Shown: piece after piece, positions 1 through 64,000 of the stretch
How the letters are laid out: each line of letters starts with the position of its first letter
Numbering within the stretch: position 1 is the first letter of the stretch
From: Verrucomicrobiales bacterium
Lineage (GTDB): Bacteria > Verrucomicrobiota > Verrucomicrobiia > Verrucomicrobiales > DEV007
Length of the DNA stretch: 64,000 nucleotides
Reading direction: 5' to 3'
Assembly (NCBI GenBank): GCA_002698785.1
Contig: PAAG01000059.1
Coordinates: forward strand, 372,001-436,000
Notes under the pieces: model-generated
What the model was told of the DNA's origin: nothing
Databases searched by the model: none
The model's input: the letters and a program-made list of their open reading frames with translations, nothing else
Position numbers and translations under genes: made by a program

Positions 1-214
1 CGAGCTTGGCCAGTTTGCCAGCCATGACGTAGTCGCCGTAGCTGAAACCACCGGACAACACGACAAGGCTGACGCCCACGAGGGTTTCAGGTTTTAGCGC
101 CGAGATCGGCACCGTTTCCGTCACGAAACCAACTGTCTCTAACGCATGAGCAGTCTCAGCGTCACAGTTAGTGCCGGGGAATTTTAGTAGTACTGCGCAA
201 GGCCGTTCTTCCAT
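1..214 (-). CDS. purQ: Phosphoribosylformylglycinamidine synthase subunit PurQ (partial, N-terminal part)
   Basis: This is the glutamine amidotransferase subunit that supplies ammonia to PurL for FGAM synthesis in purine biosynthesis. Only about 71 N-terminal residues are inside the window; the gene runs off the left edge. The translation from the ATG at 214 contains LLKFPGTNCD near the start and GGFSYGDYV about 45 residues later, both hallmarks of the PurQ class I amidotransferase fold; the catalytic Cys lies outside. The start overlaps the 3' end of purL by 31 nt, in another frame, which suggests translational coupling. The product is clear from motifs and context; the exact start is inferred. 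Confidence 0.9.
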   Translation of the reverse strand, partial: MEERPCAVLLKFPGTNCDAETAHALETVGFVTETVPISALKPETLVGVSLVVLSGGFSYGDYVMAGKLAKL

Positions 215-2634
215 AGCGATTTCAGCTCGTCGATCGGTTCATCGATCAAAGTTTCTTTCCCCCACTCAACCCGCAGATTTCCATGGTCCGGAGTTGCCGC
301 GCCGATACAGGCAAAAGGAAGCCCTTCGAAAAGGTCGGCGACTTTTTCCAGATTCTCCGGAGCAACTTCGATCACCAAACGCGAAGGTGACTCGCCAAAC
401 AGGATTGCAGCCTTGGACGCATCGTGATCCATCGGGAGAGAACAAAGATCGATATCCAAACCTGCTTTTCCAGAGAAGGCAGCTTCCGCGAGAGTCACAG
501 CAAGACCACCCTCACTCACATCGTGGGCCGAGAGAATAAGGCCTTCTTTTACTGCTTCGTAATACTTCCGGTAAGTAGCCATCGCGCCTTCGAACTCGGT
601 CTCTGGCACTGTTGCATTTGTCAGCCCTTTGCGACGGGCGAAAACTGAGCCACCGAGTTCTGATTTTGTCGATCCAATGACGCACAGGACACTGTCGTCC
701 TTACGAAGGGAGCTTCCGGTCACATGCTCCGGTTTTTCCACGATTCCCATACCACTGATGAGAATGGTCACAGGGATCGAGACAGGGCCTTCGTCGGTTT
801 CGAAGTAGTTGTAAAAAGAGTCTTTCCCGGAAACGAAAGGCGCACCGTAGGCTTCTGCACCTGCAGCAATCGCCTTCACTGTCTCGACGAGGGCTCCGAG
901 CTCCCTTTCATCGTCGGGATTGCCCATGCAGAAATTATCAAGAATGGCGAGCTTGTCCGGATCCGATCCGCATGCCACCAACTGACGAACGCACTCATCG
1001 ACGCAGGCAGCACCCATAGCGTAAGGATCAGTTTTTCCCCACTCTGGAAGGAGCGAAAGACTCATCGACATGAGATGCTCACTGCCGCTGATCCGAAGCA
1101 CTGCACCATCTTGCGGAGCGTCCCCGGTAGCACCAGCTAGAGGCTTCAGGACGGTGTTCCCTTGCACCTCATGGTCATACTCGCGAATAATCGGCTCGCG
1201 GGAAACAATCGCGAAGTCAGAAAGAATCTCTTTCAATGTCTCACCCGGGCTCTCCAGGATCGGTGCCTCGACAGGCTCAGTCCGCAATTCCCACTTCGAC
1301 TTCATCTGGCGAATCGGAGCATCGTGAAGCTTCGAGCAGTCGAGCTTACAGACGGTTTCACCGTGGTGAGTCACCTTTAGGATACCTGTGCCATCTGCCG
1401 AACCGAGGTCCGTCATTTCTGTCTCGTAGAGATCGGCAAGCTTCTGCAGTTCGAGAATAGAGTCGTCCTTAACGGCAAGCACCATACGCTCCTGGCTCTC
1501 ACTGATGAAGATCTCCCAACTAACGAGACCAGGCTCTTTCAATGGGGCATTGTCGAGATTAATGGTGCCACCGCACTCTTCAAGCATTTCACCGCAGGCA
1601 CTGGAGAAACCACCCGCACCACAGTCGGTGATAAATTCGATCAGCCCTTTGTCGCGGGCCGCGAGAACGAAATCCGCAGCTTTCTTCTCTTCGATCGGAT
1701 TACCAATCTGAACGGCCTGCTGGTCTTCCTCGTGGCTTTCCGTATCCAACGCAGCAGAGGAAAATGTTGCACCATGGAGGCCGTCGCGGCCTGTCCGGCC
1801 ACCGACAGCGATGACCCGCATACCAGGACCGACCTTCTTGTCGATGTCCTTGATCGGAATCACTCCGGCCGTACCGCAATAAACGAGCGGATTGTAGATG
1901 TAGGAATCGTCAAACTGGATCGCTCCGCTGACCGTGGGAATCCCCATGCGGTTTCCGTAGTCACGAACGCCTCGCACAACTCCACGCATCACGCCGAGAG
2001 GGTGAATGACGTCATCCGCCTTGATGTTGTCCATCGAGGTATCTGGTGCGCCAAAGCAGAAAACGTCCAACGAACCAATTGGCTTCGCACCTTTTCCCGC
2101 ACCAAGGATGTCGCGAATCACGCCACCGAGGCCCGTATTTGCACCGGCATAAGGTTCGATCGCACTCGGGTGGTTGTGCGTTTCCGCCTTCAGGCAAACG
2201 GCAAGCTCATCGTCGAGTTTGATGAATCCGGCATTGTCGTGGAATGCGGACAAAACGAAACCTGGCTTGGTGTCAAAAATCCTTTTCGACACATCGTAGA
2301 TGTAAGTTTTGAAGAGCGAAGTGACTGTCTCCTTCTCGCCTTCCAGCTCGTGCTCGATCGTCGCGCCAAAAATGCGGTGCTTACAATGCTCACTCCACGT
2401 CTGTGCAATGACTTCGAGCTCAACATCGGTGGGCTCTCGGTCCCACTCTTTGTAAATCTCCTGCACGGCAAGCATGTCCTCTTTCGAAAGGGACAGCTTC
2501 ATGAACTGGCTCAATTCGAGCAGTTTATCTCCGTCTAGATCGGAGATCTTCAGCACTCGATAATGATCAGCGGGGGCTTCCGCTATCTCGTCCAGCACAG
2601 TAGTAGGTTCGGACATGGTCGATGACTCAGACAT
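184..2634 (-). CDS. purL: Phosphoribosylformylglycinamidine synthase subunit PurL
   Basis: PurL is the synthetase subunit that converts FGAR plus ammonia and ATP to FGAM. The 816-residue product has the WSEHCKHRIF motif near the N-terminus, AETHNHPSAIEP and GANTGLGGVIRD in the first AIRS-like half, and DCGAGGFSSA and VSGKDSF in later ATP- and metal-binding regions. The frame stays open upstream to 2718, but residues beyond the ATG at 2634 read as the out-of-frame end of the preceding purS-like gene. Starting at 2634 gives an 8-nt overlap with that gene's stop; an ATG at 2616 is an alternative. It sits between purS-like and purQ in one operon. Confidence 0.93.
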   Translation of the reverse strand: MSESSTMSEPTTVLDEIAEAPADHYRVLKISDLDGDKLLELSQFMKLSLSKEDMLAVQEIYKEWDREPTDVELEVIAQTWSEHCKHRIFGATIEHELEGEKETVTSLFKTYIYDVSKRIFDTKPGFVLSAFHDNAGFIKLDDELAVCLKAETHNHPSAIEPYAGANTGLGGVIRDILGAGKGAKPIGSLDVFCFGAPDTSMDNIKADDVIHPLGVMRGVVRGVRDYGNRMGIPTVSGAIQFDDSYIYNPLVYCGTAGVIPIKDIDKKVGPGMRVIAVGGRTGRDGLHGATFSSAALDTESHEEDQQAVQIGNPIEEKKAADFVLAARDKGLIEFITDCGAGGFSSACGEMLEECGGTINLDNAPLKEPGLVSWEIFISESQERMVLAVKDDSILELQKLADLYETEMTDLGSADGTGILKVTHHGETVCKLDCSKLHDAPIRQMKSKWELRTEPVEAPILESPGETLKEILSDFAIVSREPIIREYDHEVQGNTVLKPLAGATGDAPQDGAVLRISGSEHLMSMSLSLLPEWGKTDPYAMGAACVDECVRQLVACGSDPDKLAILDNFCMGNPDDERELGALVETVKAIAAGAEAYGAPFVSGKDSFYNYFETDEGPVSIPVTILISGMGIVEKPEHVTGSSLRKDDSVLCVIGSTKSELGGSVFARRKGLTNATVPETEFEGAMATYRKYYEAVKEGLILSAHDVSEGGLAVTLAEAAFSGKAGLDIDLCSLPMDHDASKAAILFGESPSRLVIEVAPENLEKVADLFEGLPFACIGAATPDHGNLRVEWGKETLIDEPIDELKSLWKNGLAQYY

Positions 2635-3082
2635 TTCCAGAAATGACGCTCCAATTGTGTATCGCCGCGTTGCAGATATCCCGCACGAAACGGTCGGACT
2701 TCGCGTCCTTGTCGCCAAACAGGTAAATCCGCTGGCGAATCTTGAGATCTTTTAATTCAAACCCGGGATCCTTGATTCCATTGTAGTAGGTGAGAATCGC
2801 CTCCTTTTCGAGGTCGAGCGCACCAGGCTTCATCCCATATTCGAGAACAAAAACGAAGTCTTCAAGCGCCGAATCTTCGCCGAAGTGCAACTCCTGCGAT
2901 ATATCGTCCAGCAGGGTTGCTTTGATGAATTTCTCAAGTTTATCGCGGTCACCTTCCGCCTCTACCTCGTAGCGGCGAGTACGACGAAAGGTTAAGGACC
3001 CATCCACCGGTTCGTAAAGCAGGTGGCTGGCGTCGGCAGCATTAATAAACCGGTCGCTGATTTCGAAGATTTCCTGCATCAA
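2627..3082 (-). CDS. purS: PurS-like subunit of FGAM synthase, with N-terminal extension
   Basis: The C-terminal half (about residues 75-130) resembles PurS, the small dimeric subunit bridging PurL and PurQ: a beta strand followed by KPGALDLE, a helix, then LKDLKIRQRIYLFG, matching the usual pattern of a KPG...D turn and a V/I-R-x-G strand. At 151 residues it is nearly twice the usual length of about 80. The first 75 residues form an extra charged segment that I do not recognise. It overlaps the purL start by 8 nt and lies downstream of the purC-like gene. The call rests on the motif and on position. The start may be either of two adjacent Met codons. Confidence 0.7.
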   Translation of the reverse strand: MMQEIFEISDRFINAADASHLLYEPVDGSLTFRRTRRYEVEAEGDRDKLEKFIKATLLDDISQELHFGEDSALEDFVFVLEYGMKPGALDLEKEAILTYYNGIKDPGFELKDLKIRQRIYLFGDKDAKSDRFVRDICNAAIHNWSVISGNV

Positions 3083-3156
3083 TTTGAGGGAATGATCGGA
3101 TAGGGGGGGGCTTTCCTCTTCCTATTACGTAATCGGTGGGAGTCAACCGGTCAAAA

Positions 3157-4446
3157 TCAGGAGATGCCGTTTATTTTCCCGAAAGCCTCCTTCTTTCCTT
3201 TGGTAACGTAGTATTCGACTTCAGAAATTCCAGCCAGCTTGAGTTTTTCAGCAGCATCGTGCGCCTCCACTTTGTCGAGAAGATAATCGCGAATGGTATC
3301 CATCTTCTCGACCTGCAGGGCGAGGAACTCCGCATCAACCTCTGGAGTCGCTGCGTAGGTGCCTTCCGCCTGCCCGGCCTGTAGCAATTCAGTGAAAGGT
3401 ACGCCTTCTTTCTGCCCTTGTGCCTTGGCAGTCTTGATGTCGGCGATCCAGTCATCATGGAAAATCGCGAAATAATCCCGCATCGCCTGCTTATTGAAAT
3501 GAGTCACATATCGACCGCCATCAAAGTCGGTGAAAAGCGTCCCGCGAAAGGAATCCGTATCAATCGTGTCCACAAAGACAAGATCGTCTCCGTCTTTGGC
3601 AAATTCCCACTTTATATCCCACAGCAGAAGCCCCAAAGGCTCGACCAAGCGTCGAACGAACCAGGCTCCAAGAACCGCCATTTTACCGCTATCCACGAAT
3701 TGTTCACCAGAGAGGCCGCTCGTTACCAAGGCCTCCTGCTTGCTGATCATTCGATCTTCGGGCTCGAACTTCGTGGTGAAATCACTGATCGGCTTTTCCA
3801 GATACTGCCAAGCTTCGAGCGGTTTGGAAGCACCCAATTCGTGCTCGAATGCCTTCCGGGAGCCCTCATCCATCGCCATGTATTTGCGATACACCGAGCT
3901 CGCACTCGTAATTCCAAAACGAACAATGTATTCCAAAGGGACAACAAATCCGTCTTCGTGAGGAAACTGCGCGTAGTCGAACAAATGCGCCCCAAGAAAC
4001 TCGCTCCGAGTAGGCTTCAGAATCTGGTATTTCCGCACCACATTGTAGGCGCTGGGATTCTCTGGGACGCCAGAAAGAGCCACCTCGCCCGTGACGGCAT
4101 CGATCATGCCTGCGTGGTGAGTCCTCGCGCCGTTCTCGCAACAAGACTCCAGCGCACCATCCATCAGCTCGGCCCGATATTCCGTATCAACATCGGGGCA
4201 GCTTTCGATTGCAAGACGCAACTCCTTCCACTTTTCCGCATCGCCCATCGAACTGTAGAGGACGTGGCGAAAAAGAGCCCGATTTACATCATTGCCTTCA
4301 ATTTCGAACAACGCGCCCACGTCGAACACCGATCCGCGGGAAGTGGTCTGTGTGACCATCAGCGAATCGTCTTCAGGCACCGCAAAAAGGCGCTGCACGG
4401 AACCTTCGTAAAACGGCTCCTCCAGAGCGGACAGGGGAATCTTCAT
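3157..4446 (-). CDS. purC: SAICAR synthase-like protein (PurC family, long form)
   Basis: PurC joins aspartate to CAIR in purine synthesis. The order of motifs fits: an N-terminal YEGSVQRLF segment in place of the usual EGKVR strand, TTSRGSVFDV in place of TDRxSAFDV, VPLEYIVRFG near residue 165, and DIKWEFAKDGDD followed by DTIDTDSFRG, the counterpart of the DTKFEFG and DE..TPDSSR motifs. It is 429 residues, much longer than the common 240-300, with an insertion in the first half. The start is ATG 4446, chosen for the purine-rich GAGGGG just upstream; ATG 4461 is possible. The neighbouring purS-, purL- and purQ-like genes support the role. Confidence 0.8.
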   Translation of the reverse strand: MKIPLSALEEPFYEGSVQRLFAVPEDDSLMVTQTTSRGSVFDVGALFEIEGNDVNRALFRHVLYSSMGDAEKWKELRLAIESCPDVDTEYRAELMDGALESCCENGARTHHAGMIDAVTGEVALSGVPENPSAYNVVRKYQILKPTRSEFLGAHLFDYAQFPHEDGFVVPLEYIVRFGITSASSVYRKYMAMDEGSRKAFEHELGASKPLEAWQYLEKPISDFTTKFEPEDRMISKQEALVTSGLSGEQFVDSGKMAVLGAWFVRRLVEPLGLLLWDIKWEFAKDGDDLVFVDTIDTDSFRGTLFTDFDGGRYVTHFNKQAMRDYFAIFHDDWIADIKTAKAQGQKEGVPFTELLQAGQAEGTYAATPEVDAEFLALQVEKMDTIRDYLLDKVEAHDAAEKLKLAGISEVEYYVTKGKKEAFGKINGIS

Positions 4447-4512
4447 GCTCCCCTCGACCATGCCAACAGCGACAGGATTGTCACGTGGAAATATGGGAAA
4501 AGAGCCGTCTCC

Positions 4513-4878
4513 CTACCCTCGGCTCACTTTCGTCACCTTTCCTTTCATCACCGTGAAATTCACTCGATCGACTCGATAGTCCCGCGTCGCTGGCAACATT
4601 TGCCCGTCCCTCTCGACGACGCGACTCTTCAAACCACGCTTTTTTGCAAGTTTGCCTGCAGCTTCTTCCGTCTTGCCGATGAAATCCTTGTCCTTCGGAT
4701 CGGAGGGCGGTTTCATATTCTTGGGAGATTCTGGTTTCTTCGGAGTTTCCAATTCTGGAGCAGGCTCGACCTCGGGTTTCTCTGTAGGCTTCGCTGGAGC
4801 TGGCTCAGGCTTGTCCTTACACCCGGCCCATCCAAGCGATGCAATGCAAAGGGAGAAAAAGAGTAATCGAAAGCTCAT
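4513..4878 (-). CDS. Lipoprotein with C-terminal peptidase-inhibitor I78-like domain
   Basis: The 121-residue product begins with a lipoprotein signal peptide whose lipobox is LGWAGC. A proline-, glutamate- and lysine-rich linker follows (about residues 25-65), then a compact C-terminal domain. That domain reads GLKSRVVERDG, then TRDYRVDRVNF and a final KGKVTKVSRG, which matches the Gly...Val-Arg...Asp-Tyr-x-x-x-Arg-(I/L/V)-N pattern of I78-family serine protease inhibitors. It is therefore probably an envelope-anchored inhibitor-like protein, although no target is visible. The ATG at 4878 was preferred over an upstream TTG because it places the signal peptide at the N-terminus. The I78 assignment is by eye. 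Confidence 0.65.
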   Translation of the reverse strand: MSFRLLFFSLCIASLGWAGCKDKPEPAPAKPTEKPEVEPAPELETPKKPESPKNMKPPSDPKDKDFIGKTEEAAGKLAKKRGLKSRVVERDGQMLPATRDYRVDRVNFTVMKGKVTKVSRG

Positions 4879-4939
4879 GAAACTATGGTCTCTCAATTCC
4901 CTGTCTAAGGCGAGCGAAAACCGGAAGTCGCGTAGCCCC

Positions 4940-5947
4940 CTACCATCCCGGCCACCATCCCGGCCACTGCTTGCCCGGAAGCCCTTTCAGCGGGTCTGAC
5001 GGCTCGCCACTCTGGTGGTCTTTCTCAGAAAAATCGCCAAGGGTATTGTAGTTCATTTTCTCTCTCCAATTCTGCTGACCACCGCCAGCCGGTGCAGGCG
5101 TCGGAGCACCCAGAGTTGTTTTATAAAGAAGTGAGACAGAGATGGCCTCGCAACTCACCGTGAGGGTATTGCCATCGAAGACAAAAACCTCTGGGGTGGA
5201 TTTCACAGAAGGAATCACTTCAACGACAGCATTTTCCACGGCGTGCTTTGTCATCTCCACCGCACCTGCCCCACCGGGAAACGTGTTAGGATTTTTTGCC
5301 GCTTCCACAATATCGCCCACCAATTGGCCTTTGAAATTACTCGCATTCCACGTCAAAAACCGTTCATCACTGAAGGCCGAAATGAGATCCCCCAGGTATC
5401 GCTGCCAGTCTTTCTCCGTAATCGTCACGACCACACGACCGCCAGACTTGTAGTCCTCCACGGATCCTTCAAGTATCTTTGCCTCGTAGGTCCCTCCGTA
5501 TTGCAGCTCAAACACCTTGCCTTCATTTTCCGGAGACTTCTTTGATTCAATCTTTAAGAAGGTCTTCCCATCGTAAGGAATAAGCTTGATCGTTGTATCC
5601 GTCACAGGCCGACGCATCAACTGCCCTTCAGCCATGCTGACCTTTGGCTGCGATTGATTCCCAATCTTCCATTGGGAATCCATCTTCGTCATCGAAGCAA
5701 CCTGCACATAATTGCTACCAAACTCCTCTTTCTGATACGTGGTCTCCTGCTCCCGAAATGTGAGAATGAAAGTCGAGTCTTTGTAGGAAATCGTAGGTCT
5801 CGCGGCAACGGGCTGATATTTCATCAACCGAACGTCGTCGTCTTTCTTCTGCCCCTGTAGATGCTCCCCTAACAGAAATACCCCTGCCACATATATAACA
5901 AAGAGCCCTCCCCACCGACTAATTCTATTCATTTCGCAAGTATGCAT
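4940..5947 (-). CDS. Secreted or membrane-anchored protein of unknown function
   Basis: I do not recognise this 335-residue protein. It starts with a hydrophobic segment (about residues 10-32) that could be a signal peptide or anchor, ending near LQGQ. The rest is beta-rich, hydrophilic and without cysteine catalytic motifs. A proline/glycine/glutamine linker near residue 285 leads to a short tryptophan-rich end, WPGWWPGW. Two in-frame start codons (5947 and 5932) are possible and neither has a good ribosome-binding site. It is separated by about 60 nt from the I78-like lipoprotein downstream on the same strand. Confidence 0.6.
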   Translation of the reverse strand: MHTCEMNRISRWGGLFVIYVAGVFLLGEHLQGQKKDDDVRLMKYQPVAARPTISYKDSTFILTFREQETTYQKEEFGSNYVQVASMTKMDSQWKIGNQSQPKVSMAEGQLMRRPVTDTTIKLIPYDGKTFLKIESKKSPENEGKVFELQYGGTYEAKILEGSVEDYKSGGRVVVTITEKDWQRYLGDLISAFSDERFLTWNASNFKGQLVGDIVEAAKNPNTFPGGAGAVEMTKHAVENAVVEVIPSVKSTPEVFVFDGNTLTVSCEAISVSLLYKTTLGAPTPAPAGGGQQNWREKMNYNTLGDFSEKDHQSGEPSDPLKGLPGKQWPGWWPGW

Positions 5948-6096
5948 ACCTTTTGGAGACTCCCCCAGAATTAACTACTATGCAAATCACCATACCGCGA
6001 GAAAAACCGAAACATGCTCAGCTAGACCCAATGGTTGCCCGAGGGACATCCCGTTTTACCCCTCCAACCGAAACTTTGAACCGATATGCACCCGAT

Positions 6097-7302
6097 TTAC
6101 TGGTCTTTGAAAAGCCTCTCGAGAAACTCATCATCCTCGTATGCTCCCCCCTCGCCCTGGCGCACAGCAAGAACTCCGACAGCCGGAAGAACATAGAGCC
6201 TCTGTTTCCCAGCTCCGGCCGCCATGTAGCCACCGCGCCGCCAGGCTGGAACTTCGGAATCCGGGTTCGGATCCAGCAGCCAAAACGTGAGCCCGTATGT
6301 GCCATTCGCACTCGATCCAACCCGACATTCTTGCAACGTATCTTTATCCAAAATGGCTGTACCTTTCCAAACTCCATCGTGGATGAGTAGCTCTCCGTAT
6401 TTCACCCATTCGCGCGCGGTCAGAAAAGCTCCCGATGGAAGATGCGGCTTCCCATCCCTATCACGTCGCCAAAACTCATAACGAAAGCCGATAGGATCGA
6501 AAACACGATCTTTCATATACTCCAACGGATCACCAAAGGAAAGCTCGTCACTAGCCTGCAGCTTTCTCGTCAACAGCTCACCGAAAATCTGGAATGGTGC
6601 AGGACCGTAGGCAAAGCTCTCCCCGGGGAAGCTCACCGACTCCGCTTTGATCGCCTCTCCGTAGGTTGGCACATTCCCGTTATCACCGGGATTGATCCCG
6701 CTCGTTAGACTGAGAAGCTGGCGAATGGTGACTCGGGACAAACTGCTGTCATCCTTCCATTCTGTAATAGTATTCGACACAGGCTCATCCAGTTCCAAAA
6801 GCCCATCCTTCACCGCAAGTGCCAGTAGAGCACCAGAGAAACTTTTCGTCCCACTAGCGAGACGGTGAGCCGTTTCAGGAGAAAGGCCTTCCTCATACGC
6901 CTCGAATACGATCGTTTCTCCGACCTGTATCAATGTCGACAACCCATTCGCGCCTGCTGAATATTCCGCGGCATCACGACAACTCGCAGCACTAACAGGC
7001 GCCCCCTCCGGAAATTCGCCAATGATTTCCACACGCTTCTCTTCGGTCCCTGACAATGCTCCTCGTCTGTTCTCTGAAAACCAGGACTTTGCTTCCTCCA
7101 ACGAAAGCCCATTTCCGTCTTTGTCAGCGTCATCAATCCAACGCAATGGCTGATCTGAAATAGACGCCTCTTCCTTAGAAACGAGTCCATCGCCATTTTT
7201 ATCAAGCTTCTCAAAGGCTGAGAACAGCTTCCCTTTCTCCTGAGAAACAAGCGTATTGTGAGAAAGGAAAAGAATCGAAAGACCAAAATAGAACCGCAGC
7301 AT
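6097..7302 (-). CDS. Secreted EF-hand / beta-lactamase-family serine hydrolase fusion
   Basis: After a signal peptide (about residues 1-21) come two EF-hand loops, DKNGDGLVSKEE at 34-45 and DADKDGNGLSLEE near 58-70, so calcium binding is likely. From about residue 110 the protein matches penicillin-binding-protein-like serine hydrolases (class C beta-lactamase fold). SGTK at 150-153 gives the SxxK nucleophile and lysine, Tyr232 lies in YGPAPF at the second motif (normally YxN), and GGYMAAGAG near the end stands where H/KxG is expected. Substrate cannot be told; esterase or peptidase activity is usual for the family. The ATG at 7302 was chosen because it begins the signal peptide. Confidence 0.8.
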   Translation of the reverse strand: MLRFYFGLSILFLSHNTLVSQEKGKLFSAFEKLDKNGDGLVSKEEASISDQPLRWIDDADKDGNGLSLEEAKSWFSENRRGALSGTEEKRVEIIGEFPEGAPVSAASCRDAAEYSAGANGLSTLIQVGETIVFEAYEEGLSPETAHRLASGTKSFSGALLALAVKDGLLELDEPVSNTITEWKDDSSLSRVTIRQLLSLTSGINPGDNGNVPTYGEAIKAESVSFPGESFAYGPAPFQIFGELLTRKLQASDELSFGDPLEYMKDRVFDPIGFRYEFWRRDRDGKPHLPSGAFLTAREWVKYGELLIHDGVWKGTAILDKDTLQECRVGSSANGTYGLTFWLLDPNPDSEVPAWRRGGYMAAGAGKQRLYVLPAVGVLAVRQGEGGAYEDDEFLERLFKDQ

Positions 7303-7351
7303 GTTCGATCTAACACCGACGATCCTGGCGTGTTTCAAATCGCAACCTTGA

Positions 7352-7810
7352 TCAACCACCAAAGTTCGTCACCCAGTAGGTACCACTTTTCCCGAACCCG
7401 ATTTGATCGAAATAGCGACGCCGGATGTTTCGCCGATGCCCCGGCGATTTCATCCAGCCACGGAAAACAGTTTTAGGACTCCTGTATCCGAAGGCAATAT
7501 TCTCGCCTGTCGCATTTCCAGTGAAACCGGCAGCACGAATTCTGTCGCCAGATGAACTTCCATCAGGTCCCGTATGACTGAAATGATCGTTCTGCCGCAT
7601 CACCTTCGCGTAGTTTTTCGCAGCTCTCCGAAGTGAGCCAGTAAAACGGAAACGGGGCAAATCTCGACGCTTGCGTTCCCGATTGTGGAGCCGCAGCAGC
7701 GTCTTTTCATAACGAGCAGCAGACGCGCTCTCCCACCCGGATGCAGCCGGAAAAAACGAGATGCCTATAGCAATTACCAGAAACAGGGCGGGAAACCTTA
7801 TAATTTCCAT
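7352..7810 (-). CDS. Secreted CAP-domain (SCP/YkwD-like) protein
   Basis: This 152-residue protein has a signal peptide ending near AASG and then an almost bare CAP domain. Visible CAP signatures are LLRLHNRERKRRDLP on the first helix, NDHFSHTGPDG with the conserved His, GENIAFG, and MKSPGHRRNI followed by a terminal YWVTNFGG. Bacterial CAP proteins of this size are secreted. Their molecular role is poorly defined, and some bind lipids or peptidoglycan-related ligands. The domain is unusually rich in arginine. It precedes the EF-hand hydrolase gene by 49 nt on the same strand. Confidence 0.85.
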   Translation of the reverse strand: MEIIRFPALFLVIAIGISFFPAASGWESASAARYEKTLLRLHNRERKRRDLPRFRFTGSLRRAAKNYAKVMRQNDHFSHTGPDGSSSGDRIRAAGFTGNATGENIAFGYRSPKTVFRGWMKSPGHRRNIRRRYFDQIGFGKSGTYWVTNFGG

Positions 7811-7877
7811 AACTAAGGAAGAGTAGCACCCTTACAGAGCATCCTCAACCTGTTCACGTTCAAAATAATTCGCCCTT

Positions 7878-9194
7878 CTACGCTCTTTTTCCGTCCGGGA
7901 AATCGATCGGAGCATTTTCCGATTCGGCATCACCCTTGCCACTAGCCTCAGAGTGATCTCCTGCACCTTTCCCCATGATCGTTGAGATCCATCGGAAATC
8001 AGAGCTGTTATCCAGCATTACCTTCACGAGCATTGTCAGCGGCACAGCGAGAAGCATCCCCACTGGTCCCCAGATATATCCCCAAACGAGGACGGAAAGG
8101 ATGACGATTACAGTCGACAATCCGAAACGCTCTCCGAGGAGCATCGGCTCGATGAAGTTTCCGATCGTGATGTTGATGACCAGGTAGCACACCAGGACTC
8201 CGACAGCCGGCCAGAACCCATAGAGGATGAGCGCCAGGAGAACAGGCGGGATGCCCGCCACAATCGAACCAATCGCGGGCACGTAGTTGAAAAGAAACGC
8301 CACCAGTCCCCAGAGCAGTGGAAAATCCACCCGGAAAATCATACACGTCAGCATGGCCAGTATCCCAGTGGCGATACTAACAGCAGTCTTGATTGCGAGG
8401 TATTTCTGGATGTCCTGCGAAGTGTTTTGAAACCGACTGAGATCCGGTCCCTTCACATGGAGCACGTCCGCCACCTTGTGCGCATAGCGCCCTGACTCCG
8501 CCAGCACAAAAATCATGATGATAAGAGCGAAGAAACTGGTAGAGGCCAACGACGTAAACCGGGACACCACATCAAACCCTCCGATGAACTCGACCACTCG
8601 AGTCGCATCGAAGAAATCCGAGAACATTTCACTGAAGGTCGGAAAATTCTCCGATATCGTCAGGTCCCCGAGCCCTTTCTCATCAGGCTCTAATGAATCA
8701 CCCAGGGGAGGGTTCGAAACAGTGGAATCGGGTGGAAGACCAACGTCACCATTTTGATGAGCTTCCTCGTCCTTTTCATTGTTCTGCATTTCCAATCCCA
8801 TGCGGTTCCAGAAATTTTCCAATTTCTCGATCTTTCCATCGATCGTGGCGGAGAACTCTTCCGCCTGCTTACGCATCCGCTCCGCATACCCTTTGCTCTT
8901 TTCCTGAAAGTCACCGATCACCCCGGAGGCCAAAAACACGATTCCTCCCAGAATGAGGAAATCAATCAAGATTGTCGCCAGGACTGCCAGCGGCCTCGGC
9001 AAGCCCACTCGGTCCAGCCAATTAAGTATGGGCAACGATAGCAAAGCCAGGAACATCCCCAGCATGATTGGGATAAAAAGGTCAGATGCCGCCTTCAATC
9101 CCATCACAATGATGACGACACAAGCGAAGGACAAAAGCAACCTCATGCCACTTCCTGCCTGCTTTCTGGGTTGTGCCGTCTCTGCCATTTCCAA
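7878..9194 (-). CDS. AI-2E family transporter (PerM/YdiK-like membrane protein)
   Basis: The 438-residue polytopic protein shows the family's usual layout. A pair of N-terminal helices (about residues 17-50) is followed by a third helix, then a long soluble segment (about 85-205), and a block of five C-terminal helices containing FNYVPAIGSIVAG, GNFIEPMLLGERFGLS and WGYIWGPVGMLLAVPL, which are diagnostic. The family includes autoinducer-2 exporters and Na+/H+ antiporter-like members, so the substrate is unknown. The soluble segment is coiled-coil-like at first and then acidic and low-complexity. ATG 9188 is an alternative start. It is divergent from the gene at 9315. Confidence 0.88.
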   Translation of the reverse strand: MEMAETAQPRKQAGSGMRLLLSFACVVIIVMGLKAASDLFIPIMLGMFLALLSLPILNWLDRVGLPRPLAVLATILIDFLILGGIVFLASGVIGDFQEKSKGYAERMRKQAEEFSATIDGKIEKLENFWNRMGLEMQNNEKDEEAHQNGDVGLPPDSTVSNPPLGDSLEPDEKGLGDLTISENFPTFSEMFSDFFDATRVVEFIGGFDVVSRFTSLASTSFFALIIMIFVLAESGRYAHKVADVLHVKGPDLSRFQNTSQDIQKYLAIKTAVSIATGILAMLTCMIFRVDFPLLWGLVAFLFNYVPAIGSIVAGIPPVLLALILYGFWPAVGVLVCYLVINITIGNFIEPMLLGERFGLSTVIVILSVLVWGYIWGPVGMLLAVPLTMLVKVMLDNSSDFRWISTIMGKGAGDHSEASGKGDAESENAPIDFPDGKRA

Positions 9195-9314
9195 TAATTA
9201 CAAAACAAAACTCGAGAAACGTTCCAGACTTGAGATGTCGAAACAAGGGATTTTTCCCATTCTCCTCGAACACGGTGTGATAGAGTGCCGCCCCCGGGTC
9301 TCCAGGCACGCTAC

Positions 9315-10889
9315 ATGAAAACATTTCTCCGGTACAGCACCCTTCTTCTCTGCATCCTTTTTGGTCCTGCTGTGTTCTTCTGGATTCGCTCGCGGGAGAT
9401 GACCTTTCTGTATTGGTATCTCGCTTTCATGCCACTGGCTTGGATCTTTCTTTTCGTGCTCTGGCATCTCGCCTTTGGAAGAGCCCCCTTCCGCTCACGC
9501 CTGAAGCGATTCGCGATTTTCGTTGGCATTTACATCTCCCTTTGGATCGGGGCGAAAGCACTTCTCCGCTACGATGGATCAGCCTCGGGCTCTTCCTTTC
9601 CAAAATTCTCCTGGAGGTGGACCGGGCCGGAACAAGCACCCAAAATTGAGGCAATCGCTCCTGAAACTCAAAACATCGATCCCGAGCTACTTGAAGCTGC
9701 AGGGGATGCACCGAACTTCCTCGGGCCAAATCGAAACGGAATGTGGGACTCCGTGCCTTTCGGGACCGATTGGAAAACGAACCCACCGCAACTCATCTGG
9801 AGAAAACCTATGGGTCTGGCTTGGTCCAGCTTCGTGGTATCCGGGAACAAGGCCATCACTCAGGAGCAGAAAGGTGACGAGGAGCGCGTGACCTGCCTCG
9901 ACCTCTTCACCGGAAAAGAACTCTGGCACCATTCCGATCCTGAAACCCGACTGCTCCTCGTGCGAGCCGAAAACGAAGGTGCAGCGATGGGAGGGGATGG
10001 TCCCCGGAGCACTCCCAGAATCGATGACCAGAAAGTTTTCTCGGTCGGAGCAACAGGGAAAATCAATTGCCTCGACCTTGAAACGGGAAAACAGATCTGG
10101 AAAAAGGATCTCGTCGAGGATTTCAACTGCAGCATTCAGCGATGGGGATTTGCCAACTCTCCCCTCCTGCTCCCTGAGCAGGATGCTGTCGTGTTTCCCG
10201 GTGGCGACATCGACGGCCCAACCCTCATCAGCCTGTCTCGAGATAATGGAGACCTGAAATGGATCTTCGAAGCCGAGGGCGCCAGCTACAGCTCTCCCCG
10301 CCTCCTGACAATACTAGGCACGCCTCAGATCGTTTCCGTTAATCGTGAGTCACTGACCGGTGTGAATCCGGAAAACGGCGAACTTCTTTGGCGTTTTGAT
10401 TGGCCTGTACGATACCCAAAGGTGTGTCAGCCACTTCTGATTGGCGACGACCGCATATTGATCACTGCGAGCTACGGTGCCGGATCATTTCTCGTTCAAT
10501 TGGAGAATAATGACTCTACGTGGAAGGCATCGAAAGTGTGGAAATCGATCAAGTTGAAGACAAAGTTCAGCACCTGCGCAGTGCTGGACGGCTACGCCTA
10601 CGGACTCGATGAAGGGCGCCTCGCATGTCTCGACCTCAAAGACGGTAGCCGTGTATGGAAGGATCAAAAATACGGCTTTGGCCAGAATCTGCTTTTTAGC
10701 GATTGGCTCCTCATTCAAACCGAACCCGGACCCATTGTTCTTGGAAAACCAACGCCTGAAGGATTCACAGAAACCGCACGACTCGATGCTCTATCCACTA
10801 TGACGTGGAACGTCCCTACCATGGCTGGCCGCCTCCTCCTGACTCGAAACGAACGAGAAGCTGCCTGTTTTCTCCTTCCACCGCCCTGA
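9315..10889 (+). CDS. Membrane-anchored PQQ-like beta-propeller protein
   Basis: Three hydrophobic helices occupy about the first 85 residues, followed by a linker and a periplasmic propeller. Blade repeats are visible as CLDLFTGKELWHH, CLDLETGKQIWKK, VNPENGELLWRF and CLDLKDGSRVWKD, with the NFLGPNRNGMW entry seen in many planctomycete and verrucomicrobial PQQ-like proteins. No dehydrogenase active-site set is evident, so a binding or scaffold role is more likely than alcohol oxidation. The start at 9315 was chosen over an upstream GTG at 9285 because it begins the hydrophobic segment. It ends 5 nt from the convergent small gene at 10895. Confidence 0.8.
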   Translation: MKTFLRYSTLLLCILFGPAVFFWIRSREMTFLYWYLAFMPLAWIFLFVLWHLAFGRAPFRSRLKRFAIFVGIYISLWIGAKALLRYDGSASGSSFPKFSWRWTGPEQAPKIEAIAPETQNIDPELLEAAGDAPNFLGPNRNGMWDSVPFGTDWKTNPPQLIWRKPMGLAWSSFVVSGNKAITQEQKGDEERVTCLDLFTGKELWHHSDPETRLLLVRAENEGAAMGGDGPRSTPRIDDQKVFSVGATGKINCLDLETGKQIWKKDLVEDFNCSIQRWGFANSPLLLPEQDAVVFPGGDIDGPTLISLSRDNGDLKWIFEAEGASYSSPRLLTILGTPQIVSVNRESLTGVNPENGELLWRFDWPVRYPKVCQPLLIGDDRILITASYGAGSFLVQLENNDSTWKASKVWKSIKLKTKFSTCAVLDGYAYGLDEGRLACLDLKDGSRVWKDQKYGFGQNLLFSDWLLIQTEPGPIVLGKPTPEGFTETARLDALSTMTWNVPTMAGRLLLTRNEREAACFLLPPP

Positions 10890-10894
10890 GAAAA

Positions 10895-11152
10895 TCAGGA
10901 AAGCTTCTTCTGCAGAGCCGCAACATCTACACCGCGCTGCCCCAACTGATTCAGGAAAAGAGTCGCTTCACTGCCTTCCATCAGGAGCGACAGCGGCATC
11001 AATCCACCTTCCCCTACGGCAGTGGCTGCAGAGAATCCAATGAGCAACTGTGTAACAGTCTCTTTCCCGACCGTCTTCGTACGAGTAGTCAGAAACGCGA
11101 TTGCGTTCACGTTCACTATTTTGCCCTGTGGAGTAGAAATAAAATCGCTCAT
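10895..11152 (-). CDS. Small conserved-looking protein, last gene of the TolC/SecA/HlyD unit
   Basis: This 85-residue protein has no signal peptide and no family I can name. It begins FISTPQGKIVNVNAIAFL, has a central hydrophobic LLIGFSAATA, and ends in FLNQLGQRGVDVAALQKKL. The arrangement suggests a small alpha/beta domain with an amphipathic C-terminal helix. It follows the HlyD-like adaptor by 33 nt on the same strand, so co-transcription is likely, and it may be an accessory part of that unit. A TTG codon precedes the ATG at 11152. Its existence as a gene is supported by position and coherent protein composition only. Confidence 0.6.
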   Translation of the reverse strand: MSDFISTPQGKIVNVNAIAFLTTRTKTVGKETVTQLLIGFSAATAVGEGGLMPLSLLMEGSEATLFLNQLGQRGVDVAALQKKLS

Positions 11153-11185
11153 CAACTAGCTAAAAAATGGCGGGCCGTCTCTATA

Positions 11186-12052
11186 CTAGCCATCCACGGT
11201 ATCAGCAAATAAAACAATGGCGTGGGAACCGCTCAATAATCGCTGATCCTCGTTCTCAATTACCAACCGAGCTCGAATCGTCTCGCTCGACGGATCGATA
11301 GCAGGAGAAACGAACTCAATTTTTCCAGTCGTCTCGATCGCTGTGGCTCCGCGGTCCGCCGAAAGGCTGTTCTGCTGCAAAACCTTCACTGGCAATTCTT
11401 TCCCCACAACCAAGTGATCTACTAACGATGCCGGGACATGAACCACGAGCCGCAGCCTGTCAATTTTTGCTACCCTCACCAGCGGTTTACTTCCATGGGA
11501 ACTCCCCGAATCTGTGGCCGTCTCGGAAATCTCGCGATTAATTTCAAGAACGACTCCGTCAATGGGACTCCTGAGAATTCGCCGTTCGATCTGCGCTTGG
11601 ATTTCCTCTACCCGAAAACCCGCAATCTTCTTTTCCTCGTTGGCTATATTCAACTGGGCCTCGGCTTTCTTCACATCAGCCTCCGCCCGGGCTACCTCAC
11701 TGCTGTGCGCGGTTCCCTGATTCTTTAGTCGAGAAAGCTTCGCAAAGCGGTCTTTCGACACTTCGAGATCCGCATTTGCCACGACGATTGCCGACTCGCT
11801 CCGGGATTGCACTTCAGCAATCGCAAGTTGAGCCTCGAGCACACTGTTGTTCAGGCTGATCAGAGCCTGCCCTTCTTCTACAGAACTACCCTCTTCGACA
11901 AATATCTCACTGATGACTCCTGACTCCGAGGCGTTCATATCAATCGACCGGTAGGGCTCGAGATATCCAAGCACGCTCTTCGCAGTGGCATCCTGCGAAA
12001 AACCATACGTAGTCAGCGCGGACAATACCGCTATCAATAAACCGAACTTCAT
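11186..12052 (-). CDS. HlyD/RND-type periplasmic adaptor (membrane fusion protein)
   Basis: Periplasmic adaptors link an inner-membrane exporter to a TolC-type channel. The 288-residue protein has a signal peptide (about 1-20), a first half-lipoyl motif around SGVISEIFVEEGSSVEEGQ, a helical hairpin (about 70-155), the second half-lipoyl at RRILRSPIDGVVLEI, and a beta-barrel region with LRLVVHVPASLVDHL. There is no strong N-terminal membrane helix beyond the signal, so it may be soluble or weakly anchored. Its ATG overlaps the SecA-paralogue stop as ATGA, which implies translational coupling. No RND or ABC pump gene is adjacent, which is unusual for this family. Confidence 0.87.
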   Translation of the reverse strand: MKFGLLIAVLSALTTYGFSQDATAKSVLGYLEPYRSIDMNASESGVISEIFVEEGSSVEEGQALISLNNSVLEAQLAIAEVQSRSESAIVVANADLEVSKDRFAKLSRLKNQGTAHSSEVARAEADVKKAEAQLNIANEEKKIAGFRVEEIQAQIERRILRSPIDGVVLEINREISETATDSGSSHGSKPLVRVAKIDRLRLVVHVPASLVDHLVVGKELPVKVLQQNSLSADRGATAIETTGKIEFVSPAIDPSSETIRARLVIENEDQRLLSGSHAIVLFADTVDG

Positions 12053-14010
12053 CGGGCAAGGGATTCTTTCGTTTCTTCCAACCACTCGTCTCTTTCTGCC
12101 ATACGTAGACGCGTTTGGTAGCGCATACGTTCAACCTCGCTCTGCACTTTATCAAAGATTCGTTTCAACTGCCCAGGCAGCTCACCTGTCGAATCAGGCG
12201 TTTCGTCCTTCAGGCGTGCCTTCACATCTGGTGCGTACGTATCGAGCAGATAATCATCCGCAGATACGAACGACTGGGCCGAACCGGGTTGCCCCTGACG
12301 TGCTCCTCGACCGATGAGCTGTCGATCAATTCGAACAGATTCATTTCTCTCGACGGCGATGACGTGCAATCCACCTACATCCTTCGCGGTGGCTGACAAA
12401 TCGATGTGAGTTCCCCTCCCTGCCATATTCGTGGCAATAAGCACGCTTCCCTCCACACCAGCATGGGAGACAATTTCCTCCTCCTCCGCATCCTGCTTCG
12501 CTGTCAACACTCGATGCGGGACGCTCCTGGCCTGCAATTTTTCAGAAATCCTCTCACTGTCTCGAATTGTCCTGGTTCCGACAAGGATTGGCTGTCCAGT
12601 CTGATACCGCCTGACAATATCCTCGACAAGAGCGACATCCATGGACTCATGATCGACGAACACCCGCTCCGGCTCTATCACGCGACAGCTCGGCTTATGC
12701 AGCGGTATCGGCACGACAGGCATCTTGAAGAAACGCCAGAACTCACCTGCGCTCTCCGCACCCGTTCCCGTCAGTCCACAGATCATATTGTACAAAGCAT
12801 AGAAACGTTGCCTGGTGATACTGGCGGCAGAGTCAGATTCCGGCCGTATCTCCACCCCTTCTTTTGCTTCCACAGCCTGGTGCTGCCCCTCACGCCAACT
12901 TCGATCTTCGAAACGACGACCGGTGAATTCATCAACAATCACGACCTTGTCGTCCTCGACAACATATTGCTCGTCCCGATGAAAGAGGTAATCCGCTTTC
13001 AGAGCATTAATCACATAGACTTCCCACGGGCGCCGCAAATAGTCCCACGGGATGATCGAATCATCGTGAAAAATTTCTCTTCTCCCCTCAAGAGAGAGAT
13101 CGATTCGGCGTCGATTCCGATCCAGGGAAAAGTGCTCTCCTTCCACCAGCTTCCCTGCAAGCTCCCTGGCAGCAAAGAATGGTTTCTCAGAGGAATCTTC
13201 TTCCCTGGCCGCCTCACTGATCAGGAGCGGGCTCCCCGCCTCGTCAATGAGCACACTGTCCACTTCATCAATAATGGCAAATTCGAGCCCCCGCTGACAG
13301 ACATCCGGTTCCGGCATCTTCCTGTCGAGGATCGCATAGCGCAACTCTTCGCCCGGAGCTCCTCCCGGATGCCTCATGCGAGCCAACTGGTCCCGCATGT
13401 AATCAAACCCAAATTCGTAGCCGACCCCATACGTGATATCACAATGATAAGCATCGCGCTTTGCTTCCGGCGTCGATTCTTTTCCCTCGGGAAGAAGACC
13501 TATCGTTATTCCACAGTAATCAAAAATTGGTTTGGAAAACTCGAAGTCCCTTCGAGCGAGATACGCATTCACCGTCACCACATGCACGCCCTTTCCCGCT
13601 AAAGAAAAAACAAACGCTGGAAGACTGACCGCAAGGGTTTTCCCCTCACCTGTTGCCATCTCAGCCACACCACCTCGCACGAGCGCAAGCCCTCCCAGGA
13701 TCTGCTCATCATAATGAAAAAGCCCGGTTGTTCGACGAGACACTTCTCGCAATAGGGCAAACCCAGGCTCCACCACCTCATCGAGCGAAACGCCATCTAC
13801 CCTGACACAGCGCTGTAGATCTTGAACGTTGTTTCGAAGTTCATCGTCAGTGAAACCAGCAAGACGGGAAGCCGCAGCATTGATTGCGACCAACCTTTCA
13901 GAATCCGGTTTCGCCCCTGAACGCTTAAACAAGTGAGCTATCTTTTCCCGGACTCGGCTTTGGAGAAATGCGGAACGATCATATTGCCCCGTTAGACTCA
14001 CCGATGCCAT
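12049..14010 (-). CDS. Accessory SecA paralogue, truncated C-terminus
   Basis: SecA is the ATPase that drives proteins through SecYEG. The 653-residue product has the motor core: MATGEGKT (Walker A, about 118-125), DEVD at 248-251, the crosslinking domain ending in VINALKADYLF and VDEFTGR, CGLTGTGAES (about 411-420), TNMAGRGTHID and QLIGRGARQGQPG. It stops at about the first helix of the helical scaffold, so the scaffold, wing, two-helix finger and zinc tail of a roughly 900-residue SecA are missing. Motif substitutions (THID for TDI, GRGARQG for GRAGRQG) mark it as a divergent paralogue, not the housekeeping SecA. It lies 71 nt after the TolC-like gene. Confidence 0.9.
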   Translation of the reverse strand: MASVSLTGQYDRSAFLQSRVREKIAHLFKRSGAKPDSERLVAINAAASRLAGFTDDELRNNVQDLQRCVRVDGVSLDEVVEPGFALLREVSRRTTGLFHYDEQILGGLALVRGGVAEMATGEGKTLAVSLPAFVFSLAGKGVHVVTVNAYLARRDFEFSKPIFDYCGITIGLLPEGKESTPEAKRDAYHCDITYGVGYEFGFDYMRDQLARMRHPGGAPGEELRYAILDRKMPEPDVCQRGLEFAIIDEVDSVLIDEAGSPLLISEAAREEDSSEKPFFAARELAGKLVEGEHFSLDRNRRRIDLSLEGRREIFHDDSIIPWDYLRRPWEVYVINALKADYLFHRDEQYVVEDDKVVIVDEFTGRRFEDRSWREGQHQAVEAKEGVEIRPESDSAASITRQRFYALYNMICGLTGTGAESAGEFWRFFKMPVVPIPLHKPSCRVIEPERVFVDHESMDVALVEDIVRRYQTGQPILVGTRTIRDSERISEKLQARSVPHRVLTAKQDAEEEEIVSHAGVEGSVLIATNMAGRGTHIDLSATAKDVGGLHVIAVERNESVRIDRQLIGRGARQGQPGSAQSFVSADDYLLDTYAPDVKARLKDETPDSTGELPGQLKRIFDKVQSEVERMRYQTRLRMAERDEWLEETKESLAR

Positions 14011-14081
14011 GGCTTAACTTACATTCGCAGAAGCCATCTGTCTCTACCGGATTGAAAAGAACCCCCAAAGTAGATACCGCA

Positions 14082-16631
14082 TCAACGAGAAACTGGACGC
14101 GCACTAGCGGAAGGCGCAATCTCCAACGTCTGTTCGTAGGCGGGTTTTTCCTCACGAGAAATCTTTCTCGCCGTTGCCTCAGGCGCCGGGGAATCGACTC
14201 GCGCAGATGCAGGCACAACCGTTGCAGAAGGTTCTACATCAACAGCCGGCATTTCAGGCTCTTCTGATGAGATTGGCGCTGCCTCAGCGGAAGGCTCACC
14301 TGAAAAATTGAAAGAGACAAACTCAGCATCCCCCTCAGACTCAGAAGCAAACAATCCCGCATCCGCATCAGCTTCTACGAATGAAGCTTCGGCGTAGGAG
14401 ACAGAAGTAGACTCAGTCTTCGGCTTCGATGCAGCTTCAGGCTTTGCATTCTTCTTACCGAAAAGCCCTCTTGAACGTGAACGAGAAGGAGCCACGGCCA
14501 CCTCAGCAGTCGCATTTGACTCTACAAGTTCTTCCATAGTGAGGCTCGGAACCTCAGGGATCGGATCAGTGGATGGGCTTCCCGTAGGAATAGAATATCC
14601 GCTGTAATTCTTTTCACCCTTTCCTCCTGGATAAGCAGGCTTACTGATCTGCAGCCTTTCCACGTCCTCCGTCGGATGAGTATCATCAGTATCGCGGACT
14701 CGGTCAATGTCGACATTCTCGGTCTTCAGGAATGTTCCGCGTGCCTGCTGTAGCGAGGCAAAGGAAGCATTGTAAGAAACCACCGCATCAAGGAACATTT
14801 CCTCGGCGTTCTGATTTCGATCCATTGAATCCAAAATCAACTGCAACTGGGAAGCCGTCGTACGACCGCCTTCTTCTTCGGTGTCTACTTCAAGACGATC
14901 CTTCAACTGACGCAGCTCCTCGCGAGATGCCTGCAACGCAGCGTAACGCCCCTGCATGTCGCGGTAAGATGTCATCAACTCCCGGTAGGAAATCAATGCC
15001 TCAAGGAGGACAAGATCAATGGTAGCACGGAGCTTGTTTGCCTGCTGACGTAACTCAATCTCGCTACGCAGAAGCTGGGCACGGTCGGTGTCGTTATCCC
15101 AAGGCTGCTCAAATTGGAATCCGATCATGTATCCGGTCCCATCGCCAAACTGGTCGTTGAAAGCACTCCCAACTCCATCGCGAGGCTCAATATCAGAAAG
15201 CATAAGCTCGGCGACAAGGTTGAGTGTTGGCCACTTCTGATTCTTCTGAGCATCCCGACGCACCATAGCAGCACGGAGTTCATCGAACCCAGCCTGGATC
15301 TCGGGACGATTCCGGAGAGCGTCAGCAGCGACGGCCCTCAAATCATCAATAAAACGAGTCATGATCGGCGGCGTGCAGGGAACCATTTCTGCGTTAGACC
15401 CGATGTCCTGATCGGGATCGTTGATCAGGGCTCTCAGACGCTCCTCACTGTTCCTAACCGCCATCTCGGCGCGATTCAAAACCGACTTCCTCATAGCGAG
15501 GGAAGAGCGAGCCCGCAGAACTTCGCTCTGCAACGCATCCAGATCGGATCTCTGTTCGAGCTGATTCAAAATCCCATTGGTATCTTCCACCAGTTTCTCA
15601 TTCAGGAGATAATATGATCTCGCGTAGTAGAGGGACCAGTATGCCCGGTTCACCTCGACGAGGTGAGATTGCAACTGCCGCACAAACTCTGCCGACGCCA
15701 TACTCGCGTCGAACTTGGCCAGCTTGATACGCGACTGATTGTAGTGATATCCGCCTCCCTCAAGAAGCGGCTGAACGAAAGACAGAACAAACTCCGAAGA
15801 ACCCTGATTCTTCGGTGTCAGAAAGGTTGAGTTGTTTGTCAGCGTAGAAAAACGGTTTGAGAGCGAAACTTCACCTCCTGTAGCAATTTTCTTCCTCACA
15901 CCGCCCTCGATGTAATCCCCCTGCTCGATGAAGCGACGTGCACTGTTGCCAGTAGTGAGAGTAGAACCAATTGGCTCGTTTCTCCGATTCATGCGGGCAT
16001 CAATGTAAGTCGTGATGTCGAACTCACCATCAGCCTCTTGCATTCCAGTCTCACGAATCAAAGGCAGATCCCGGTAGACCTTAATCTGGTTGGAATGCTC
16101 CAGCGCTCGGCGATACACATCCTCAACAGACTGTTCAACAGATCTCTGATCTCCCCAGAGTGGTGCAGTTACCTGAGACTTCCAACTCGTAGGATACCCC
16201 TCCGGAACTCCTCCCATTGCAAGGATTCGTGCCCGACGCAGGTCGGGAGGATCCATACGATCGATTCTGCCCTCGTAGGCAGTGTAAATTTGTTCAATCA
16301 ACTCCTCGATGTCTTTCTGCGAAGAATTTTTGATCGTCTGATAGCCTGGAATTTCCGGATATCTCTCTACGGGATCGTTTTCACGCCCGGCAGCTCCTTC
16401 GCGCTGGTTTCTCACATGGGCAGACACCGTATCAGTCTCGCGATCCATGTAAACGTCGTGAACCTTGTCATTGTAGGTAGGTGGCGGACTCTTTGATTGC
16501 CCATCAAAATTCAGCAGGCGGCTGAACAAGCCCCGTCGCTCCTGATCGGTTTTCTCCTGCGATTGAACGGGCACAGCAAGCCCCACATAGAGGACCACAG
16601 CGACACCGGTAACACAGAAGAAATTTCTCAT
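14082..16631 (-). CDS. TolC-family outer-membrane channel protein with long disordered tail
   Basis: After a signal peptide (about 1-25) and a charged linker, roughly residues 150-600 show two repeats of the TolC fold. These are alternating strands and long helices such as SRIKLAKFDASMASAEFVRQL, AYWSLYYARSYYLLNEKLVED and LNRAEMAVRNSEERLRALI, with YMIGFQFEQPWDND starting the second barrel strand set. About 230 C-terminal residues are then Ser/Glu/Ala/Pro-rich and probably disordered. The start at 16631 places the signal peptide first; the frame is open to 16730. It is the first gene of the unit with the SecA paralogue and HlyD-like adaptor. TolC family membership is by helix pattern and context. 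Confidence 0.82.
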   Translation of the reverse strand: MRNFFCVTGVAVVLYVGLAVPVQSQEKTDQERRGLFSRLLNFDGQSKSPPPTYNDKVHDVYMDRETDTVSAHVRNQREGAAGRENDPVERYPEIPGYQTIKNSSQKDIEELIEQIYTAYEGRIDRMDPPDLRRARILAMGGVPEGYPTSWKSQVTAPLWGDQRSVEQSVEDVYRRALEHSNQIKVYRDLPLIRETGMQEADGEFDITTYIDARMNRRNEPIGSTLTTGNSARRFIEQGDYIEGGVRKKIATGGEVSLSNRFSTLTNNSTFLTPKNQGSSEFVLSFVQPLLEGGGYHYNQSRIKLAKFDASMASAEFVRQLQSHLVEVNRAYWSLYYARSYYLLNEKLVEDTNGILNQLEQRSDLDALQSEVLRARSSLAMRKSVLNRAEMAVRNSEERLRALINDPDQDIGSNAEMVPCTPPIMTRFIDDLRAVAADALRNRPEIQAGFDELRAAMVRRDAQKNQKWPTLNLVAELMLSDIEPRDGVGSAFNDQFGDGTGYMIGFQFEQPWDNDTDRAQLLRSEIELRQQANKLRATIDLVLLEALISYRELMTSYRDMQGRYAALQASREELRQLKDRLEVDTEEEGGRTTASQLQLILDSMDRNQNAEEMFLDAVVSYNASFASLQQARGTFLKTENVDIDRVRDTDDTHPTEDVERLQISKPAYPGGKGEKNYSGYSIPTGSPSTDPIPEVPSLTMEELVESNATAEVAVAPSRSRSRGLFGKKNAKPEAASKPKTESTSVSYAEASFVEADADAGLFASESEGDAEFVSFNFSGEPSAEAAPISSEEPEMPAVDVEPSATVVPASARVDSPAPEATARKISREEKPAYEQTLEIAPSASARPVSR

Positions 16632-16825
16632 TATTGATCGTTTGGAGAAGAGGGGTTTACCTGTTCTTGAAGACATAAATGTCTTGAGCGAATCAGTAGA
16701 TCCACTTCCACAACTCGTTTTCTGGCACAATCTTCCAAGGCGAGCAAATAGAAAAAGAGCGAATTTCCCGTATCTACCGATTGATAGTTAAGTACAATTA
16801 AAATTTAGAAATATTAGACACCCAT

Positions 16826-17263
16826 ATGAATTTTGAGACTCATACCGAAGAACTCAACGTCTCCACCCGTGGAAAAGGAACTTACGAGCTGACGTCGCAA
16901 CTCCGCTCTTTCCTTGACGAAACGGGAATTCAATCGGGTCAACTTACGGTGTTCGTGCGGCATACCAGCGCCAGCCTGGTCATCATGGAAAATGCAGACC
17001 CTGAAGCGCGAACAGACCTGCATTCATTTTTTGACCATCTCGTACCCGAAGACCTGCCCTACCTCGTTCACACCTATGAGGGACCAGATGACAGTCCCAG
17101 CCATCTCAGAATGGCGCTAACCCGAACCAGTGAAGTGATCCCCATTCACAACGGACGACTTGCACTTGGCACTTGGCAGGGAGTGTTCCTTTTCGAACAC
17201 AGAACCGCCGCCCATCATCGCAGAATCATCTTGTCGATTATAGGAACGAAAGACACCGACTAG
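16826..17263 (+). CDS. YjbQ family protein (UPF0047)
   Basis: The 145-residue protein has the full YjbQ pattern. It contains GQLTVFVRHTSASLVIMEN, ENADPEARTDL, DSPSHLRMAL, and GTWQGVFLFEHR followed by a terminal RRIILSIIG. E. coli YjbQ has weak thiamine-phosphate synthase activity and was reported as a secondary enzyme; the physiological role in other bacteria is unclear. The conserved His in the RHTSAS and SHL motifs are present. The stop codon shares a CTAG with the stop of the convergent GH/GT2 gene. The upstream 200 nt separate it from the divergently transcribed TolC-like gene. Confidence 0.9.
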   Translation: MNFETHTEELNVSTRGKGTYELTSQLRSFLDETGIQSGQLTVFVRHTSASLVIMENADPEARTDLHSFFDHLVPEDLPYLVHTYEGPDDSPSHLRMALTRTSEVIPIHNGRLALGTWQGVFLFEHRTAAHHRRIILSIIGTKDTD

Positions 17264-19743
17264 ACTTTCTTCATACCAAGGGAGGTCGCAATCGCCCGGA
17301 ACTTCCGGAACTTGATCCGCATCACGAGATCCACGATCACAGCCAGTGAGACGATCGGAATTAGAAGAGTCAATAACTCGCTCTGAAGCCCGAAGCCAAG
17401 CCAAACGGCAGTGGGAAACCCAAAAAGAAAAAAGAGAAAGATCAATCGCGTTGTCAGCGCTGGCCGGGCAAGCAAGCGCACACGGGTCAAACGACGATCC
17501 TCTTCGTGATACTCGGTCGCGGTGACCACCGCCCAGTTCCAGAAAGTGCGGCTGGAGAGGATGATGTCCGTTTTTCCGGAAGCATCGTCAGAGGAGCGCG
17601 GAAACTCTTCTCGGACACGATTGAGAAAATCGTCGCGCCCAATCCCATCTTCACTCCAGAAGGCCATTTCATTCCCCAACTTCCACCACCCTGTGGTGGC
17701 TTTTCCGATGGCAGCTCCACCGAGCATACCCAGGCTGCGAAGCCAGGGAACATGCCTCCACCCGTGAAGCACACGAGCGCCGCTCCTCGCTGCTCCCTGA
17801 AGAACGAAAAGCATCGCCAGCCAGACTCGCGATTTGAAAGTGGAAAACTCGTTCTCAAGCACAGCACGCCGCGCTTTCGCCCAAGCAACGCGAATGGTGA
17901 AAAACAGCATCAGACTTGCGACCGCCAGTAGGGGCAGAACAAAGCCCCCAGCAACGAAAAGGCCGACCATCACGAGCATCCATAGGATATGCAGACAGAT
18001 CTCAGCATAGACCGAATCAGGAGAAGGATAAACTAGCTGAAAAGGCTCATAGCCATACCGCCCGTGGTAGAGGACCTGTCCCCCGGGATAGGCTGGCTCA
18101 TAGACCTGCCCATTCCAGGCAGCTCCGCCTAGATTTCGAAATCGGTCTCCATGGTTCTTCATCAGGAGAGCCTCCGCTTTTCCATACCCTATCTGCTGTC
18201 GCAGATAGGCCGAAATAGTTGCGCGGCGGTAATGCCAGACAAATGCGGCCGGATGAAAGCCCAGGTCATATCCTGCCTTCATTACTCTCCAGCAGAAATC
18301 GACGTCGTCCCCCGCCGTTCGGAATTCGGGATCAAACCCTTCGACCTCGTCGAAAACGTCCCTTCGGACCGCCAGGTTACAGCCAGGAATGTGCTCTGCC
18401 TTTGTGTCTGATAGCAATACATGGGAGGCACTCCCTGGACCGGCTGCTATGACGGCCTGCCTTGTCGTTGTGGGCTTGGGCGGCAGATTCGGCCCGCCAA
18501 CACATCCCGCATTTGGATTCTCGTGAAAGGCGAGGGCGACCCACTGCAGCCAGTCGGGTTCCACGATACAGTCATCGTCGGTGTAGACGATAATCTCCCC
18601 GCGCGCGCCCTCCACACCGTAGTTTCGCGCCACGCTCAGACCGGCTCTTTCAATCGGCACTCTACGGACCTTATCGTAGGATGAGGCCACTTCGTGAACA
18701 CGTTCGTCTTTTCCGTCATTCACCAGGAAAATCTCGTAGTCCGGATAATCGAGGGCTGAGAGAGAATCGAGACACTCCACCAAAGTCGCACTCCCCTTGT
18801 AGGTGCAGACAATCACTGAGATTTTGGGAAACTCTGGCAACTCCACCTTGTCGCTGGGACGCTTCACGTCGGCCCAGGTCTCCCGCACCACATCAAGAGC
18901 AGGTTTGGGTTTTCCCTCCCGGTCAGTCACACCGAAGTCCCATTCTTCGATGATATTGCCGCCCCGTTGCCAGAGATCACTCCAGGCGAAAATCGTCGTT
19001 CCCGCCGCACCAGCGGCGCAGGCCTCTTCAATGTGCCATTCGAGAATCTCGGCCTGCTCTATCGGACCGTGGGCATGGGAATCGATGCCAAACTCGGAAA
19101 TCAGCAGTGGTTTGTTCCCCGCCAGATTCTGCAATCGCATCAGGTAGGACGAGAATGCCTCCTTTGTCTCCAGGTAGAGATTGAAAGAGACAAAGTCCTG
19201 ATTTCGCGGCAGCAGATACTCTGTGCTCGGATAGGTCGCGTAGGAGAATAGCGCATCCGGGTCGTTCGCATGCCCGAGGTCAATCAATCGCTCCAGCTGC
19301 TCTCGAACACGTCGCCACCCCATCCAGCGGACGAGGGTGGTCTCGATTTCGTTTCCGACGAAATATCCAGCAAGTGCGGGGTGCCCTCGGAATTTTCGGA
19401 TCGTTTCGAGGAGAAGCTGATCTGCATCAGCGAGGACGTGGCGCTCTTTCAGGAAGTCGACATGCTGGGTCCAGGGCAAGGTAATGAAGACACGTAGCCC
19501 TACCCGAGCGCACTCGTGCATGAAGTCGAGCGATGGGATTTCGTAGACGCGAATCGCATTGGCTCCCAGCTCGGTTCGCACCCGCTCCAGTTGGTTGAGC
19601 CCGCCATCAGCAAACTTACCCGCAGGAAAAGGGCCGAACGTCACGGCCCGGATCAATCGGGTCTTGTCTCCGACGCGAAAGTATTTCCCCGACACGCGGA
19701 GAGGTTCGTCGATAGTGGAAATCGGAAATTCTGGAGGGGACAT
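17260..19743 (-). CDS. Fusion of glycoside hydrolase-like TIM barrel and GT2 glycosyltransferase
   Basis: Residues about 15-300 look like a clan GH-A barrel: GANAIRVYEIP, then GYFVGNEIETT with the acid/base candidate Glu132, and LLISEFGID with the nucleophile candidate Glu217, then IFAWSDLW. Residues about 305-560 are a GT2 domain with KISVIVCTYKGSATL, VNDGK, YTDDDCIVEPDW, GCNLAVRRDVF and GDDVDFCWR. The C-terminal third has several transmembrane helices. It may thus build and trim an extracellular polysaccharide at the inner membrane, but the polymer is unknown. The start at 19743 begins the GH-like part; the frame extends upstream with no domain. A promoter-sized gap separates it from sbcD-like. 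Confidence 0.85.
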   Translation of the reverse strand: MSPPEFPISTIDEPLRVSGKYFRVGDKTRLIRAVTFGPFPAGKFADGGLNQLERVRTELGANAIRVYEIPSLDFMHECARVGLRVFITLPWTQHVDFLKERHVLADADQLLLETIRKFRGHPALAGYFVGNEIETTLVRWMGWRRVREQLERLIDLGHANDPDALFSYATYPSTEYLLPRNQDFVSFNLYLETKEAFSSYLMRLQNLAGNKPLLISEFGIDSHAHGPIEQAEILEWHIEEACAAGAAGTTIFAWSDLWQRGGNIIEEWDFGVTDREGKPKPALDVVRETWADVKRPSDKVELPEFPKISVIVCTYKGSATLVECLDSLSALDYPDYEIFLVNDGKDERVHEVASSYDKVRRVPIERAGLSVARNYGVEGARGEIIVYTDDDCIVEPDWLQWVALAFHENPNAGCVGGPNLPPKPTTTRQAVIAAGPGSASHVLLSDTKAEHIPGCNLAVRRDVFDEVEGFDPEFRTAGDDVDFCWRVMKAGYDLGFHPAAFVWHYRRATISAYLRQQIGYGKAEALLMKNHGDRFRNLGGAAWNGQVYEPAYPGGQVLYHGRYGYEPFQLVYPSPDSVYAEICLHILWMLVMVGLFVAGGFVLPLLAVASLMLFFTIRVAWAKARRAVLENEFSTFKSRVWLAMLFVLQGAARSGARVLHGWRHVPWLRSLGMLGGAAIGKATTGWWKLGNEMAFWSEDGIGRDDFLNRVREEFPRSSDDASGKTDIILSSRTFWNWAVVTATEYHEEDRRLTRVRLLARPALTTRLIFLFFLFGFPTAVWLGFGLQSELLTLLIPIVSLAVIVDLVMRIKFRKFRAIATSLGMKKV

Positions 19744-19903
19744 GCAAACAGCAGGTGTCGAAACGGATGGCCTGGTCCTCGCAGGCACACATCGACACAA
19801 CAGGGTTAGAACGATTCGTCAACCCGGTTTAGTAGGGAGAATTGAGTAATTGCACTGGACACTCCGGTTCCCGCCGATATGGATGAATGGTCCCCCGTTT
19901 TCC

Positions 19904-21061
19904 ATGAAGATCCTCCACACCGCAGACTGGCAGCTCGGCAAGCCTTATGCCCGAGTCACCGATCCTGACAAGCGGGCCAGTCTTCGAAACGCTCGAATCG
20001 AGGCAATCCATCGCATTGCCACCATCGCAAAAGAGGAAAAGGTCGATCTCGTTGTGGTTGCTGGAGACGTCTTCGATAGCTTTACGGCTGAGAAAAGTGT
20101 TGTCTCTGCTGCCTGCGCAGCTATTGGCCAGATTCCCGCGCCTGTTTTCGCCATTCCGGGCAACCATGACCACGGTGGGCCCGGCTGCCTTTGGGAACAG
20201 GACTTTTTCCTGAAAGAACAGGAAGCCCTTGCCCCCAACTTCCAGATCCTCCTTGAGCCCGCCCCCGTTGAGACCGACAGCGCTATTCTTTTCCCCTGCC
20301 CTCTTCTTCGGCGACACGAAGCGGGCGACCCTACGTCGTGGCTTCGTGAGATTGAGATCGATTCTGAAAAGCCCCGCATCATTCTTGCGCACGGCAGCAC
20401 CCAGGGTTTCGACAGTTCATCTGGTGATGACGAAGAAGACCACCTTGGTGCCCCGAATCTGATTGCGCTGGATCGGCTCCCTTCTGGCGAGTTCGATTAC
20501 GTCGCCCTCGGGGACTGGCATGGCGCGAAGGAGATCTCGCCGCTGGCGTGGTATTCGGGCACTCATGAGATCGATCGTTTTCCGAAAGGAGATGACAATG
20601 ATCCTGGCAATATTCTCATCACGACTGTCGAGCGAGGGAGACCGCCTTCCGTGGAGAAGATTTCGTCCGGCGCGCTTTCCTGGCATGTGTTGTCCTATAC
20701 GCTCGCGGCGGATGAAGATGTAGAGCATCTCGACTCGCTGCTTACCGAGACGATTGGGAGTCGTGCGGGTAGCGACCTGCTTCATCTCACCATTGATGGA
20801 GCAATCGGTTTTGCCGCTTCTGCCAGCCTGGATCAGTTGATTGAGAAATGGGAAGCGCGACTTCTTCGCTTGAAGTTGAAGAGCGACATCGCCCTCTCCC
20901 CTTCCGATGAGGAAGCCGCCACGCTGATTGATCGACCAGAAGACCCGCTGATTGGGCGGGTTGCCTCTGGCCTGCTGGAAACGGCTTCAGGTCCTGATGA
21001 GGAAGCTGCCGAGGTTGCCCGTATCGCGCTTCGAGAACTGTATACCGCCGCCCTTTCCTGA
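19904..21061 (+). CDS. SbcD/Mre11-like DNA repair exonuclease
   Basis: The 385-residue protein is a calcineurin-type phosphoesterase of the SbcD/Mre11/YhaO group. Metal-binding motifs are MKILHTADWQLG at the start, VVVAGDVFD, and FAIPGNHDHGG, followed by ILAHGSTQG and VALGDWHGA. The start ATG at 19904 was chosen because it begins exactly at the first metal motif. It is followed after 9 nt by the SbcC-like ATPase gene, the usual operon order for the two-subunit nuclease that processes DNA ends and hairpins. The C-terminal 120 residues are a less conserved capping region. Confidence 0.9.
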   Translation: MKILHTADWQLGKPYARVTDPDKRASLRNARIEAIHRIATIAKEEKVDLVVVAGDVFDSFTAEKSVVSAACAAIGQIPAPVFAIPGNHDHGGPGCLWEQDFFLKEQEALAPNFQILLEPAPVETDSAILFPCPLLRRHEAGDPTSWLREIEIDSEKPRIILAHGSTQGFDSSSGDDEEDHLGAPNLIALDRLPSGEFDYVALGDWHGAKEISPLAWYSGTHEIDRFPKGDDNDPGNILITTVERGRPPSVEKISSGALSWHVLSYTLAADEDVEHLDSLLTETIGSRAGSDLLHLTIDGAIGFAASASLDQLIEKWEARLLRLKLKSDIALSPSDEEAATLIDRPEDPLIGRVASGLLETASGPDEEAAEVARIALRELYTAALS

Positions 21062-21070
21062 TCACCACTC

Positions 21071-23758
21071 ATGCAAGTTAACTCCGTCACCGTTCGCAAC
21101 TATCGGATCCACAAGGATCTGACCGTTGAGTTGTCGGATTCTCTTACGCTCATTGGTGGCCCGAATGAATCGGGAAAGAGTACCCTTATGGAAGCGGCGC
21201 ATCGGGCGCTTTTCCTGAAGGCTTCGGCTGGAGGTGAGTTGCAGAAAGAGATGGTATCCGATCGCCACTCCGGTCATCCCGAAGTTGAGGTTACGTTTAC
21301 GATTGGCGGGAGTCGCTATTCCATTTCGAAGAGGTTCAGCGGCAGTTCCGGAAAAGCCACTCTCCGCGAAGATGGCGGAGCGACTCTGCACAATGCTGAG
21401 GCCGAGACTCGGCTCGCCGAGTTGCTCGGTGTTGAAGACCCGACGGGTAAGCGGGTAAACAGCAAGTCGCTCGAAGGACAGTGGGCGCATTTGTGGATCA
21501 GTCAGGGAAGAAGTGGTGATGACCCTTCGGAGGAATCTGTCGCCCATCGGGATGCCTTGCTCGCTCGGCTTAAGGACCAGGGCGGTGGCGTCGTCATGCA
21601 ATCAGACAATGACGCCCGAGTCGCCAATCGCATTGAGGAGGAATACTCCAAGATCTTTACCGGTAAAGGTAAGGTCAAAGCAGGCACTGTTCTCGACAAC
21701 GCGAGCAAGGAGAAGGACCAAGCCGAATACGCCCTAACGCAGGCAGAAGAAGATTTCCGAAATCTTGAACAGGCTATCTCGAATTACGAAGCTGCCGAGA
21801 GGACTATCACCCGCCAGTCGAGTGAGATTGAACAATTGCGTGCCGATCAGAAAGAGTGCGAGAAGTCGCTGGAGCTAGCTGGCGAACTGGAGCGGTCTCT
21901 GGAGAAAGTCGTGGCGAAGCACAGGGCTGCAGTCGACGATCGGGATCGATTTGAGCAGGCAATCGCTGACGTGTCTGCCATGCAGCAGGAAGCCGACGCT
22001 CTTGGCAAGCAGTTGCAGCCCGTTACCGGTAGGATCGAAGAGCTTTCTCACCAGCTCACTGAGGCGAAGGCGAAGCTTGGCAGTCGTGAGCAAGAGATCT
22101 CTGCGGCGAGACAATCCCTGACAAAGGCACGAAACGAACAGGATCTTCTCCACGCACTTGCGACCGCGCTCGATTGCGAAGCTCGGCTCGCGGACCTGGT
22201 AAGTCGGCAGAAAGAGATTGTGTCCATCGAGACGAAGATTACTGAGTCGCGGGATCGACTGAGCGGTTTGCAAAAGGTTAGCCGGCAAGATCTCGCTGCG
22301 CTGCAGAAGCTCGAAGCCAGCCGTTCCGAATTGACCGGAATTCTTCGAGCGCTTGCGACTGGGATCGAGGTGACCAAGGCGAATGGTGCTGTGACTATTG
22401 GTGACGAGACTTTAGGTAAAGGTGACAAGCACGTCATCGACTCCGAGACGGTTCTGAAAGCGGGAGATGACTTTGAGTTTAGGATCACTCCGGGCGGTGG
22501 AACCCGCATTGCCGAGACGCGGCAGCAGCTGAGCGAGGTGGAGGATCGACGGGATTCTCTTCTTCAATCGATCGGAGTCACTTCGGCGGACGAGGCCCAA
22601 TTGGTGTTGCAGGAGCGGGAGACGATTGAAAACCAGCTTCGTGAATACCAGACGGATTGGAATGCCCGTCGCCCCGAGGAGTTGAAGGCGGCCATAGAAG
22701 ACCTTTCCCATCGTGCCAAGACGGCTCGAGCTGAGGTTGAGCGGAAGAGCACTGGTGATTCCCTCCCCGAAACGGTGGCCGAGACGCGAGAGCTTCTGGA
22801 AGCGCGGAAGGCGGAGTCGACTCAGCTTTCTGATCAGGTGGAGACATTGGGCATTGAACAGAACTCGGCCATCCAAGTCGCCGACCAGACGGAGCGCAAG
22901 CTACTCGCTGAACAACAAGGCGCCAAGGAAGTGGAGAACCGTCTCCTTGAATTGAAGGCGCAGATCAAGATCAAGGAAGAGCCGCTGGGCAATTCTGAGA
23001 AGCAGGCCGAACGGCTCAGGTCTTTGACCGAAGCGTGTGATGTTTCCGCTAGCGAGGTGGCTTCCGTGAAGGAACAACTCGACCAGCTGCAGCCTTCCGC
23101 CCTGCTTGCCGATCGTGACCGGTATTCGCGGGCGCTCCAGCAATGTGATGAGCAGATCAAGCAGGCACTCCAGCAGCGGGCTGTCGCGAGTAATGAGTTG
23201 AGCAAGAGCAAAGGTTCGTTTGACCCTGCCAGTCAGGTTGCGGTTGCCAAAGCGAACGCCGAAAATGCGACGCAGCGCTACCAGAGACTTGAGCGTCGGG
23301 CTGCTGCGATCCAGCTTCTTCATCAGCGTTTTACGGAAGAGCAGCAACGTTTGTCCGAGCGATTTTCCCAGCCTCTTGCCGAGAAAGCCTCCGGCTATCT
23401 GCAGCAGGTCTTCGGCTCCACCGCCCGTGCTACCGTCACGATGACGGATGGGGTCCCCGGTGGATGGACGATCTCACGGGAGGGAGAGACCTTCGAGTTC
23501 GATAAGCTGTCGGGCGGAACCAAGGAGCAGCTCGCCGCTGCCATTCGCCTCGCCATTGCCGAGATTCTTGCGGCCGATCACGGAGGTAAACTGCCTATCG
23601 TTTTCGATGACGCTTTCACCTACTCCGACCCTGACCGTACTAGAAACCTTCAGCGGATGCTCGACCATGCCGCCCGCCAAGGACTCCAGGTGATTCTGCT
23701 TACCTGCGATCCAGCGGAGTATGTGGGGCTTGGGGCGCGGACGGTGAGTTTGGGGTAG
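21071..23758 (+). CDS. SbcC/Rad50-like (YhaN-type) SMC ATPase
   Basis: This 895-residue protein has a Walker A at residues 29-38 (GGPNESGKST), long heptad-like coiled coils (about 200-370 and 480-770), and a C-terminal half-site with LSGGTKEQLAAAIRLA signature and LPIVFDDAF Walker B. It pairs with the SbcD-like nuclease upstream. Its Cys residues are isolated and no CxxC zinc hook is present between the coils, so it is closer to YhaN-type proteins than to canonical SbcC/Rad50. It is the last gene before the accessory stretch starting at 24.0 kb. Confidence 0.88.
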   Translation: MQVNSVTVRNYRIHKDLTVELSDSLTLIGGPNESGKSTLMEAAHRALFLKASAGGELQKEMVSDRHSGHPEVEVTFTIGGSRYSISKRFSGSSGKATLREDGGATLHNAEAETRLAELLGVEDPTGKRVNSKSLEGQWAHLWISQGRSGDDPSEESVAHRDALLARLKDQGGGVVMQSDNDARVANRIEEEYSKIFTGKGKVKAGTVLDNASKEKDQAEYALTQAEEDFRNLEQAISNYEAAERTITRQSSEIEQLRADQKECEKSLELAGELERSLEKVVAKHRAAVDDRDRFEQAIADVSAMQQEADALGKQLQPVTGRIEELSHQLTEAKAKLGSREQEISAARQSLTKARNEQDLLHALATALDCEARLADLVSRQKEIVSIETKITESRDRLSGLQKVSRQDLAALQKLEASRSELTGILRALATGIEVTKANGAVTIGDETLGKGDKHVIDSETVLKAGDDFEFRITPGGGTRIAETRQQLSEVEDRRDSLLQSIGVTSADEAQLVLQERETIENQLREYQTDWNARRPEELKAAIEDLSHRAKTARAEVERKSTGDSLPETVAETRELLEARKAESTQLSDQVETLGIEQNSAIQVADQTERKLLAEQQGAKEVENRLLELKAQIKIKEEPLGNSEKQAERLRSLTEACDVSASEVASVKEQLDQLQPSALLADRDRYSRALQQCDEQIKQALQQRAVASNELSKSKGSFDPASQVAVAKANAENATQRYQRLERRAAAIQLLHQRFTEEQQRLSERFSQPLAEKASGYLQQVFGSTARATVTMTDGVPGGWTISREGETFEFDKLSGGTKEQLAAAIRLAIAEILAADHGGKLPIVFDDAFTYSDPDRTRNLQRMLDHAARQGLQVILLTCDPAEYVGLGARTVSLG

Positions 23759-24031
23759 GGAAAGTTCAACGTCGAACGTCCAACGCTCAACTTTGAAGGG
23801 GTTCTGTTGGATTAGGAGGGTGAGTTCAAAGGTTCGCGATTGGATGCAAATAGCTATTGGCGGCGACGGATTAAAATTGGCCGCGAAGAGGCGCAAAAGA
23901 CGCAAAAGTTGTTAAGATCGACTGGAGCATTGAAACTTGAGCCGCGGACGGCGAATTTGGGGAAAGGCGTTCGTAGTTCCGCCTTCGGGCGGGTGCAGAA
24001 GTTCAGATTATTCGAAGGGAATACGAAAGCC
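23759..24031. repeat. Intergenic region with short repeat remnants
   Basis: This 273-nt gene-free stretch holds at least two repeat-like segments. At 23766-23790 the words CAACGTCGAAC, GTCCAACG and CTCAAC form a degenerate tandem of a CAAC-containing unit. At about 23884-23908 GAGGCGCAAAAGACGCAAAAG is built from GCAAA-containing short units, a type of heptamer-like intergenic repeat common in several phyla. A REP-like palindrome follows at 23975. No convincing gene or terminator was seen. Confidence 0.5.
23975..23993. repeat. REP-like palindrome (single copy, variant)
   Basis: AGTTCCGCC-TTC-GGGCGGG is a near-palindrome that shares its AGTTCCGCC arm with the palindromes at 32.3-32.5, 40.6 and 41.3 kb (consensus GGAGTTCCGCCTTTAGGCGG). 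The loop and right arm differ, with GGGCGG replacing AGGCGG. It sits between the SbcC-like gene and the accessory stretch. Confidence 0.6.
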
Positions 24032-24235
24032 TCATCGACCAAGACTGCGCTTGAGCTCGTCGAATGTAATCCCTTCCACTTCGCCGCTTTCCATCTGCCT
24101 TACTCTCTCTTGAACCTCTTCGTCCGAAACGTAGTAATCAGGTCTACCCAGATCATCGATGATTGCACTAAGTAACGTCGCCCTGTCGTCTTGCGATAGC
24201 TTTCGTGCTTCAGCAAGTATCTCTTCCCATTTCAT
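24032..24235 (-). CDS. Addiction module component-like small protein (orphan antitoxin candidate)
   Basis: The 67-residue protein matches the putative addiction module component family (TIGR02574-like). It shows an LSQDDRATLLSAIIDDL helix, then VSDEEVQERVRQMESGEVEGITFDEL, the pattern that usually precedes a RelE/ParE-type toxin. No toxin gene follows downstream: after its stop at 24032 there is only a repeat region, and the neighbour upstream on the same strand (24248) is not toxin-like. It could be an orphan antitoxin, a solitary regulator, or the antitoxin for a distant toxin. Identification is by motif. Confidence 0.75.
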   Translation of the reverse strand: MKWEEILAEARKLSQDDRATLLSAIIDDLGRPDYYVSDEEVQERVRQMESGEVEGITFDELKRSLGR

Positions 24236-24247
24236 GATCTAAAAAAG

Positions 24248-24652
24248 TTAGCAATAGAGTTTAGGAGCTTCGATACTTGCACTGATCATCTTACTTATAT
24301 TTTGACTCTGGATTCCCGCTTCACATTGCTCGCAGAAAATCAGAAGCGCAGGAGTCGTGTGTATCTGTGATTTTGTCAGCGAGCCGTTGAGTGGGATGCT
24401 CCCGGGATAATCGTCTACCAGTTCGTGATAGTCTTTCGTCCCCTTAACGACCGATCCGTCGGCGTAAAATCCCTGTTTCGAGATAAGGGCTGTTCTGTGC
24501 TTTGGACAGGACAACCCGGTTTCTGATTCCGAGTCCTCGACCATTCCTGAGGGAGTGAATTTTGCCCTGGTCGGAGATACGAAAAAATGGGCGCACAAGC
24601 AGAGCAGTGCGATGAGAGAAATTATCGTGATACGTGTGAGACGCTTTTTCAT
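24248..24652 (-). CDS. Membrane-anchored or secreted protein of unknown function
   Basis: I do not recognise this 134-residue protein. One N-terminal hydrophobic helix (about 8-27) could be a signal peptide or anchor. The exported part contains four cysteines, in LSCPKH, FCEQC and the C-terminal YC, so a CxxC pair (FCEQC) is present that might bind metal or form a disulfide. It lies 12 nt upstream of the antitoxin-like gene, inside the stretch of short minus-strand genes. Confidence 0.55.
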   Translation of the reverse strand: MKKRLTRITIISLIALLCLCAHFFVSPTRAKFTPSGMVEDSESETGLSCPKHRTALISKQGFYADGSVVKGTKDYHELVDDYPGSIPLNGSLTKSQIHTTPALLIFCEQCEAGIQSQNISKMISASIEAPKLYC

Positions 24653-24700
24653 TGCTCACTCTCTGGGGACAAATCTCATTAGCTTTCGAATAACCTGAAC

Positions 24701-25102
24701 TTACAGCCGGATGCGGATTTCCGGGTTTCCATCACCGGGATCAAAACTCCAACTTCGATTCAGACTGTCATAACGGAGCGACGAGTCCCAGTCTAATTTG
24801 TAGTATAGCGTGAACGACTCTCCATGATTCGATAAGTGGAGCAGTGGAAATGTGGTCAAGAAGTGTTCGGGCAATCCATTCAGGTTTTCCAAGTGATCGG
24901 GCAGCTCTTTTTGTGAGTTTTCAAGTTGGTGGAGCTTTTCAACCACTGGGGAGAATGAGTAAATTAAAGAACGAAGTTTCGTCAGGCCCGCCTCAGATGT
25001 GGGGTCGATCTTTGCATAAAAGATATATCCCACTTTGATACATCCGACACCGAGGGCCACGCCAATTGCCAGTATGAGCAAAACGAACTGTCGATTAAAC
25101 AT
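24701..25102 (-). CDS. Small membrane-anchored protein, pseudopilin-like pattern
   Basis: The 133-residue protein has an N-terminal hydrophobic helix (about 7-28, LVLL-type, with Cys21 after GVG) and then an amphipathic helix. It then has LPDHLENLNGLPE, SFTLYYKLDW and a closing YDSLNRSWSF. The order of helix, P-x-x-L turn, beta pair and a YDS...W end resembles small globular pseudopilin-like domains. It lacks the GFTLxE prepilin motif, so a type II secretion role is not indicated. It shares this layout with the gene at 27595. It lies 3 nt downstream of the gene at 25106. Confidence 0.55.
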   Translation of the reverse strand: MFNRQFVLLILAIGVALGVGCIKVGYIFYAKIDPTSEAGLTKLRSLIYSFSPVVEKLHQLENSQKELPDHLENLNGLPEHFLTTFPLLHLSNHGESFTLYYKLDWDSSLRYDSLNRSWSFDPGDGNPEIRIRL

Positions 25103-25105
25103 TCT

Positions 25106-25459
25106 TCATTTCAGTAATTTCCAACGAGGCAACATCAGAGCCGATATGATCGCTGGGCCGATTAATCCAATGAGAATCCGCCCAGCATTCGCAGTATTTG
25201 GGGGGAGTATTTGAAAGGCTACAATGGAAAACAAAACCACCGCCAAGAAGAGGAAATATGCCCATCTGTAGAGCAAAATTATTCCTACCATCGAGACAGC
25301 AAGCAGCGCGTATCGGATCCAAAGCAGCGATTCTTGCACATACTCGTCGAGAACGAGATCGACACCATTTTTGATTGCTCCGAACAGGAATAATCCTGCC
25401 AATATCCGCAATGCGATAAACCGGGGTTTCTCTTCAGTTTTCGTTACTTCCGATTTCAT
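25106..25459 (-). CDS. Small integral membrane protein of unknown function
   Basis: The 117-residue protein has about four hydrophobic helices (residues about 15-32, 44-64, 66-86 and 92-110) separated by short charged turns, and a basic C-terminus. I do not recognise a family and no catalytic motif is seen. The gene is only 3 nt from the next minus-strand gene (25102), so the two are probably co-transcribed. The 235 nt upstream (25460-25694) are AT-rich and hold no gene that I can support; they could carry its promoter. Confidence 0.55.
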   Translation of the reverse strand: MKSEVTKTEEKPRFIALRILAGLFLFGAIKNGVDLVLDEYVQESLLWIRYALLAVSMVGIILLYRWAYFLFLAVVLFSIVAFQILPPNTANAGRILIGLIGPAIISALMLPRWKLLK

Positions 25460-25694
25460 ATTATTTATTTATCCACTCTACTCTGACGGATATATTAAAT
25501 TACCATATTTTACCTACCCCAATTCAAGGCCGTAAACCGACCATGCGCAGGACCGCAACCAGTGTCAAGAACTGCCCCAATTCTTCTCACGAACAATACA
25601 GTTCAGGAAAAAGATAAAGAGTAAGAAAAAGATAAAGAGCACGGGGCGAAAATGATGGGAAAAGATGGGATTTTCGTTTTCATCATTTTCCGGA

Positions 25695-26480
25695 TTACCT
25701 CATTCCAGGGCGGATGGTGATGGGTTTTTGGGGCTTCTGGTATAGGTCGCTGGTTGGGTCGTAGTAGGGATTGTATTGGGGATGCCAGTCGGGGTCTCTC
25801 CATTTTTCGGCTCGGGTGGCTCTTTCTTTTTTGGTCCGGGCGAGTTGGTCGAGGGGGCTTTCATAGATGGAAGGTGTTTGGGCTTTTTTGTTTTCCTCTG
25901 GTTGGGGTGATTCGTCCGATGGCTGGTTGTCGGATCTGGATTCTGAAGTGCTGGAATCTTCCGGAGATGGATCCGGGAGCCAGAGGGCTGTCGAGCTTTC
26001 ATGGTAGTCGGCGTATGCCTGGCGATGAGGTGTGGCAGGCGGCTCGAGGGATTTTTCTTCTTCCGGATGTTCTCCGGCTCGGACGCGCTTTATGAATTCG
26101 TGGAGGGTGTCGACTTTGGGTTCGGGCTTCTTCTCTGGCGGGTTGTAGGCGCCGATCATGCGGGCGATTTCGCGTCCGGCCTGAATCACATCTCGGTCGC
26201 GGGCGTTTTCGCTGAAGAGGATCTGCTTGAAGCGATCAATGATCATCTCGCGGGAGCAGCCGGACTTGTCGCGGTCGTTTTGCTGGAGCGATTGCAGGTA
26301 TTCTTGTGCGTCTTCACGCTGGAGGACGCGTCCGGCATTGCTGGAGGCACTTTCAATGGAGCAGGTGTAGCCGGCGTCGAGCCAGGATTGGCCGAGGTTG
26401 CCGGTGATGTGGTAGCGGTCGAGGAAGTGGCGTTGGCGGGGGTTTAGGGGTCGGTGGGGTGGGGTTTCATTTTTGGTCAT
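25695..26480 (-). CDS. Orphan phage terminase small subunit-like protein
   Basis: Residues about 10-75 fit the terminase small-subunit (Terminase_2-type) DNA-binding region: LNPRQRHFLDRYHITGN, QSWLDAGYT and a following helix with RVLQREDAQEYLQSL. This is the usual order of a helix, an AGY turn and a recognition helix. The remaining residues (about 110-261) are proline-, glutamate- and serine-rich and probably disordered. No large terminase, portal or capsid gene is nearby, so it is orphaned, either a prophage relic or a domesticated DNA-binding protein. ATG 26480 is the likely start; a GTG at 26501 extends the frame. Confidence 0.7.
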   Translation of the reverse strand: MTKNETPPHRPLNPRQRHFLDRYHITGNLGQSWLDAGYTCSIESASSNAGRVLQREDAQEYLQSLQQNDRDKSGCSREMIIDRFKQILFSENARDRDVIQAGREIARMIGAYNPPEKKPEPKVDTLHEFIKRVRAGEHPEEEKSLEPPATPHRQAYADYHESSTALWLPDPSPEDSSTSESRSDNQPSDESPQPEENKKAQTPSIYESPLDQLARTKKERATRAEKWRDPDWHPQYNPYYDPTSDLYQKPQKPITIRPGMR

Positions 26481-26512
26481 GCCATATTCTAACATATACA
26501 CATTTTATTGTC

Positions 26513-26560
26513 GAGGCAGAAGGCAGAAGGCAGAAGTGGTTTTACCGAGGCACAGAGGGA
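26513..26560. repeat. Short heptamer-type intergenic repeat
   Basis: GGCAGAA is repeated in tandem three times at 26515-26535, followed by a degenerate GAGGCACAGAGGG at about 26547-26559. Arrays of purine-rich 7-8-mers of this kind are frequent in bacterial intergenic spaces and their function is not known. The repeat lies between the terminase-like gene and the hairpin at 26684 in a 296-nt gene-free gap. Confidence 0.5.
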
Positions 26561-26683
26561 TATGGCATTCGGACAGCCCCGCATGCGCGGGACGACCGGA
26601 GAAGGCACAAAGTGGCAGGGGCTCTGCCGGATTGGTGTGGCGACCGCTGTGGATAGATGGTTTTGCGGGGCGGTGGTTCTGGT

Positions 26684-26703
26684 GACCGACAGGAATGTCG
26701 GTC
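26684..26703. repeat. Perfect 8-bp hairpin with GGAA loop
   Basis: GACCGACA-GGAA-TGTCGGTC is a perfect inverted repeat with a four-base loop. It is not followed by a T run on the plus strand (next bases CTCCTTG), nor by one on the minus strand, so a simple terminator is unlikely. It could be a second dispersed palindrome family. Only one copy was noticed in this window. Confidence 0.5.
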
Positions 26704-26776
26704 CTCCTTGAGGCGATTCGATGCCCGCCGAGGCAGTGTAGAGTTTTGGCCGCTGTAGTCGGTCAGGCAGTACGGG

Positions 26777-27523
26777 CTAGTTTGTTTTTTTGATCTCGAT
26801 CGGAACGATTTCGAAATCCGGTGAAATCGATGCCGTCACGTGGAACGACGGGACATCCTGAGCAAAAGGATGCACCGATGATCGTTCCGGAAGCTCCAGT
26901 GGAATGCACTCAAAAACGACTCGATTGTTTTCAAACTTGTACGGAGAGATGCGATACTTATGTTTGCTCGAATATCCTTCCTGTTTCTCGAGAAACGATG
27001 CGATCTCAGGTGCCTTGGTCGAACACTCGGATAATACGTGCGCCGCTCCTTCTTTCTTTGCGAAGAAGAGCTTGTGTGCATGATCCCATTTGTAGCCGCG
27101 ATAGGAAATTATCACGGCACTCACTGTCGGGTGAAAGGTGATCGAAACCGAACATCCATTTGTGGCGCTCAAATTGTAGCCAAAGTCGTGTAACCAAACT
27201 CTTTCCGCATCGGCATTGAGAGCTTCTACGGCAAGACCTCCAGCTCTATCATCAATGAGACGAACCGTTATGGTATCCGTCCGATTCTCTTTTGTATGGC
27301 TGACAATCACGGAATCCTCCTTCGGAATTGATAGCCTGAAGGACAATGGGAACTCCTTAGGCTGCGAAAACGGAATCGCGACTGTATCGGCATTAGCTGA
27401 GAGAGTGAATATGATGAGAAAAAAGACACTAACAGCAATGCCAAACAAGCCGTTCCACGCTGTAGATTTGCCGGGCGCGGAAGATACCTTTGGTGATTCG
27501 GTGCGAAATTCAAACTGGAACAT
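26777..27523 (-). CDS. Secreted or membrane-anchored protein of unknown function
   Basis: The 248-residue product has a hydrophobic segment at about residues 24-46 ending in SANADTVA, which could be a signal peptide with an unusually long N-region, or an anchor. The exported part is beta-rich with aromatic and Ser/Thr strands and a closing SPDFEIVPIEIKKTN. I recognise no family. It belongs to the stretch of minus-strand accessory genes. The start is uncertain: internal starts would shorten the region before the hydrophobic segment. Confidence 0.5.
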   Translation of the reverse strand: MFQFEFRTESPKVSSAPGKSTAWNGLFGIAVSVFFLIIFTLSANADTVAIPFSQPKEFPLSFRLSIPKEDSVIVSHTKENRTDTITVRLIDDRAGGLAVEALNADAERVWLHDFGYNLSATNGCSVSITFHPTVSAVIISYRGYKWDHAHKLFFAKKEGAAHVLSECSTKAPEIASFLEKQEGYSSKHKYRISPYKFENNRVVFECIPLELPERSSVHPFAQDVPSFHVTASISPDFEIVPIEIKKTN

Positions 27524-27594
27524 ATTAAGGAATACTACTTAGGGACTACGTGTTTCAGGCCGGAGATCGCACGCGATACTATAAGAACGCACTT

Positions 27595-27924
27595 TTAATC
27601 TGTCTCCGCCCAACTTCCAATCTTCGAATCGTAGGTCTGGCAGGAAAAAAATCCTTTACCACCACCGAACCACACCTGGAAGGATCCGTCTGGAATTCTC
27701 TCATAATGGTAAGGTCCTTCTTCGCTTTCTTCGATACCAAAAGCCGAGAGGGATTCGGGATAAAAACCGTGGCGTGATCGGAAGCCCTCAATCTTTTCTA
27801 TGATGTTGTTGGCCGTTCTGAATTCTCTTGAATACAACCATTTATTTGGAGCAAACCAAGCTAGCAAAAGCAAACTGATCAGGGCTATTCCCAGAACGAA
27901 GCTGAGCCGACGAGATCGTTTCAT
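27595..27924 (-). CDS. Small membrane-anchored protein, pseudopilin-like pattern
   Basis: The 109-residue protein has an N-terminal helix (about 8-24) and an amphipathic helix with NNIIEKIEGFRSRHG. It then has FYPESLSAFGI, YHYERIPDGSFQVWFGGG and a final YDSKIGSW. The pattern of a Y-P-x-x-L turn, a beta hairpin and a YDSxxxxW end is the same as in the gene at 24701, although direct identity is low. It lacks a prepilin cleavage site. The pair could be paralogues or two members of a wider orphan family; the function is unknown. Confidence 0.55.
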   Translation of the reverse strand: MKRSRRLSFVLGIALISLLLLAWFAPNKWLYSREFRTANNIIEKIEGFRSRHGFYPESLSAFGIEESEEGPYHYERIPDGSFQVWFGGGKGFFSCQTYDSKIGSWAETD

Positions 27925-28012
27925 ATTTTCCGATACGGTTGAAACCAGCGCAGCCTTTCAGAGAGGCGTTGATAAATAACATGCGAAGTCTGATAACCCT
28001 TTCGCTACCCAG

Positions 28013-28288
28013 TCAGGCAATCTCGAACTTTTGAGACAATTGATCCAGATAACTTTCCGCTGCTTTCGTGAGCCCCAGTGGGTAGGGGCCACCTCCCGTC
28101 AGAAAACTTGAGGACATCCCGAATGGAGGGTCCTCCTCGAAGCCGTTTTTGAAGGACTGTATTCTTTCGCATTCCCCTCGGTAGTTGTGAGTAAAGATGG
28201 CGAATTCATTCCCGTTTTTGAGGATTCGGTATCGGTATGGTGCGAACGATTCTCTGTCCTCCGCGATTTGTTCGACGGTATATCTCAT
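28013..28288 (-). CDS. Small protein of unknown function
   Basis: This 91-residue, probably cytoplasmic protein has no signal or transmembrane segment. It starts with a beta-rich unit around SFAPYRYRILKNGNEFAIF and ends in a helix with SYLDQLSQKFEI. I recognise no family. The acidic composition and single-domain size would fit many families, including toxin-immunity proteins, but nothing specific supports that. It is a member of the short-gene stretch. Confidence 0.45.
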   Translation of the reverse strand: MRYTVEQIAEDRESFAPYRYRILKNGNEFAIFTHNYRGECERIQSFKNGFEEDPPFGMSSSFLTGGGPYPLGLTKAAESYLDQLSQKFEIA

Positions 28289-28327
28289 CGCGTTTCTAGA
28301 GTCCTTGATCGATTGCTGTGAAGTTGT

Positions 28328-28747
28328 TTAATCAAAAACAGAACCCGGGTTTAATTCGGCCGGGCTGTGCCATTCGATACCATGTTCGTTGGCGAGGCGT
28401 TCTTTCATCCGTCTCCAGATGAGGTGGCAGTAACCGAGCTTCCATTGATCGTCGTTCTCAGCCCGTATTCGAGCCTCTTCTTCTTTTCGAACGGCTTCCA
28501 CAATTGGGCCACGAACTGGGTCGTGTTCGATTGGGTCAATCAGGTGATCGAGTTTGGAAGAGTTCTCTGTGGTGTTCGGCTCGTTTCTCGAATTTCCAGC
28601 CTTCTGGTTCGCAAGCGAAGCTGCCTCCAAGATTTTTCTGATGAGACCTTTATCCCTTGTCTGTAGGAATTCTTTCGCATCGTTTACGCCCAGACCGGTC
28701 GCAGCACGAAACTCGATGATCTCGGGTGCTGTTGGAGTGGGGCTCAT
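28328..28747 (-). CDS. Small protein of unknown function with a UBA- or L7/L12-like N-terminal motif
   Basis: Residues about 10-40 read IIEFRAATGLGVNDAKEFLQ followed by a basic helix. This resembles the helix pair with a GLG turn found in UBA-like and L7/L12-type domains (for comparison, the usual L7/L12 turn is TGLGLKEAK). The rest is a disordered linker and a charged helix, then a short closing segment with WHSPAELNPG. No catalytic motif is seen. Function and family are uncertain, and the fold comparison is by eye only. Confidence 0.45.
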   Translation of the reverse strand: MSPTPTAPEIIEFRAATGLGVNDAKEFLQTRDKGLIRKILEAASLANQKAGNSRNEPNTTENSSKLDHLIDPIEHDPVRGPIVEAVRKEEEARIRAENDDQWKLGYCHLIWRRMKERLANEHGIEWHSPAELNPGSVFD

Positions 28748-28820
28748 ACTTTTCGCTAGCGAGAATATCGACTGAAAACACTGTTTTCTAAATTAACCAC
28801 GTTTCCTAAAACCAGTTCAG

Positions 28821-29234
28821 TTAATTGTCTTCGACGCTGTTCTCAGCAAGCGCCAAATTGGTTTGAGCTTTCTTGTAAATCGAACTTTCGGGCAAAATCT
28901 TTTTGTATAACTCAATAGCCTCAGAATATCTCCCCTGATCGTAGAGGCCGTTGGCCAAATTGTAATACACATCCTGTATGCTCTCATCTGGCGAGTATTC
29001 GAGTGACTTTCGATAACAAGCTTCTGCTTTTTTGGGTTTCTCTATTTCGTCGTAGCAATTCCCCAAAGCGAACCATGCCTGCGGATCTTCGAGCCAATAC
29101 TCAAGTGATTCGGAGAATGCCTGAGCCGCCATGTAAAAGTTAGTCGCCTTATAGTGGACCACCCCTCGACCATAGGCTGCATGATTTCGATCACTGGCGT
29201 CGGGATGTTTTGACCTGTCTGTAATTTCGATCAT
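28821..29234 (-). CDS. Small TPR-repeat protein
   Basis: The 137-residue protein has about three tetratricopeptide repeats. AFSESLEYWLEDPQAWFALGNCYDEIEKPKKAEACYRKSLEYSP is the clearest, in part preceded by a GRGVVHYKATNFYMAA repeat and followed by YYNLANGLYDQGRYSEAIELYKK. TPR proteins mediate protein-protein contacts. There is no signal peptide if the ATG at 29234 is used; an upstream start at 29267 adds an uncharged segment. It is the last gene of the accessory stretch and is divergent from the sulfatase. Confidence 0.75.
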   Translation of the reverse strand: MIEITDRSKHPDASDRNHAAYGRGVVHYKATNFYMAAQAFSESLEYWLEDPQAWFALGNCYDEIEKPKKAEACYRKSLEYSPDESIQDVYYNLANGLYDQGRYSEAIELYKKILPESSIYKKAQTNLALAENSVEDN

Positions 29235-29342
29235 CAGGTTCACAACATTACCCGAAGTCGGTGGCAATTTCGAATTCTACCTTCCATCCCCCACCGCACC
29301 CCCGCTATTGACCGCGCCCCATCTCTTTCCTACTCTCCCTCC

Positions 29343-30746
29343 GTGAAAAAGATCCCCTTTTTGATTCTGGGCCTTGGCCTGGCGCTGGTTGGTTCGCCGC
29401 AGGCGGCGGACAGGTCGAATATCGTTTACATCCTGGCGGATGATATGGGCTATGGCGACCTGGGCTGCTTTGGACAGGAAACGCTGAATACTCCGCACAT
29501 TGACCAATTGGCAGCGGATGGAATGAAGCTGACGCGCCACTACTCGGGGTCGACGGTATGTGCTCCGTCCCGGTGCGTGTTGATGACGGGGCTGCACACG
29601 GGCCACTGCACGGTGCGGGGAAATGGCGACAAGCTGCTGAAGCCGACGGACATCACCATCGCACAGAAGCTGAAGGAGGCGGGATATCGAACGGGGTGTT
29701 TCGGGAAGTGGGGCATCGGGCATCCGCCTCCGCGGGATAATCCGAATCAGTTCGGTTTCGACGAGTTTTATGGGTATGTGAACATGCATCATGCGCACAA
29801 TTTCTTTCCGGAGTTCCTGATTCGGAATGGTGAGATGGAGAAGCTGGACAATGTGCTCGACGATATGTGGCGGGAGAAGAAGGGCTATGAGCTCGGCGGA
29901 CCTCGCGAGGGTGCGGGTGTGGCAAAGGTGAAGAAGGACTATGCCCCGAACCTGATCACGGATGAGGCGATCCGCTTTATCGAAACGGGTGGTGAGGAGC
30001 CGTTCTTTCTCTATTTTGCGCTGAATATGCCGCACACGAATAATGAGGGCGGTCGAGATCCGTATAAGAACGGGATGGAGGTGCCGGACTACGGGGAGTA
30101 TGCGGACAAGGACTGGCCGGATACGGAAAAGGGTTTTGCCCAGATGATGCGGATGATCGACGGATATGTCGGTCGTGTCGTGGAGACACTGGAGAAGAAG
30201 GGCCTGACGGAGGAAACGATCATTCTTTTCTCAAGCGACAATGGTCCGCACGAGGAAGGCGGTCATGTGATGGAGTATTTCGATTCGAACGGTCCTCTGC
30301 GCGGGATGAAGCGCGATCTGTATGAGGGCGGCGTGAGGGTGCCGACGATCGTGAAGTGGCCGGGGAAGGTTGCGGCAGGAACGGAGTCGGATGTGCTGTC
30401 GGGATTTCAAGATGTGTTCCCCACCCTGACGGAGGTCGCCGGAGCGGATACGCCGGAGAACCTGGACGGGATTTCGCTGGTGCCGGTGCTGACGGGAGAT
30501 CCCGACAAGCAATCCCGGCACGATTTTCTCTATTGGGAATTCCAGGAACAGGGCGGCAAAAAGGCGATCACTGACGGGAAGTGGAAATTCATTATGCTCG
30601 GTACGCAGAAGGCCTCCTATACTCCGTCCGAACTCTACGACCTGAGCCAAGACCCGGGGGAAGAATATAATCTAGCGCCTGACAACGGTGAACTCGCGGA
30701 CCGTCTCCGCGAGAAAATGGAAGAATTTCACACGCCGGAGGATTGA
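29343..30746 (+). CDS. Secreted sulfatase (formylglycine-dependent, arylsulfatase family)
   Basis: Sulfatases hydrolyse sulfate esters and need an active-site Cys (or Ser) oxidised to formylglycine. The 467-residue protein has a signal peptide (about 1-22), then IVYILADDMGYGDLGC for metal binding, CAPSR at 73-77 as the modified core, GKWGIGH, HTNNEGG and SSDNGPHEEGG. The start is a GTG at 29343 that begins the signal peptide. The next gene encodes a DUF1080/SMP-30 fusion, which suggests a sulfated polysaccharide degradation locus; the polymer is unknown. No formylglycine-generating enzyme is visible in the window, so activation must come from elsewhere. A paralogue lies at 58254. Confidence 0.93.
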   Translation: MKKIPFLILGLGLALVGSPQAADRSNIVYILADDMGYGDLGCFGQETLNTPHIDQLAADGMKLTRHYSGSTVCAPSRCVLMTGLHTGHCTVRGNGDKLLKPTDITIAQKLKEAGYRTGCFGKWGIGHPPPRDNPNQFGFDEFYGYVNMHHAHNFFPEFLIRNGEMEKLDNVLDDMWREKKGYELGGPREGAGVAKVKKDYAPNLITDEAIRFIETGGEEPFFLYFALNMPHTNNEGGRDPYKNGMEVPDYGEYADKDWPDTEKGFAQMMRMIDGYVGRVVETLEKKGLTEETIILFSSDNGPHEEGGHVMEYFDSNGPLRGMKRDLYEGGVRVPTIVKWPGKVAAGTESDVLSGFQDVFPTLTEVAGADTPENLDGISLVPVLTGDPDKQSRHDFLYWEFQEQGGKKAITDGKWKFIMLGTQKASYTPSELYDLSQDPGEEYNLAPDNGELADRLREKMEEFHTPED

Positions 30747-30787
30747 CTCGAACTAACACTCTCACTATTTATCTTTTTTACCCATTC

Positions 30788-32269
30788 ATGAAAACCCGAT
30801 TACTCTCTCTTTTTCTTGCAATCCCCTTTCTATCCCTGGCCGATGAGCCGGGTGAATGGGTCGAGCTTTTCGACGGCAAAACCAAGGACGGCTGGGTGCA
30901 GCGTGGCGGCGAAGCGAAGTATACGATCGAAGACGGTGTGATTGTTGGGACGACGGTTCCGAAGACTCCTAACTCTTTCCTCTGCACGGAGAAGGATTAC
31001 GACAATTTCATCCTGGAAGTGGAATACAAGGTGGATCCGAATTTGAACTGCGGGATCCAGTTTCGCTCGCTAAGTGATCCGGACTACCAAGATGGCCGGG
31101 TGCATGGTTACCAGTGTGAGATCGATCCGGCTGATCGCGGCTGGAGCGGCGGTATTTACGACGAGGCGCGCAATGGCTGGCTGGCTCCTCTGACGGGCAA
31201 CATCGCGGCTCGCTATGCGTTCAAGCAAAATGACTGGAATCACTACCGGATCGAGGCGGTGGGAAATCATTTACGGACTTACATCAACGGAGTGCCTGCG
31301 GCGGACCTGATTGACGACACGACGGCAAAGGGATTCATCGCGCTGCAGGTGCACGGCATCGGCAACAAGGAAGAGACGATGCATGTTCGCTATCGGAACA
31401 TTCGCATTCAGGATCTGGGTCCTGACACAGACTACAAGATTCCTGAATGGGAGACTTATTCGCACGATGGGCCTCTGGTGAAAGAGGGCGCGGAATTCCG
31501 CAAGCTGGCGGGTGATTTCAAATTCACTGAAGGGCCGGCGCTTTCTCCTGACGGAAAGATCTTTTTCAACGACATTCCTAACGAACGCACTCATGTCTAC
31601 GACCCGGAGTCGGGTGAGGTATCTCTTTTCCGTGAGCCAAGCGGTCGTGCGAATGGATTGTTCTTCACTCCGGCACAGGCTTTGATCGCATGTGAGGGTG
31701 GCAACCGTAAGCTCACTCGCACGGACTATGCGAACAACGTGACGGTGCTAGCAGAGAAGTTCGACGGGAAGAAGCTGAACAGCCCGAACGATGTGGTGCC
31801 GGATGGAATCGGTGGCTTTTACTTTACGGATCCTCGCTACGGTAAGGGCGATGATCGTGAGCTGGATGTGGAAGCGGTTTACTATGTGGACCGGAAGGGC
31901 AAGATCACCCAGGTGGCGGCGGACCTGACAAAGCCAAACGGAATCATCATGTCTCCCGATGAGAAGACGCTGTATGTCGCGGATCCTGGTGCGGAGACAA
32001 TCTGGGCCTACGATGTGACGGATCCGGGTAAGATCGCGAACAAGCGCAAGTTCGCCCCTGTGGGAAGCGATGGCATGACGGTCGATAAGCTAGGCAACAT
32101 CTATGTGACCTGGGAGGATGTGATCGCTTTTTCTCCTGAAGGGAAAGAGGTGCTGCGCGTGACTCCTCCAGAGAAGCCTGCGAACTGCCTGCTGGTCGGG
32201 AAGACGCTGTATGTGACGGCACGGACGGGCTTTTATGCGATCGATCTTGAGGTCGAGGGTGTGCGGTGA
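30788..32269 (+). CDS. Secreted DUF1080 (3-keto-disaccharide hydrolase-like) fused to SMP-30/gluconolactonase domain
   Basis: The 493-residue protein has a signal peptide (about 1-18). The DUF1080 concanavalin-like domain (about 25-225) shows WVELFDGKTKDGW, SGGIYDEARNGWLAP and DWNHYRIEAVGN. The SMP-30/gluconolactonase propeller (about 235-490) shows FTEGPALSPDGKIFFNDI, LNSPNDVVPDGIGGFYFTDP and ADPGAETIW. DUF1080 members include 3-keto-glycoside hydrolases, and SMP-30 members open sugar lactones, so a role in keto-sugar breakdown is plausible but inferred. The start at 30788 was chosen because it begins the signal peptide; it lies 41 nt after the sulfatase stop. It looks co-transcribed with the sulfatase. 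Confidence 0.88.
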   Translation: MKTRLLSLFLAIPFLSLADEPGEWVELFDGKTKDGWVQRGGEAKYTIEDGVIVGTTVPKTPNSFLCTEKDYDNFILEVEYKVDPNLNCGIQFRSLSDPDYQDGRVHGYQCEIDPADRGWSGGIYDEARNGWLAPLTGNIAARYAFKQNDWNHYRIEAVGNHLRTYINGVPAADLIDDTTAKGFIALQVHGIGNKEETMHVRYRNIRIQDLGPDTDYKIPEWETYSHDGPLVKEGAEFRKLAGDFKFTEGPALSPDGKIFFNDIPNERTHVYDPESGEVSLFREPSGRANGLFFTPAQALIACEGGNRKLTRTDYANNVTVLAEKFDGKKLNSPNDVVPDGIGGFYFTDPRYGKGDDRELDVEAVYYVDRKGKITQVAADLTKPNGIIMSPDEKTLYVADPGAETIWAYDVTDPGKIANKRKFAPVGSDGMTVDKLGNIYVTWEDVIAFSPEGKEVLRVTPPEKPANCLLVGKTLYVTARTGFYAIDLEVEGVR

Positions 32270-32321
32270 TTTTTTGGTGGGTGTGGGAGTTCCGTTAGGC
32301 TTTGATTCAGGGGCTTTGCCG

Positions 32322-32470
32322 CCGCCTAAAGGCGGAACTCCATACTTTGTGCGGAGACTTAGCTTCGCTTGGCTCTGCGACCGCCTGAAGGCGGGACTCC
32401 GTACCTTGTGAAATGCCGGGGCTCTGTTTCGGGTGGGCTTTGCAGGCCGCCTAAAGGCGGAACTCCGTAC
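32322..32470. repeat. Three tandem REP-like palindromes
   Basis: CCGCCTAAAGGCGG at 32322-32335, CCGCCTGAAGGCGG at 32381-32394 and CCGCCTAAAGGCGG at 32447-32460 occur in the same orientation, each followed by (G)AACTCC or GACTCC and then (G/C)(A/G)TAC. Spacing is about 59 and 66 nt. The core matches the palindromes flanking the transposase at 40.6-41.3 kb. They fill the 326-nt gap after the SMP-30 fusion and before the cyclic-nucleotide-domain gene. They probably act as REP elements; the gap also contains a possible promoter at 32522. Confidence 0.85.
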
Positions 32471-32521
32471 TCCTTTGGCCACCTTTTGGAAAGGATCTGG
32501 AAGGTTAAACTTTCGGATTCT

Positions 32522-32552
32522 TTGACTAAAAAGTGGTCGGCGTTCGTATTAT
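32522..32552 (+). promoter_or_regulatory. Possible sigma70-type promoter upstream of the first cyclic-nucleotide-domain gene
   Basis: TTGACT at 32522-32527 and TATTAT at 32547-32552 are separated by 19 nt, longer than the usual 17. They are 44-74 nt upstream of the ATG at 32596. This is a weak call made by eye. Confidence 0.35.
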
Positions 32553-32595
32553 CTATAGAGCCTTTTGGCGAAAACAATCACACCACTCAAAAGAT

Positions 32596-32982
32596 ATGAA
32601 TGCTTCGACTTCCACCACGACATCGTTCGACGAAGCGGACCTGCTTCATCAAGAAGACTGCCCCGTCTACTTTGACGACTTCGAACCCTTGATCAAACAA
32701 GGCTCCCTGGACGGGCGCTGCTATGTGATCCTAGAAGGCTCGGTGGAGATCAAGCGCAACGGTCGGATGCTATCGATGGAAGGACCGGGAAGTATCGTGG
32801 GAGAGATGTCTCTCATCGACAACGGACCTGCTACCGCCGATGTGATCGCAACACGACCAACTGTTGCGATCGCGATTTCACGAAATCGATTTGAAGAGTT
32901 GGTCCAAGAACATCCTGACTTTGCGATCGTGGTGATGAAAGTAATCACGAGTCGACTGCGCCGAACAGAGAAGCTGAACTGA
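32596..32982 (+). CDS. Stand-alone cyclic-nucleotide-binding-domain (CNB) protein
   Basis: The 128-residue protein is one CNB fold with no HTH. Signatures are GRCYVILEGSVEIKRNG, MEGPGSIVGEMSLIDNGPATADV and the closing helix with VVMKVITSRLRR. In this family the GE-x-(S/A)-x-x-x-x-x-x-R-x-A phosphate-binding cassette normally has Arg; here the loop reads GEMSLIDNGPATADV, so the conserved Arg is absent and cyclic nucleotide binding is uncertain. It may be a sensory partner instead of a Crp-type regulator. The paralogue follows at 33375. The start ATG at 32596 lies 44 nt after a possible promoter. Confidence 0.85.
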   Translation: MNASTSTTTSFDEADLLHQEDCPVYFDDFEPLIKQGSLDGRCYVILEGSVEIKRNGRMLSMEGPGSIVGEMSLIDNGPATADVIATRPTVAIAISRNRFEELVQEHPDFAIVVMKVITSRLRRTEKLN

Positions 32983-33005
32983 AAGAATTTTACCCCCTCC
33001 TAGCA

Positions 33006-33048
33006 GCCTTTGCCGCCCCTCTGGTGCGCGGCAAAGGCTCTTTTTTTC
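33006..33048 (+). terminator. Rho-independent terminator
   Basis: GCCTTTGCCGC at 33006-33016 pairs with GCGGCAAAGGC at 33028-33038, an 11-bp stem with an 11-nt loop, followed by TCTTTTTTT on the plus strand. It lies 23 nt after the stop of the first cyclic-nucleotide-domain gene and would end its transcript. Confidence 0.9.
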
Positions 33049-33374
33049 CGTAGTGTCGAAAGGGGTTCGGCTTCAGATCGTCGCATAGAGGATTGACCGA
33101 AAGAGGTGAACCTGACATGCTTCTCGTTGGTGCCTAGACTGATTGACAAAATATCTTGCCGAAACAAATCTATTTTGGTTTGGGAAAATGCTTCGCTGCG
33201 CTCAGAGGGTCTTTGTGAGTCTCGGGCTGAAATCCCGCCTGGCTTCGTTCCTTGCACAGTCGTTGGGGAACCCCAACTCCTTCGTAAGCGCCTTACCAGT
33301 CGAAATTTCATCCGCGAGATTTCGACAATCAATTCTGTCAACCAGTCTAACGCAGAACGAATCGAATTTTTCTC
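33049..33374. other. Gene-free 326-nt stretch with two hairpins upstream of second CNB gene
   Basis: No gene is supported here. GTTGGGG-AA-CCCCAAC at 33262-33277 and GTCGAAAT...ATTTCGAC at 33299-33326 (8-bp stem, 12-nt loop) are perfect inverted repeats in the leader of the CNB gene at 33375. A TTGACA at 33143-33148 could be a -35 element, but no good -10 sits 17 nt downstream. The reading frames across the stretch show no recognisable protein. Confidence 0.5.
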
Positions 33375-33764
33375 ATGGAGTCCCCTGACACTACCCCACT
33401 CCCGAAGGTAAATATCCCCGGTTGGTTTGATGATGAAACCACTCACGTTGTTTTTCACGAGGGTGATACGCTGATCGAAGATGGATCGTATGACGGACGT
33501 TGCTATGTGATCCTGGAGGGCACGGTGGAGATTCAACGCGGTGGACGTGCGGTCGCGGTTGAAGGTCCGGGGAGTATTGTTGGTGAATTTTCGCTGATCG
33601 ATGAAGGACCGGCGACGGCTGATGTGGTCGCGACCTCGGAGACGAAGGCGGCTTTTCTATCGCAGGAGAGATTCGATATCCTGGTTCAGCAACATCCTTT
33701 CTTCGCCCGCGATGTGATGAAGGTCATGAGTATCCGGATGAAGCAGCGGAAGGAATCGATGTGA
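33375..33764 (+). CDS. Stand-alone cyclic-nucleotide-binding-domain (CNB) protein, paralogue
   Basis: This 129-residue CNB protein is clearly homologous to the one at 32596: it shares DGRCYVILEGTVEIQRGG, VEGPGSIVGEFSLIDEGPATADV and a final RDVMKVMSIRMKQR helix. Like its paralogue it lacks an HTH and the phosphate-binding Arg. Its N-terminus (about 1-35) differs. The two are separated by a terminator and a structured gap, so they are likely to be expressed independently. It ends 3 nt from the stop of the convergent photolyase-related gene. Confidence 0.85.
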   Translation: MESPDTTPLPKVNIPGWFDDETTHVVFHEGDTLIEDGSYDGRCYVILEGTVEIQRGGRAVAVEGPGSIVGEFSLIDEGPATADVVATSETKAAFLSQERFDILVQQHPFFARDVMKVMSIRMKQRKESM

Positions 33765-33767
33765 TCT

Positions 33768-35261
33768 TTACAAAGAACGGAAGAAGGCGTCGGCGCCTGT
33801 GATGTGGCCTTCTCTTTTTTTCGAATCCATCTTGTCGAGGTTGCGAACCATCATTCCAAGTCGGTGCTGACTTTTGAAGAAGTCGTAGTGTCGATCGATG
33901 AAGTTCCAGAAAAGGTGGTCCCAACTGTCGCACCACTCCCCTTTCTGGTAGTCGGACATTTTTTTGACGTAGTTCGAGCCGGATATGTAGGGCTTGGTCG
34001 TGAAGATACCTCCGTCGGCGAACTGGCTCATGCCGTAGACGTTGGGAACCATGACCCAGTCGTAGGCGTCGATGAAGAGTTCCATGAACCAGTCGCAGAT
34101 CTGGTCAGGCTTGAAATGGCACAGGAGCATGAAATTTCCCAACACCATGAGGCGCTCGATGTGGTGGGCGTATCCGGTCTGGAGGACTCGCTGAATGACG
34201 AGGTCGATGGGGGCTACGCCTGTCTCGGCTGTCCAGAAACTGTCGGGGAGGTGGCGGCGGTGATTGAAGAAATTTCCGTTCCGCATTTCGACTCCATGCC
34301 TCACATACATGAGATACATGAATTCGCGCCAGCCGATGATCTGACGGATGAATCCTTCGAGGGAGTTGAGAGGAACGTTGTTTTCCTGTGCATACTCGAG
34401 GGTGCGGTCGACGACTTCCTGCGGAGTGAGGAGGCCAATATTGAGCGCAGGGGTGAGCATGCTGTGGAAGAGGACTCGCTCGTTTTCTGAGAGTGCGTCT
34501 TCGTAGGGGCCAAAATCGGTGAATCGCTCTTGAAGGAATTTTTCCAGCCAGTCGCGTGCGTCTCGATGGGTGACCGGGTAGCAAAAGCGACCTGTCTCGC
34601 CGGGATAGTCGGAGAAGTTTTTCTCCACGTAGTCGAGTGCTTCGTCGATTTGCTTTCGGCGGGGAGCGGAGGGTTCGTCCGGCGTATCGAGTCCCTTTTT
34701 TGGCATGGGCTTTCGGTTTTCGTCGTCGAAAGACCAGCGGCCACCTTCGGGTTCGCCCTTTTCATCTACGAGGATTCCCATGCGCTTTCGCTGTGCCTCG
34801 TAGAAGGCAGCCATGAAGGGCTTTTTCCTCGATGAGAAATGGTCGTCGGCCCAGTCGCGAGGAGTCAGGAACATCGGGGTCTCGGTAATGGTGAGATCGA
34901 TCCCTTTTTCCTCGCAGACTCGTCGGAGTCGCTTTTCAAGGAGGAAATCGGTCGGGGTGGCGGTGACGATCTCGTCGATCGCGCCTTTCCGGTATTCTTT
35001 TTTCACCCAGAGGTCGATGGTGACGGAGCGATCGTATTCGACGTAGGTCACGTCGTAATCCAGATCGCGGAGACGTTCCTCCTGCACTTTCATCGACGCG
35101 CGGTGGAGGATGATTTTCTGCTTATGAAAGCGCCCCGGGGTCGCGTGAGGATCGCCAAAGAAGAGCGTGTCCTCGATCAAGAAGACGGGGCGATCCTTGT
35201 CGAGTGCAGGGTGTTTTTCAAAAAGCTGGTGCGGAAACACCAGTGAAATCGACCGGCCCAT
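33768..35261 (-). CDS. Cryptochrome/photolyase-related protein (PhrB/CryB type)
   Basis: The 497-residue protein matches the photolyase-related family (PF04244 type, FeS-BCP/CryPro). It has SISLVFPHQLFEKHPAL at the start, the FAD-pocket region IGWREFMYLMY, and NVYGMSQFADGG-IFTTKPYISG near 410-430. Enzymes of this class repair (6-4) photoproducts or act as photoreceptors. In characterised members three cluster cysteines lie in a YCxxC...CPFN segment. Here the segment reads SDYQKGEWCDSW (Cys444 only), so the iron-sulfur cluster is probably absent. It is 4 nt downstream of the SDR gene and co-transcribed. Confidence 0.88.
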   Translation of the reverse strand: MGRSISLVFPHQLFEKHPALDKDRPVFLIEDTLFFGDPHATPGRFHKQKIILHRASMKVQEERLRDLDYDVTYVEYDRSVTIDLWVKKEYRKGAIDEIVTATPTDFLLEKRLRRVCEEKGIDLTITETPMFLTPRDWADDHFSSRKKPFMAAFYEAQRKRMGILVDEKGEPEGGRWSFDDENRKPMPKKGLDTPDEPSAPRRKQIDEALDYVEKNFSDYPGETGRFCYPVTHRDARDWLEKFLQERFTDFGPYEDALSENERVLFHSMLTPALNIGLLTPQEVVDRTLEYAQENNVPLNSLEGFIRQIIGWREFMYLMYVRHGVEMRNGNFFNHRRHLPDSFWTAETGVAPIDLVIQRVLQTGYAHHIERLMVLGNFMLLCHFKPDQICDWFMELFIDAYDWVMVPNVYGMSQFADGGIFTTKPYISGSNYVKKMSDYQKGEWCDSWDHLFWNFIDRHYDFFKSQHRLGMMVRNLDKMDSKKREGHITGADAFFRSL

Positions 35262-35265
35262 GGGT

Positions 35266-35967
35266 CTACAGGAGCTTCAGTGAGGAAAGACCGCCGTCGA
35301 TCTGGATCACCTGTCCGGTGATGAAACCGGAATCAGGTCCGAGGAGGAAAGCGGCGGCTTTTGCGACTTCCGCCGGGTCCCCTACCCGCTTAAGAGGGTG
35401 TCTTTCGCCGGAGGCTTTGCGTTTCTCCTCGGTGCTGAGGAGATTCCCGGCCAATGGAGTATCGGTAAGGGAAAGCGCGAGGCAATTGACCCGAATATTG
35501 GGCGCGAATTCGGCTGCGAGCGAGCGGGTAAGACCTTCGATGGCGCCTTTTGCCCCAGAAATACTGGCGTGATACGGTAAGCCGGTCTGCACTGCGACGG
35601 TGGAAAACAGGACGATGGAGGCGTTTTCAGACTTTTTCAGCGCAGAATAGGCGAGACGAATGGTGCGCACCGCTCCGAGGTAGTTCACTTCGAGCTCGCT
35701 CTGGAAATCGTCGTCCGAAAGGCGGTGGAAGGGCTTGAGATTGATGGTGCCGGGACAGTAGACAAAGCCGTCAAGAGATTCAGGGACAGTGAGTTCTGCG
35801 TTTTTTCGAGTGACGTCATAGCTTTGAAAATCAACGCCTGCGATCTTTTCCAACTCCGAATTGCTTCGGGATGCAGCATGCACGTGGTCTCCCTCGGCAG
35901 TCAGCCGAGTCACTAATTCGAGGCCGATTCCGGAATTCCCCCCTATAACGAAAATTTCTCGATTCAT
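35266..35967 (-). CDS. Short-chain dehydrogenase/reductase-like protein lacking the catalytic Tyr
   Basis: The 233-residue protein has an SDR cofactor motif VIGGNSGIGLEL, GFVYCPGT in place of the NNAG motif, and a C-terminal GQVIQIDGGLSSL end. At the active site the usual S...YxxxK reads FSTVAVQTGLPYHASISGAKGAIEGLT. The Lys of GAKGA aligns with the YxxxK lysine and the position for Tyr holds Ile, while a Tyr stands eight residues earlier. So the standard triad is broken. The gene is 4 nt upstream of the photolyase-related gene, in a pairing I know from other bacteria. The start at 35967 was chosen at the start of the Rossmann fold; the frame extends upstream with no fold. Confidence 0.82.
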   Translation of the reverse strand: MNREIFVIGGNSGIGLELVTRLTAEGDHVHAASRSNSELEKIAGVDFQSYDVTRKNAELTVPESLDGFVYCPGTINLKPFHRLSDDDFQSELEVNYLGAVRTIRLAYSALKKSENASIVLFSTVAVQTGLPYHASISGAKGAIEGLTRSLAAEFAPNIRVNCLALSLTDTPLAGNLLSTEEKRKASGERHPLKRVGDPAEVAKAAAFLLGPDSGFITGQVIQIDGGLSSLKLL

Positions 35968-36033
35968 CGGTCTCGATACGGTGGAAACTGAATTTTGGAT
36001 CGAGTGGCGAGGGCCTGAAAGTGGCAAAACCCT

Positions 36034-36062
36034 TTGACTGAAGGGGGAAAATCGCTTACAAG
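36034..36062 (+). promoter_or_regulatory. Sigma70-like promoter for the small basic protein gene
   Basis: TTGACT at 36034-36039 and TACAAG at 36057-36062 are separated by exactly 17 nt. Transcription would start at about 36070, giving a leader of about 60 nt before the ATG at 36132. The element fits in an otherwise gene-free gap between divergent genes. Confidence 0.55.
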
Positions 36063-36131
36063 TCCCGCCCTCGCGAACGAAGCGGGCAGAAAAGGAAAGA
36101 AATCCCATTTTCACGCAAACCGAGATTCATC

Positions 36132-36338
36132 ATGGCAACATCACTCCAGCGGAACCAGAACCGTACGCGTCCTAAGAAAGCTCAGGGCAAGAAAGACAAG
36201 CGCCGTCGCGACCAGAAGAAGCGCCTCGTTGCACTGGGTATGCCTGAAGCAGAGGTGGAGAAGCTGAACTCTCGTGAAGTTCTCGACCTTCTGAAGCGTC
36301 CCAAGAAAGTGGAAGCTAAGTATGCTGAGAAGGCATAA
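36132..36338 (+). CDS. Small basic protein of unknown function
   Basis: The 68-residue protein is extremely Lys/Arg-rich in its first half (LQRNQNRTRPKKAQGKKDKRRR), followed by a helical LVALGMPEAEVEKLNSREVL segment. It has the size and charge of a small ribosome- or nucleic-acid-associated protein. I do not recognise its family. It has its own promoter-like and terminator-like elements, so it is likely a real monocistronic gene with strong expression. Confidence 0.75.
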   Translation: MATSLQRNQNRTRPKKAQGKKDKRRRDQKKRLVALGMPEAEVEKLNSREVLDLLKRPKKVEAKYAEKA

Positions 36339-36364
36339 TTCGCCTGATCCAATTCAAATTTTGC

Positions 36365-36396
36365 AAAAAAGGCGACCGGAGACGGTCGCCTTTTTT
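36365..36396. terminator. Bidirectional Rho-independent terminator
   Basis: GGCGACC at 36371-36377 pairs with GGTCGCC at 36384-36390 across a six-base GGAGAC loop. It has T6 after it on the plus strand and A6 before it, which gives T6 on the minus strand. It sits between the convergent small basic protein gene and hisD and can serve both. Confidence 0.92.
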
Positions 36397-36406
36397 GTTT
36401 TGTAGC

Positions 36407-37696
36407 TTACTTCACCCGAACCGTGGCAGATCGACCGTGAGCATCGAGTCCTTCGACTTTGGCGAATTCTTCGACGATGGGGGCTGATTTTCGAATCGAG
36501 TCCCGGTCGAGCTTCACGATGCTTGTGCGGCGCTGAAACATGTCGACGGTGAGGCCGGGGAAGGATTTTCCGGCTCCACCAGTGGGTAGCTCGTGACTCG
36601 GCCCTGCAAGGAAGTCGCCCACTGCGACGGGAGAGTAGTTCCCGATGAAGATGGCTCCCGATGTCGTGATTTTTTGCAGGGTTGTCTTTTCCTTACTCGT
36701 GATCAGGGAAAGGTGCTCTGGAGCGAACGCATTCACCAGATCGATTCCGTCGTCGAAGTTCTCGACGAGGATACACCACGCCCCGTCTTTCAGGGCCTTC
36801 TTCAACTGAGCCTGTCGAGAGAGCGTTTTGATCTGGGCTTTTACTTCGGCCTGAACTGCTTCGAGGAGTTCTTCAGAATCCGTAACAAAGCCCATAATGC
36901 TGTCCCCACCGTGCTCGGCCTGGGCCAGCATATCGGCTGCGATGAACTCGGGTTTTCCCGTTTTATCGGAAAGAACCACGACCTCGCTCGGGCCGGGCAA
37001 GAGGTCGACTGCAACCACGCCGAAAAGCTGGCGCTTTGCCTCGACAACAAATGAGTTGCCGGGGCCGTAGACTTTGAGCACTGGCTTGATAGTTTTGGTT
37101 CCCAGCGACATCGCTGCCATTCCCTGGGCTCCGCCCACTTTGTAGATCTCGGTCGCTCCTGCTTCTTTGAGGGCGTAGAGAAGAGCTGGGTTCACTTCCC
37201 CGCCGGGCCCGGGAGGGGTCATGACCACGATCTCCGGGCAACCTGCAGCAGCGGCTAGGCAGACGGTCATGTTCGATGTGGAAACCAACGGTGCTGTTCC
37301 TCCGGGAACGTAGATCCCGACGCGCTCGAATGGCAGATAGCGCTCCCCCACTTCCGCGCCTTGCGCATTTTTGCCCGACCAATCCTTGCGGAGGCTCTTC
37401 TTGGCAAAAGCGATGACGTTCTTTCTGGAGGCAGCGATTGCCTTTTTCGTTGAGGCATCTACAGCGTCGTCCGCTGCGGCGAGCTCAGCCTCAGTGACAC
37501 GCAGATCTTTGGCTGTTTTGAATCCGGCTTTATCGAAACGATTCGAAAGCTCGATCAGCGCTTTGTCCCCATGCTTCTGCACTTCGTCGATAATGTCTTT
37601 CACAATCGCCTCGACTCCAGCAGGTGGAGCGGAACGACGATCCAGTTTCCGGATCGCTGAGGCGTAGTTTTTCTGGGTGTATCGAATGATGCGCAT
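36407..37696 (-). CDS. hisD: Histidinol dehydrogenase
   Basis: HisD oxidises histidinol to histidine in two NAD-dependent steps. The 429-residue protein has the family set: VGIYVPGGTAPLVSTSNM, VGGAQGMAAMSLGT, YGPGNSFVVEAKRQLFG, DLLPGPSEVVVLSD, AEHGGDSIMGF, the EHLSL motif and the NYSPVAVGDFLAGPSHELPTGG loop with catalytic His. It ends against the shared terminator at 36371. The start at 37696 was chosen over an upstream Met at 37735 because the latter overlaps the methyltransferase tail. It is the only his gene seen here, so it is not in a his operon in this window. Confidence 0.95.
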   Translation of the reverse strand: MRIIRYTQKNYASAIRKLDRRSAPPAGVEAIVKDIIDEVQKHGDKALIELSNRFDKAGFKTAKDLRVTEAELAAADDAVDASTKKAIAASRKNVIAFAKKSLRKDWSGKNAQGAEVGERYLPFERVGIYVPGGTAPLVSTSNMTVCLAAAAGCPEIVVMTPPGPGGEVNPALLYALKEAGATEIYKVGGAQGMAAMSLGTKTIKPVLKVYGPGNSFVVEAKRQLFGVVAVDLLPGPSEVVVLSDKTGKPEFIAADMLAQAEHGGDSIMGFVTDSEELLEAVQAEVKAQIKTLSRQAQLKKALKDGAWCILVENFDDGIDLVNAFAPEHLSLITSKEKTTLQKITTSGAIFIGNYSPVAVGDFLAGPSHELPTGGAGKSFPGLTVDMFQRRTSIVKLDRDSIRKSAPIVEEFAKVEGLDAHGRSATVRVK

Positions 37697-37727
37697 GGTG
37701 ATTTTCCCACTTTCGAATGGGAAGCCG

Positions 37728-38651
37728 CTAACCAACTACAACCCAGAGGGATTTCAAATAATCGTCGTTATGAAACTCGGGGGGCATTTTCTGTGGCTCA
37801 CAGCCTTTTACGCTACGGCCTGCTCGCTCGATACCCGCCAGAACGTCACGACGAAAATCCTGAGAGGACAGCTTGTGGGTATTGGCGCAGGCTAAAATCC
37901 ACCCTCCGGGCTCGACGATCTCTGCGGCCAAGCCTGCCAAATCTCCGTAATCGAGATCTGTGCGGAAGGTCTTCTTTTTGTTTCGAGAGAAGGTTGGCGG
38001 ATCGAGGATTACTCCGTGAAAAGTTCGCTCCTTTTTCTTGAAAGCGCCCATCCAATCGAAGGTATCGCCTTTACACCCGAAATGGTCGTCTGGGTTGAGG
38101 CCATTGAGCCGAAAGTTGTCCCAGGTCCAATCGAGGTATGTGCGAGATAGATCACAGGTTGTGGTAATCGCACCGCCGAGAGCAGCCATCACTGAGAAGG
38201 CCCCGGTGTAGGCAAAGGTGTTCAGGACACGGTCGCCTGCTTTTACCGATTTCTGAACCCGAAGCCTGTTCAGCCTCTGATCGAGAAAAATGCCGCTCGA
38301 ATACCCTGAAGAGAAATCGATCAAGAATTTTGCGCCGCTTTCTCTCACCTCGAATCGCTCTTTAACGACCTCTCCCCACTGGTGTTCCGGTGCCGTCGAG
38401 GCTGCTTTGTCCCTCGGACGCCAATAGAGAGATGTCGCAACTCCCTCAGCCAGATCGATTAAGAATTTGGGAAAGGCCCTGTCTTTCGTTTGAACCAGCC
38501 ATCGCCCGTCGAAATGATCCACCCATATTCCTGCTCTCGGATCGTGATAGATCCGCCAGGCGTTAGTGCTTTCGTCGGGGGCTTGGGAAAGGGATTTCAA
38601 CTGTTCCGTCGGTTGCAATCTTGTCGGGCATTCTCTAGTGTGGCGCAACAT
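37728..38651 (-). CDS. Class I SAM-dependent 23S rRNA methyltransferase-like protein (RlmI-like, lacking PUA)
   Basis: The protein matches the RlmI-type domain (PF10672). It shows GIFLDQRLNR, VLNTFAYTGAFSVMAALGG as the SAM site, and ILDPPTFSRNKKK as the catalytic strand. The N-terminal PUA domain present in RlmI is missing, leaving about 307 residues. The start is uncertain: the ATG at 38651 shares CATG with the start of the divergent phosphohexomutase gene, and TTG codons at 38618 and 38600 are alternatives. It stops 31 nt before the hisD start, so the two may be co-transcribed. Confidence 0.85.
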   Translation of the reverse strand: MLRHTRECPTRLQPTEQLKSLSQAPDESTNAWRIYHDPRAGIWVDHFDGRWLVQTKDRAFPKFLIDLAEGVATSLYWRPRDKAASTAPEHQWGEVVKERFEVRESGAKFLIDFSSGYSSGIFLDQRLNRLRVQKSVKAGDRVLNTFAYTGAFSVMAALGGAITTTCDLSRTYLDWTWDNFRLNGLNPDDHFGCKGDTFDWMGAFKKKERTFHGVILDPPTFSRNKKKTFRTDLDYGDLAGLAAEIVEPGGWILACANTHKLSSQDFRRDVLAGIERAGRSVKGCEPQKMPPEFHNDDYLKSLWVVVG

Positions 38652-40608
38652 GACTTCCGATCTTTCCGACCTTCTCGACGGTGCACTCGCTAGCGGAGAC
38701 CTGCTCCAGAGCAGTTTCGACAACATACACGAACTTCTTGGTGGCTCTGAAAACCCACTGTATGAGGCAGCGGTCACGGAACTGGCGAAAGCCGGCGAAT
38801 GGAAAGAACTGAATAACCGCTTTTTCAAGAAACTCGCCTTTGGAACCGGTGGCCTTCGTGGCCGTTCGATCGGAGAGATTGTCACAGCAGCCGAGCGTGG
38901 ATCGGCAGCAGAGGGTGAAAAGCCTGAGTTTCCCTGCGTCGGAACGAGTTCACTGAACTTCTACAACATCACCCGCGCCACTCTCGGACTGGTTCGTCAT
39001 CTTCTGAAGAGTCATACCGGCGAAGGACGTCCATCGATCGCGCTGGCTCGGGATACTCGTTATTTCGGAAAAGAGTTCGCAGACTGCGTGACAAAGGTTG
39101 CCGTGGAGAACGGATGTGATGTCTACATTTTCTCCGAACCACGCTCGACTCCACATTTGAGTTTCGCGGTTCGTCATCTCGGCACGACTTCGGGGATCGT
39201 TCTCACAGCAAGCCACAACCCACCGCACGACAACGGCTATAAGGTTTACGGAAACGACGGAGCACAAATTGTCGAACCTGATGCCAGCCAGATCATTGCA
39301 GAGGTGAACGCGGTCACTGGCGAATCCTACGATGTCGTTCCTGAAGATAAGCAGGGAGAAGTTCACGAACTCGGCGCAGATATGGACGAAGCCTACATGG
39401 CGCGCCTCGAGTCTCTCCTACTCGATCCAGAACTGGTGAAGTCACAGTCCGACCTGAAAATCGTTTTCACCAACATCCATGGAACTGGCGGTACGATCGC
39501 ACCAGCGATGCTGCGTCGCCTTGGATTTCAGTGTGAAACGGTTCCGGAACAAGATGTGCAGGATGGTGCGTTCCCGACCGTAAAATCTCCGAACCCAGAG
39601 AATGCCGAGGCCCTGCAAATGGGTATCGATATGGCAGAAGCAACCGGTGCCGACATCGTAATCGGAACGGACCCGGACTGCGACCGTATGGGCGTTGTCG
39701 TCCGCGACGGAAACGGAAAGATGACTCTTCTTACCGGGAACCAGATCGGCTCGCTGATGGCCTATTACAGGCTCCTCGCTTTCACAGAAAAAGATATCGT
39801 AAACGACTCCAACAAGGATCACGCCGTTGTCGTGAAGACGTTCGTGACCACCGAATTGCAGACAGCGATTGCTGACAGTTTCGGTGTGGGCGTTGTGAAC
39901 ACTCTCACGGGCTTTAAATACATCGGTGGAAAACTCCGTAAATACGAAAACCAGATCCCGGCCGAGCTTCGGGAGAATTATCGCCAACTCAGCGACGAAG
40001 AGACTCGTGCGCTTCGTCTGGAGCATTCCAAGTTTTTCATCTTTGGTGGTGAAGAAAGCTATGGCTACCTCGGTGCCGACTTCCTCAGGGATAAGGATGG
40101 TAATGGCGCTGTCGTAATGTTTGCTGAGTTAGCCGCCTACGCAAAATCTCGCGGCCTGACTCCCGTTGAGTTGCTCGACGAACTCTTTGTCCGCCACGGA
40201 GTCTACCTCGAAGGGCAGCACGCCGAAACTCTCGCCGGCGCGGATGGTGCAGCCCAAATCCAGTCACTCGCGAAGAGCTACATGGATAGTCCTCCTACCG
40301 AGATCGACGGAGTTGCGATCACCAAGGTTCGCGACTTCGCCAATGACGATCACATTGACGAAGAGGGCGACGAAATCCCGAAAGAGAAGATGCTGATTTT
40401 TGATCTCGCCGATGGTCGGGCTTTTGCCGTGCGCCCATCAGGAACCGAGCCGAAAATCAAATACTACATCTACTACCGTCCAGAGCCGGGGCAAGCCGGT
40501 CTGGAACTCCCCGAAGAACTCGAATCAGCCAAGGCTATCGCGAAGAAATCTTTCGACTCACTGAAAGAGGCCATCGTTGCTGATATGCGGGCGCGGCTCT
40601 CAAGTTGA
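38650..40608 (+). CDS. Phosphoglucomutase/phosphomannomutase family protein
   Basis: The 652-residue alpha-D-phosphohexomutase interconverts hexose 1- and 6-phosphates. Motifs appear in order: FGTGGLRGRSIG near residue 60, TASHNPPHDNGYK with the phosphoserine, GTDPDCDRMG for the metal, TGFKYIGGKL, GGEESYGYL for sugar binding and RPSGTEPKIKYYI for the phosphate. The presence of the YK and long spacing suggests the PGM2-like/PgcA class. ATG 38650 was chosen because the domain begins right after; the upstream frame to 38566 reads as shadow. It is followed at 40618 by the REP/transposase element. Confidence 0.93.
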   Translation: MTSDLSDLLDGALASGDLLQSSFDNIHELLGGSENPLYEAAVTELAKAGEWKELNNRFFKKLAFGTGGLRGRSIGEIVTAAERGSAAEGEKPEFPCVGTSSLNFYNITRATLGLVRHLLKSHTGEGRPSIALARDTRYFGKEFADCVTKVAVENGCDVYIFSEPRSTPHLSFAVRHLGTTSGIVLTASHNPPHDNGYKVYGNDGAQIVEPDASQIIAEVNAVTGESYDVVPEDKQGEVHELGADMDEAYMARLESLLLDPELVKSQSDLKIVFTNIHGTGGTIAPAMLRRLGFQCETVPEQDVQDGAFPTVKSPNPENAEALQMGIDMAEATGADIVIGTDPDCDRMGVVVRDGNGKMTLLTGNQIGSLMAYYRLLAFTEKDIVNDSNKDHAVVVKTFVTTELQTAIADSFGVGVVNTLTGFKYIGGKLRKYENQIPAELRENYRQLSDEETRALRLEHSKFFIFGGEESYGYLGADFLRDKDGNGAVVMFAELAAYAKSRGLTPVELLDELFVRHGVYLEGQHAETLAGADGAAQIQSLAKSYMDSPPTEIDGVAITKVRDFANDDHIDEEGDEIPKEKMLIFDLADGRAFAVRPSGTEPKIKYYIYYRPEPGQAGLELPEELESAKAIAKKSFDSLKEAIVADMRARLSS

Positions 40609-40617
40609 GCCCCCGGT

Positions 40618-40641
40618 GTATGGAGTTCCGCCTTTAGGCGG
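40618..40641 (+). repeat. Left REP palindrome of the RAYT element
   Basis: CCGCCTTTAGGCGG at 40628-40641, preceded by GTATGGAGTT, is an imperfect palindrome whose arms match the 32.3-kb and 41.3-kb copies in reverse complement. Confidence 0.9.
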
Positions 40642-40668
40642 TCGTGCAGAGCAAAATCAGATTTACCG

Positions 40669-41274
40669 ATGCCATCCAGCTACCAATGGCGTCGAATTTC
40701 AACTGAGGAAAGAGAAGCCTGCCTTACTGCGCGCAAAGAGGGAGGCTTGCCATGGCATCTGCCACCGCATTACAATTCAGAGACATCCAGCCAATATCTA
40801 ATTACAGCGGCATGCTACGAACACAAACCCATCATTGGAGCGTCGATAGAGAGGCTCACATCGTTTGAGTCCGCTCTTATCGAACTTTCACAGTCATACG
40901 GCGAAGTCATTGCCTGGGTTGTTCTTCCAAACCACTATCACTTTCTCTTTGAAGGAAACCCAGTTACTCCCCTCCTAAAAGCCCTTGGACAATTTCATGG
41001 GAAGACATCATTCGACTGGAATGGCGAGGACCGCTCACGAGGCAGAAAAGTGTTTCATGGCCTCACTGAACGATTTATGCGAACCGACCGCCACGCCGAG
41101 ACTACTGTGAACTATATTCACCACAATCCTGTAAAACACGGATATGTCGAACTGTGGCAGGATTGGCCGTTTTCTTCTGTGCACAGATATCTGGAAACAG
41201 AGGGACGAGAGAAATTACTGATGCGATGGAAAGATTATCCGGTTTTAGATTATGGGGCAAAATGGGACATGTGA
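40669..41274 (+). CDS. REP-associated tyrosine transposase (Y1_Tnp, IS200/IS605-like)
   Basis: The 201-residue protein has the RAYT core. YLITAACYEHKPIIG forms the first strand set, LPNHYHFLFEG carries the HxH metal site (His89 and His91), and NYIHHNPVKHGY holds the nucleophile candidate Tyr149 in front of a C-terminal WPFSSVHRY segment. RAYTs cut REP hairpins as single strands and are thought to spread REPs; most are stationary single-copy genes. The gene lies between two inverted REP copies. It appears intact, with no frameshift. Confidence 0.92.
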   Translation: MPSSYQWRRISTEEREACLTARKEGGLPWHLPPHYNSETSSQYLITAACYEHKPIIGASIERLTSFESALIELSQSYGEVIAWVVLPNHYHFLFEGNPVTPLLKALGQFHGKTSFDWNGEDRSRGRKVFHGLTERFMRTDRHAETTVNYIHHNPVKHGYVELWQDWPFSSVHRYLETEGREKLLMRWKDYPVLDYGAKWDM

Positions 41275-41300
41275 GGGCTTGGAGGAAGCCTTAGAACTCG

Positions 41301-41325
41301 CCGCCTAAAGGCGGAACTCCGTACT
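41301..41325 (-). repeat. Right REP palindrome of the RAYT element
   Basis: CCGCCTAAAGGCGG at 41301-41314 followed by AACTCCGTAC is the inverted copy of the left REP. It lies just before the lnt gene and might add a hairpin to its leader. Confidence 0.9.
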
Positions 41326-41352
41326 GAATTGCTGTCGGATTACTTTCGATTG

Positions 41353-43062
41353 ATGACATTTTTTCTGAAATCCTGGCCCTATCTCGCTGCCATACTGAGC
41401 GGTTTTCTGCTCGCCCTTTGCTACCCTCGATTCGACCTGAGTGGGTTCATCTGGATCTGGCAGGCGCCGCTGCTTGCCGGGTTATGGTTCACCGCCCCAC
41501 GAAAGGAGAAAACTCCCCGTTGGCGTCATGGGTTCTTGTTAGGGTATCTGTCAGGTTTCTCTTTTTTCCTGATCAGTTGCTACTGGATGATCCAGGTCCA
41601 CCACGTGGCCGGGACGATCTGGGCAGGCATTGGTGCACTACTTGGGTTCGCGGGTTATCTGGCCGTCTATTTCGGTGCGTTCGGGGCTTTCGCCGCCACA
41701 GTGGGGCGTTGGATTATTCCCCCTTCGACAAAGGACAACCAAAGTCTCTTCGATCAGTCGATTTCCGTGCTTAAGGTGGCCCTCCTCAATGGTGCCGCAT
41801 GGTGCGGGCTGGAATGGTTGCGGGGAATTGTATTTACGGGGTTCGGTTGGAATGGACTGGGCGTTGGACTGAAGGACCAGCTGTTACTTGTCCAGTTCGC
41901 TGACGTGATCGGGATAACAGGATATGGCTTTGTCATGATGTTTTCAGGCATCATCTGCTTTTGTACTCTTGTGAGGCTTGGGCTTGAGGTGCGTCAGCAT
42001 CACCGCATACGGCCTCACCTCGATTTCGCTGTCGGGGTGACTTTAATTATCTTTCTTTTCCTCTACGGGATGCAGAAGGTGAACTTGAAACCCGAAGAGT
42101 CAGTCGACATTCGTGCCAGGGTTCTCCAGCTGAACATCCCCCTGGAAGAGAAGTGGTCGACCGATGTAAAATTGAAGCAGAAGATCATCTTCGACTATCG
42201 CGACCTGACCCGTACATTCGTAGAGACGGCAGAACACGATCTCATTCTATGGCCCGAAACGGCGATTCCCGGCCTCTTCCATTTCCCCTGGGTGCAGACC
42301 TACTTCAACGATCATGTTTTGAAGGGAGACGACTTTTATCTCCTGACAGGTCTCGAAGATGCCAATCTCGAAAACACGGAAATCTACAACACCATCACCC
42401 TGATGAAGGGAGATACGGATTCCTACCAGATGCACCGCAAGGTCCACCTGGTTCCCATTGGTGAATACCTCCCATTTCGACACAGCTTTCCCATCTTTAC
42501 CTGGGTGCTTGGGGGGATCATTCTTGAGGACTTTACCCCAGGAACATCCTTTGAACCCCTCACGATGGAGAAAGACGGGCACGCCATCGACATCGTTCCC
42601 CTGATCTGCTTCGAGGACACTGTCCCGAGACTGACACGGAAGTTCATTCGAAACTCTCCCCAAATCTTCGTCAATGTGACCAACGACGGTTGGTTCTATG
42701 ATAGTGCGCAGCCAACGCAGCACTTTTACAACGCGATTTTTCGCTGCATCGAATTCCGTCGCCCCATGATTCGTGCTGCAAACACAGGGGTGAGCGGATT
42801 TATCGACGAAAGAGGCAGCTTGTACGATAGGCGTGCGGGTGACGGATTCCCGCGAATTCTACAGGATGAAGAAACTGGCTCCACCTACATTCGAGGCTCA
42901 ATGCCTGCGACCGTTCAGGTTGATCTCAATCCACCAACTACGGTTTATGCACAAATCGGCGACTCCTTTTCCATCGCGATGGGATTGCTCGCGCTCGCTT
43001 TCGCAGCGTTTCGGATCGTGCACTACTCGATGACGACCCGGCAGTCCGTGTCTGACGCTTGA
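41353..43062 (+). CDS. lnt: Apolipoprotein N-acyltransferase
   Basis: Lnt N-acylates the N-terminal Cys of lipoproteins using phospholipid and is needed in Gram-negative envelopes. About 569 residues contain an N-terminal block of transmembrane helices (about 1-235) and a nitrilase-like periplasmic domain. The catalytic triad is visible as LILWPETAIP (Glu), MHRKVHLVPIGEYLPF (Lys) and ICFEDTVPRL (Cys), with VNVTNDGWF following. It fits the lipoproteins seen elsewhere in this window. The ATG at 41353 was chosen over a TTG at 41329. The gene ends inside the convergent zincin gene by about 40 nt. Confidence 0.93.
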   Translation: MTFFLKSWPYLAAILSGFLLALCYPRFDLSGFIWIWQAPLLAGLWFTAPRKEKTPRWRHGFLLGYLSGFSFFLISCYWMIQVHHVAGTIWAGIGALLGFAGYLAVYFGAFGAFAATVGRWIIPPSTKDNQSLFDQSISVLKVALLNGAAWCGLEWLRGIVFTGFGWNGLGVGLKDQLLLVQFADVIGITGYGFVMMFSGIICFCTLVRLGLEVRQHHRIRPHLDFAVGVTLIIFLFLYGMQKVNLKPEESVDIRARVLQLNIPLEEKWSTDVKLKQKIIFDYRDLTRTFVETAEHDLILWPETAIPGLFHFPWVQTYFNDHVLKGDDFYLLTGLEDANLENTEIYNTITLMKGDTDSYQMHRKVHLVPIGEYLPFRHSFPIFTWVLGGIILEDFTPGTSFEPLTMEKDGHAIDIVPLICFEDTVPRLTRKFIRNSPQIFVNVTNDGWFYDSAQPTQHFYNAIFRCIEFRRPMIRAANTGVSGFIDERGSLYDRRAGDGFPRILQDEETGSTYIRGSMPATVQVDLNPPTTVYAQIGDSFSIAMGLLALAFAAFRIVHYSMTTRQSVSDA

Positions 43063-44189
43063 ATCCAACCGTAGTCGCCGCCGTTTTCGTCAACGATTAC
43101 CCAAACGTGTGATCCGTAGGTTCGTTGGGTAAATTTTCGTCCGGGATCCAGATCTCCATAATGCCGACGGTTCCCGTCATAACCAATCCAGAAAAATGAT
43201 ATGCGTTGCTTCGTTTGGTTCTCCAAGCGCAGTTTTACCGCTGGACCGCTCGCCGACAAAATTGTGTCTCGATCAAATTGAGTCATCGGAGCCAGGGGAA
43301 GTGAGTCGTAATCGTCCCCTCTCTCGATCGCTTCATATGCTGCCACAAGTTCTTCCGACCATTCAAAAGTCGGCGAATCGTTTACGTCGAACCCTGTAAG
43401 GTGCAAAGCCTGTTCGCGATCGGCGGGCTTTTTATAGCGCCATTGACCATCTCCGAGAAACTCCTCAATCAGGGAAGCCAATTCAGGGTCGTGCTCTTTG
43501 AGCTCCTCTCTCGTGTTCACATGATTGTGATCGAAGTCATTCTCGCGGTTGGTGTCGAACCAGGATTGCACTCCTTCCGCCCAGTATTCGGAGGGATTTG
43601 TTCCGGCGTACTTTCCGCGCCACAATCCTTTCAAGGCAGCTCTACCAAATACGAGTTCGAGCCTTTTCTGAAAACCAGGGTCGATGTTCCGAATTCCCAT
43701 TTCGTGAATCACGTGGGCAAACTCATGTACGAAAATGCTCTCCGCTGCGTATGGGTCGCCTCGATATCCCAGCAGATTTTCTTCCCCCACCGAAACAGCA
43801 GGTCGAATCTTCGTCGCGCCCAGGCCACGAGCTCGCCTGTCCCAATAGCTCTTGGGCTCGAGATCGCTGTGCTCTGGAATGTCGGTCGTGTGCTCAGAAG
43901 GAGCCATGATGGCGAGACGAATCTTCTGTTCGGTCATCGCATCCAATAGATCCTGACGATCGCCCAGCATTTTTTCCATCAAGTAGGCTGCCTCGTAGAA
44001 TGCGTAGTCAGAAACTTTCTCCGATGCGACAATGGGAAATCCACGAAAGCTCAGATACTTCTGATAGAATTCTGTATTCAGTTCGAGCCGCTCTTTCTCG
44101 GATTCTGGAATGGAGGTCACTTCTCCTGAAAAGACAGAAGCGGTCAGAGCAAAAAACGCTGCCCCAATGAATGACCTGAGAAAAATCAT
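43023..44189 (-). CDS. Secreted zincin metalloprotease-like protein with C-terminal VHL beta-domain-like module
   Basis: After a signal peptide (about 1-22) the 388-residue protein carries the zinc motif HEFAH at 155-159 in SIFVHEFAHVIHEMG, and a likely third ligand Glu205 in SEYWAEGVQSWF. The C-terminal part (about 317-370) reads LRLENQTKQRISFFWIGYDGN, YGDLDPGRKFTQRTYGSHVWVIVDENG, which matches the VHL beta domain: an N-terminal strand, a Y-D-G turn, a LxPG turn and HxWxxxD. This is a peptidase-like catalytic part with a binding module. The target is unknown. The ATG at 44189 was chosen because it starts the signal peptide; the 3' end overlaps lnt by 40 nt. Confidence 0.82.
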   Translation of the reverse strand: MIFLRSFIGAAFFALTASVFSGEVTSIPESEKERLELNTEFYQKYLSFRGFPIVASEKVSDYAFYEAAYLMEKMLGDRQDLLDAMTEQKIRLAIMAPSEHTTDIPEHSDLEPKSYWDRRARGLGATKIRPAVSVGEENLLGYRGDPYAAESIFVHEFAHVIHEMGIRNIDPGFQKRLELVFGRAALKGLWRGKYAGTNPSEYWAEGVQSWFDTNRENDFDHNHVNTREELKEHDPELASLIEEFLGDGQWRYKKPADREQALHLTGFDVNDSPTFEWSEELVAAYEAIERGDDYDSLPLAPMTQFDRDTILSASGPAVKLRLENQTKQRISFFWIGYDGNRRHYGDLDPGRKFTQRTYGSHVWVIVDENGGDYGWIQASDTDCRVVIE

Positions 44190-44283
44190 GACAAAATCTA
44201 GACCGATTAGAAATGGGCGAGCGTAGGTTATACGTATCGATTGTGCACTTGTCACGTAGATATCTATCCCTCATGTTTTCCCA

Positions 44284-44823
44284 ATGAAGAAAATCTCTGC
44301 CCTTACTCTGGCTCTGGCCACTCTCATTCTCACCCCAGCTTTCGCTGACGACACGGAGTCACTGACTGTCAGCGAGTTCGAATTCAAATACGGAGAGCCT
44401 TGGATTCGCCAGCAAGTCACCAGCCCCATGCGCGCGGGCCAGCTGACTTACGATCATGAAGACGAGGCGCTCGCCGACGTGGATCTCGTGATTTACTTCT
44501 TCGGAGCAGGCCAGGGAGGCGGTGCCCAAGCCAATATTGACCGCTGGATCGGACAATTCGAAGGAACTCCTGAGTCAAAAACCGAAGAAAAAGAACTCGG
44601 TGACAAGAAAGTGATCTTTCTGGAAGCCAAAGGCACCTACATGGAATCCATGGGCGGTCCTTTCTCCGGAAACAAAACGGCGAAGCCCGACTACACGATG
44701 CTTGCTGCCATTCTCCCCAGCGCACAGGGAGATGTCTTTCTGAAGCTGACTGGCCCAAACGACTCCGTCGCAGCAATGAAGGACGCTTTCATGGCTTTCG
44801 CCGAAAGTCCTTTTTCCGAGTAA
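44284..44823 (+). CDS. Secreted protein of unknown function
   Basis: The 179-residue protein has a clean signal peptide (about 1-21, cleavage near AFADD) and one alpha/beta domain with FEFKYGEPWIRQQ, LVIYFFGAGQGGGAQANIDRWIGQF and LKLTGPNDSVAAMKDAF. I know similar secreted proteins in planctomycetes and verrucomicrobia but no function. It is adjacent to, but convergent with, the LysR regulator. Its upstream region is divergent from the zincin gene. Confidence 0.7.
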   Translation: MKKISALTLALATLILTPAFADDTESLTVSEFEFKYGEPWIRQQVTSPMRAGQLTYDHEDEALADVDLVIYFFGAGQGGGAQANIDRWIGQFEGTPESKTEEKELGDKKVIFLEAKGTYMESMGGPFSGNKTAKPDYTMLAAILPSAQGDVFLKLTGPNDSVAAMKDAFMAFAESPFSE

Positions 44824-44828
44824 TCAGC

Positions 44829-45719
44829 TCACTTCGCTGATCGCTTTTCTTTCAGCATGGCGATCATCTCTCGCATCGCGGGGGAGATCGCCTTTGTGCG
44901 TCGGCGCACAATACCCAAGGGGCGCCAGACGAATTTCCCCTCAATGGGAATTCGCACGAGCGTTCCGGATTCAACTTCGGAATTCACACTCTCGCTCGGT
45001 ACGATGGAAATGGCGTTTTCGATCAGGACGCCACGTTTTACCGTCTCGATATTGTCGAATTCGACGACCTCTTTCACTCGAATTCCTGCCTGATTGCACA
45101 TTCCGTCGATCGCCTTTCGGGTCGGTAGATCTGGCTCGAAAGAGATAAATCGCTCTCCGTCGATGGCTTTCAGATCCAGTGTCTTCTTTCCTGCCAAGGG
45201 GTGCGTCGGAGGGCAAATGATGACCAGTCGATCCTTCCACGCGGGTTCGATTTCGACGCCTTTTTTCTCCTGCGGATAGGCGACCAGGCCCAAATCAGCA
45301 TGATTGTCGGAGACATCGGCGTAGACCTGATTCGCCCGTCGATAGTGCACCTGGAGATCCACGTCGGGATATTTCTCCCGAAATTTCTCAATATACGGTG
45401 GCAACTCGTGAAACCCGATGCTGTAAACCGTCGCGATGGTCAGCTTTCCCGCCACGACGTCGCGCATCGTCCCAAGATCTTCTTCGATGCCCTGATAGGC
45501 TTCCAGGATGGAATGGGCGGCTTTCAGAAAGACTTCGCCCTCGGGGGTCACTGAAAAGTTCCGCCTGCCACGCTCTACCAGAGTCACACCGAACTTATCC
45601 TCCAGGGCACGAATTTGCTGACTCACCGCGCTTTGGCTGATGCCGTTTCTCTCGGCTGCCTCTGAAAAGCTGGTGGTCTCGACGAGATCGCAAAATACCT
45701 GAAACGTCTCGATGTGCAT
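44829..45719 (-). CDS. LysR-family transcriptional regulator
   Basis: The 296-residue protein begins with the winged HTH (MHIETFQVFCDLVETTSFSEAAERNGISQSAVSQQIRALEDKFGVTLVER) in residues 1-50 region, followed by a periplasmic-binding-like effector domain with GKLTIATVYSIGFHELPP, DLGLVAYPQEKKGVEI and GERFISFEPDL. It resembles the CysB/CbbR/CysL group. No target is visible, but the PQQ-like gene at 45863 is divergently transcribed across a 143-nt gap, the usual arrangement for a LysR-regulated target. The start at 45719 was set by the HTH; the long upstream frame is not translated protein. Confidence 0.9.
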   Translation of the reverse strand: MHIETFQVFCDLVETTSFSEAAERNGISQSAVSQQIRALEDKFGVTLVERGRRNFSVTPEGEVFLKAAHSILEAYQGIEEDLGTMRDVVAGKLTIATVYSIGFHELPPYIEKFREKYPDVDLQVHYRRANQVYADVSDNHADLGLVAYPQEKKGVEIEPAWKDRLVIICPPTHPLAGKKTLDLKAIDGERFISFEPDLPTRKAIDGMCNQAGIRVKEVVEFDNIETVKRGVLIENAISIVPSESVNSEVESGTLVRIPIEGKFVWRPLGIVRRRTKAISPAMREMIAMLKEKRSAK

Positions 45720-45862
45720 AGTCCCTCCCCAATGTAGTAAACAAGACCCGTGCGTTTGGCAAGTAGGGGACGGCTGTATCCTTCCAACGGCGCACTCAGG
45801 CAACCAATTCCAGTTGCAGATCGACAGGTCCCCGTCAACCTTCGTGGACCCCTGATTTACCG

Positions 45863-47122
45863 ATGAAATCGCGTTCTCCCTTGTTTGTTTTGACCATTCT
45901 CGCCCTTTTGTTCGGGGCAACATTTTCACCGGCTCAGGAATGGCCGAGATTTCGGGGGAACAACGGCACGGGTATCGGAAAACTCAGTTCTCTGCCCGCA
46001 CAATTTACGGAGGCCGACTATTCGTGGGTGATCAAGCTGGACGGGGTTGGGCACTCTTCGCCTGTTCTCTGGGGCGATAAGCTCTTTCTCACCATCGTAA
46101 AAGAGGACAACTCCAAGCGCTCCGTCCTTTGCATTGATTCCAATACCGCCGAAACGCTATGGACCTGGGAACACCCTTTCGAAGAGCACAATCTGAATAA
46201 CCACAACAATTTTGCCTCATCCACACCGACAGTTGATGAAAACGGTGTCTACGTGGTGTGGGGATCCGGCATGGAAACTCGCGTGTTCAGTATCTCCCAC
46301 GAAGGAAAGGAAATGTGGCATCGGGAATGGCCCAAATTCACGTCTGACCATGGATTTGGAAGCTCCCCTATCATCGTCGACGGCACCCTGGTTTTTCACA
46401 CCGATTCAAAAGACGAGCGTCGCAGCTATGTGATTGGATTGAATCCCAAATCCGGAGAAACCATCTGGGAACTGGAGCGGGCTACCCCTGAATCCGATCC
46501 AAAACACCTCACCGCATACAATACCCCCACCTCGGTGACGGTAGGCGGAAAGGAAGTTCTCGTCGTTCTCCAGACGAATGATGGCTGGAAGGGTATCGAT
46601 CCTAAGAGCGGCGACGTTCTCTGGTCCTTCGATGGTGAGTACAAACTGAGAAGCGTGGGAGCGATCGCGACGGGAAATGACATCGTCTTTGCCACTCTTG
46701 GCTCAGGATCTCGAGGCCAGGATGCCACGGCACTCCGACTGAAAGAAAACGGCGATCCTGAGGTTCTCTACTCTCTCGACAAGAAAGCACGTCTCGGGTA
46801 TGTCCCCTCTCCTCTCATTTATGAAGGAAAACTTTTCCTTCTCCGCGATGCAGAAGATTTGAGCTGTCTCGACCTTAAGACCGGAGAAATCCTGCATCAT
46901 GTGGAAGTACCTGGGAATTTCTTCAGCTCACCTGTCATTGCTGATGGGAAACTCCTTTTCGCCAGCAAGGAAGGTGATTTCTTTGCTTACTCCGCCGACG
47001 AAAAGCTGGAGCATCTTGGCACCTCCCGTCTGCCCAGCGGTATGAACGCCAGCCCGGCTATCGCGAACAATCGACTGTTTCTTCGCACGGATACTCATCT
47101 TATCTGCATCGAAGGGAAATAA
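45863..47122 (+). CDS. Secreted PQQ-like beta-propeller protein
   Basis: The 419-residue protein has a signal peptide (about 1-24) and propeller blades that repeat CIDSNTAETLWTWE, LNPKSGETIWELE, IDPKSGDVLWSF and CLDLKTGEILHHV. It begins WPRFRGNNGTG, the entry motif of a common PVC family, and lacks the catalytic acid/Asp pair of quinoprotein dehydrogenases. A role in binding or in an extracellular complex is more likely than dehydrogenation. It is divergent from the LysR gene and followed 5 nt later by panC. Confidence 0.85.
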   Translation: MKSRSPLFVLTILALLFGATFSPAQEWPRFRGNNGTGIGKLSSLPAQFTEADYSWVIKLDGVGHSSPVLWGDKLFLTIVKEDNSKRSVLCIDSNTAETLWTWEHPFEEHNLNNHNNFASSTPTVDENGVYVVWGSGMETRVFSISHEGKEMWHREWPKFTSDHGFGSSPIIVDGTLVFHTDSKDERRSYVIGLNPKSGETIWELERATPESDPKHLTAYNTPTSVTVGGKEVLVVLQTNDGWKGIDPKSGDVLWSFDGEYKLRSVGAIATGNDIVFATLGSGSRGQDATALRLKENGDPEVLYSLDKKARLGYVPSPLIYEGKLFLLRDAEDLSCLDLKTGEILHHVEVPGNFFSSPVIADGKLLFASKEGDFFAYSADEKLEHLGTSRLPSGMNASPAIANNRLFLRTDTHLICIEGK

Positions 47123-47127
47123 GCAGA

Positions 47128-47982
47128 ATGGAAGTCGTCACCTCGAAAGAGCAGCTTCGTTCCTGGCTCGACAAACATCCGCATGCCAAGAAGGTCCTTG
47201 CTCCCACCATGGGAGCGCTGCACAGAGGGCACACGAGCTTGTTTGACCTAGCAAGGGAGAAGGCTGGAGATGATGTTGCGATGGCGAGTATTTTTGTGAA
47301 CCCGACGCAGTTCGGTCCGAATGAGGACTTTGGGTCCTACCCTCGGCAACTCGAAGCAGATCTGGAGCTATGCGAGAAACACGGGATCGATCTTGTGTTT
47401 GCTCCACCAGCAGGTGAGGTCTACGCGGAAAATGCATCGATCTCGATTCATGAGAAATCTTTGTCCACCGGATTGTGTGGAGGAAAACGCCCCGGTCATT
47501 TTGATGGCGTCTGCACGGTCGTGGCGAAACTATTTCATCTCTTTCGCGCAGACGCGGCAGTCTTTGGGGAAAAGGATTTTCAGCAGCTCGCTGTCATTCG
47601 ACGGATGGTCAGGGACCTCGACTTCGAAGTAGAAATTGTTCCCGGCCCGACAGTGCGCGAAGAAGATGGGCTCGCGATGAGTTCGCGAAACGCCTACCTT
47701 AGCGAAGCGGAGAGAGAACAGGCGCCAATACTTTTCCAAACCCTGACAGATGTCGCTAAAGGAATCAGCTCCGGACGGTTATCCTCTCCAGAAGAGGCGG
47801 TCGAGCACCTTCGGCAGAAAATCGAATCAGCACCACTCGCTCGAATCGACTATGCGGAGATCGTGAACTCGGATACGCTGGAGCCTTTGGATAAATTCGG
47901 AATTGGCGAACCCCGCCTCTTAGTGGCAGTATTCTTCGGGAAGACACGGTTGATCGACAACGTCGGCCTACCCTCTTCCTGA
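47128..47982 (+). CDS. panC: Pantothenate synthetase
   Basis: PanC condenses pantoate and beta-alanine with ATP to form pantothenate. The 284-residue protein has PTMGALHRGHTSL with the nucleotide-binding His, IFVNPTQFGPNEDF, GKRPGHFDGVCTVVAKLF and FGEKDFQQL followed by VREEDGLAMSSRN. The length is normal. It starts 5 nt after the PQQ-like gene and ends 14 nt before the MscS gene, so all three may be co-transcribed. panB is not in the window. Confidence 0.95.
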   Translation: MEVVTSKEQLRSWLDKHPHAKKVLAPTMGALHRGHTSLFDLAREKAGDDVAMASIFVNPTQFGPNEDFGSYPRQLEADLELCEKHGIDLVFAPPAGEVYAENASISIHEKSLSTGLCGGKRPGHFDGVCTVVAKLFHLFRADAAVFGEKDFQQLAVIRRMVRDLDFEVEIVPGPTVREEDGLAMSSRNAYLSEAEREQAPILFQTLTDVAKGISSGRLSSPEEAVEHLRQKIESAPLARIDYAEIVNSDTLEPLDKFGIGEPRLLVAVFFGKTRLIDNVGLPSS

Positions 47983-47996
47983 CCGAATCGCTGCCA

Positions 47997-49388
47997 ATGG
48001 CCGAAGTCGATACACCTGTTGATCCCGTTGCGGAAGCCGCCGACGTTCCCGTATCGGAAGCCGAGGCCTACATCAAGGTCGCGATCGATGCGATCATCAA
48101 TCGGGATTTCGACAAGCTACAGACCTGGGGGCTCAAGCTGGTTCAGTCGCACGAATTCTGGATCGATGTGGGACTGATCGCCCTCTCCTTCTCGGTCGCC
48201 CGTTTCATCTATTTTCTGTTTCAAAACGGCCGAATGCCGACCATCAAGCGATGGCTGGATAATGTTCCTTCAAAACGGAAACTGCGTCCGTTTCGGCTGA
48301 CTCTCTTAATCGTGACGTGGGTCACTCTTTTCGCGACAAACATCGGAGGCGTTCCATGCCCCTTACTCCGAACTTACTCGTTAATCCTGACGTGGTTCGT
48401 GTTTATCAATCTGCCGTCGAAGTTCATCAATTGGAAATCGTGGATGAGCATCATCTCGACGACAGCGTTTATCGTCATCGTACTACACGTGCTTGGGATT
48501 CTGGACGACACTGCAGCCCTGTTAGACAAACACGCTCTTCACCTGGGAGAGGTGAGCATCACTGCGCTGGACCTGATCAAGGGGATATCGGCGTTCATCC
48601 TTCTTTTCTGGTTCGCGGGGTTGATATCCAAAATTATTTCTGCCCGTGTTAGTAGTGTTCAGGATCTGGAGCCGAACGTGAAAGTGCTCTTCACAAAGGG
48701 AATCCGGATTGGTCTCTTTTTTGTCGCCATTCTCATCACAATGGGCGTGATGGGCATCAAGATCACGACCCTGGCAGTTTTTGGCGGTGCCTTGGGCCTT
48801 GGCCTGGGTTTTGGATTGCAGAAGGTAGTTTCGAACCTTGTCAGTGGGATCATCCTGTTGCTCGACAAATCAATCAAGCCTGGTGATGTGATTGAAATCG
48901 GAGAGACCTACGGATGGATCAATTCACTGAATTTGCGCTACGCCTCCGTGATCACTCGCGACAACAAGGAGCACCTCATCCCAAACGAAGACCTTATCAC
49001 CAATCCCGTTATCAACTGGTCTTTCAGTAGCAGACTTGTCAGGATTCGAGCGCCTTTTGGGATTTCCTATTCATCCAATATCAGGTTGGCAATGCAGTTG
49101 GCAGAAGAGTGCGCTAAATCGTCCCCTCGAGTCGTAGACAGTCCAGCGCCGAGATGCAACTTGATGGGATTTGGTGACAGCAGTGTTGATCTGGAGTTAC
49201 GCTTCTGGATCGAAGACCCACACAATGGCGTTGGCAGGGTACGCAGCGAAGTCCTTCTCAAAGTCTGGGATGCTTTCCACGAAAATGAGATCGAGTTCCC
49301 ATTCCCACAACGGGATGTTCATCTGAAAATTTCTTCATCGGAGGAACTGAAAGAGATTCTCAAAGAGTCTGAGGAAAGTGATGACTAA
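47997..49388 (+). CDS. MscS-family mechanosensitive channel
   Basis: The 463-residue protein has several N-terminal helices (about 55-260) and the MscS core. The pore helix reads VFGGALGLGLGFGLQKVVSNLVSGIILLLDK, followed by the beta domain with PGDVIEIGETYGWINSLNLRYASV and PNEDLITNPVINWS. These small-conductance channels open on membrane tension and release solutes during osmotic downshift. An extra N-terminal helical region makes it longer than E. coli MscS (286 residues). It is 14 nt downstream of panC and convergent with the DUF3365 lipoprotein gene. Confidence 0.92.
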   Translation: MAEVDTPVDPVAEAADVPVSEAEAYIKVAIDAIINRDFDKLQTWGLKLVQSHEFWIDVGLIALSFSVARFIYFLFQNGRMPTIKRWLDNVPSKRKLRPFRLTLLIVTWVTLFATNIGGVPCPLLRTYSLILTWFVFINLPSKFINWKSWMSIISTTAFIVIVLHVLGILDDTAALLDKHALHLGEVSITALDLIKGISAFILLFWFAGLISKIISARVSSVQDLEPNVKVLFTKGIRIGLFFVAILITMGVMGIKITTLAVFGGALGLGLGFGLQKVVSNLVSGIILLLDKSIKPGDVIEIGETYGWINSLNLRYASVITRDNKEHLIPNEDLITNPVINWSFSSRLVRIRAPFGISYSSNIRLAMQLAEECAKSSPRVVDSPAPRCNLMGFGDSSVDLELRFWIEDPHNGVGRVRSEVLLKVWDAFHENEIEFPFPQRDVHLKISSSEELKEILKESEESDD

Positions 49389-49394
49389 CCAGGG

Positions 49395-50024
49395 CTATTC
49401 TGTGTGACTCAATGGTTTTGATCCTGGTTCGAAAACCACGCGGAACGCTCCCCGAAGGTCCCCTTCCTTGTATCCCGTCGCTTTGTCATCAGGGTATTTT
49501 TCGTTGAGAACGGCTGTCACTCCCGGCTTGAGTGCCTCCTTGTCACCGTGGCAGTTCAGGCATACGGCTTGAATCTGGATTGGTTTGTAGAAAACAGCCT
49601 GCCCCGTTTCAGCATCGAATCTGATTTCACTTTCGGGAAGACTTTCTCCGGCATCGGCTATGGCCTGCCAGTTCTCAAGTATCTCCGAATCTACAGGATC
49701 GGGTGCATTCTTTGGGTTCCTGTTCTTCAGGGAAACTCGCGAGACGCTGATCTTTTCGTGTTGTTCGCTCACTGATCCGGTCATTGGCTGCGCGACGCTC
49801 GCACATACTCCCATGGCAGCTTCAGGCCCTCCACTTTCCATCGCGGACTTCAACTGGGTGGACAGGGTCATCATTAGCGACTTTGCCACAGCAGCTCCCT
49901 CAGCCGATATTTCGGCCTTTTCCGATTCGCTGAGTTCTGATTTCGAATCTGAGCCTGATTCAGAACAGGAGGCAGCCAGTAGAGCGTACAGGCCAACGAG
50001 AAAGGTTCGAAGCAACATCTTCAT
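49395..50024 (-). CDS. Lipoprotein with DUF3365-type heme-binding domain
   Basis: The 209-residue protein has a lipobox LLAASC with Cys20 and a DUF3365 (Tll0287-like) domain. This shows RNPKNAPD, IRFDAETGQAVFYKPIQIQAVCLNCHG and KEGDLRGAFRVVF. CLNCH at 155-159 is a c-type heme attachment motif. DUF3365 domains are sensory or electron-transfer heme domains, often in periplasmic redox sensors; here there is no signalling partner, so it is a free lipoprotein. The ATG at 50024 fits the lipoprotein signal. It is convergent with the MscS gene and divergent from nadB. Confidence 0.85.
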   Translation of the reverse strand: MKMLLRTFLVGLYALLAASCSESGSDSKSELSESEKAEISAEGAAVAKSLMMTLSTQLKSAMESGGPEAAMGVCASVAQPMTGSVSEQHEKISVSRVSLKNRNPKNAPDPVDSEILENWQAIADAGESLPESEIRFDAETGQAVFYKPIQIQAVCLNCHGDKEALKPGVTAVLNEKYPDDKATGYKEGDLRGAFRVVFEPGSKPLSHTE

Positions 50025-50225
50025 AGGTCGTGGGTGTGGGAGATTCCTCCCCGACATCTAACTACGAAATGGTGAAACGAATCGATCCTAAAATCACGAT
50101 GACTTCTCCAAGTCTCTGGTCGGAAAGAAATTTTCTTTTCCCTGACAGAATATCCCTTATGTAATGGTCTTGTCGAAGTTGACTGATCGAACGGTCGAAT
50201 TCGAAATCTGGACGGACTATTTCTT

Positions 50226-51824
50226 GTGAAAACTTACGATTTCATTGTTGTCGGAAGCGGAATATCCGGGCTGAGCTTTGCCCTTCGGGCAGCTCAGCAC
50301 GGGACGGTTGCAATCGTTACGAAGCGTGAAGCCTCTTCTACCAACACAGCCTGGGCCCAGGGTGGCATCGCCTGCGTTCAAAGTGCTGATGACACTTTCG
50401 ACCAGCACGTTGCCGATACTCTTGATGCCGGAGCCGGGCTCTGCCCTGAACCAGTCGTTCGTAAGATCGTGAGCGAAGGACCGGAAGCGATCAACGAACT
50501 CATCGAGTGGGGTGTCGAATTCGATAAGAAAAAGACAGAATCAGGAGAGAAGAAAATCGCGCTCGGTCGAGAAGGCGGACACACCAAGAGAAGAATTCTC
50601 CATCACAAAGATACCACCGGGCGCGAGATCGAAACCAAGCTGCTCGCTGAAGCTAGAGAAACCGAGAATATTGATTTTCTGGAGCATCATTTCGCCATCG
50701 ATCTGATCACCACGGCCAAACTCGCTTTGGCGTCACCTCCCCGTTGCGTTGGCATCTATGCTTTGAACGAAGAAACGGGCGAAGTTCTCACTCTGCGGTC
50801 CGATCGAGTCCTGCTCTGTACGGGTGGAAGTGGTCGGGTTTATCTCTACACGACCAATCCAGACGTAGCCACCGGGGACGGTGTTGCCATCGCGTGGCGG
50901 GCTGGATGTGAAATCGCGAACATGGAATTTGTGCAATTCCATCCGACCTGCCTCTATCACCACGAGTTGAAATCCTTCCTTATCACCGAGGCGATGCGGG
51001 GAGAGGGAGCGGAATTGATCGATAAAAACGGCCGGCGGTTCATGACGGAGTATGATCCCCGTGGCTCACTGGCGCCGCGTGACATCGTAGCTCGTGCGAT
51101 TGACAGGGAGATCAAGAAAACGGGCGGCCCCTGTGTCTTTCTCGACATCACCCACAAGCCGGCCGAATTCATCAAGAGTCGTTTCCCGAATATTTACGAA
51201 ACTTGTCTTAAAGTCGATATCGACATCACAAAACAACCCATCCCGGTAGTCCCAGCTGCTCATTACCAGTGCGGCGGGGTTGCAACTGACGTGAACGGAG
51301 CCACTTCCCTCCCCGGGCTATGGGCTGTCGGGGAAGTTGCCTGCACTGGTCTCCACGGTGCCAATCGCCTCGCCAGCAATTCGCTATTAGAGGGGGTTGT
51401 CGTTTCAGGGCTGGCCCTGGAAGATTGCCTGGAGAAAATCCCAGTTTCATCTGAACGAGAAAGTCTCAACCTGCCCGAATGGGAATCGGGCAACGTCACA
51501 GACGTCGACGAACTGGTCGTGATTTACCACAACTGGGACGAAATACGGAGGTTGATGTGGGACTATGTCTCCATCGTCCGCACCACGAAACGCCTGCAGC
51601 GGGCTGCGACGCGGTTGCACAACTTGCAAAGAGAGGTCCAGGAGTTCTACTGGAACTTCCGCGTGACCAGCGAGCTACTGGAACTCCGCAATCTTGTGGA
51701 AATGGCCACCCTCATTGTCGACTCAGCCGCGAGGAGAAAGGAAAGCAGGGGCCTACACTACACACTCGATTACCCGGAAAGGGACGACGTTCGGTGGAAA
51801 GTAGACACCGTTTTGAAGCGCTAA
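50226..51824 (+). CDS. nadB: L-aspartate oxidase
   Basis: NadB oxidises aspartate to iminoaspartate in NAD synthesis. The 532-residue FAD-dependent enzyme has FIVVGSGISGLSFALRA for FAD, TNTAWAQGGIACV, REGGHTKRRILHHKD, FVQFHPTCLY, DPRGSLAPRDIVARAID and GLHGANRLASNSLLEG. The start is a GTG at 50226 that is the first codon before the FAD motif. nadA and nadC are not in this window. The length and motif order are normal for the family. Confidence 0.95.
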   Translation: MKTYDFIVVGSGISGLSFALRAAQHGTVAIVTKREASSTNTAWAQGGIACVQSADDTFDQHVADTLDAGAGLCPEPVVRKIVSEGPEAINELIEWGVEFDKKKTESGEKKIALGREGGHTKRRILHHKDTTGREIETKLLAEARETENIDFLEHHFAIDLITTAKLALASPPRCVGIYALNEETGEVLTLRSDRVLLCTGGSGRVYLYTTNPDVATGDGVAIAWRAGCEIANMEFVQFHPTCLYHHELKSFLITEAMRGEGAELIDKNGRRFMTEYDPRGSLAPRDIVARAIDREIKKTGGPCVFLDITHKPAEFIKSRFPNIYETCLKVDIDITKQPIPVVPAAHYQCGGVATDVNGATSLPGLWAVGEVACTGLHGANRLASNSLLEGVVVSGLALEDCLEKIPVSSERESLNLPEWESGNVTDVDELVVIYHNWDEIRRLMWDYVSIVRTTKRLQRAATRLHNLQREVQEFYWNFRVTSELLELRNLVEMATLIVDSAARRKESRGLHYTLDYPERDDVRWKVDTVLKR

Positions 51825-51880
51825 GAATAGGCGGGACCTCTATTTTCGGTCAAAATTCCCTCTCATTGTGAGAAATTCAC

Positions 51881-51886
51881 TATAAT
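51881..51886 (+). promoter_or_regulatory. Possible -10 element (TATAAT) in an AT-rich leader
   Basis: A perfect TATAAT lies in the AT-rich 190-nt gap between nadB and the secreted protein at 52015. No -35 match is seen 16-18 nt upstream. Transcription from here would give a leader of about 120 nt. The call is weak. Confidence 0.3.
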
Positions 51887-52014
51887 TTAAATAATTTACT
51901 GGAATTCACACAATTTTATGTTCTTTTGAGGATCGATTCCTGCTATTAATTTGATTTTTTTCAAACGAGTTGGTTTTCGAACCGTTCTTTAATGCAGTGA
52001 AGATTTTGCACACC

Positions 52015-52992
52015 ATGCGTCTTCCCTTTCTCCTCCCCCTGATCACCTTTACCTGCCTGACGCAGTTCCTTGCTGCGCAGAATTTCCAGGCGACTTCCGT
52101 CGGGGGGAAGCATGTGGCCGCTGCGATCAATATTGATCAAAACGATCACAAGGAAGAAGGGATCCTTCCCCTCAGCACTATTCCTGGATCGCAGCACCTC
52201 GTTCCGGGCGCATTCCCTGTTGCCAAGGCAGAATCGACTCTTCCCAAGGTCTTTGCTCCGACTCGGCCTCGCGACGTCTACACTCGCTTCCCCTGGAAAA
52301 GGAATATCGTTTCCACTGTATTCTGGATTGGAGAGACTCCTACTGCCAACAACCCGGTTCCGAACACAGTCAGTGCCTGGGATCGGAAATGGACCTCAAA
52401 CTATGGTGGCTACGATGATCCGGACTCTGACGGCCGCGAAGGTTACCTGCCCAAGGGCTTCACCCCTGGACAAAATCCTTTCTATTTCGCCCTTCCTTAC
52501 AACGATATCACGCGTACCGGAACAAAAGCCTCCGCACGGGCCGTGATCCCTTGGTTTAAAAAGAGTTATTACCGCAGCGGCCGGACCGTATTGAAAGGGC
52601 GATGGATCGCCATTCGCCGCGGCGACAAGGTCTGCTATGCTCAATGGGAAGACGTCGGGCCATTTGAAACAGATGACTGGGAATACGTTTTTGGGGACAA
52701 GCGCCCGAAAACCCGCCAGAACAAGGGTGCCGGACTCGATGTCTCTCCCGCAGTTCGCGACTACCTCGACTTCGGAGGTGGCTACGGCACGGTCGACTGG
52801 CGTTTCGTAGATCTGGATGAGGTTCCCAATGGCCCATGGAAGAAGTGGGGCTCCAACAATCCGTTCGCTAACTCACTCACGCAGAACGGAGTAGATGGAA
52901 CCGACTCCGAAAGCATCATCAAGGTTCGCGAGCTACGCGACCGTCTCCTCGCGACTACGAAAAAAGAGTCAGAGGAAGAAACGATCGAATAA
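52015..52992 (+). CDS. Secreted protein of unknown function, double-psi-barrel-like C-terminal part
   Basis: After a signal peptide (about 1-21) the 325-residue protein has an N-terminal region with TRFPWKRNIVSTVFWIGE. The central part includes RWIAIRRGDKVCYAQWEDVGPF, and then GAGLDVSPAVRDYL and GTVDWRFVDLDEVPNGPW. The W-E-D-V-G-P-F / LDVSPAVRDYL / VDWRFVD order is reminiscent of the RlpA-like double-psi beta barrel (D and conserved Pro/Asp turn), but I cannot confirm it. The ATG at 52015 fits the signal peptide. It ends 5 nt from the convergent gene at 52998. Confidence 0.65.
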   Translation: MRLPFLLPLITFTCLTQFLAAQNFQATSVGGKHVAAAINIDQNDHKEEGILPLSTIPGSQHLVPGAFPVAKAESTLPKVFAPTRPRDVYTRFPWKRNIVSTVFWIGETPTANNPVPNTVSAWDRKWTSNYGGYDDPDSDGREGYLPKGFTPGQNPFYFALPYNDITRTGTKASARAVIPWFKKSYYRSGRTVLKGRWIAIRRGDKVCYAQWEDVGPFETDDWEYVFGDKRPKTRQNKGAGLDVSPAVRDYLDFGGGYGTVDWRFVDLDEVPNGPWKKWGSNNPFANSLTQNGVDGTDSESIIKVRELRDRLLATTKKESEEETIE

Positions 52993-52997
52993 TCCTC

Positions 52998-53795
52998 TCA
53001 GGGGAGAACGCTTTCCCCATCCACAGTCAAGGTTGGAGGGGAAGAAGAAAGGCTTTGCCCAGACTCCCCGGGAAATAGCACAGTGATCTCTTCGAACCTG
53101 CCTTTCCCCCACTCCTCGGAGCCGATCAGCCAATCGCGCACAAATTTTGCCACCGCGACTCGGCTTTCCTCTCTCACTTCCGCAATCGTCTCTTCCGACT
53201 GCGCTCGCTCGCTGAGCTTCGCGGTCAGGGATTTCTCCAGTTCGTCGAGATTTTCTGCTCCATCCCATCGTGCCCAGCCTGACTTGGTCTTTTTCTGCAT
53301 CTTCCCCGTATCGAAGGCGACCGGCAAACTAGGCCGGATCTTCGGCGCAAGAACCATCAGGCGAGAACCATCGGAGGTCACAAACCACTCGTCTTTCAAA
53401 TTGATGTGAAACCGATACGTAGCCGGAACAGTGATTTCCGAAACCGTAGTTCCCAAAGGCAGCGTCTTCCCGAACATGTTCAGGTTCGTCTTGCGAGAAA
53501 ATCGCTCACTTGCTTCGGCGGTGGCGACCTCCAGGATATTTCCTTCGGTCCCGGTCGCCGTCAGTTCTTTCCATTCTTCGAAGGTCTCAATAACCTTTTC
53601 CGGCTTAAAGAGATTCGCGACTTCAATGACCGTCTCCTTGGTCGAATCGATTCCCTTTTTTCCTAGCCAGATGAAGGAAAGGAAGACTACCAATCCAGAA
53701 ACAACGAGGATAACAAACAGCAAAAACACCTTTCCCCAGGGACTTCCCCCGGATTTTTGATTAGGCTTGGCTACCTCTCGGCTCTCCTCTTCCAT
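52998..53795 (-). CDS. Membrane-anchored protein of unknown function
   Basis: One transmembrane helix (about residues 23-45) follows a short cytoplasmic N-terminus; the extracytoplasmic part of about 215 residues has LKPEKVIETFEEW, then TVSEITVPATYRFHINLKDEWFVTSDG and a helical region with SERAQSEETIAEVREESRVAVAKFVRDWL. I do not recognise a family; it loosely recalls DUF4230 proteins. It lies 34 nt downstream of the uracil-DNA glycosylase gene on the same strand. Confidence 0.55.
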   Translation of the reverse strand: MEEESREVAKPNQKSGGSPWGKVFLLFVILVVSGLVVFLSFIWLGKKGIDSTKETVIEVANLFKPEKVIETFEEWKELTATGTEGNILEVATAEASERFSRKTNLNMFGKTLPLGTTVSEITVPATYRFHINLKDEWFVTSDGSRLMVLAPKIRPSLPVAFDTGKMQKKTKSGWARWDGAENLDELEKSLTAKLSERAQSEETIAEVREESRVAVAKFVRDWLIGSEEWGKGRFEEITVLFPGESGQSLSSSPPTLTVDGESVLP

Positions 53796-53829
53796 AAAAA
53801 CAAAGAACGCTACGTTCTCGCGCTTTGTG

Positions 53830-54771
53830 TCAGGTGAAATACCCTCTCTGTTTTTCTGAAATCGGCATACCCAGAATCTCCATGGCTCGCAGAATATCTT
53901 CCCAGACCAGTCGCTTCGCCCTCTTCGCTTTGGCTGGGTTGCCCTCCCCTTCCTGGCGAAGGATGTAGCTAGGATGATAGGTCACAATCACGGGAACACC
54001 GTCGAATGAGTGAGTCTCGTTTCGGAGGTTCGAAAGGGTCCCCCCGATTTCCAATAGCCCTTCGGCTGCGGTAAGCCCCAGTGCCACAATGACTTTTGGT
54101 TTTACCAACTCAATCTCCCGTCGAATAAAAGGAATGCAGGCAGCCATTTCCGTCGGATCGGGCTTACGATTACTTGACCCCTGAAATCGACCATCTCCCT
54201 TCTTCGGTCGGAATTTCACAATATTGGAAATGTAGACATCGTCGCGAGAAAGCCCCATTGCTTGAATGATCTGGGTAAGTTTCTGTCCCGCCGGTCCCAC
54301 GAAGGGCTTTCTCTGCTTCTCTTCCTCAGCTCCTGGTGCTTCTCCAACAAACATCAAATCGGCACAAGGGTTACCGACAGCAAAGACGACGGTCTCGAAC
54401 AACGTCCCCAGCGCGCGACATTCCTCTGATCCCTTTACCTTCCGGTACACTTCGTTCAGCTGTTTCCGAATCCACTTCTCATCCTGCTCGACTCCAACCT
54501 CAGGTGCCGATTCGATCGACGATCTTGGTTCGACATTCGGCTGAACATCAGCAGGTTCTGCCACTTTCACTTCCGGCTTCACTTCGACTTCTACCGGTTT
54601 CTTTTCCTTCTCCGACAAACGCCGATTCAATTGGAGCAGTTCACCGGGCAGACTACTCAACCGAGTGTATGATTCCGAAGAAACATGCACACTAGCAGAT
54701 CGCGATTTTTCCCGTTCAAGGATATCGCCGAGCAGATGAAGTGCTGAAGCAATTGGATGATTTTCTCCCAT
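53830..54771 (-). CDS. Family 4-like uracil-DNA glycosylase with N-terminal extension
   Basis: The enzyme would remove uracil from DNA. Residues about 110-305 match family 4 [14 protein letters not shown] (143-151) then [30 protein letters not shown] and VTYHPSYIL. Two of the usual four cluster Cys are seen (Cys118 and Cys212). The first is Ser and the third is Phe187 in SNIVKFRP, so the iron-sulfur cluster is probably absent, as in some alphaproteobacterial members. The first 100 residues are charged and low-complexity. Length is 313 residues, against about 200 for the core. It lies 34 nt upstream of the unknown membrane protein gene. Confidence 0.87.
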
Positions 54772-54938
54772 CAGATTTCACGCTACACCGAGTCCGCCGA
54801 AGAGGCCAACCTCAAAAGCCTCGGCATGGGGCTAAAATGTCGCGGTTTTTATAATGGCGAAATTCTTTGTTTCCGCTTTTGATTTCAGGGTAGTAAATGC
54901 CAAACTGAATACGAACCGCCTACTAACCCAGCCCAACC

Positions 54939-55673
54939 ATGTTCAAACGAATCGGTAATCTCATTCGCGGATTTTTCGGACTCTTCATTTCCGGTCTTGA
55001 AAAGCAGAATCCGGAAGCTCTCCTGGAAGTCGAAAAAGAGAATCTCAGAAAGCAGATCTCCGAATACAATAAGGGCCTCGCAGCACATGCCGGCCTCTGC
55101 GAACGTTTGATGTCGCAAGTGAAGCGTGAAGAGAAAGAAGTTCAGGAACTGACGGCAAAAGCACGAGCACACCTGAAAGCTGGAAACCGAAAGCTAGCTG
55201 GCGAGTACGCCCTTCGTCTCCAGAAGGTGAAGGAAGAGCATGCCGCGAATGTCGAGCAACTCGAAGATGCCGAGAAAACCTACGAAGAACTCAAGCGAGC
55301 TCGCGATGTTTCCATCAAGCAAGCAAAGGAGAAGATCGAATCCCTCAAGCGTGGAATCGACGAAACCCGCATCGCCAAAGCCACCGCTGAAATGAACGAA
55401 ATGGCTGCTGGCATGATCAACGAAATCGGCGGCGCAGGCGACACTTTGAACCGTCTGGAAGAGATGGTTCGAGAAGAAAAAGACAAGGCCAAGGGCCGTG
55501 CCCGTGTCGCGAAAGACAGTATCGACACGACTGACCTCACGATGATGGAGGCCGAGCGCTCTGCTTTGGAAGAACTGGCGCTCGCCGAGTTTGCTGCCGA
55601 ATCCGGTATCGTTATGGATTCTGAGCCCGGTTCTTCAGAAGGGCCTGCAACAGAAGACGAGAAGACGATGTAA
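54939..55673 (+). CDS. PspA/IM30-family protein
   Basis: The 244-residue protein begins with an amphipathic membrane-contact helix, FKRIGNLIRGFFGLFI, and then is almost entirely coiled coil through residue 190, with QKVKEEHAANVEQLEDAEKTYEEL and RGIDETRIAKATAEMNEMAAG, then a Ser/Glu-rich tail. PspA stabilises stressed inner membranes and, in other bacteria, inhibits the PspF activator. No pspBC or pspF genes are seen. The neighbouring genes are a small unknown gene and a WYL regulator on the opposite strand. Confidence 0.85.
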   Translation: MFKRIGNLIRGFFGLFISGLEKQNPEALLEVEKENLRKQISEYNKGLAAHAGLCERLMSQVKREEKEVQELTAKARAHLKAGNRKLAGEYALRLQKVKEEHAANVEQLEDAEKTYEELKRARDVSIKQAKEKIESLKRGIDETRIAKATAEMNEMAAGMINEIGGAGDTLNRLEEMVREEKDKAKGRARVAKDSIDTTDLTMMEAERSALEELALAEFAAESGIVMDSEPGSSEGPATEDEKTM

Positions 55674-55742
55674 ATCGCCTTCCCGCCTCCCTGAGTGGTA
55701 TGCGCGTCGAAATACCACTCGAGGTCTGCCGCAAAATCACAC

Positions 55743-56123
55743 CTAATTGGAGGTCACATCCCGGACCTGATCACCTGCCCTGGCGATCAGCAGCCCGAGT
55801 TCAAGCGTATCGCGCTGATACTCGCCGTAGCAATGCACGTAGATCAGCTCCATCGCTAGTTCGATCAGTCGCTGTGCGCGCAACCGATCGCATCCTACTT
55901 TTTCCATAAGGTCTTGGCATAGCTCCTCCCGCACCATCGCCGCGTCAGGAGCATTCAAATAACGTCGGATCAACTCCCCTGCTATCTCCGTGCAAACTGT
56001 CATCAGCGGATCTTCCTCTTCCGCTTTGGCAATCACGTTCGATTTTGATAGATCTTGCGTAAGCGCTTTGCGATCGGGATCAAAAAAAGAAACGGAGACT
56101 GCGGAATGGCTTCTGGCTTTCAT
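55743..56123 (-). CDS. Small protein of unknown function
   Basis: The 126-residue protein has no signal peptide. It has an N-terminal stretch with HSAVSVSFFDPDRKAL, then a helical region with ICTEIAGELIRRY-like helices and REELCQDLMEKVGCDRLRAQRLIELAMELIYVHCYGEYQ. I recognise no family. It precedes the PspA gene convergently and follows the WYL regulator by 64 nt on the same strand, so it may be co-transcribed with the regulator. An upstream start at 56162 is possible. Confidence 0.5.
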   Translation of the reverse strand: MKARSHSAVSVSFFDPDRKALTQDLSKSNVIAKAEEEDPLMTVCTEIAGELIRRYLNAPDAAMVREELCQDLMEKVGCDRLRAQRLIELAMELIYVHCYGEYQRDTLELGLLIARAGDQVRDVTSN

Positions 56124-56187
56124 GCAGACAGAATACCCCGAGGGGTGGGACATCCGCGGCACAGCGGGAAATATTTCCCGAAATTTT

Positions 56188-57231
56188 CTAGCTGGCCTCT
56201 TCCAATTCTTCGTCGCTAGAGGCGTATTGCACCGCTGCCTTCATTAATTCCGTACCCACACGGAGCCGCAATTCGTGAGGTTCCAATGCTTCGGCCTGTC
56301 CCCCGAAACCCATTACCCACCTCGCTACATCCTCAAGAGCAGACAGTTGCATCGTCAGGTCGATCACACTTCCGTCCTCTTCGATAAAATGGATTTCCTG
56401 GCTGGGATGCCACCTTCTCTCCGCTACGACTCGGGCGGCAAACCCAGAGAACCGAATCCGGATCGAATACCGTTTATTTTTTCCGTCATCCCCCGACCAG
56501 ACGCCAAAACTGCCTGCGAAGTGATCTTCCAGCCTGAAATCAGTCGCTCGGGTAAAGTGCCGCTGGGTCAGGTGAACACTTCGCATTCGTTGCACCGCGA
56601 AGGTCCGCCTTGCCTTTCGGTCGAGATCGTAACCGATAATGTACCATCCCCCATCGACTTCTACGAGGTGGTATGGCTGCAAATGCCGTTTCATTGACGA
56701 CTCGTCCCGGAGCTTTCGGTATTCGAATTCAATCTCACGGCATTCCAACACGGACTTCGCGAGGCGATTAAACAAGAAGACATCGTGCTCTGCCATTCCC
56801 ATGGATTGAACAGAAAATGCCTGATCGACATCGGACCAGGGAATGGTCACTCGATCACTCATTCCGGACTGCATGCGCTGGAAACTACTGCGAAGTGATG
56901 CCTCCAGTGCGGACCCTTTCAATGGATTCAGTGCGTTCCGAGCCAAAATGAGGGCGACTAGGTCTTCTGCTGTGGTCTTGAGAAACGGGAACTCATTCAC
57001 TGGACGGGTGTAACGATATCCATGAGAGGTCTCATCATATTCCAAGGGAAGATCGAGCTCATCCCGCATGAAATTGATGTCTCGCTGGATTGTTTTGCGA
57101 TTCACCTCCAGCTCACGGGCGATGGTGGAACAGTTGGGGAAATTCCCCCGGGAGATCATTTCATGAATCCGCAGAACCCGCTCCAGCGGACGTCTGACAC
57201 CTTCAGCTTTTCTGCCTTTTTCCTGACTCAT
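56188..57231 (-). CDS. WYL-domain transcriptional regulator
   Basis: The 347-residue protein has an N-terminal HTH (about 10-65, RVLRIHEMISRGNFPN, then STIARELEVNRKTIQRDINFMRDEL), followed by a WYL domain (about 150-300) containing HLQPYHLVEVDGGWYIIGYDLDRK and RTFAVQRMRSV. WYL regulators sense nucleic acid-like or nucleotide ligands and control stress, phage-defence or metabolic genes. A perfect inverted repeat 8 nt upstream of its start could be an autoregulatory site. No defence genes are adjacent. Confidence 0.9.
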   Translation of the reverse strand: MSQEKGRKAEGVRRPLERVLRIHEMISRGNFPNCSTIARELEVNRKTIQRDINFMRDELDLPLEYDETSHGYRYTRPVNEFPFLKTTAEDLVALILARNALNPLKGSALEASLRSSFQRMQSGMSDRVTIPWSDVDQAFSVQSMGMAEHDVFLFNRLAKSVLECREIEFEYRKLRDESSMKRHLQPYHLVEVDGGWYIIGYDLDRKARRTFAVQRMRSVHLTQRHFTRATDFRLEDHFAGSFGVWSGDDGKNKRYSIRIRFSGFAARVVAERRWHPSQEIHFIEEDGSVIDLTMQLSALEDVARWVMGFGGQAEALEPHELRLRVGTELMKAAVQYASSDEELEEAS

Positions 57232-57238
57232 CCCGACC

Positions 57239-57254
57239 TTTAAGAAATCTTAAA
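57239..57254. promoter_or_regulatory. Perfect inverted repeat just upstream of the WYL regulator
   Basis: TTTAAGA-AA-TCTTAAA is a 7-bp perfect palindrome with a two-base spacer, ending 8 nt before the start codon on the minus strand. It is well placed for autoregulation by the HTH protein, but no second copy was searched for. Confidence 0.45.
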
Positions 57255-57287
57255 AAGTCAGGAGGTCAATAGAGTTCGTCGATTTGT

Positions 57288-57737
57288 CTATTCGAGGACT
57301 TGGACTTCATCACCCCCCGGATCCTGTCCTGGGCCAGCTCCCGGCTGGGGTGGAGTGTAGATCATCGTGCATTGGTCACCCCGCACGGGCATTCCCTCGA
57401 CGATGTCAGCCGTGACGAATTGTCCTTTTCTAGCCTCTCCGGTGTTCAAGATCGCAGAAACGACGCCGCCGTTACCGTAGACAGTAACCCTGGTGTCAGG
57501 CGTAATATCAGTAATGCGGCTTGTCCGGATGAGGACGAACCCCGCTTCGGGATCGACATGGTGGATTGTCCCCATGGGAAGCTGCATTTCCGTCACCTGC
57601 ATCGGAGTTTGAGCCGCTTCTTCCTCTTTCTGATTTGAAAGCGGCAGTGACGGCAGCGGAAGAGTCTTACACCCCTGGGCCACGGCACCCGACAGAATAC
57701 ACGAAGTTAAGGCAAAAATACGGAGGGAGGTTTGCAC
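57288..57737 (-). CDS. Lipoprotein of unknown function
   Basis: The 149-residue protein has a signal peptide with a lipobox VAQGC at about 19-23. After a Ser/Glu-rich linker comes a beta domain with MQLPMGTIHHVDPEAGFVLIRT, RVTVYGNGGVVSAI and FVTADIVEGMPVRGDQ, and a Pro/Gly-rich tail. The pattern of a GxIxxVDxxxGFVLIR start is frequent in secreted verrucomicrobial proteins; I cannot give a function. It lies 56 nt downstream of the WYL regulator gene on the same strand. Confidence 0.65.
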   Translation of the reverse strand: MQTSLRIFALTSCILSGAVAQGCKTLPLPSLPLSNQKEEEAAQTPMQVTEMQLPMGTIHHVDPEAGFVLIRTSRITDITPDTRVTVYGNGGVVSAILNTGEARKGQFVTADIVEGMPVRGDQCTMIYTPPQPGAGPGQDPGGDEVQVLE

Positions 57738-57797
57738 GAGTCGAGCTTGAGGGATTAGGAAAAAAAATGCAAGGTCTGCTCTGCCTTCCTCGTTTCA

Positions 57798-58205
57798 ATG
57801 AATCTGTTTGTTTACGGCACCCTACTCGTCCCAAAAATCTGGAACATCGTTTCGGATTTCCCATCGCCTGAGTCGGAAGAAGCCCAGTTGCCGGGCTACT
57901 CCATTTATCGAGTGGAGGATGGCGATTTCCCTGGAGTCATCGAAACCCCGGATTCAACAGAACCGGTGCGAGGTAGGGTGATGCTAAATATCTCGCCTGA
58001 TGCAATGCAACGTCTCGATGATTACGAGGGGTCATTTTATGTCCGCAATCTAGTCGAGGTTACAACGGAGAAAGGCGACAAAGTGGAAGCGTATGTCTAT
58101 GCGATTCCACAAGAGCTGGCCTACATCCTCTCTGACGAACACTGGACGCTCGACTGGTTCGAAAAAGAAGCTCTCGACCGATACTGGGAGGGGCATTGGG
58201 GCTGA
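57798..58205 (+). CDS. Gamma-glutamylcyclotransferase (AIG2-like) family protein
   Basis: The 135-residue protein has the family core MNLFVYGTLLVPKIW, then LPGYSIYRVEDGDFPGVIE, RVMLNISPDAMQRLDDYEG (the conserved acid) and AYVYAIPQ. Family members make pyroglutamate from gamma-glutamyl compounds, such as glutathione breakdown; the precise substrate is unknown. It sits between the lipoprotein gene (divergent) and the second sulfatase, 48 nt apart on the same strand as the latter. Confidence 0.85.
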   Translation: MNLFVYGTLLVPKIWNIVSDFPSPESEEAQLPGYSIYRVEDGDFPGVIETPDSTEPVRGRVMLNISPDAMQRLDDYEGSFYVRNLVEVTTEKGDKVEAYVYAIPQELAYILSDEHWTLDWFEKEALDRYWEGHWG

Positions 58206-58253
58206 CTTGAATTCGCTACTGGCGTCAACCGCCTCCATCTGCCAACCTGAGGA

Positions 58254-59681
58254 ATGAGCCTTCGAAAACTCCCCATTTTTCTCCTCTTTATCTCCGTTTA
58301 TTTTCTTAGCTTTTCTCAAGAAAAGCCAAATCTGATTTTCATTCTCGCCGACGACTTGGGCTATGGCGACCTTGGCTGTTTCGGCCAGGAGAAGATCGTC
58401 ACCCCACGGCTCGACCAGATGGCCGCAGAGGGAATGAAATTTACCCAGTTCTACGCAGGATCGACTGTTTGCGCTCCCTCTCGATGTGTGTTGATGACGG
58501 GACAGGATACGGGCCATTGCAGAATTCGTGGGAACGGACCGGAAGAGGCGCAGACTCTTCAGCCGGAAGACATCACCGTAGCCGAGCTCTTGAAGGGGCA
58601 GGGATACAACACTGCGCTGATTGGAAAGTGGGGACTGGGAGAACTCGGCTCAACCGGCCACCCGAACAAAAAGGGATTCGACTATTTTTATGGATACTTG
58701 AACCAACGACACGCTCATAATTACTACCCTCCATTCCTTGTCCGCGACAGCACTGTGGTCCCTCTCACAAACCGCCCCGACCCTCGCTGGGACTCGATGC
58801 GTATCGAGAGAGGCTGGGAGAAAAACGGAGCAGGATTTGCCGAACCTGATGGTCGGTTGGCCTATTCTCACGACCTTTTCGTGGAGGAATCCCTTAAGTG
58901 GGTGCGGGAACAGTCGGAATCAGAGAATCCATTTTTCCTCTACCTTCCCCTGACAATCCCACACGCGAATAATGAAGGCACCCGCGGAACCGGCAACGGA
59001 CAGGAAGTTCCAGACTACGGAATCTACGAAACAGAGTCGTGGCCCGAACCGAACAAAGGCCAGGCGGCGATGATCACACGGATGGATCGCGACATTGGCA
59101 GCCTCCTTGACCTTCTTTCCGAACTCAATCTCGACAAGGAGACCCTGGTCTTCTTTACCTCTGATAACGGCCATCACAAAGAGGGCGGAAACGATCCTGA
59201 GTTCTTCGACGCAAACGGGCCTCTCCGGGGTATGAAGCGCGATCTAACAGAGGGAGGCATCCGAGTTCCCACCATTGCCTTCTGGCCAGGGAAAATCGAG
59301 GCGGGTTCCGTTACCGATCATATCGCGGGCTTTACCGACTGGATGGCGACTACTTGCGATCTTTCTGGAGCTACACTCCCTGAGGGAACCCAATCGATCA
59401 GTTTCCTTCCCACTCTACTCGGCAATCCGGATGAACAGAAGGAGCACGAATTCCTCTACTGGGAATTTTACGAGAGGGGTAGTAAGCAGGCAGTTCGGTT
59501 CGGAGATTGGAAAGCGATTCGCAAACCGATGTTCGATGGAAAGCTGGAACTCTACAATCTCTCCGAGGACTTAGGAGAAGAAAACAATCTGGCAGACTCC
59601 AATCCGGAAAAAGTTGCTCAAGCGATCCAGTATCTTGAAGAGGGTCACGTCCCCAACCCACTGTGGAAGATTAAGAAGTAG
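58254..59681 (+). CDS. Secreted sulfatase (formylglycine-dependent), paralogue of the one at 29343
   Basis: The 475-residue protein shares the signal-peptide/[15 protein letters not shown] (73-77)/[24 protein letters not shown] order with the 29343 product. Both have their active Cys at residue 73, so they are close paralogues of one sulfatase subfamily. It lacks the DUF1080 partner. Its neighbours are gamma-glutamylcyclotransferase-like and the convergent rhodanese, which do not point to a polymer. Confidence 0.92.
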
Positions 59682-59688
59682 ACTTTAT

Positions 59689-60141
59689 CTACTCTGCGGA
59701 GGGAAGCACACTAACAAGCTCCCTCCAATCACCCTTCAGAATGTATACCGGATCCAACCCCATCTGTTCGCGGAGGCGCTGAGAGACATCTGCGCTCTTT
59801 GCGCAACGATCTCCGTCGCAATACACAATCACCGGCCGCCCAAAAGCAGTCATAAGACTGTCGACGGCGGCCTCTACCGAGTCCTCCCACCGGTCCGTAT
59901 CAAGCAAGATGGCGCCAGGTAGATGCTCCTCGTCGTATTTGTCCTTTTTCCTCGCATCAACAAGAACGACGGGATCAGCTGCAATAAGTTCTTTCGCTTT
60001 CTCCACCGTGATCTGCCACCGGGCTACATCAGGATCTTCCACATAATACCAAGCCGGTCTTTTCGGATGAACAAACGCACTCACGACTGCTGCTATGACT
60101 GCAGCCATCAGAATGAGTGCTATTTGTTTCCAGGTCTTCAC
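59689..60141 (-). CDS. Membrane-anchored rhodanese-like protein
   Basis: The 150-residue protein has one N-terminal anchor helix (about 7-24) followed by a rhodanese domain with VVLVDARKKDKYDEEHLPGAILL and the active site IVYCDGDRC (Cys108, with Cys113 just after). Rhodaneses carry persulfide sulfur or act as redox and sulfur-delivery partners. It is the last gene of the cytochrome oxidase assembly operon, 9 nt after the DUF420-DUF1573 gene. A role in copper or sulfur handling is an inference from position. Confidence 0.87.
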   Translation of the reverse strand: MKTWKQIALILMAAVIAAVVSAFVHPKRPAWYYVEDPDVARWQITVEKAKELIAADPVVLVDARKKDKYDEEHLPGAILLDTDRWEDSVEAAVDSLMTAFGRPVIVYCDGDRCAKSADVSQRLREQMGLDPVYILKGDWRELVSVLPSAE

Positions 60142-60150
60142 AGCGTCCTT

Positions 60151-61290
60151 CTACTGAATGGAAAAATACGCCAGCGGCCTCGCATGCTGCTCTATCTCGC
60201 AGTCGGTCTCCATTCTCACGATGCCGAGCATGCTGCTCTCCGTCGAATCTGGCGTCAACTTCAGGCGATAGTGACGCCCCGCCTCCACTGTTTCCAGTTC
60301 GCAAGAAACTTCCTTTCTCTTGCTCTCGGCATTGAGAACTCGAATGGGCTCTTTCCGAAGAACACGAAAATCGACCGTTTTCGTTTCGACGTCGCTGTGG
60401 ATCTCCCATTTCGTCATCGGTGGTTCGATCAAATAAATCGGAGCAATCTCGATACGAGTTGTTAGCAAGACAGATCGCGGGCTCTGATCAGAAACGAGAG
60501 TAATCTTTCGATCGGATGTTCCCCGCATCTTCGATGTATCGAACACTCCGGTGATCGTTGCTGATTCACGCGCTGGGATCGGATCAACATCAATTGAAAC
60601 AGAGAGGCATGCACAGCCACTCTCCAGCTTGGTGATATCGACTGGCTTTTGTCCCACATTCTCCACTCGAAAAGTGACGGTCACTTCTTCCTGACCCGGG
60701 TCGGCTTTCACCGCCTGTAGCACTGGCGTGAACACCAATTCTCCAATTTTCTCTCGAGCCTCGAGAATCTTGGGCTTGTTTGAGTCCTCTTCAAGTCCGT
60801 GAGACGTCTCTACCACCTCAGTGATCGTCGGCCGAATGACTTTACCAGTCTCCTTCTTCTCTTCGGTTGGAGGAAACCACTGATAAATCATGAAGTAAAC
60901 GATCACCCCCGTCACAGAAACGAACAGCCAGGAGGGAAACGTGTAACGTGCAATCTTCTTGTGCTTATCAAACCTACCGCGAAGGGCCGCCACGAGAAGC
61001 ATGATGATAAACGGCAGATTAACGACCGCGAGAATAATGTGAGGGATCAGGATCGCGAAGTAAACCTTCCGAGCTGTCGGATACTCTTTCGGAAACTCTG
61101 TATGTCCCGCGCCATAGTGGTAGGTAAGGTAGCAGACAAGAAACACGGCCGAGCTGACCAGAGCTCCGATCATCACTTTCTTATGCGCCTCGCGCTTCCC
61201 GGATTTGATCAAAAGAAATCCGACGATCAGAAGGATCGTGCTTAACCCGTTCAGGGACGCATTAATCGGGGGAAAGATGCTGTAGTCCAT
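60151..61290 (-). CDS. DUF420 / DUF1573 fusion membrane protein
   Basis: The first ~155 residues are a DUF420 (CtaM-like) membrane domain of four helices with INASLNGLSTILLIVGF, KVMIGALVSSAVFLVCYLTYHY and IPHIILAVVNLPFI. The remainder is a DUF1573 domain (about 190-290) with VTFRVENVGQKPVDITKLESGCACLSVS and a following Ig-like segment. DUF420 proteins are linked to cytochrome c oxidase assembly. The gene is between SCO and the rhodanese in the same operon. The combination of the two domains in one protein is unusual; the meaning of the DUF1573 part is unknown. Confidence 0.85.
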   Translation of the reverse strand: MDYSIFPPINASLNGLSTILLIVGFLLIKSGKREAHKKVMIGALVSSAVFLVCYLTYHYGAGHTEFPKEYPTARKVYFAILIPHIILAVVNLPFIIMLLVAALRGRFDKHKKIARYTFPSWLFVSVTGVIVYFMIYQWFPPTEEKKETGKVIRPTITEVVETSHGLEEDSNKPKILEAREKIGELVFTPVLQAVKADPGQEEVTVTFRVENVGQKPVDITKLESGCACLSVSIDVDPIPARESATITGVFDTSKMRGTSDRKITLVSDQSPRSVLLTTRIEIAPIYLIEPPMTKWEIHSDVETKTVDFRVLRKEPIRVLNAESKRKEVSCELETVEAGRHYRLKLTPDSTESSMLGIVRMETDCEIEQHARPLAYFSIQ

Positions 61291-61297
61291 AGCAAAA

Positions 61298-62059
61298 TTA
61301 TTCGGGTTTCTCCTCCTGCAAATCTGACAGCTTCATCTCGGGATTCAGCACGAGCGTCACATCCCTGACAAGCCTCTCAAACTCCAATTCGCCCTGGGTC
61401 TTCGAACCTTCGTATGGGCGATTTGAATTCATCACATCGTAATAGCCACGAACATTTGCGTCCCCATCGACAAGGGCCAGGCGCTGGTCGTGGGCGAACT
61501 CACCTTGAGAAGGGATCAAGGCGGGATCTGTGATTTTCTCTGTCGCGAAAAACTTGAATTGCGAAATCATGTAGTCCGCAATTTCCTCGGGATCGCCGGT
61601 CAGGAACCACCAGTCTTCGGAGTCCACGCCTTTGTCTTTCACCCAGGCATCCATTTTCTCTGGAGTGTCTCCCGCCGGGTTCACACTGATGGAGACGAGG
61701 CGAAATTTCGGGTCATCGCCAAACTCTTCCTCCAGCGATTCCATGAATGCCGCCATCCCAAGGCATCCCGCTGGACAATCGGTGTATTGGTAGCCAGTGA
61801 CGTAGACTTTATCACGCAACTGACTCAGGGAAACTTCCTTACCATCGCGATTGATCGCATCCAGATCCGTTTCCAGCTTCGCCAGATAAGGAGGGCGCCA
61901 ATTCTCGATCTCGTAGTCTCTACGAATAAGGTAAGAGCGTGTCACGAAGACCGAACCGAAAATGATGATAGCGCAAACTCCGATAATCGAAGCCCACCAG
62001 GTGATCAGTTTCTGTCGGGTCACTTGTTCCGAATCTTCTTCCATGTTCACTGTTTCCAT
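61298..62059 (-). CDS. SCO1/SenC family copper-delivery protein
   Basis: SCO proteins deliver copper to CuA of cytochrome c oxidase or act in thiol redox. The 253-residue protein has an N-terminal anchor helix (about 22-40) and a thioredoxin-like domain with TDCPAGCLGMAAF (Cys95 and Cys99) and FAHDQRLAL with the third ligand His190. The C-x-x-x-C spacing is right for copper binding. It lies 12 nt after ctaB on the same strand. The TLL end of the domain is extended by a short charged tail. Confidence 0.92.
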   Translation of the reverse strand: METVNMEEDSEQVTRQKLITWWASIIGVCAIIIFGSVFVTRSYLIRRDYEIENWRPPYLAKLETDLDAINRDGKEVSLSQLRDKVYVTGYQYTDCPAGCLGMAAFMESLEEEFGDDPKFRLVSISVNPAGDTPEKMDAWVKDKGVDSEDWWFLTGDPEEIADYMISQFKFFATEKITDPALIPSQGEFAHDQRLALVDGDANVRGYYDVMNSNRPYEGSKTQGELEFERLVRDVTLVLNPEMKLSDLQEEKPE

Positions 62060-62071
62060 TACGACGCGAGA

Positions 62072-62998
62072 CTAGTTTTTGCCCCAGAAGAAATACGAAG
62101 CCACCATCATCAAAGGGAGATACAAAAGGGTGTAAAAGAATAACGTGCGGGCCTTCTCGCGATCACCTGTTTTCAAAAACTTCACTGCCAGCCAGACCAT
62201 CACGAGTCCCAGCAAAGTGCCCGGTATCGCACCCCAGGTAATCATCGAATCCAGAAGGAAAGGAAAGACGAGCCCCAGCAGAGTGACACACACCGAAAAA
62301 GCGATCGCGATACGTGCGGTTTTCTTTCCTGTCTCATCCGTATTCGACCACATCACGAAACCTCCTCGAGCATACTCCTCGCGATACATCCAGTTGATCG
62401 CGGCAAAGTGTGGCATCTGCCAAAAGAAGAGAAGCAGGAAGAGAAACAACGCACCGAAAGACAACAATGACTGCCCTCCCGCTGCCCAGCCGATCAGCGG
62501 CGGCAACGCTCCCGACACCGCACCGACCACAGTGTTGAACGTAGATACGCGTTTCATCGGCGTGTAAACGAAGAGGTAAGTCAGCAAGGTCGCAGCCGAC
62601 ATTCCCGCCGCCCAGATATCGACTTTTACGCCGAGGTGGATAATTCCGAAGGCGCATAGCAGCCAACCGATGATAAAGGCCATTGCCTTTGGCAATCGGT
62701 TTGCAGGAAGAGGACGATCCGAGGTCCTGCTCATTCTGGCGTCCGCCTCGACCTCCATGAGTTGATTGAACACAGCAGCACCGAAAGCGCAGAGAACAGT
62801 GCCGAAAATCATATTCAGGAACGTGGACCACAGAAATCCCCCGCCTCCTTTCACCGCCACGAGATACCCAAAGATGGCGGTGATCACGACGAGAACACTC
62901 AGTCGAGCCTTCGTCAGCATCATCAGGTCAGACTGCATCTGCTGAAAGATTCCAGCCGGGGCTCCTTTTGCCCCTGTCTCTGTTGTTTCCGTACTCAC
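62072..62998 (-). CDS. ctaB: Protoheme IX farnesyltransferase (heme O synthase)
   Basis: The enzyme adds a farnesyl tail to heme B. The 308-residue protein is polytopic and has the UbiA-type motif VFNQLMEVEADARMSRTSDRPLP, with Asn78, Asp86 and Arg88, TPMKRVSTFNTVVGAVSGALPPLIGWAA, and the MPHFAAINWMYREEYARGG segment. It lies between the ctaA (63028) and SCO genes in one operon. The usual name is CtaB/CyoE; ctaB is used because the operon is of cytochrome aa3 type. Confidence 0.94.
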   Translation of the reverse strand: MSTETTETGAKGAPAGIFQQMQSDLMMLTKARLSVLVVITAIFGYLVAVKGGGGFLWSTFLNMIFGTVLCAFGAAVFNQLMEVEADARMSRTSDRPLPANRLPKAMAFIIGWLLCAFGIIHLGVKVDIWAAGMSAATLLTYLFVYTPMKRVSTFNTVVGAVSGALPPLIGWAAGGQSLLSFGALFLFLLLFFWQMPHFAAINWMYREEYARGGFVMWSNTDETGKKTARIAIAFSVCVTLLGLVFPFLLDSMITWGAIPGTLLGLVMVWLAVKFLKTGDREKARTLFFYTLLYLPLMMVASYFFWGKN

Positions 62999-63027
62999 TT
63001 CCTCGAATTGTAGGCGAACATCCCCCG

Positions 63028-64000
63028 TTACGCGAGTCCCTCCTCAACGCCACTGGTACGAAAAGCTCGAACGACGAATACGAAACAAACGGCCAGAATC
63101 GCCAATCCGTTAAGCACGTGGAAATTCGTCAGCCAGAAGTGCTTACCAGTCGCAATCACCATGAGCCCTAGAGCGACCTGCCCGAGAAGAAGGCCAACAA
63201 TTACGCTCAGGTGAATCTTAGCACGTTTCATCGAATGACTTCGGATCGCCAGCAATCTCAAGAGAAATCCAATTGCGAAAAGGAACAGACAGAACCCGGT
63301 ATACTTGTGCAAAAACATCACCGCTATAATCGGTTCTTCGAACGAGGGAATCCATTTACCCTGCGTCTTCAACAGGTCGGTATCAGCCAGTCCAAAGCGA
63401 TGAAAATGCCGCATCGACGCACCGAAGATCAACTGGAGAGAAGTCAGGCCCACCAGTGCTACCCCACCCCACGAAAGAAGCGCGTTCTTCGCCCCCTGAC
63501 CGGAGAAGCCGAAGGTGCTCCATCGGGGCCCTGCAGCGAGGACAATCAGTATTAACAAGCAGAAGAACCCTTGGGCAAGGCACCCATGAATCACTGCAAA
63601 GGTATTCGAAATCTCCGTAACTCTCAGTCCACCGAGAATCGCTTGAACGGTAACCACCAGTAGCGCTAACGCCGAAAACTTCTGCACGAGTGACCACCCC
63701 CGTTTCATCCAACTCCAGATCAGCCATCCAACCGGGAGCAATCCCAACGCGACACCCGCGGACAGAAAGGTCTTCTTTCGCTCCACGTCGGTCCGCTCAG
63801 CACCAGCCACGATAAACACACCAAACACCACCGCCAACAGGAGAACTAACAGAACTACTTCGCCAAACTGCTTTTTTGAACGAATGTAGGACCACGAGAA
63901 CATAGCCAGCACCAGTAGTCCCACTAACGTCGCCAATAGACGATGACTGTGCTCCAGGAACGGGACCATATTGCTCAACCATCCAGTCGGATTCACCGAA
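63028..64000 (-). CDS. ctaA: Heme A synthase CtaA/COX15-like (partial, 5' end outside window)
   Basis: The open frame continues to the window edge at 64000. The visible part (about 324 residues) begins within the FLEHSHRLLATLVGLL segment, which is the first conserved His helix of heme A synthases. It continues with GGLRVTE, IHGCLAQGFF, then FLHKYTGFCLFLF and NFHVLNGLAILAV, with His in each pair. The N-terminal helix and extracellular Cys loop lie outside. The GTG at 63996 is an internal codon and not a proposed start. It is the first visible gene of the oxidase assembly operon on the minus strand. Confidence 0.88.
   Translation of the reverse strand, partial: SVNPTGWLSNMVPFLEHSHRLLATLVGLLVLAMFSWSYIRSKKQFGEVVLLVLLLAVVFGVFIVAGAERTDVERKKTFLSAGVALGLLPVGWLIWSWMKRGWSLVQKFSALALLVVTVQAILGGLRVTEISNTFAVIHGCLAQGFFCLLILIVLAAGPRWSTFGFSGQGAKNALLSWGGVALVGLTSLQLIFGASMRHFHRFGLADTDLLKTQGKWIPSFEEPIIAVMFLHKYTGFCLFLFAIGFLLRLLAIRSHSMKRAKIHLSVIVGLLLGQVALGLMVIATGKHFWLTNFHVLNGLAILAVCFVFVVRAFRTSGVEEGLA

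Follow-up and report, generated by a model that had tools for sequence, protein, structure and literature searches.

A zincin joined to a VHL beta domain in a Verrucomicrobiales bacterium and its candidate hydroxyproline pocket

The reverse-strand open reading frame at 43023-44189 of the window (the whole 64,000-nucleotide stretch of Verrucomicrobiales DNA that was analysed) is a genuine gene, and its 388-aa product combines a catalytic domain, whose fold in the predicted model, like its active-site layout, is that of the Pro-Pro endopeptidases (M34/ATLF-like), with a C-terminal von Hippel-Lindau (VHL) beta domain. Orthologues with the identical domain architecture share 48-62% identity with it. 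The explanation we favour, with modest confidence that lies slightly above the even mark, is that the protein is a secreted M34/ATLF-like zinc metallo-endopeptidase with the VHL domain serving as a docking module that would bind hydroxyproline through the five-residue pocket of human pVHL. The conserved pocket, together with the VHL-bearing enzymes found in apparent hydroxyproline clusters, provides a concrete and testable hypothesis on bacterial VHL domains, suggests a possible way for these bacteria to attack proteins of walls and matrices that are rich in hydroxyproline, and gives a lead on the origin of the animal reader domain.

Protein layout and the zincin catalytic domain

The features of the gene, all on the reverse strand, are as follows.

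43023-44189, reverse strand: whole gene of the putatively secreted zincin-VHL protein, 388 aa plus stop, with the ATG at 44189 and the stop ending at 43023
44127-44189, reverse strand: signal-peptide-like N-terminus, residues 1-21, read by eye (positive start, hydrophobic core)
43452-44108, reverse strand: zincin catalytic domain, residues 28-246, with the predicted fold of Pro-Pro endopeptidases / M34 (VIA-align and profile search)
43713-43727, reverse strand: zinc-binding HEFAH motif, residues 155-159, with His155 and His159 as ligands and Glu156 as the catalytic residue
43608-43610, reverse strand: Tyr194, counterpart of PPEP-1 Tyr178 in the PPEP-1 alignment
43587-43589, reverse strand: Glu201, probably the third zinc ligand, corresponding to Glu185 of PPEP-1 and Glu197 of PPEP-3
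43026-43265, reverse strand: VHL beta domain, residues 309-388 (PF01847 and pVHL fold match)
43101-43190, reverse strand: putative hydroxyproline-pocket counterparts W334, Y344, T357, H361 and W363 (gapless alignment to pVHL, offset 246)

Judging from the N-terminus, which is hydrophobic in the orthologues as well, the protein may be secreted. The model of the zincin part, whose residues 101-130 were predicted with low confidence (block pLDDT 35-45), matches PPEP-3 best (9g5j; Z 13.6, 189 aligned residues, rmsd 3.6 in VIA-align), which places it in the PPEP fold; the structural matches listed for this part are PPEPs and lethal factor, and PPEP-1 was found at E 0.004 in a profile search with the zincin. 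The catalytic domain of anthrax lethal factor has the same fold as the PPEPs and the window zincin. With PPEP-1, PPEP-2 and PPEP-3 (M34) the window protein has in common the zincin fold, the HExxH motif, the tyrosine, the glutamate at Tyr+7 and Trp116, which aligns with the S1-pocket tryptophan of PPEP (numbering derived from the E184A chain and the available part of PMC12828418); it differs from them in sequence, the identity being 15-19% across the PPEP rows listed, and in carrying a linker and the VHL domain in addition.

The HEFAH motif noticed in the sequence-only reading proved to be part of a constant active site, as H155, E156, H159, Y194 and E201 are each invariant in 23/23 aligned proteins, the window protein being one of the 23. 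The same reading had named Glu205 as a plausible third zinc ligand. Glu201 is invariant in this set and so is Glu205; because Tyr194 and Glu201 align with PPEP-1 Tyr178 and Glu185, with a Tyr+7 spacing also described for PPEP-3 (Tyr190/Glu197) in the accessible part of PMC12828418, the third ligand is probably Glu201, leaving Glu205 the less likely candidate.

In Pfam searches at E<=1, ATLF (PF07737) matched 19/23 of the aligned proteins (best 1.2e-5) and did not match the window protein, which therefore is not a strict member of that family. Peptidase_M90 matched 20/23 at the same level (best 1.4e-4), which was taken as probably reflecting the common zincin motif, since the listed fold matches are PPEPs and lethal factor. 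A weak NCBIfam match to TIGR04172 (E 0.016, 14.2 bits against a cut-off of 450) was ignored. The zincin may direct its cleavage to proline or hydroxyproline.

The VHL beta domain and its pocket

The VHL beta domain is the hydroxyproline reader of animal oxygen sensing and a handle for many degrader drugs. A VHL-like module fused to the zincin had been proposed from the letters, and both the HMM search and the structure prediction named as checks bore it out. PF01847 matches residues 323-370 of the window protein at E 7e-5, its 23.2 bits exceeding the cut-off of 21, and reaches 25.9 bits in a whole-genome search in which 0/14 control genomes matched. Residues 309-388 superpose on pVHL 63-152 with Z 11.4, rmsd 1.7, 80 aligned residues and 19% identity, in a model made from 4 sequences with block pLDDT 60-81 over 321-388 and 49 at 311-320; the predicted fold is thus the pVHL beta-sandwich and not another one. 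Among the Foldseek matches listed for the domain, 50/50 are pVHL complex entries. When the PDB is searched by sequence alone, pVHL is matched weakly (E about 0.3), as a chance resemblance with no VHL domain at all would have it, but the Pfam score above the cut-off, the independent fold match and the gapless alignment of the five pocket residues led us to reject a chance motif match, which we regard as extremely improbable. In human pVHL an alpha domain follows the beta domain, whereas the window protein stops at residue 388, the equivalent of pVHL 152, has no alpha domain with an elongin C box after it and is fused instead to a secreted-looking protease; it therefore has no part through which elongin C or components of the ubiquitin ligase would be recruited.

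Human W88, Y98, S111, H115 and W117 are the pVHL residues that line the hydroxyproline pocket, H115 contacting the hydroxyl. All five have counterparts in the window protein, namely W334, Y344, T357, H361 and W363, so that fold and pocket are alike in the two proteins apart from the conservative change of Ser111 to threonine.

Conservation of the pocket was assessed in 40 VHL domains on peptidases, 30 from S9 peptidases and 10 from zincins with a C-terminal VHL domain (C-VHL zincins), drawn from the loci fetched up to that point, with class labels set by script; L089, an S9-type row truncated by its contig, went into the class "other", and a fragment of 41 aa was left out. The W88 and H115 positions have tryptophan and histidine in all 40. 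At the W117 position there are 39 W and one F, at Y98 37 Y and three F, and at S111 37 T and three S. By entropy these columns take ranks 1, 2, 4, 5 and 6 among 77, and 0/200,000 random five-column draws equalled their conservation, a statistic that ignores relatedness. In the C-VHL zincins, including the window protein, the threonine and histidine at the free-hydroxyl positions are kept in 10/10. Five S9-VHL domains that came afterwards (L140, L142, L143, L152 and L158) keep, as read by eye, H115 and W117 in 5/5 and Y98 in 4/5. In other classes the pocket is altered: the rows labelled N-VHL zincin, one of which (L095) belongs to a sulfatase-containing ORF, have N (8/9) or V (1/9) for Y98 and F for W117 (9/9), and the sulfatase-linked domains have alanine for H115 in 5/7, or 7/7 in a later by-eye reading. 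These losses suggest that at least H115 is dispensable for the fold. The conserved pocket is consistent with the window VHL domain being able to bind hydroxyproline.

VHL-bearing enzymes and hydroxyproline clusters in relatives

The view that the domain is rare in bacteria did not hold within the lineage, where PF01847 is present in 39/56 relatives, and did hold for the phylum sample, with 21/387 genomes. In the relatives it is joined to DPP-IV-like S9 peptidases and sulfatases, and occurs also on CAP proteins and short stand-alone proteins. A 916-aa ORF in G026 unites a VHL domain with a sulfatase and with a stretch resembling ATLF, which at 19.7 bits falls short of the 27.4-bit cut-off. The HMM thresholds in the locus surveys were our own choice, and the SULF model was made from sulfatases including their VHL domain, so its matches can overlap VHL.

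In the relatives VHL-bearing enzymes lie in apparent 4-hydroxyproline catabolic clusters. Within the 56 relatives, 11/56 PF01847 places are located <=10 kb from PF05544, against a roughly estimated chance expectation of ~0.2; the survey covered Verrucomicrobiota and its counts ignore relatedness. The first 20 neighbourhoods were picked from 27 PF05544 rows partly for a nearby VHL, while the co-location counts use all 27. A further 2/14 places (G286 and G382) from the phylum sample are also <=10 kb from PF05544, counted over 39 PF05544 genomes after 11 of 50 with short or weak matches, two of which (G061 and G099) have PF01847, were left out. The 13 co-located places fall in families f1, f2, f3, f4 and f9, and their stretches contain a DHDPS-like gene in 13/13 and a DAO gene in 11/13, both of which we take to have roles in the 4-hydroxyproline catabolic pathway. 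The PF05544 epimerase, DAO and DHDPS-like genes occur together at L061-L067, L069, L071, L077, L106 and L110. Of five PF05544 proteins compared with NCBIfam models, 5/5 matched 4-hydroxyproline epimerase best and outscored proline racemase by 165-237 bits, but their 364-422 bits lie under the curated cut-offs of 442-450. In two genomes (L061 and L062) the gene order is AraC-PAS, DHDPS, a homologue of the window zincin, epimerase, VHL-S9 and DAO.

Both of these cluster-resident zincins are without a VHL domain. One zincin sequence set contains them twice (also as L013 and L011), and in the zincin set L021 is labelled N-VHL although its gene is cut.

Of the sulfatase-type PF01847 places in relatives, 6/14 have a DHDPS-like neighbour (L065, L095, L138, L145, L146 and L151), accompanied at L065 by an epimerase; L071, detected only by our own model, likewise has both genes. 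The other 8 gave no DHDPS match in the fetched stretches, some of them shortened, and 17/19 VHL-S9 loci of the phylum sample (L101-L119) are without an epimerase in the fetched stretch.

The window genome (G000, 95.9% completeness) has no PF05544 match, and a cluster DAO finds a single match in it, at 30% identity, so there is no close DAO. Among 33 same-genus genomes no enrichment of PF05544 in C-VHL zincin hosts was found, with 4/10 against 8/23 of the others, the hosts having been counted by hand and two of the ten genes being cut before the VHL part. Models for the hydroxyproline cluster (eleven) found nothing near the window gene, nor near the C-VHL zincin genes in 7/7 stretches of 7-17 kb (L081-L087).

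Proposed role, alternatives and known systems

The fact that VHL domains adjoin hydroxyproline-catabolism genes in relatives suggests that the domain steers its enzyme to hydroxyproline-rich proteins. In the docking explanation that we favour, the C-terminal VHL domain would bring the enzyme onto a hydroxyproline-rich extracellular protein, its presumed substrate (an algal wall glycoprotein or animal matrix), and the zincin would then cut within or near a Pro/Hyp-rich stretch; in relatives, other VHL-bearing enzymes (DPP-IV-like peptidase, sulfatase) may complete the degradation, and the product may be consumed through the 4-hydroxyproline catabolic cluster. The idea of hydroxyproline recognition put forward in the sequence-only reading thus gains from the conserved pocket and from the clusters of relatives and loses from the window genome lacking PF05544. 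Also counting against the docking explanation are the distant DAO match of that genome, the unenriched C-VHL zincin hosts, the lack of matches to the cluster models beside the window gene and the C-VHL zincins, the missing VHL domain of the two cluster-resident zincins, the 17 VHL-S9 loci without an epimerase, and the VHL domains that stand alone or sit on CAP proteins or on sulfatases, there mostly with alanine for H115. More tentatively, and with somewhat less than even confidence, it can be suggested that bacteria generally use the VHL beta domain to read hydroxyproline in secreted enzymes that harvest proteins rich in it, with ties to hydroxyproline catabolic operons, that the animal reader has its ligand in common with a more ancient module for feeding outside the cell, and that the window protein is a PPEP-like endopeptidase which this module targets.

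It may instead be that the VHL fold is kept as a generic accessory beta-sandwich, used for stability, surface attachment or the binding of unmodified peptides or sugars, on an ordinary secreted gluzincin for protein nutrition. The occurrence of VHL as a short protein of its own and as a part of sulfatases and CAP proteins would fit with this, as would the pocket losses in the N-VHL-labelled rows and in the sulfatases and the missing PF05544 match in the window genome, but the pocket columns are among the most conserved on S9 peptidases and C-VHL zincins and PF05544 genes co-locate with VHL enzymes, and we consider such a role rather unlikely. Still less probable, in our opinion, is that the domain reads hydroxyproline with a substituent (a glycosyl or sulfate group), or else a peptide rich in proline, in place of the free-hydroxyl form, with the zincin and the VHL-sulfatases attacking common sulfated Hyp-rich algal glycoproteins. 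The DHDPS-like neighbours of some sulfatase-type places, with the epimerases at L065 and L071, the ORF that combines VHL, sulfatase and a weak ATLF-like stretch, and the mostly alanine-substituted H115 of the sulfatases point in that direction; against it stand the threonine and histidine that the window protein retains together with its C-VHL orthologues and the sulfatase-type places lacking a DHDPS match.

The literature search found no paper linking a bacterial VHL-bearing protease to hydroxyproline docking, and among the papers found there was no bacterial VHL copy with a tested function. According to the available part of PMC13164431, the extensin peptidase Svx of Pectobacterium is a secreted gluzincin whose cleavage of a hydroxyproline-rich glycoprotein depends on a second domain, this domain being acyltransferase-like and reported to recognise arabinan chains. 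Svx and the window protein, likened here by description, are both gluzincins with a second domain, which in Svx is acyltransferase-like and not VHL. A hypothetical protein of Litorilituus, for which a VHL beta domain was reported from sequence and discussed as a tumour-suppressor analogue, was described in PMC9002001, the available text of which does not contain the words "peptidase" or "metallo" and mentions hydroxyproline once, concerning HIF; going by that text, the Litorilituus protein and the window protein both have bacterial VHL beta domains.

The zincin-VHL protein, its fold and active site

The gene studied codes for a zincin domain (residues 28-246) followed by a VHL beta domain (residues 309-388):

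43023-44189, minus strand: zincin-VHL gene, an ORF of 388 residues

The N-terminus resembles a signal peptide as judged by eye, and the sole Pfam domain found is VHL (PF01847; 23.2 bits, cut-off 21). The gene is convergent with a plus-strand ORF (41329-43062) which by eye we take to be lnt-like, with the 3' ends overlapping by 40 bp (43023-43062). The window genome (7.0 Mb, 60 contigs) contains one other PF01847 protein, which is sulfatase-like with a C-terminal VHL domain.

A genome search matched some part of the protein in 39 of 56 related genomes (the relatives). Seven of the 56, besides the window's own genome, possess full-length orthologues with the zincin and C-terminal VHL domains and 52-62% identity; in L012 and L027 contig ends cut the orthologous genes before the VHL part. 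Two further full-length orthologues (48% identity) come from L033 and L034, Verrucomicrobiota MAGs that are the nearest named relatives. In L034 a partial second VHL-domain ORF (5218-5523) lies directly behind the zincin-VHL gene.

The AlphaFold2 model, obtained with four input sequences, has a mean pLDDT of 63.2. Within residues 21-100 and 151-250 most blocks reach 72-92 (one is at 58); values are 35-45 for residues 101-130, mostly below 50 for the linker and 60-81 for residues 321-388. Among the 50 Foldseek matches listed, all are pVHL complexes (best E 7.7e-6), and VIA-align superposes residues 309-388 on pVHL 63-152 (Z 11.4, 80 aligned, rmsd 1.7). The VHL beta-domain-like module proposed in the sequence-only reading is thus borne out by both the profile score and the predicted fold. 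VIA-align matches residues 28-246 best with PPEP-3 (9g5j; Z 13.6, rmsd 3.6 over 189 aligned residues), and PPEP-1, PPEP-2 and the catalytic domain of lethal factor score nearly as well. A profile built from 23 aligned proteins matches PPEP-1 (E 0.004), and 19 of the 23 reach E<=1 with Pfam ATLF (lowest E 1.2e-5), the window protein itself having no ATLF match in the Pfam search.

All 23 aligned proteins share H155, E156, H159, Y194, E201 and E205. Y194 and E201 align with Tyr178 and Glu185 of the PPEP-1 E184A chain (6r54), and their spacing equals that between Tyr190 and Glu197, the latter being the third zinc ligand, in PPEP-3 (PMC12828418), so the third ligand is likely to be E201 and not the equally invariant Glu205, which had been proposed earlier. 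Trp116 aligns with PPEP-1 Trp110 (our numbering of the 6r54 chain), the counterpart of Trp120 in the S1 proline pocket of PPEP-3, and this position is Trp in 20/23 aligned proteins, including all nine with a C-terminal VHL domain. Because this alignment is weak (E 0.25) and the model is poor in the same region, a PPEP-like proline specificity is suggested by Trp116, and no more.

Classes of VHL-bearing proteins and the hydroxyproline pocket

Among the relatives PF01847 occurs at 56 places, which were sorted into the following classes.

PF01847 places in the relatives
S9 peptidases with VHL: 22 places (one split over two frames in genome G034, one cut in G013)
Zincins with C-terminal VHL: 7 places
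Sulfatases with VHL: 14 places (including a 916-aa ORF of genome G026)
CAP proteins with VHL: 7 places (six by Pfam, that of L135 by eye)
Other PF01847 proteins: 6 places

In the zincin tree the forms with C-terminal and N-terminal VHL fall into separate groups (support 100/99), and there are therefore two arrangements of these domains. The 916-aa ORF contains VHL and sulfatase domains and scores 19.7 bits with ATLF, below the cut-off of 27.4. Large ORFs at L153:2927-5674 (G026) and L095:4951-8811 (G025) unite a sulfatase, a VHL domain and a weak zincin/ATLF-like stretch within a single protein. The CAP (PR-1/SCP) proteins of L135, L137, L139, L144, L149, L150 and L155 carry the VHL domain N-terminally, several with a Pro-rich or Asn/Pro-repeat linker (by eye).

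A gapless alignment places W334, Y344, T357, H361 and W363 at W88, Y98, S111, H115 and W117 of human pVHL, the residues that form its hydroxyproline pocket. In total, 59 bacterial VHL domains were compared, from the loci fetched up to that point. The 30 on S9 peptidases keep W88, Y98 and H115 throughout, with Thr (27) or Ser (3) for S111 and Trp (29) or Phe (1) for W117; the ten on C-terminal-VHL zincins keep W88, H115 and W117, with Tyr (7) or Phe (3) for Y98 and Thr in all for S111. For these 40 domains the pocket columns rank 1, 2, 4, 5 and 6 of 77 by entropy, and 0 of 200,000 random five-column draws matched their conservation, relatedness being ignored in both cases. Three other VHL domains keep all five residues (Thr for Ser). 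The pocket is eroded in the remaining classes: nine rows labelled N-terminal-VHL zincin have Asn (8) or Val (1) for Y98 and Phe for W117 with H115 kept in all, and seven sulfatase domains keep Y98 in six and H115 in two, the other five having Ala. The Planctomycetota relative L035 has a degenerate VHL-like tail only (14.9 bits), with the W88, H115 and W117 positions lost.

Short stand-alone, secreted-looking VHL proteins with the pocket residues kept are present in L040/L120 (127 aa) and L056/L159 (132 aa), and a 1663-aa frame in L059/L160 has four or five VHL-like repeats, the first alone keeping the His115 position.

Co-location with apparent hydroxyproline-catabolism genes

PF05544 is the proline racemase / 4-hydroxyproline epimerase family. 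It gave 27 rows in 22 of the 56 relatives and matches in 50 of 387 Verrucomicrobiota genomes (the phylum sample), 42 of them over the cut-off. PF01847 lies within 10 kb of PF05544 at 11/56 places in the relatives and at 2/14 further places in the phylum sample. It is present in 21/22 PF05544-positive relatives vs 18/34 negatives (Fisher p 5e-4, relatedness ignored) and in 6/39 positive vs 15/348 negative genomes of the phylum sample (p 0.012, relatedness ignored, 11 weak or short PF05544 matches treated as negative). All five PF05544 proteins examined score best with NCBIfam 4-hydroxyproline epimerase models (364-422 bits, under the curated cut-offs of 442-450), vs 148-209 for proline racemase.

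Neighbourhoods were annotated with HMMs built from cluster members, those of L061, L063, L065 and L106 being named by Pfam and NCBIfam. L061 and L062 share the order AraC-PAS, DHDPS, zincin, epimerase, VHL-S9 peptidase, DAO; L061 shows a 4-bp overlap between its zincin and epimerase ORFs, and the best PDB match of its S9 protein is DPP-IV (E 8.6e-45). L063 contains DHDPS, aminopeptidase P, epimerase, VHL-S9, a POT peptide transporter and DAO. Epimerase, DHDPS, DAO and VHL-S9 occur together in L064, L066, L067, L069 and L077 as well as in L106 and L110 from other families. In L068 and L089 an epimerase and DHDPS accompany VHL-S9 or a truncated part of it. L065 and L071 have epimerase, VHL-sulfatase, DHDPS and DAO. 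VHL was not detected by HMM in 9 of the first 20 epimerase neighbourhoods (L070, L072-L076, L078-L080), a set picked partly for nearby VHL. A DHDPS-like neighbour is found at six of the 14 sulfatase places (L065, L095, L138, L145, L146, L151), with an epimerase beside that of L065 and none in the stretches of the other five; in L095 an M24 peptidase comes next, and the zincin of that genome scores highest against the window zincin, the window itself apart.

The sulfatases at L065:3803-8841 and L071:8168-13104, with C-terminal VHL, lie directly behind the epimerase gene and have Ala for the pocket His115, a possible sign that their ligand is a substituted (sulfated?) hydroxyproline.

The proposed role of the window protein

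Several results stand against the hydroxyproline link. The profile search found no PF05544 in the window genome, C-terminal-VHL zincin genes lie outside the clusters in 7/7 fetched stretches, and PF05544 is not enriched in their hosts (4/10 vs 8/23 same-genus genomes). The two zincins inside clusters are without a VHL domain. The epimerase is absent from 17/19 VHL-S9 stretches of the phylum sample (L101-L119), in some cases owing to short contigs. The eroded pockets of other VHL classes and the degenerate tail of L035 also count against the link.

The parsimonious account makes the window protein a secreted PPEP-like endopeptidase whose VHL domain would dock on a hydroxyproline-containing protein. 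It would be one of several VHL-bearing enzymes in the lineage attacking a Hyp-rich, perhaps sulfated, glycoprotein, and the peptides could benefit species even without the catabolic cluster. Svx, according to PMC13164431, is a secreted gluzincin in which an accessory domain confers preference for a Hyp-rich glycoprotein; it is a precedent for such targeting, although its domain differs from VHL. Neither the zincin-VHL fusion nor the VHL-hydroxyproline operon link is described in the titles and abstract openings listed from open PMC, and no paper on Verrucomicrobia VHL with sulfatase was found in the open PMC literature.

S9 peptidase genes with no VHL detected adjoin divergent zincins of the same family at L132:5438-8310 and L133:4810-8208. 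AraC-type regulators are divergent from the hydroxyproline/VHL clusters at L061:5635-6372, L065:2988-3764, L067:4625-5389 and L138:3985-4725; with a PAS domain, Pfam-checked in L061 only, they are possible hydroxyproline sensors.
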